This document shows positions 1 to 16,917 of a stretch of 16,917 bases of DNA, piece by piece (within the stretch, counting starts at the first letter, position 1; every line of letters starts with the position of its first letter). The notes below the pieces were generated by a model that was not told where the DNA came from, did no database searches, and was given only the letters and a program-made list of their open reading frames with translations. A program made the translations under genes and the position numbers. This DNA comes from Acidobacteriota bacterium (GTDB lineage Bacteria > Acidobacteriota > Terriglobia > Bryobacterales > Bryobacteraceae), in the NCBI GenBank assembly GCA_947505565.1, contig CANNLB010000004.1:1-16917 (forward strand), given 5' to 3'.

Positions 1-65
1 CCTGACTCGGCCAAGCCGAGATCCTGGATGTCGAAATCGACAGTCGGATCCGCGTTCGTGGCCAT
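1..65 (-). CDS. ahcY: Adenosylhomocysteinase, N-terminal codons only (runs off the window)
   Basis: Only the first 22 codons are visible. Reading leftward from the ATG at 65, the protein begins MATNADPTVDFDIQDLGLAE. The stretch DFDIQDLGLAESG matches the usual opening of S-adenosylhomocysteine hydrolases (D-Y/F-K-V-x-D-L-x-L-A-x-x-G). The enzyme splits S-adenosylhomocysteine into adenosine and homocysteine in the cytosol, removing the product of the methyltransferases that MetK supplies. A GAGGAA ribosome-binding sequence lies about 6 nt before the ATG. The gene follows metK on the same strand after 18 bp, so the two are almost certainly cotranscribed. The call rests on a short N-terminus plus the metK context, since the catalytic and NAD-binding parts lie outside the window. 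Confidence 0.8.
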   Translation of the reverse strand, partial: MATNADPTVDFDIQDLGLAES

Positions 66-83
66 AAGATTCCTCAGACGAAA

Positions 84-1235
84 CTAGCTGGTCAGCCCAG
101 CGTCAGCCCGCAAATCAGCGGCTTTCGCAGTGGACTCCCACGGGAATTCGTTCCGACCAAAATGGCCGAACGCAGCAGTGGCACGGTAGATCGGGCGGCG
201 CAGATCGAGGTGGTCGATCATGCCCTTCGGAGTCAGCGGGAAGTGGGCGCGAATCAATCCCACAATCTTCTCTTCGTCCAAAACGCCGGTGCCGAACGTG
301 TTCACGTTCACCGATACCGGCTCGGCCACGCCGATCGCGTAAGCCAACTGCACTTCCACGCGCGTCGCCAGTCCAGCCGCTACCAAGTTCTTCGCCACAT
401 AGCGAGCCATGTAGCAAGCCGAACGATCAACCTTCGTCGGATCCTTACCAGAGAATGCGCCGCCGCCGTGACGACCCATCCCGCCGTAGGTGTCTACGAT
501 GATCTTCCGACCCGTCAAACCCGTATCGCCGTGCGGTCCACCGATCACGAAGCGACCCGTCGGGTTGATGTGGTACTTCGTAGCGGAATCCACCATGCTC
601 GCAGGAATCACGACGTCAATAATCTTCTTCTTCACTTCCGCGCGCAACTCTTCGGTGCTTACCGCGTCATCATGCTGCGTCGAAACGACGACCGCATCAA
701 TGCGCGAAGGCTGCCCATTGACGTACTCCACAGAAACTTGGCTCTTGCCGTCCGGGCGCAACCACGCCAACTCTTTCGAGTTCCGCGATTCGCTCAACCG
801 ACGAGCCAATTTGTGCGCCAAGGTGATCGGCAGCGGCATCAGCTCTTCGGTTTCCGTGCAAGCGTAGCCGAACATCAGGCCTTGGTCGCCGGCGCCGCCG
901 GTGTCCACGCCCATCGCGATATCGGGGCTCTGCGCCTGGATCACGTTCAACACGCCGCAAGTCTTGGCGTCGAAGCCCATCGCCGAATCGGTGAAACCGA
1001 TACTGGCGATAACCTCGCGGGCCAACTTCGGCACATCGACATAGGTCGTCGTCGTGATCTCGCCCGCCACCAGGCAAATACCGGTGGTAACCAGAACTTC
1101 ACACGCAACTCGACCCGTCGGGTCGTCTGTGAGAACGGCATCCAGAACGGCATCGGAAATCTGGTCGGCCATCTTATCGGGATGACCTTCCGTCACCGAC
1201 TCGGAAGTAAAAATATGACGCATACCTTCTGCCAC
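84..1235 (-). CDS. metK: S-adenosylmethionine synthase
   Basis: Makes S-adenosylmethionine from methionine and ATP in the cytosol. The 383-aa length is normal for the family. Hallmarks are the N-terminal [13 protein letters not shown], with the ATP- and methionine-binding histidine and aspartate; the central [20 protein letters not shown]; and [16 protein letters not shown], the glycine-rich loop with catalytic lysines. All three MetK domains are present with no break. I start at the GTG at 1235 because GGAGGA sits 9 nt before it. The ATG four codons in (1223, giving [10 protein letters not shown]) is the commoner N-terminus in the family but has only a weaker GAAGGT directly before it. ahcY follows after 18 bp, which makes a SAM-recycling operon. 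No frameshift or missing motif was seen. Confidence 0.97.
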
Positions 1236-1363
1236 GAAAACCCTTCCTCCAAAACTGTAGGGAATATTTGGTCGTCAAACCAATTTTTGAGCTTAGCACA
1301 GCCAGCTGACTCCCTACCCCCGTCCCGGCGCTTCCGCGCGGGTGTGCCTCATGAAAGTAGAAG
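1236..1363 (-). promoter_or_regulatory. metK leader and promoter region
   Basis: This 128-bp gap lies between the stop of the transposase remnant and the metK GTG and must hold the metK promoter. It contains the Shine-Dalgarno GGAGGA at 1245-1250 and a small inverted repeat, TTGGT at 1268-1272 and ACCAA at 1279-1283, with a 6-nt loop. I found no convincing -35/-10 pair and could not fit the region to the SAM-I or SAM-II riboswitch consensus by eye. Confidence 0.4.
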
Positions 1364-1694
1364 TCACGCTGCTCGGCTCTCCCTGTGGGCGTCAAATTGT
1401 CCGTTGCTGTGGCAACATCGCAGCGCCAGAATATCATTCGCGCCGCGCACGGTCCAGAACATTCCCGACTCTCTTACAGCGGGGATCCCATTACGGTTTC
1501 GCCGCCTGCCTCGATGACGCCAGAGCCAACAAACCGGCGCGGACCACGGAACTCGGGGTAGCACATGCGCTCGGTGTGGTTTTGAACGTAATCGTGTTTT
1601 TTGCGGAGTTTTCTGCTCAACTCCGGGTTCGCGGAATGGATCGAACGGAGCGCGGCCACCAGTTCTTCGATCCGTCCCTCATCCAGCATTTTCT
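1364..1694 (-). pseudogene. Transposase remnant, ISKra4/UPF0236-like, C-terminus with frameshift
   Basis: Only the last 110 or so residues of a transposase survive. Reading leftward from about 1694, the first frame gives LDEGRIEELVAALRS, then ERMCYPEFRGPRRFVGSGVIE and AGGETVMGSPL, and stops at 1474-1476. The following frame continues SGMFWTVRGANDILALRCC and ends HRESRAA at 1364. Joined together these match the conserved tail of ISKra4-like transposases (RMRYPEFR..G..VGSGVIEAGCKTV, then KQSGMFW..RGANAILALRCC..NG.FE.YWE.R). A net insertion of about 2 nt near 1469-1476 causes the break. The usual cysteine of EAGC is glycine here. The N-terminus, with most catalytic residues, is absent. The family name comes from recalled consensus; the identity as transposase debris is firmer than the family. 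Confidence 0.75.
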
Positions 1695-1701
1695 CGCAAA
1701 T

Positions 1702-1733
1702 CCCCACCCCGGGTTCCCCCAAACGGCCCCCCC
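1702..1733 (-). other. Putative G-quadruplex motif (minus strand)
   Basis: On the plus strand this is four C-runs: CCCC (1702-1705), CCCC (1707-1710), CCCCC (1716-1720) and CCCCCCC (1727-1733). The minus strand therefore has four G-runs of 7, 5, 4 and 4 with loops of 6, 5 and 1 nt, which fits the usual G3+N1-7 rule. It lies in the broken middle of the insertion-sequence remnant. Folding in the cell is untested. Confidence 0.5.
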
Positions 1734-1839
1734 GGGGATGAAAAATGGCGCCAGGGGGTGCCCAGCTCGAAGCGACGATTGAATACCCCGGGTCGAATTT
1801 TAAGTCCGCGGAGTCCACTAGTCAGGGTCACTCTTTTTC

Positions 1840-2010
1840 TTAAGGAATCGGCCCGAGCCGAGGTTCGTCGGGTTGAGCGCCATCACCGGCTGGTTTGCCG
1901 CAACGGCGAATAGCGCCGACGATCGAGCCGATGCGTAAATCGCCAAGCGAGGAGAGGGAGTCGAGCAGATCTGCACGGCGGGATTCGAGGCCAGGAAGCG
2001 AGTCTGGCAT
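1840..2010 (-). pseudogene. DUF6788-like protein, truncated (transposon accessory ORF)
   Basis: A 56-codon reading frame begins at the ATG at 2010 with MPDSLPGLESRRADLLDSLS and continues SLGDLRIGSIVGAIRRCGKP, then AGDGAQPDEPRLGP before a stop. This follows the opening of DUF6788 proteins: an E-xxR-x-x-LL helix, then LG..R.GSI, then R-CGKP-x-C-x-C-AQP....GP. The two later cysteines of that zinc-ribbon-like motif are replaced (AGDG), and the conserved part after GP is lost by frameshift or deletion. DUF6788 proteins are small and often precede transposase genes; their function is unknown. The loss of cysteines and of the C-terminus suggests a dead gene. A longer overlapping minus-strand frame (1818-2072) gives no recognisable protein. 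Confidence 0.6.
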
Positions 2011-2880
2011 GGGGTCTCCTGCTCGACGTATCCACTACGGTCAGAAAAAGCCACAAGAACTGGATTTCGCAAAATCGTCTTTTTGAATTCGCACCCCCAT
2101 AGCCAACCGCCGGATTTACGACGGGAAAAAACCCGCGTTCACGACTGACTGCAACCTCGGAGACCTCATCTATTTCCGCGTCTTCATCGAGAACATCCGC
2201 CCCACGGCGATGGCTCCGTGATTGCCGGATATGGACGTGAAGGACATCGCGCTGAGCATCGCACAACGAACTAAACGAACTATAAGAAGTTGACCCAATT
2301 CTCGAGCCGGGCCGACAACATGGAATGGACCACCTGGCGCGGATGTATCCTCCAGAGCTCCGACGCCGAGGTCACAAGCGATCAAGGCGGCGAGCTGTTC
2401 CGTGAATTCCTGGCGCGGGCAACACAAGAAGGGCTGGATCGTCTCAGGCAAGAACAAGCCCATGACGACCGGCGACGTGGTGGCGGCGGGAGAGGTGACC
2501 ATGAACGATATCCCGAGTGTGATCAGGGCCGGTTACCCGCTGCTCTCCAGCCCCCACAAAGCGGCGCGGAAGGATGCGGCGCTGGAAGGTCAACTTTTAC
2601 GTACGCCCTATCGTCCTGGAGACCAACCGACTACAAGCCCGCCACGGTGCTGCTGACGAGCAAGGCAAGGACGATCTACCGGCATCCGGTGCCTGGGATC
2701 ATCACCCGTCGCATGATGGAAGCGGTGGTCCATTCGAAAAACACCGAATATTGCTAGGATCAGGGCGACCAGTTTTCGGAGGTTCTCGAGGGATACAGCT
2801 GCGCCAGTGGCAAGTTTACCGATGCTGAGCGAACCTTCCATTTCATGCCCTGCGCGTGATGTGTCGAAATAGCGTTTGGC
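2011..2880. other. Intergenic stretch with broken, unassigned coding-like segments
   Basis: No intact gene is supported here. Several plus-strand pieces look like former protein sequence in different frames: about 2102-2221 (ending in LIYFRVFIENIRPTAMAP and a stop); about 2372-2420, running into WIVSGKNKPMTTGDVVAAGE and then VTMNDIPSVIRAGYPLLSSP (about 2423-2600); then NFYVRPIVLE; then TVLLTSKARTIYRHPVPGII (about 2642-2757). Neighbouring pieces join only across frameshifts and stops, as expected for a decayed gene. I do not recognise the family and assign no function. The first codons of the next transcription unit's longest frame (2856-2924) also lie here but are not favoured as its start. 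Confidence 0.35.
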
Positions 2881-2888
2881 GGGTGCCC

Positions 2889-2894
2889 TTGACA
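2889..2894 (+). promoter_or_regulatory. Consensus -35 box before the DUF1549/DUF1501 operon
   Basis: TTGACA, a perfect sigma-70 -35 hexamer, lies 30 bp before the chosen start codon at 2925. The matching -10 is poor: AACATT at 2913-2918 with an 18-bp spacer is the best fit, and it lies inside the palindrome at 2908-2923. If this promoter is used, transcription would begin at about the start codon. Confidence 0.45.
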
Positions 2895-2907
2895 CCACCG
2901 GAGAGTC

Positions 2908-2923
2908 GTGAAAACATTTTCAC
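2908..2923. promoter_or_regulatory. LacI-family-type operator palindrome
   Basis: GTGAAAACATTTTCAC is a perfect 7-bp inverted repeat (GTGAAAA/TTTTCAC) around a 2-bp centre. Its inner 14 bp, TGAAAACATTTTCA, differ at one central base from the form TGAAAACGTTTTCA recognised by many LacI/CcpA-family proteins. It covers the presumed -10 region 1 bp before the first start codon of the operon, the classical place for a repressor site. The broken lacI-family gene at the end of the same gene row (6534) is the obvious former partner. Sequence and position are direct observations; binding is inference. Confidence 0.6.
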
Positions 2924-2924
2924 A

Positions 2925-5105
2925 ATGTCGATCCGGCCAGTCCTTCTCGTATCCGCCTTTACCCTTCTGCCCTTGTTCGCCGAGAGCGCCCCGAAGTTCA
3001 ACGCAATCCAGAAGAAATGGTGGGCGATCCAACCAGTGGTCGCGGTCGCTCCACCGGCGGTTGACGGCGTCGGCCAGAAGTGGGTTCGCAACGAGATCGA
3101 CCACTTCATTTACGACAAGCTGAAGGCCAAGAACTTGGCACCTGCGCCGCTGGCCAGCCGCGACGTGTTTCTGCGCCGGGTCACGCTCGACCTAACGGGC
3201 CTGCCACCCACGCCGGAAGAAGCGCAGGCATTCCTGAACGACTCGAAGCCCGGAGCGGAAGAGCGCCTGGTGGACCGTCTGCTGGCGAACCCCCGCTACG
3301 GGGAACGTTGGGGCCGCCATTGGCTCGACGTCGTGCGCTACGCGGATTCCGATGGGTTCAAGCAGGATGACACCCGCCCGAATATGTGGCGCTATCGCGA
3401 TTGGGTCATCCACAGCTGGAACGAGGACAAGCCGTTCAACCGCTTCATCAAGGAACAAATCGCCGCCGATGAGCTCTACCCCGGTGACCTGAAGGCCCTT
3501 CCTGGCCTCGGCTATCTACGGCTATTCGAAGACGAGTTCAACCAAGCCAATATTCAACTGCGCCGGCAAGAGCTACTCAACGACGTCACCGACAACACGG
3601 CCTTCGCGTTCATGGGCGTCACGCTGGGTTGCGCTCGGTGTCACGACCACAAGTTCGACCCCCTCCTGCACAAAGACTACTACCGCATGCAGGCCTTCTT
3701 CGCCAATATGAAGATCGACGACGAGTCGACCACGGCCACTCCCCAGCAGATCGCCGAATACCAGGCCCAAATGGCGAAGTACAAGGCGGCGGCCAAGCCG
3801 GTTCTCGATAAGCTGGAGGCCTTCCTGGCGGTACCCCGCGCGGCATACCGGAAGGAATACACAGAGCGCTTCCCGCCGGAAGTGCAGACCGTTCTCGGCA
3901 AGCCCGCCCAGCAGCGCGACCCCCTCGATTGGCAGATCTATCACAAGGCGATCACGCAGGTGGACGTCACCGACGCGGAAGTCATCAGCAAGCGCGGTAA
4001 CGCCGCGACCAAAGCCAAGTACAAGGCGCTGTTGGCCGAACTCGACGCCTTCAAGCCGCTGCTACCGAAGCCGCTCCCCGTCGTTCAGATCATGCGGGAC
4101 CAAGCCGCGACCTCCCCGGCCACCTACATCCTCAAGGCTGGCTCGCTTTACTCCCCGCTTGACGAAGTTGCTCCCGGTGGACTCAGCATTCTCGACCCCG
4201 CCCCGGCGGCGATTCAGCCGCTGCCCGAACTCAACTCCAGCGGCCGTCGCGCCGCGCTTGCGAACATTTTGGCCGACGCGAAAAACCCGTTGACGACGCG
4301 GGTGATCGTCAACCGAATTTGGCAGTATCACTTTGGCAAAGGCATCGCCGGAACTCCGAATGATTTTGGCTTAATGGGGGAGCGCCCCAGCCATCGGGAA
4401 CTGCTCGACTGGCTCACGGCTACCTTCACGAATGCCGATGGCTGGAGCATCAAGACGCTCCATAAGCGTATCGTCCTGAGCGCGACCTACGGCCAAGCGT
4501 CTGACTACCGGGAGGATGCGGCCGCCATCGACAGCGAGAACAAGTTGCTCTGGCGCTATCCCCGTCGGCGGCTGGAGTCGGAAGCGATTCGGGATTCGAT
4601 GCTGGCTGTCTCCGGCCTTCTCGACCGGACGATGGGCGGTCCCGGCGTGTTCCCCAAGGTGCCGGAAGGGACCGAGATTCAAGAAGGGCGCCATTGGCGC
4701 AAGTCCACCGGCGACGCCGATGAGTACCGCGCCAGCGTCTACATCTTCGCGCGCCGCCTCGTTCGATATCCCATGCTGCAGAGCTTCGATACCCCACTCG
4801 CGATTGAGAGCTGCGGCCGCCGTCAGGAGACAGTCACAGCGGACCAAGCACTAGAGCTGATGAACGGGGAAGCGAGCGCAAACTTCGCCCGGGCCTTGGG
4901 CCAGCGCGTCGCCAACGACTCCGGCCAATCGCCGGCCGGCCTCGTGGAACGCGCGTTCCGGCTGACGCTCGGCCGGGCTCCTTCCGCGGCTGAACTCGAA
5001 CGAAGCCAAGCCTTCCTCGCCAAGCAGGCGCAGCTCGGCCCGGCCGCGCTCCACGATCTCTGCCTCGCGCTGCTGAGCTCCAGCGAATTCCTTTACATCG
5101 ACTAA
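2925..5105 (+). CDS. Secreted DUF1549/DUF1553 (PSCyt2/PSD1) protein
   Basis: A 726-aa exported protein of the family best known from Planctomycetes, Verrucomicrobia and Acidobacteria; its biochemical role is not established. MSIRPVLLVSAFTLLPLFAESA forms a signal peptide. DUF1549 covers about residues 55-260, with RRVTLDLTGLPPTPEE, GERWGRHWLDVVRYADSDG and a CxxCH sequence (CARCH, residues 236-240) in GVTLGCARCHDHKFDPL. DUF1553 covers about 410-710, with NPLTTRVIVNRIWQYHFGKG, FGLMGERPSHRELLDWL and RRLESEAIRDSML. The N-terminal cytochrome-c-like PSCyt1 domain seen in many relatives is absent. I start at ATG 2925 because it opens the signal peptide; the frame is open from 2856 but those 23 residues look non-coding. 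There is no good Shine-Dalgarno, so a leaderless transcript is possible. A DUF1501 gene follows 19 bp later, the usual partner. Confidence 0.9.
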   Translation: MSIRPVLLVSAFTLLPLFAESAPKFNAIQKKWWAIQPVVAVAPPAVDGVGQKWVRNEIDHFIYDKLKAKNLAPAPLASRDVFLRRVTLDLTGLPPTPEEAQAFLNDSKPGAEERLVDRLLANPRYGERWGRHWLDVVRYADSDGFKQDDTRPNMWRYRDWVIHSWNEDKPFNRFIKEQIAADELYPGDLKALPGLGYLRLFEDEFNQANIQLRRQELLNDVTDNTAFAFMGVTLGCARCHDHKFDPLLHKDYYRMQAFFANMKIDDESTTATPQQIAEYQAQMAKYKAAAKPVLDKLEAFLAVPRAAYRKEYTERFPPEVQTVLGKPAQQRDPLDWQIYHKAITQVDVTDAEVISKRGNAATKAKYKALLAELDAFKPLLPKPLPVVQIMRDQAATSPATYILKAGSLYSPLDEVAPGGLSILDPAPAAIQPLPELNSSGRRAALANILADAKNPLTTRVIVNRIWQYHFGKGIAGTPNDFGLMGERPSHRELLDWLTATFTNADGWSIKTLHKRIVLSATYGQASDYREDAAAIDSENKLLWRYPRRRLESEAIRDSMLAVSGLLDRTMGGPGVFPKVPEGTEIQEGRHWRKSTGDADEYRASVYIFARRLVRYPMLQSFDTPLAIESCGRRQETVTADQALELMNGEASANFARALGQRVANDSGQSPAGLVERAFRLTLGRAPSAAELERSQAFLAKQAQLGPAALHDLCLALLSSSEFLYID

Positions 5106-5120
5106 GGTCTATAGGTCTAT
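5105..5120 (+). repeat. 8-bp tandem duplication in the ribosome-binding region of the DUF1501 gene
   Basis: AGGTCTAT occurs twice in direct succession (5105-5112 and 5113-5120), starting on the last base of the preceding stop codon and ending 4 bp before the ATG at 5125. The second AGG lies 9 nt before that ATG and can serve as a weak Shine-Dalgarno sequence. Confidence 0.7.
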
Positions 5121-5124
5121 ACCG

Positions 5125-6534
5125 ATGAATCAACACACTACCCGTCGTGCCCTTCTTCGTGGCGCCGGCAGCGGCCTCGGGGCGATGGCCATGGCGGCCC
5201 TGCTCGCCGAGCAGTCGCCGGCGGCGACCGTCCACGATCCTACCGTCCCGCGTCAGCCCCACCATAAGCCCAAAGCTAAGTCGGTGATCTTCCTCTTCAT
5301 GGAAGGTGGACCGAGCCACATCGACCTCTTCGACCCGAAGCCGAAGCTGAACGAAATGAGCGGCCAGCCGATGCCGGCCAGTTTCGGTCGCCCGATCACC
5401 GCCATGGGCACCGCCGGCAACACGTTGATGGGCAGCCCGCGGAAATGGGCCCAGCATGGAAAAAACGGCTTGTGGGTGAGCGAACTGTATCCGCATGTGG
5501 CGAAGCATGCCGACAAGCTCGCCGTACTTCGCTCCTGCCAGTGCGATGGCTTGAACCACGCCGGAGGCGTGAGCCAGATGAACACCGGAGACATTCTCTC
5601 CGGCCGCCCCAGCCTCGGCGCTTGGGTCAACTACGGCCTCGGTTCGGCGAATAAGAATCTGCCGGCTTTCGTCAGCATGATCGACGAGCGGGAACCCTTT
5701 GGCAATGCCAAGAATTGGGGCTCCGGCTTCTTGCCCGCTTCCTATCAGGGCACCCTGTTTCGCCAAGGTCCGAATCCGATTTTGAACACCAAGCTTCCGG
5801 CGGGCCAAGATGACGAGCGGCAACGGGCGCGCCTTGAATTGCTGGAAGCCCAGAATCGAGACTACTCCAAAGGCCGGGAAGACGACACGAGTCTGGACGC
5901 GCGAATCCGCAGCTTTGAGCTCGCTTACGCGCTGCAAAAGTCGGGCCCCGAAGCGGTGGATTTGTCCAAGGAAACCGACGAAACGAAGGCGCTCTATGGC
6001 CTTGATCGCCCGGAAACGGCCGTCTTTGGCCGCAACTGCCTGCTCGCCCGTCGCCTCGTCGAACGCGGAGTTCGGTTCGTGGAACTCTACTGCGGCTCCG
6101 GCTCCGGCTGGGACGCGCACACAAACCTGGAAGGCAATCATGCCAAGTGGTGCAAGGCCTCCGATAAACCGGTCGCCGGGCTGATTGAAGACCTTGCCCG
6201 TCGCGGCATGTTGGACGATACGTTGGTGGTTTGGGGCGGTGAGTTTGGCCGGACCCCGTTCAATGAGAAGGGCGATGGCCGCGACCATAATCCCTGGGGC
6301 TTCACAATGTTCTTCACGGGCGGCGGCGTACGCGGCGGCCAGACGATCGGCGCCACGGACGAAATCGGCCTGCGAGCGATCCAGCGTCCGGCTCATGTCC
6401 ACGATATTCACGCTTCCATTCTCTGGCTCCTTGGCCTGAACCATTTAAAGCTCACCTACCAACACCATGGCCGCGCCGAACGACCCACCATCGTCGCCGG
6501 TGAGCACATGGTAAGAGAACTCTGGGAAGGGTAG
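5125..6534 (+). CDS. DUF1501 domain protein, Tat-exported
   Basis: 469 aa, typical for the family (PF07394), which has the alkaline-phosphatase/sulfatase fold. The substrate is unknown. The N-terminus MNQHTTRRALLRGAGSGLGA carries a twin-arginine signal with a hydrophobic stretch to about residue 34. Family landmarks in order are SVIFLFMEGGPSHIDLFDPK (about 53-72), the metal-site region GWDAHTNLEGNHAKW (about 328-342), DDTLVVWGGEFGRTP (about 364-378) and GRDHNPWGFTMFFTGGGVRG (about 384-403). The histidine and aspartate residues expected for metal binding are all there. The gene follows the DUF1549/DUF1553 gene by 19 bp; such pairs are very often neighbours and may act together at the cell surface. 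Its TAG stop overlaps the GTG of the broken lacI gene, so the original operon had three genes. No damage is visible. Confidence 0.92.
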   Translation: MNQHTTRRALLRGAGSGLGAMAMAALLAEQSPAATVHDPTVPRQPHHKPKAKSVIFLFMEGGPSHIDLFDPKPKLNEMSGQPMPASFGRPITAMGTAGNTLMGSPRKWAQHGKNGLWVSELYPHVAKHADKLAVLRSCQCDGLNHAGGVSQMNTGDILSGRPSLGAWVNYGLGSANKNLPAFVSMIDEREPFGNAKNWGSGFLPASYQGTLFRQGPNPILNTKLPAGQDDERQRARLELLEAQNRDYSKGREDDTSLDARIRSFELAYALQKSGPEAVDLSKETDETKALYGLDRPETAVFGRNCLLARRLVERGVRFVELYCGSGSGWDAHTNLEGNHAKWCKASDKPVAGLIEDLARRGMLDDTLVVWGGEFGRTPFNEKGDGRDHNPWGFTMFFTGGGVRGGQTIGATDEIGLRAIQRPAHVHDIHASILWLLGLNHLKLTYQHHGRAERPTIVAGEHMVRELWEG

Positions 6535-6888
6535 TGTCCACCATCCGCGACGTTGCCGCTGAAGCGAAAGTTAGTGTCGCTGCGGTCTCCCGTATCTTGA
6601 ACGATAGCGAAACGCGAGCTCCCAGCGGCCGCCGACATCGGCTATCGGCCGAACGTGAATGGGAGTCGGCTGAAGAGCAAGAGCTCGCAGACGATTCTGT
6701 TTCTCTGGGGCAATCGGCAGTCGTTCAACGCGATGCATATGCGGTTGCTCGTCGCGTGTGAAATGAGGCGGCAGGCACTCGGCTACGACCTGCTTTTCAG
6801 CCGCTTTGAATACTCGGGCAAGCTGCGCCCGAACGAGCTTGTACTGCCGCGGATGCTGGGTCAGACCGGTGCCGTCGATGGCGTTCTG
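6534..6888 (+). pseudogene. LacI-family transcriptional regulator, N-terminal fragment with frameshift
   Basis: The GTG at 6534 shares its G with the TAG stop of the DUF1501 gene (TAGTG), implying translational coupling. The first codons, MSTIRDVAAEAKVSVAAVSR plus ILND, are a perfect LacI helix-turn-helix. The frame is then lost: between ILN and YRPN there are 40 nt where about 63 are usual, so roughly 23 bp was deleted around 6607-6640, removing part of the third helix. In the next frame DIGYRPNVNGSRLKSKSSQT is the hinge, followed by ILFLWGNRQSFNAMHMRLLV and LGYDLLFSRFEYSG of the sugar-binding domain, up to AVDGVL. The remaining 200 or so residues of a normal LacI protein are missing. It was presumably the repressor acting at the palindrome at 2908-2923, and it cannot function now. 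Confidence 0.85.
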
Positions 6889-7983
6889 CAATATGTCCCG
6901 AGCGTCGACGCGGCCAGCGAGTGCAAGTTGCAGACCAACGTGTTTGACTCCGAATATGACCGCTTCACCGGGGGTGTGCGGAACGCCGCGATCAAGAGCG
7001 GCATGTACTCGTTCCAATGCATCCTGTTCAACTTCACGCGGAACTGCGCGGAGGTCGCGGCGGGGCGCCGTTGACGATCCCTAAGATCTACGAGCAAAAA
7101 TCGGACGTTCTGCTTTTTCAACGACGAGGGCCCTCGCGAAGGGGTCCCGCGAGCGAACCTCGGCGCCCCCCAGAAATTGACCACCTCTGCTCGAATAGAC
7201 TGGACCAGATCACAAACTGATCATGCCGCGTGGCATGCCGACGGGCGGGACCTTCCTCATCCGTGCCGCAGGCGCGTGTATCGTAGATTAGGTTTACCGC
7301 TCGGTCTGGCCGAGCGCCACGAGCCCATGCTCGTCGGGCAGGCAGCGCCGTCGGGGCCGGTTGGTGGTAAAGTTTTGGCGAACAGGGCTGGTCAATTCGT
7401 CGCAAGTGCCGAAGGCGAACGTCAACACCGCACCGACTGGGCTGGGACATACCGGTGACTGCGGCGCTTCGCTGGTTCGTAGCGGTACCAGCATTCTTCC
7501 TGGCAACATTTTCGACCCCGCCTCGACCCGAGCAACCGGAGCCCCCCCCGTCCTGGATCGATTCGATCGCCCGCCAGCTGGTAGCGCGGTATCCGCTGCG
7601 CAACGCTCCGCGCGACGCCGTCACGGGGGCGGCCAATGAGCTACTTTCTTCCCAAGATTCGGACGTCGACAACGGCTGCGTCTGGAAGATCGACCGCCGC
7701 TTCAGCGGCCGACCCGCCGTAGTTTTCCGCTACTCGTGGTGCGAGTTTTGGGGTGCACCATTTGGACCGCGATCTCGCTCGGATGAACATTGGTTACGAG
7801 TCGCAAAGAACGAGGACGAGAAGCCCCGTGCTGGAGAAGACATCGGAGAAGGGCCTCCGCTACCCGACCGCTCTGCCTCTGCGGAACCTCTCCGAATGCT
7901 CGCGATGGCCCCAGTTCGCTGGCCTTCCAGGCGGTCGCCGAGCCCGGTCGAACGAAACCGCGCAGAAGGTGGAGAAACGCTAA
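6889..7983 (+). pseudogene. Oar-like TonB-dependent receptor, broken plug and early-barrel remnant
   Basis: Directly after the LacI fragment, and in frame with it, the sequence becomes QYVPSVDAASECKLQTNVFD and DRFTGGVRNAAIKSG, then LFNFTRN, the plug signature of Oar-type receptors (QYVPSVDAVSEFK.QTN.FD..YGR.TGG..N...KSGTN.FHGSL). The rest is scattered over frames: LTIPKIYEQKSDVLLF (about 7070-7120), FNDEGPREGVPRANLG (about 7118-7165), GNIFDPASTRATG (about 7500-7545), DSIARQLVARYPLRNAPRDA with VTGAAN (about 7560-7635), KIDRRFSG and VVFRYSW (about 7686-7740), and LRYPTALPLRNLSE to SNETAQKVEK, ending at TAA 7981-7983. At least four frameshifts and an internal deletion are needed to join these. 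The N-terminal domain and most of the barrel are gone. The identification comes from the order of recognisable pieces. Confidence 0.8.
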
Positions 7984-9317
7984 CGCTCTTGCCGTTTTTT
8001 CTTCCGGTTTTCTTCGCGGCCAGCATGGCGGCCGGTACCATCGCCGGTATCCAGAATCCCTCCCGCCGGGTTCAACCGGTCAAGCGCCGCCTGCAGGCGG
8101 CGCCGGGCCGAAGTCGCGGCCGGACTCGCAGAGCCCGGAGGAATGACCGGCTCTTCGAACGGGGCCTTGCTCATGTCGAACAGGTCACCCGCTTGATTAA
8201 GCTTGAACTTCGCCTCGCGGACATACCACTGGCGCGCGAGTTGAATGAAAACCCATTCGCGGGGATTGCCCTTCTTCCCCTGTAGTTGCGGCACGAAGCT
8301 GCGTCCGTCGATCGGCGAGGCCGACTGCGGTTTTGCACCGGCCAGTTCTGCGAAGGTCGGATGCAGGTCGGTTGAGTCCATCAGTTCGGCCGTCACCTTG
8401 CCAGCTGGCGTACGGCCAGGCCAATTCAAAATCAAGGGAACGTTGCCCCCCCCCTCCAGCATGGAGCCTTTCTCCCCCGCTAGGCGCTTGCCCCGTACGG
8501 TGGAGATATCGGCGTAATTATTGCCGGTGCCGTTATCGCCGAAGAAGACAATCAGCGTGTTTTCCCGCAGTTTCAAGCGGTCGAGTTCGTCCACCACCCG
8601 GCCGACCAGCTTGTCCATATAGCGAATGTTGTCCGCGTACGCATCCTGGACGCCGGGCGCGCTATCCGGGGTCGGCAGGATCTCGGCGTGGACGTGTGAC
8701 AGGGAGTAGTAGGCGAAAAATGGTTTGTTGCGGTGTCGGTTAAGGAAGTCCACTAGGTAGCGGTGCATTAAGTACGGGAGGTATTCATGATCTCCGAGCT
8801 TCACCTTTTCGCCGTTGACGGTATAGACCTTGGCTTTGTCCTGCGTGTTCCAATAGGCACCGCTGCCGTTGAACTTCAGATGTTCGTCGAAGCCGAATTC
8901 GGCGGGGCCGAGGGGAAGCTGGCCCCACTTGCCGATCATGGCCGAGGTGTAGCCCGCCTGCTTAAGCAGCTTGGGGGTCATCGTCTCCACTGACGGCTTC
9001 ATTTGGCCAGTAGCGTCCTGATTGGTCGCTCCCGTGCGGAAAGCGTAGCGTCCGGTGAGAATCAGGGCCCGGGATGGTCCGCACAGCGGCGCTGTGTAGG
9101 CGTTCGTGTAGCGGGTGCCGCCGGCTGCGAGCCCGTCGATTCGCGGAGTCTGGAACTTGTCCGAGCCGTAGCAACTTAGGCCGTTAATGCCCAAATCGTC
9201 AGCGAGGATAAACAGGATGTTGGGCTTCCGGCTACTCGCGGTGGGCGATTGGCCCCAGCCAGCCGCGTTGGCCGCGGTCATCCATCCAGCCGCTTTCAGT
9301 AACTCACGTCGATTCAT
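7980..9317 (-). CDS. Secreted arylsulfatase-type sulfatase (formylglycine-dependent)
   Basis: 445 aa, sulfatase superfamily (PF00884). It hydrolyses a sulfate ester; the actual substrate cannot be told, though its neighbours suggest a sulfated glycan. The N-terminus MNRRELLKAAGWMTAANAAG is a Tat-like signal. Active-site features are KPNILFILADDLG (metal aspartates 40 and 41), LCGPSRALILTGR with Cys79 in the C-x-P-S-R motif that is converted to formylglycine, MIGKWG (Lys130), SHVH (His208/210), FFGDNGTGN (Asp261, Asn262) and GEKGSMLEGG (Lys283). The C-terminal 45 residues are basic and low in complexity. No clear Shine-Dalgarno precedes the ATG at 9317. A 29-bp element shared with the receptor operon lies 47 bp upstream. 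The regulator gene ends 72 bp upstream on the same strand. The stop overlaps the end of the receptor remnant tail to tail. No sulfatase-activating enzyme is encoded in the window. Confidence 0.93.
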   Translation of the reverse strand: MNRRELLKAAGWMTAANAAGWGQSPTASSRKPNILFILADDLGINGLSCYGSDKFQTPRIDGLAAGGTRYTNAYTAPLCGPSRALILTGRYAFRTGATNQDATGQMKPSVETMTPKLLKQAGYTSAMIGKWGQLPLGPAEFGFDEHLKFNGSGAYWNTQDKAKVYTVNGEKVKLGDHEYLPYLMHRYLVDFLNRHRNKPFFAYYSLSHVHAEILPTPDSAPGVQDAYADNIRYMDKLVGRVVDELDRLKLRENTLIVFFGDNGTGNNYADISTVRGKRLAGEKGSMLEGGGNVPLILNWPGRTPAGKVTAELMDSTDLHPTFAELAGAKPQSASPIDGRSFVPQLQGKKGNPREWVFIQLARQWYVREAKFKLNQAGDLFDMSKAPFEEPVIPPGSASPAATSARRRLQAALDRLNPAGGILDTGDGTGRHAGREENRKKKRQER

Positions 9318-9364
9318 GCTCTAGGCATACCAGTTGTCTCGCCACCATGGAAAGTAGCCGTAGA

Positions 9365-9393
9365 GTATCGCAACCGTTGCTGCAACGGGTTAC
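9365..9393 (-). promoter_or_regulatory. Shared 29-bp regulatory element, copy A (sulfatase promoter)
   Basis: Read on the minus strand it begins GTAAC and contains GTTGCAGCAACGGTTGCGA, made of three 5-bp half-sites (GTTGC, GCAAC, GTTGC) separated by single bases. It matches copy B (10712-10740) at 25 of 29 positions and ends 47 bp before the sulfatase ATG. It also covers the stop codon of the regulator gene (9390-9392). Similarity to copy B continues on the gene side: TACTTTCCATG here, CACTTTTATG there. Confidence 0.7.
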
Positions 9394-10685
9394 TTCTCTA
9401 AGACATAGTGACTGGCATAGCTGCACGAGAGGGGCAGGCTGTCTTGGGCGGTGCAGCGGACCACGAGTTGGTAGGCCTTGGGGAAGGTCGATAGCCCATC
9501 CTGCCGGAGACGATTTTTCAAGTCCGCCAGGAGTTCGGGCGAAGTGAAGAACTCGGCGGCACCTTGAATCCCAACCTGCGAAACGCCGGATACAATCAAT
9601 GTGCGGCGCGGCTGGCCCGGGGTGCCATCGGAGGGCAGAACGGTCAACAGACCATAGACCTGCGCCGGGTCGCCGGGTCGGCCCTCGTGTCGCGAGAAAG
9701 CGGGCGGGTCCGAAGCGGGCTTTTGGCGGTCTCGGATCACCAGACGATTGGTCGCTGGATCCTGCGCCACGGTCAGACGAGCCCGGCTCAGAAGCTGAGC
9801 GGCGGCGAACGAGGTAATGGGGTCGCCAAACAGGATCACGTTGCGGTTGCGGAAGCTGGCCAAAGGCGCGGACCGTTCGGGCAAGATTTGAGATTGCGCG
9901 CCAAGGGCGTGGAGGGTGGATGAGACCGCCGCAATGCCGCCGACTACTCCCAGGGTGGCGACATTGGGAGCAGGGCGCATGGTAAGCGCGGAGCCATCGC
10001 GCAAAGGATTTGTCTTCCGATAGAGTCCCTCGATTTCGGGAGGTGCCGGAAACGACGGCAGGTCGCTGTCAGGGGAAAATCCGCCCGGGCGGACCAGCAT
10101 ATGAAAGTTGGAAGCGACGCAAATCAGGATGTTCCCCTCTGGCGTCGCCAGGGGTCCCCATGCTTCGTGGAGGATGGCGGCAGCGGCGTTCGCCGCCGGA
10201 CTAGTGGACCAAAGCAGGCGCATGGCCAGCGCACCGACAAGGAAGCCGATTCCGGCGGCCCATGGGACCGCGGCAAGAGCCCGCCGGGGGGGCGACGCGG
10301 CGGCCGCCGCGTCGCTCACCAAGCCGGCGATCACGGCGGGTGCGCGATATCGGAAGACTGGGACATACGATCCCTTCGGCAGGTCGATCACAATCTCGGT
10401 TGCGGCGAGTTCGCCCGCATATGCTTCTTCGAGCTTCTGCCGGAGCTCGAACGCCCGGCGCCGGACCGATGAATCCGCCGTGGGGGAGTACGAAGTGGGC
10501 CGACCCAGGGCTTCCACCCCGATCGAATATTCCTTAATTTCGCCCCCGCGACCAGCGATCTCGAGCTCGCACACGTACCGCAGGAAATTCTTCAACTGTT
10601 CGCTGCGGGCGAAAGCCTGACTCTCCAGCACACGGCGCAGCGCCTGTTCCCGATCCTCACGCGCTGGTACGATCGAGTTGCTCAT
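9390..10685 (-). CDS. Membrane-anchored winged-helix regulator (ToxR/CadC-like layout)
   Basis: 431 aa from the ATG at 10685. Residues about 12-112 resemble an OmpR/ToxR-type winged helix: SEQLKNFLRYVCELEI, KEYSIGVEALGRP, DSSVRRRAFELRQKLEEAYA and the wing-like IDLPKGSYVPVFRY (compare VDVHIRRLRKKLE...GVGY in response regulators). One transmembrane helix follows at about 138-158 (AAVPWAAGIGFLVGALAMRLLW), then an extracytoplasmic domain of about 270 residues that I do not recognise, with RNVILFGDPIT and RTLIVSGVSQVGIQGAAEFF. This is the layout of a one-component sensor that binds DNA from the membrane. Proteins with this N-domain are common in Acidobacteria. The frame is open to 10751, but those extra 22 codons would overlap the shared element, so I use the inner ATG; its Shine-Dalgarno (ACAGG) is weak. 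It lies between the two copies of the 29-bp element and is the best candidate to bind them. Confidence 0.75.
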   Translation of the reverse strand: MSNSIVPAREDREQALRRVLESQAFARSEQLKNFLRYVCELEIAGRGGEIKEYSIGVEALGRPTSYSPTADSSVRRRAFELRQKLEEAYAGELAATEIVIDLPKGSYVPVFRYRAPAVIAGLVSDAAAAASPPRRALAAVPWAAGIGFLVGALAMRLLWSTSPAANAAAAILHEAWGPLATPEGNILICVASNFHMLVRPGGFSPDSDLPSFPAPPEIEGLYRKTNPLRDGSALTMRPAPNVATLGVVGGIAAVSSTLHALGAQSQILPERSAPLASFRNRNVILFGDPITSFAAAQLLSRARLTVAQDPATNRLVIRDRQKPASDPPAFSRHEGRPGDPAQVYGLLTVLPSDGTPGQPRRTLIVSGVSQVGIQGAAEFFTSPELLADLKNRLRQDGLSTFPKAYQLVVRCTAQDSLPLSCSYASHYVLEK

Positions 10686-10788
10686 CCTGTCTAAGAAGGA
10701 TACAGGAACCGGTAACAGGTTGCAGCAACCGTTGCGACACCGAACAACCACTTTTATGTCCCGCGCCGCGGTGTTAAAAATATTATTA
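10686..10788. promoter_or_regulatory. Divergent promoter region between the regulator and the receptor operon
   Basis: This 103-bp gap must hold both divergent promoters. It contains copy B of the shared element. On the plus strand TTGCGA (10732-10737), at the gene-side edge of the element, could be a -35 with TATGTC (10755-10760) as a poor -10 at a 17-bp spacer, giving a short leader to ATG 10789. The last 20 bases before that ATG are A/T-rich without a Shine-Dalgarno. Confidence 0.5.
10712..10740 (+). promoter_or_regulatory. Shared 29-bp regulatory element, copy B (receptor operon promoter)
   Basis: Read on the plus strand it begins GTAACAG and contains GTTGCAGCAACCGTTGCGA, with three 5-bp half-sites alternating in orientation. 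GTTGC recurs directly after 12 bp, a spacing near one helical turn. It lies 48 bp before the receptor ATG at 10789 and 26 bp before the regulator ATG at 10685. It is the inverted counterpart of copy A (9365-9393), so each copy points the same way relative to the gene it precedes. Confidence 0.7.
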
Positions 10789-13700
10789 ATGATGAAGTGT
10801 CAGGTGGGTTGGGCGGTCTTGGTAGCGATGCTCGTTGCGGCCGGGCTCCGCGCGCAGGAGTCCCGTGGCGTGATTGCCGGCCGGGCTACGGATGCGAGCG
10901 ATGCGGGAGTCGTCGGTGCCAGCATCCGAGCCGTGAGTGTGGATACAGGAATTGCGACAACGGCGACTTCCGGTGAAGGCGGCGGATTCCGCGTTCCTTT
11001 TTTGATTCCAGGTCTGTATCGGGTTACCGCGGAGTTCGCGGGCTTCAAAAAAATCTCGATGGAAAAAGTGGAGGTCCGCGTGGGCGAAACCTTGGACCTG
11101 CTGATGCGGATGGAGTTGGGCAACGTTGCCGAAACGGTGGAGGTGAGCGGTACCGCGCCGCTCCTCGAGACCGGCACCGCGTCGATGGGTACTTTCATGG
11201 ATTCCCGACGGCTGCAGGAGTTGCCGCAGCGGGGCGGCAATCCAATGGAGTTGGCGCGCCTATCGCCACAGGTGGTCAATCTGACGAATCTGCGGGCGTT
11301 GAAGGCGGCCTCCCCGAGCGGCACCTCGCAGATGGCGGTGGCGGGTGGGCCAAGATTCAGCACGGAATTTCAAATCGACGGCATCAGCAATACTACGGCG
11401 GACCTGGGCGACGGCCGGATACGCGTGGCGTTCATTCCACCTTCTAGCGCCGTATCGGAGTTCCGAATGGAGGTTTCGCCTTACGACGCCACGTTTGGCC
11501 ATACCCCCGGGGCAACGGTGAACATCAGCACGCGCAGCGGCACCAATCAGATCCACGGCGACCTGCGCTACTGGTTCCGCAACTCGGCGCTCGATGCCCC
11601 CAATTGGTTTGAAAATCGGAATGGCACCAAGCCCGCAGTCTATCAGGATAACCGCTACGGGGCTTCAGCCGGCGGACCCGGATGGATCCCCAAGCTCTAC
11701 GATGGCCGCAATCGCACCTTTTGGTTCTATGCCTACGAAGGCAATCAGTGGGGTCGGCCGACCTCTTCCACCAACACCGTGCCCACGATCGCGCAACGGA
11801 CGGGCGACTTTTCTGCCCTGCTGAGTATTCCCAACGGCAGCCGGTATCAAATCTTCGACCCTTTTTCGACGCGTACCGCGCCAAGTGGCCGCTTTCAACG
11901 CAATCCGCTGGGGGGAAACATCATCCCGCGCAGCCGACTCGACGCAGTCGGGTTAAACCTCGTGACTCTCTACCCGGTACCCAATCAGCCGGGGCGCAAC
12001 GATGGTGCCAACAATCACTTCTACTCCGACGTTCGTAAGCAGGAGTACAACACGCAGTTCGGCCGCCTCGACCACCAGATCCGGGAAGGGCACCGCCTTT
12101 TCTTCCGCTTGCACGACTACGACTGGATCAGCGGGCAGGACCGCTATGGGCTCCCAGTCTCGCGTTTCAATACCCGTTCCGGAAGACGCGGGCTGGCTTT
12201 GGATGATGTGCTGATCCTGAGTCCGACGATGGTGCTGAATCTGCGCTATGGCCTGTCCTACGGCGACATGGGCGAAGCCCGTCAGACAAAAGGGACGGAC
12301 CTCACCACGCTGGGCCTCTCCCGCGCGCTGGCCAGCCTAGTGGATCCAAGCCTGTCAACCGTGCCGCGCGTCCGCGCCGGAGCCTACTCCCCGCTGGCCG
12401 AGTGGAGTAATGGGGACGGTGCCAACAGCACGATCACACACACCGCACAGGCAAATTTCACCAATACCCGCGGTGCCCATACGTTGCGTTATGGCTTGGA
12501 CGCCAGGCTCTACCGCGGCTTTGGCACGCGCACGCCCCTTGCCAATTCCCCTGATCTGAATTTCTCGAACACCTTCACGCGCGGTCCGCTCGATAACGCC
12601 GCCCCCGCCGCTATCGGCCAGGAACTCGCCTCCATGCTCTTTGGCGTTCCCGACGGGCTCATGGAGCGCACGGCGACCTCGGCCTTTCAGGACCAATACC
12701 TGGCGCCCTTCCTCCAGGATGATTGGCGCGTCAACTCCCGGCTCACACTGAACCTTGGGCTGCGGTATGAATATGAGAGTCCGCTGACCGAACGCTTCGA
12801 CCGGCTGGTGGCCGGCTACGATGCCACCGTGCCCAACCCCGTGGACGCCCCGGCCCGCGCCGTCTACGCGTTGAATCCGATTGCAGAGATTGCACCGGCG
12901 GACTTCCGGTCGATGGGCGGCCTGCGCTTCGTGGCACGCGGTGGGAATGCCCGGAGCCCGTTTCGAGGAGAGAAAAATAATGTGCTGGTTCGCGCGGGCC
13001 TGGCCTACAAGCTGGCTCAAAATCTGGTGGTCCGCGCCGGCTACGGCACTTACTACGACAGCATTGGCACCTTCCGGACCATCCCGCAGCAGACCGGTTT
13101 CAGCCAGGCCACTCCCATCCAGGCCTCGCTCGACAATGGGCTGACGTTCGTTGCTACCAACGCGAACCCTTTTCCCCAAGGTTTGATTCCCGTGCAAGGA
13201 GCGGCGGCTGGCTTGGCGACGAGTCTAGGCCAAGGCTTTTCGTTCTACGATCCGAACCTAAAGCAGGGCTATTCCCAGCGCTGGTCGTTCAACCTGCAAC
13301 ACATGTTGCCCGGCCAAGTTATGGTGGACGCCGCCTATGTGGCCAATCGCGGCACTCGGCTCGCTATTTCCCGGGACCTCAATTCGATCCCGAACCAATA
13401 TCTGAGCCGCGCCGGCAATCGGGACGCGGCGCTCATCGGCTCGCTCTCCCAACAAATTCCGAATCCGTATTTCGGCTTGGCTCCGTCGTATCCGCGCACG
13501 ATCACCCGCGGCAATCTGCTCCGGCCGTATCCCCAGTTTGGGAACTTGAGCGCGGTGGTTCCGGACGGATACTCCTGGTACCATTCGCTACAGTTGCGTG
13601 CCGAACGGCGCATGCGCAACGGCCTCAGCTTGCAGGCTTCTTATGTTTGGTCAAAGTTCATGGAGGCGATCGAGTACCTCAATCCGGCCGACGAGCAACC

Positions 13701-14256
13701 GTATGAGGTGATCGCCGACAATGACCGCCCGCACCGAATTTCCATGAGTGGCATTTGGGAAATTCCGGTGGGACGCAGACGTCGTTTCGGCGGGTCGATT
13801 CCCCAGGCGGCCGACCTCCTGGCCGGGGGCTGGCAGTTAAATGGCGTTGTGATTGTTCAATCCGGTCCGCCGCTGGGTTTTGGCAATTCGATCTTCAATG
13901 GCGACATCAAGGCGATTCCGCTGCAAGGAAGCGCGCGCAGTGTGGATCGCTGGTTTGCCACCGAAGGCTTTGCCCGCGATGCCAGCTTGCAACTGCAGTT
14001 GAATCGGCAACAGCTTCCCCTGCGCTTCAGCGGCATCCGAGGCGACGGGCAGCGCGCGTGGGACTGGTCGTTGTTCAAAACATTTCTAGTCACCGAGCGG
14101 TGGAAGATACAGTTCCGCGCTGAGGTCTACAACGCGTTCAATCAGGCAAGCTTCAACGCGCCGAATCGTAACCCCACCAGCGGCGCGTTCGCTACCGTGA
14201 CCGATACGCAGTCGGAGGCGCGGAACTGGCAGTTCTCGCTTTTTGTGAAATTCTAA
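10789..14256 (+). CDS. Oar-like TonB-dependent outer-membrane receptor
   Basis: 1155 aa, intact. It should import oligosaccharides or a similar large ligand through the outer membrane, driven by TonB/ExbBD (not in the window). Signal peptide MMKCQVGWAVLVAMLVAAGL ends at about 23. A carboxypeptidase-regulatory-like domain follows (about 25-110: GVIAGRATDASDAGVVGASI, FRVPFLIPGLYRVTAEFAGF), then the plug (FQIDGISNTTADLGDGR, SPYDATFGHTPGATVNISTR, SGTNQIHGDLRYWFRNSALD, IPKLYDGRNRTFWFYAYEG) and a long barrel (FLQDDWRVNSRLTLNLGLRY) ending FSLFVKF, with the terminal phenylalanine usual for barrel assembly. The frame is open from 10678, and ATG 10756 also gives a possible N-terminus. I choose 10789 because it opens a clean signal peptide and lies at the same distance from the 29-bp element as the sulfatase start. 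There is no SusD gene, as usual for this group. The stop overlaps the next ATG (TAATG). Confidence 0.92.
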   Translation: MMKCQVGWAVLVAMLVAAGLRAQESRGVIAGRATDASDAGVVGASIRAVSVDTGIATTATSGEGGGFRVPFLIPGLYRVTAEFAGFKKISMEKVEVRVGETLDLLMRMELGNVAETVEVSGTAPLLETGTASMGTFMDSRRLQELPQRGGNPMELARLSPQVVNLTNLRALKAASPSGTSQMAVAGGPRFSTEFQIDGISNTTADLGDGRIRVAFIPPSSAVSEFRMEVSPYDATFGHTPGATVNISTRSGTNQIHGDLRYWFRNSALDAPNWFENRNGTKPAVYQDNRYGASAGGPGWIPKLYDGRNRTFWFYAYEGNQWGRPTSSTNTVPTIAQRTGDFSALLSIPNGSRYQIFDPFSTRTAPSGRFQRNPLGGNIIPRSRLDAVGLNLVTLYPVPNQPGRNDGANNHFYSDVRKQEYNTQFGRLDHQIREGHRLFFRLHDYDWISGQDRYGLPVSRFNTRSGRRGLALDDVLILSPTMVLNLRYGLSYGDMGEARQTKGTDLTTLGLSRALASLVDPSLSTVPRVRAGAYSPLAEWSNGDGANSTITHTAQANFTNTRGAHTLRYGLDARLYRGFGTRTPLANSPDLNFSNTFTRGPLDNAAPAAIGQELASMLFGVPDGLMERTATSAFQDQYLAPFLQDDWRVNSRLTLNLGLRYEYESPLTERFDRLVAGYDATVPNPVDAPARAVYALNPIAEIAPADFRSMGGLRFVARGGNARSPFRGEKNNVLVRAGLAYKLAQNLVVRAGYGTYYDSIGTFRTIPQQTGFSQATPIQASLDNGLTFVATNANPFPQGLIPVQGAAAGLATSLGQGFSFYDPNLKQGYSQRWSFNLQHMLPGQVMVDAAYVANRGTRLAISRDLNSIPNQYLSRAGNRDAALIGSLSQQIPNPYFGLAPSYPRTITRGNLLRPYPQFGNLSAVVPDGYSWYHSLQLRAERRMRNGLSLQASYVWSKFMEAIEYLNPADEQPYEVIADNDRPHRISMSGIWEIPVGRRRRFGGSIPQAADLLAGGWQLNGVVIVQSGPPLGFGNSIFNGDIKAIPLQGSARSVDRWFATEGFARDASLQLQLNRQQLPLRFSGIRGDGQRAWDWSLFKTFLVTERWKIQFRAEVYNAFNQASFNAPNRNPTSGAFATVTDTQSEARNWQFSLFVKF

Positions 14257-15413
14257 TGAGCATGAAGCGCAGAGTGTTTCTCGGGGCGGTGGCCGCGGCT
14301 GGTCCAGGGCGGGCGGCGGCGAAGATTGACGTGGCCTCGTTCGATCGAAGTCGTGTACTGGCGGACGCCCGACAGTTTCTGAATCGTCAGCCCGCCACCC
14401 CAGTGGCGTCGCGTTCTCCGCGCAGCGCCGGCGGTCCCCATGACTTTTTCTCTGAAGGCGACTATTGGTGGCCTGATCCAAACAATCCCGCGGCGCCCTA
14501 CGTGCGTCGCGACGGGATGACCAATCCGGCGAACTTTGTCGACCATCGCAACTATCTGATGCGGCTAAGCGTGGAGGTCCCGGCGCTGGCGGCAGCCTGG
14601 AAGTTGACTCGGGAGCGGCGCTACGCCGAGCACGCGGCTGCCCACCTCCGGGCGTGGTTTGTTGCCCCAGCCACCCGGATGAATCCGGACCTGCGGTATG
14701 CGCAGGCGATCCAAGGCCGCTCCACCGGGCGCGGCACCGGCATCATCGATACGATCCATTTGGTAGAGGTAGCGCGGGCGATCCCGCTGGTCGCCGAGGC
14801 CGGGATGCTGCGCCAGGACGAGTTTACCCGAGTGAAAAGTTGGTTTGCCGCCTACACCAACTGGATGACGACCAGCAAAAACGGCATCGAGGAGCGCGAC
14901 GCGAAGAACAATCACGCCACCTGCTGGACGATGCAGGTGGCCGCGTTCGCCGCCTTCACGGGCGATACCAAACAGGTCGCCGATTGTGCCGAGCGGTTTC
15001 GTACATTGCTGGTGCCTCACCAGATCGCGCCCGATGGTAGCCAACCGCTTGAAGTGAACCGTACCAAGCCCTATGGCTACTGCCTGTTCAATCTCGACGC
15101 GCTCGCGACGTTGTGCCAGATTGTCTCCGCCAACGGGCATGACCTCTGGAGCTTCCAGACCAAAGACGGCCGTGGCGTCCGTAACGCGGTCGAACAGATG
15201 TACCCCTTCATCGCAGACAAGAAAAAATGGCCGCATCCGTCCGACGTGATGTACTTCGACGAGTGGCCGATGCGCCAAGCGGCGTTATTCTTTGCAGGCC
15301 TCGCCTACGGACGCCAGGACTACCTCGACGCCTGGAAGAAGCTGCCCGCCAGTTCGAACGTTGAGGAAGTCGTACGTAACTTCTTCATCCGCCAACCCGT
15401 TTTGTGGACATAA
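14256..15413 (+). CDS. Alginate-lyase-family protein (PF05426, PL5-like), exported
   Basis: 385 aa. The family cleaves uronic-acid polysaccharides by beta-elimination in an alpha/alpha barrel; the substrate here is not known. MSMKRRVFLGAVAAAG is a Tat-like signal. Family landmarks are FFSEGDYWWPDPNNPAAPYV RR (about 64-85), MNPDLRYAQAIQGRSTGRGT (142-161), GIIDTIHLVEVARAIPL, WFAAYTNWMTTSKNGIEE (196-213), NNHATCWTMQVAAFAAFTGD (218-237, with the Asn-His pair at 219-220 expected at the active site) and LEVNRTKPYGYCLFNLDAL (265-283, with the Arg and Tyr region expected to act in elimination). Many proteins with this domain act on heparin-like or plant uronates rather than alginate, so the name should be read as a fold family. 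The ATG shares its A with the receptor stop (TAATG), and the sulfatase starts 10 bp after the stop. These three genes are surely one transcript. Confidence 0.88.
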   Translation: MSMKRRVFLGAVAAAGPGRAAAKIDVASFDRSRVLADARQFLNRQPATPVASRSPRSAGGPHDFFSEGDYWWPDPNNPAAPYVRRDGMTNPANFVDHRNYLMRLSVEVPALAAAWKLTRERRYAEHAAAHLRAWFVAPATRMNPDLRYAQAIQGRSTGRGTGIIDTIHLVEVARAIPLVAEAGMLRQDEFTRVKSWFAAYTNWMTTSKNGIEERDAKNNHATCWTMQVAAFAAFTGDTKQVADCAERFRTLLVPHQIAPDGSQPLEVNRTKPYGYCLFNLDALATLCQIVSANGHDLWSFQTKDGRGVRNAVEQMYPFIADKKKWPHPSDVMYFDEWPMRQAALFFAGLAYGRQDYLDAWKKLPASSNVEEVVRNFFIRQPVLWT

Positions 15414-15422
15414 GGAAACCTA

Positions 15423-16859
15423 ATGATGAATTCAATCAGCCGTCGACAACTATTGGGCCAATTCGCCATGGGTCTGGCACTGCCCGCCCAACAGAATGGC
15501 AGGCGGCCAAATGTGCTCTTTTTCGCCGTCGATGACCTGCGGCCGGAACTCGGTTGCTACGGCGTGCGGGGGATTCAGAGCCCGAACATCGATCGGCTGG
15601 CCAAGCAGAGCATGGTGTTTGATCGCGCCTATGTGCAACAGGCCGTCTGCTCGCCTTCGCGCACCAGCATTATGACCGGCGCGCGCCCGGATTCGACGCA
15701 GGTATGGGACCTGGTAACCCACTTCCGCAAGGCCATGCCAGATGTGGTGACGCTACCGCAGCACTTCAAGCAAAATGGCTACTTCGCGCAGGGCATAGGC
15801 AAAATCTTCCATCCCGGCTATGACGACCAACGCTCTTGGTCCGTGCCGTGGCAGACGCCCAAAGCACCCACCTACGCCAACACGAAGAGCGCACCGCAGA
15901 AGGATGAAGACAAACCAAAGCAAAAGGATGGTCCGGCGTTTGAAGCCGCCGATGTGCCGGACAATTTCTATAAGGATGGGCAGGTGGCGGACCTGGCCGT
16001 CAAAACGCTCCGTGGGCTAAAGAACAAGGCCGAGCCCTTCTTCCTCGCCGTCGGGTTCGCCAAACCACATCTACCTTTTGTCTCGCCGAAGAAGTATTGG
16101 GACCTATACGACGCGGCGAAGATCCCGCTGGCCCCCAATCCGTACCGCCCTAAGGGCGCGCCCGAGTACGCGCTCACCAACAGCGGTGAGTTGCGGAACT
16201 ATCCCGGCGTGTCCAACGATGGTCCGGTATCGCCGGAACTGGCGCGCAAGCTCAAGCATGGCTACTACGCGGCGGTCAGCTACACGGACGCGCAGATCGG
16301 CAAGGTGCTCGACGAACTCGAGCGCCAGGGCCTGCGGCAAAACACCGTCATCGTGCTATGGGGAGACCACGGCTGGAAGCTTGGAGAGCATGGCGAATGG
16401 TGCAAACACAGCAATGTGGAGAACGATACGAATGCTCCGTTGCTCCTGTCGGCTCCGAGCATGAAGGCGGCGGGCCAGCACAGCCGGGCGCTCGTAGAGT
16501 TCGTTGATATTTATCCGACCCTGGCGGAACTGGCGGGTCTGCCGCTGCCGCCGCACCTGGAGGGCTTGAGCTTCAAGCCGCTGCTCGACAATCCGGGCTT
16601 GGCGTGGAAACGAGCAGCGTTCAGCCAATATCCGCGAGGCCAAAAGCTGATGGGCTACTCGATGCGCACCGACCGCTACCGCCTCACCGTATGGGTCGGC
16701 CGCAATGACCATTCGCGGATTGAAGCCACCGAACTCTACGATCATCAAACCGATCCGCAGGAGAATACGAACATCGCCAGCCTTCCCGCCCACGCAAAAT
16801 TGGTGGAAGCGTTGATGGCTCAGTGGCGCCAAGGTTGGCGGGGAGCACGGCCGCTGTAA
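15423..16859 (+). CDS. Iduronate-2-sulfatase-like sulfatase, exported
   Basis: 478 aa, formylglycine-dependent sulfatase nearest to iduronate-2-sulfatases, which remove the 2-O-sulfate from uronic-acid residues of glycosaminoglycan-type chains. MMNSISRRQLLGQFAMGLAL is a twin-arginine-like signal. Catalytic features are RPNVLFFAVDDLRPELGCYG (Asp37, Asp38), AVCSPSRTSIMTGARPDSTQ with Cys76 for formylglycine, GIGKIFHPG (Lys127, His130), GFAKPHLPFVSPKKYWDLYD (His216), and VLWGDHGWKLGEHGEWCKHS (Asp315, His316, Lys319, Lys328), followed by ELYDHQTDPQENTN near the C-terminus. A lysine-rich loop occurs at about 154-170. AAGGA, beginning just inside the previous stop, serves as Shine-Dalgarno; either of the tandem ATGs at 15423 or 15426 could be used. 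A sulfatase of this type next to a uronate lyase suggests a sulfated uronic-acid glycan as substrate, which is inference. Confidence 0.93.
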   Translation: MMNSISRRQLLGQFAMGLALPAQQNGRRPNVLFFAVDDLRPELGCYGVRGIQSPNIDRLAKQSMVFDRAYVQQAVCSPSRTSIMTGARPDSTQVWDLVTHFRKAMPDVVTLPQHFKQNGYFAQGIGKIFHPGYDDQRSWSVPWQTPKAPTYANTKSAPQKDEDKPKQKDGPAFEAADVPDNFYKDGQVADLAVKTLRGLKNKAEPFFLAVGFAKPHLPFVSPKKYWDLYDAAKIPLAPNPYRPKGAPEYALTNSGELRNYPGVSNDGPVSPELARKLKHGYYAAVSYTDAQIGKVLDELERQGLRQNTVIVLWGDHGWKLGEHGEWCKHSNVENDTNAPLLLSAPSMKAAGQHSRALVEFVDIYPTLAELAGLPLPPHLEGLSFKPLLDNPGLAWKRAAFSQYPRGQKLMGYSMRTDRYRLTVWVGRNDHSRIEATELYDHQTDPQENTNIASLPAHAKLVEALMAQWRQGWRGARPL

Positions 16860-16890
16860 GCCGCTGGCCACACTTGGCTCGGTAGCTGGA

Positions 16891-16908
16891 TCTCCCCCCC
16901 ACGGGAGA
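16891..16908 (+). terminator. Weak hairpin after the sulfatase gene
   Basis: TCTCCC (16891-16896) and GGGAGA (16903-16908) form a 6-bp stem with a 6-nt loop 31 bp after the stop of the last gene. No T-run follows (ACCCCCATC), so it is not a typical intrinsic terminator. The window ends nine bases later. Confidence 0.25.
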
Positions 16909-16917
16909 ACCCCCATC

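Follow-up and report, generated by a model that had tools for sequence, protein, structure and literature searches.

A duplicated candidate operator flanking the gene of a predicted membrane-bound regulator in a TonB receptor and sulfatase locus of Bryobacteraceae

At one locus of a Bryobacteraceae genome, a lone sulfatase gene and a divergently oriented receptor operon are separated by the gene of a predicted membrane-bound regulator, and ahead of each lies a copy of the same 29-bp element. What is this element for, and does the regulator encoded between the copies act on it? The locus is contained in a stretch of 16,917 nucleotides, referred to here as the window (contig CANNLB010000004.1 of GenBank assembly GCA_947505565.1), and the assembly to which it belongs, G000, comprises 3.53 Mb in 640 contigs and is 58.9% complete. 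We refer to the regulator as REG and to the two sulfatases as S1 and S2 (Table 1). Judging by the lyase and the pair of sulfatases encoded there, the locus presumably acts on a sulfated polysaccharide that includes uronic acid. Elsewhere in the window, positions 2856–6534 contain a PSCyt2/PSD1 (DUF1549/DUF1553) gene and, after it, a DUF1501 gene, and a 451-residue reading frame at 162–1517 has no Pfam or NCBIfam match.

Table 1 Features of the locus and of a paralogous junction (window positions unless a contig is named)
Feature	Position	Strand	Basis or remark
S1 sulfatase (PF00884), Cys-type motif CGPSR	7980..9317	-	Pfam
Proposed S1 promoter: CTTTCC (9354-9349), 19-nt spacer, TATGCC (9329-9324)	9324..9354	-	by analogy with paralog intergenic regions
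Candidate operator copy A, ahead of S1	9365..9393	-	conserved before S1 in G004, G002, G011
REG, membrane-bound regulator gene, 431 residues (membrane placement predicted)	9390..10685	-	no Pfam or NCBIfam family
Candidate operator copy B, between REG and receptor	10712..10740	+	conserved before receptor in G004, G002, G006, G258
Proposed receptor promoter: CTTTTA (10751-10756), 18-nt spacer, TAAAAA (10775-10780)	10751..10780	+	by analogy with paralog intergenic regions
TonB-dependent receptor (PF25183, PF13620)	10789..14256	+	Pfam
Alginate-lyase-like protein (PF05426)	14256..15413	+	Pfam; directly after receptor
S2 sulfatase (PF00884, PF16347), Cys-type motif CSPSR	15423..16859	+	Pfam
Tandem palindromic candidate operator copies at the junction of a regulator paralog and a receptor (L100)	G000:C91:1562-1618		

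A duplicated element conserved at orthologous loci

The two copies, one read against the reverse complement of the other, are identical at 25 of 29 positions, exactly as the initial annotation had claimed. In 60 dinucleotide shuffles of the 1,471-nt region the best inverted 29-mer reaches at most 23 matches (mean 19.9), and shuffles of the two intergenic regions alone reach no more than 18 (300 shuffles); as the observed agreement exceeds both maxima and the element is kept by orthologs, chance duplication is rejected. Each copy is oriented towards its gene in the same way, with a gap of 47 bp to the S1 start codon (ATG 9317) and of 48 bp to that of the receptor (ATG 10789), as annotated, but the equality of the two gaps is not conserved: from core to ATG the distance varies between 41 and 84 bp across nine ortholog copies. 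Copy A, on the sulfatase side, shares the last four bases of the REG gene, including its stop codon, and copy B is separated from the ATG of REG by 26 bp.

Relatives of REG at 68–85% identity are present in G004, G002, G006 and G011 (the last partial), as identified by an ortholog search over 151 genomes, and scanning of contigs, together with a search for family members, added a further ortholog, at 59–61% identity, in G258. The element lies ahead of the receptor in all five loci in which that side is present (G000, G004, G002, G006 and G258), and ahead of S1 in all four in which S1 adjoins REG (G000, G004, G002 and G011). The flanks diverge between these loci; the element itself is kept in place. 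The sulfatase-side copy of G002 reads GCAACCGTTGCAGCAAC, which is the opposite phase.

Located differently are the S1 genes of two further arrangements. In G258, S1 follows the receptor by about 100 bp on the same strand, with one in-frame stop, and has no element copy upstream at up to three mismatches. The S1 relative of G006 is on another contig (G006:C331; L330, L335), split over two reading frames, and the element is absent from its upstream region as well as from that of a second S1 copy elsewhere in the G002 genome, so that remote S1 genes are rejected as regulon members. Given that the element is missing ahead of S1 in the receptor operon of G258 and ahead of the S1 genes lying apart from REG in G006 and G002, the second copy appears to accompany S1 where this gene forms its own transcription unit next to REG.

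The element is close to exclusive to this type of locus. Its core, GTTGC-N-GCAAC-N-GTTGC, has exact matches in the G000 assembly at these two copies only. Eight exact matches to GTTGCANCAACNGTTGC are found in 19 genomes of the genus, six of them at REG ortholog loci, and the remaining two (G001 and G014) fall inside long reading frames, of 543 codons and 340 codons; in G004, listed as 100% complete, the exact sites are its own two. With two exact copies in G000 and six of eight genus matches at REG loci, the element is not scattered over the genome.

Weaker matches carry little signal. At one mismatch the genus scan yields 36 matches and its reversed-pattern control 33; this is background level, and such sites are for this reason uninformative. 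Up to two mismatches give 28 sites in G000 and 58 in the reversed control; the 25 further sites with one or two mismatches do not exceed this control, and a wider regulon in G000 is rejected. By coordinates, mismatch site L006 lies about 300 bp ahead of a receptor, L014 near the first codons of a receptor, and L003 close to where a sulfatase-like gene ends.

The regulator, its family and their candidate operators

REG is composed of an N-terminal DNA-binding-like domain (approximately residues 1–115), a hydrophobic segment (approximately 137–155) and a C-terminal domain (approximately 175–431). Conserved along the N-terminal domain are, in this order, the patterns D-x-x-V-R, L-R-x-K-L and P-K-G-S-Y-V-P. 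REG has no Pfam match at E-values up to 1 and no NCBIfam match; Pfam reports no helix-turn-helix in it and contains no model for its N-terminal domain. The seven matches of G000 to Trans_reg_C (PF00486) do not include REG, and at E-values up to 10 Trans_reg_C is likewise absent from ten other proteins, of which two belong to the REG family and eight are broader relatives.

The N-terminal domain had been annotated as a winged helix. Its hhalign comparison with a profile of seven OmpR-type domains of the same genome (G000) gives a weak match, collinear over the helix and wing (score 19.7, P = 0.011, probability 3.9%), which stands above the controls: 60 column shuffles (maximum 16.1), reversed controls (10.4 and 11.0) and blocks of the C-terminal domain (maximum 16.3). 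This alignment weakly supports an OmpR/CadC-like winged helix, an assignment that stands in a weaker form than first stated, with Pfam giving no match.

In hydropathy profiles, 32 of 38 family members are above the threshold, two of these with a second peak, and six are below it. The C-terminal domain of REG has no convincing sequence match in the PDB. The N-terminal domain is also found at the start of proteins that match TPR models, in Alphaproteobacteria, Desulfobacterota and other groups (L149, L158, L168, L181, L206 and others), some of which have sub-threshold TolB-like, HilA or CadC matches; sequence sources often name them ‘adenylate cyclase’.

A total of 668 homologs of REG were found, and among the 120 matches listed none has a Pfam domain, those with a name being called ‘hypothetical protein’. 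One hundred regions around REG matches, picked out of a longer list on the basis of REG similarity, together with L146 and the window contain 93 full-length REG frames. Within 3 kb of the frame a receptor is present in 73 of the 93 cases (54 divergent, 18 co-directional downstream and 1 upstream), 60 of the 73 being within 700 bp, and some of the frames lacking one are explained by contig ends. The held-out set has a receptor within 3 kb in 30 of 36 cases, or 29 of 35 without the duplicate L273, which is on the same contig as L146 and was kept among the 36 held-out regulators and dropped from the 20 held-out upstream regions considered below. Estimated from the 67 matches to PF25183 (fragments included) in the 3.5 Mb of the 59%-complete G000, a random gene should adjoin such a receptor in a few per cent of cases. 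On one stretch (L086, G075:C115) are two REG paralogs and two receptors. No prior description of a receptor-linked regulator family in Acidobacteria was found in the open-access literature, and REG is apparently one example of a large, undescribed family of this kind.

Paralogs of REG have dyads of their own before their linked receptors, a relation that bears directly on the annotated pairing of element and regulator. Reading of the intergenic regions yielded a common pattern, in which alternating GTT/AAC half-sites are followed 9–10 bp past the last AAC by CTT or CTTG, and 17–19 nt further on by a TA-rich box. The form GTT N3-5 AAC N9-10 CTT, chosen after the first set had been viewed, occurs in 16 of 28 upstream regions of close members (100 shuffles: mean 0.24, maximum 2), these counts not being independent, as sequences within sets are related. 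It is found at 2 of 35 control receptors, a conservative control that includes at least one receptor beside a truncated regulator (L103). Shifted spacings of the pattern are found in none of the 28 close-member regions.

Among the held-out upstream regions the same form is present in 4 of 20 (200 shuffles: mean 0.15, maximum 2) and absent from 16, and the dyad AAC N0-1 GTT N3-5 AAC is present in 8 of 20 (mean 0.15, maximum 3). Distant members have the full form in 0 of 32 cases and are enriched only for GTT N3-5 AAC (17 of 32, shuffle maximum 12). The distance that recurs in close paralogs is the 9–10 bp between the last AAC half-site and the CTT box; the window conforms to this rule only by way of the degenerate half-site GTTGCGACACC, from which it is 10 nt on to CTT. 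A scan for consensus sigma-70 promoters finds none at either of the sites proposed in the window.

A second candidate operator belongs to another subfamily of REG, one member of which is on contig C91 of G000. Its sequence, GGAACNGTTCNGAACNGTTC, has eight distinct sites at up to one mismatch in the 19 genomes, and its reversed control has no site there; the candidate operator of the C91 paralog reads GGAACGGTTCGGAACCGTTC. Seven of the eight sites lie in regulator-receptor junctions, including the tandem pair on C91. The eighth, G002:C386 (L337), is ahead of a different receptor, on a 6.1-kb contig in which no REG was found, and has a layout like that of the REG-linked site of G002: the operator, then GATGCTTGCTC, then TAAGAT, the REG-linked site having TATGAT. 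Judged by its sequence, G002:C386 is an independent example of a putative operator copied to a second unit.

Residues 76–77 of REG covary with the base that follows GTT. In the 41 of 48 upstream regions with at least four half-sites, RR occurs with GTTG, RQ with GTTC and NR mostly with GTTT, TR and SR being mixed (permutation test: p = 0.0005 for 23 representatives and 0.009 for 15). Equally high scores are reached by C-terminal domain columns, so that descent alone could explain the covariation, and it is rejected as proof of binding.

Proposed mode of action

The initial annotation regarded S1 and the receptor operon as a regulon coordinated by REG. This interpretation holds in part: copies of the element are not dispersed over the genome, orthologous loci keep it at both positions and the paralogs have their own dyads, but the matching distance to the start codons is not a conserved property. 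The 29-bp element is, on these comparisons, very probably the operator of the REG encoded between its copies. Taken as a whole, the best explanation, which we consider likely, is that both copies are REG operators from which the membrane-bound regulator activates both units.

From comparative evidence we infer binding, sensing and activation as follows. REG would sit in the inner membrane, and its N-terminal domain, which is probably a winged helix of a divergent OmpR/CadC-like type, would bind the alternating GTT/AAC half-site array just upstream of weak −35 boxes. The outer domain would sense either the receptor's state or a product released by breakdown of a sulfated polysaccharide, and REG would then recruit RNA polymerase to the sulfatase gene and to the receptor-lyase-sulfatase operon. 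Owing to its short distance from the ATG of REG, copy B may also control transcription of REG itself.

Activation from just upstream of the −35 box is the most likely mode, and the main rival is repression, in which the element is still the operator of REG but binding blocks the receptor and sulfatase promoters until an inducer releases it. The comparative evidence for the pairing of REG and element is neutral on the sign of regulation, and the placement of copy B is suitable for blocking REG itself. We nevertheless consider repression unlikely: the element is just upstream of the proposed −35 boxes and not over the −10 box or start, an arrangement that recurs in close paralogs, and the proposed promoters depart strongly from consensus, which is common among activator-dependent promoters.

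It is considerably less probable that some other, unlinked transcription factor or sigma factor recognises the element and that the position of REG is coincidental. AAC-type motifs are known in the −35 region of many ECF promoters, which would suit such a factor, but exact matches of the element are at REG loci, bar the two inside long reading frames; the paralog subfamily has a different dyad that is confined, but for one receptor, to its own regulator-receptor junctions; and sigma and anti-sigma families are absent among the nine window proteins scanned by family-profile search.

The readings that dispense with a regulator, namely a structure at transcript level (terminator or attenuator) or a dispersed repeat, are barely credible and are rejected. 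The core is able to form a short hairpin, and one terminator-like match is at 9374–9388; yet the count of such matches (1) is no more than shuffles give (mean 1.4), no Rfam match reaches the gathering threshold, the assembly has two exact copies only, with mismatch sites below the reversed control, exact genus matches are mostly at REG loci, and orthologous places keep the element while their flanks diverge.

Relation to known systems

Beyond the proposed activation by REG at this locus, we suggest tentatively, with somewhat more doubt than confidence, that the regulators of Bryobacteraceae and related Acidobacteria include a membrane-bound family not recognised so far. Many of its members would each be paired with a single TonB receptor by a GTT/AAC dyad of their own, and residues 76–77 would read the base next to this dyad. 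Regulons would grow by copying of the dyad, as for the sulfatase described here and, independently, for a second receptor in G002, and TPR-linked regulators of Alphaproteobacteria and other phyla may use the same domain, to which sequence sources often give the label ‘adenylate cyclase’. Genomes of Acidobacteria contain many TonB receptors, as the PF25183 matches of G000 illustrate; short, private and recognisable operators would allow regulators to be assigned to receptors and polysaccharide genes by sequence, and the paralogous regulator-operator pairs would offer a natural system in which to follow the divergence of DNA specificity.

Polysaccharide utilization loci of Bacteroidota and ECF-sigma/anti-sigma receptor systems combine a locus-encoded regulator with a TonB receptor. 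The locus described here is similar to the Bacteroidota loci in its TonB receptor, lyase, sulfatases and locus-encoded regulator, and differs from both kinds of system in that the family-profile search of the nine window proteins found no SusD-like and no hybrid two-component family, in addition to the missing sigma and anti-sigma families.

Proteins of the OmpR type bind direct repeats in the vicinity of −35 boxes. With the OmpR/PhoB family (PF00486) REG shares the weak collinear profile match over helix and wing, but it has no receiver domain and no Pfam match, and the half-sites of its candidate operator alternate in orientation. The HilA/CadC-like TPR proteins are related through the N-terminal domain, which in Alphaproteobacteria and other phyla precedes TPR regions; the C-terminal parts of these relatives match HilA/EilA and CadC below curated cut-offs, whereas REG itself has no TPR match.

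CadC is a winged-helix protein with two head-to-head sites in the cadBA promoter and a preference for AT-rich DNA with the motif TTAxxxxT (PMC5430869). The candidate operators of REG are, in contrast, GTT/AAC arrays. REG also differs from ToxR/CadC-type regulators in an N-terminal domain undetected by Pfam and a C-terminal domain without PDB sequence relatives. What it has in common with them is the predicted overall plan, comprising an N-terminal DNA-binding-like domain, one hydrophobic segment and a C-terminal sensor-like domain, encoded by a gene that lies beside its (here presumed) targets.
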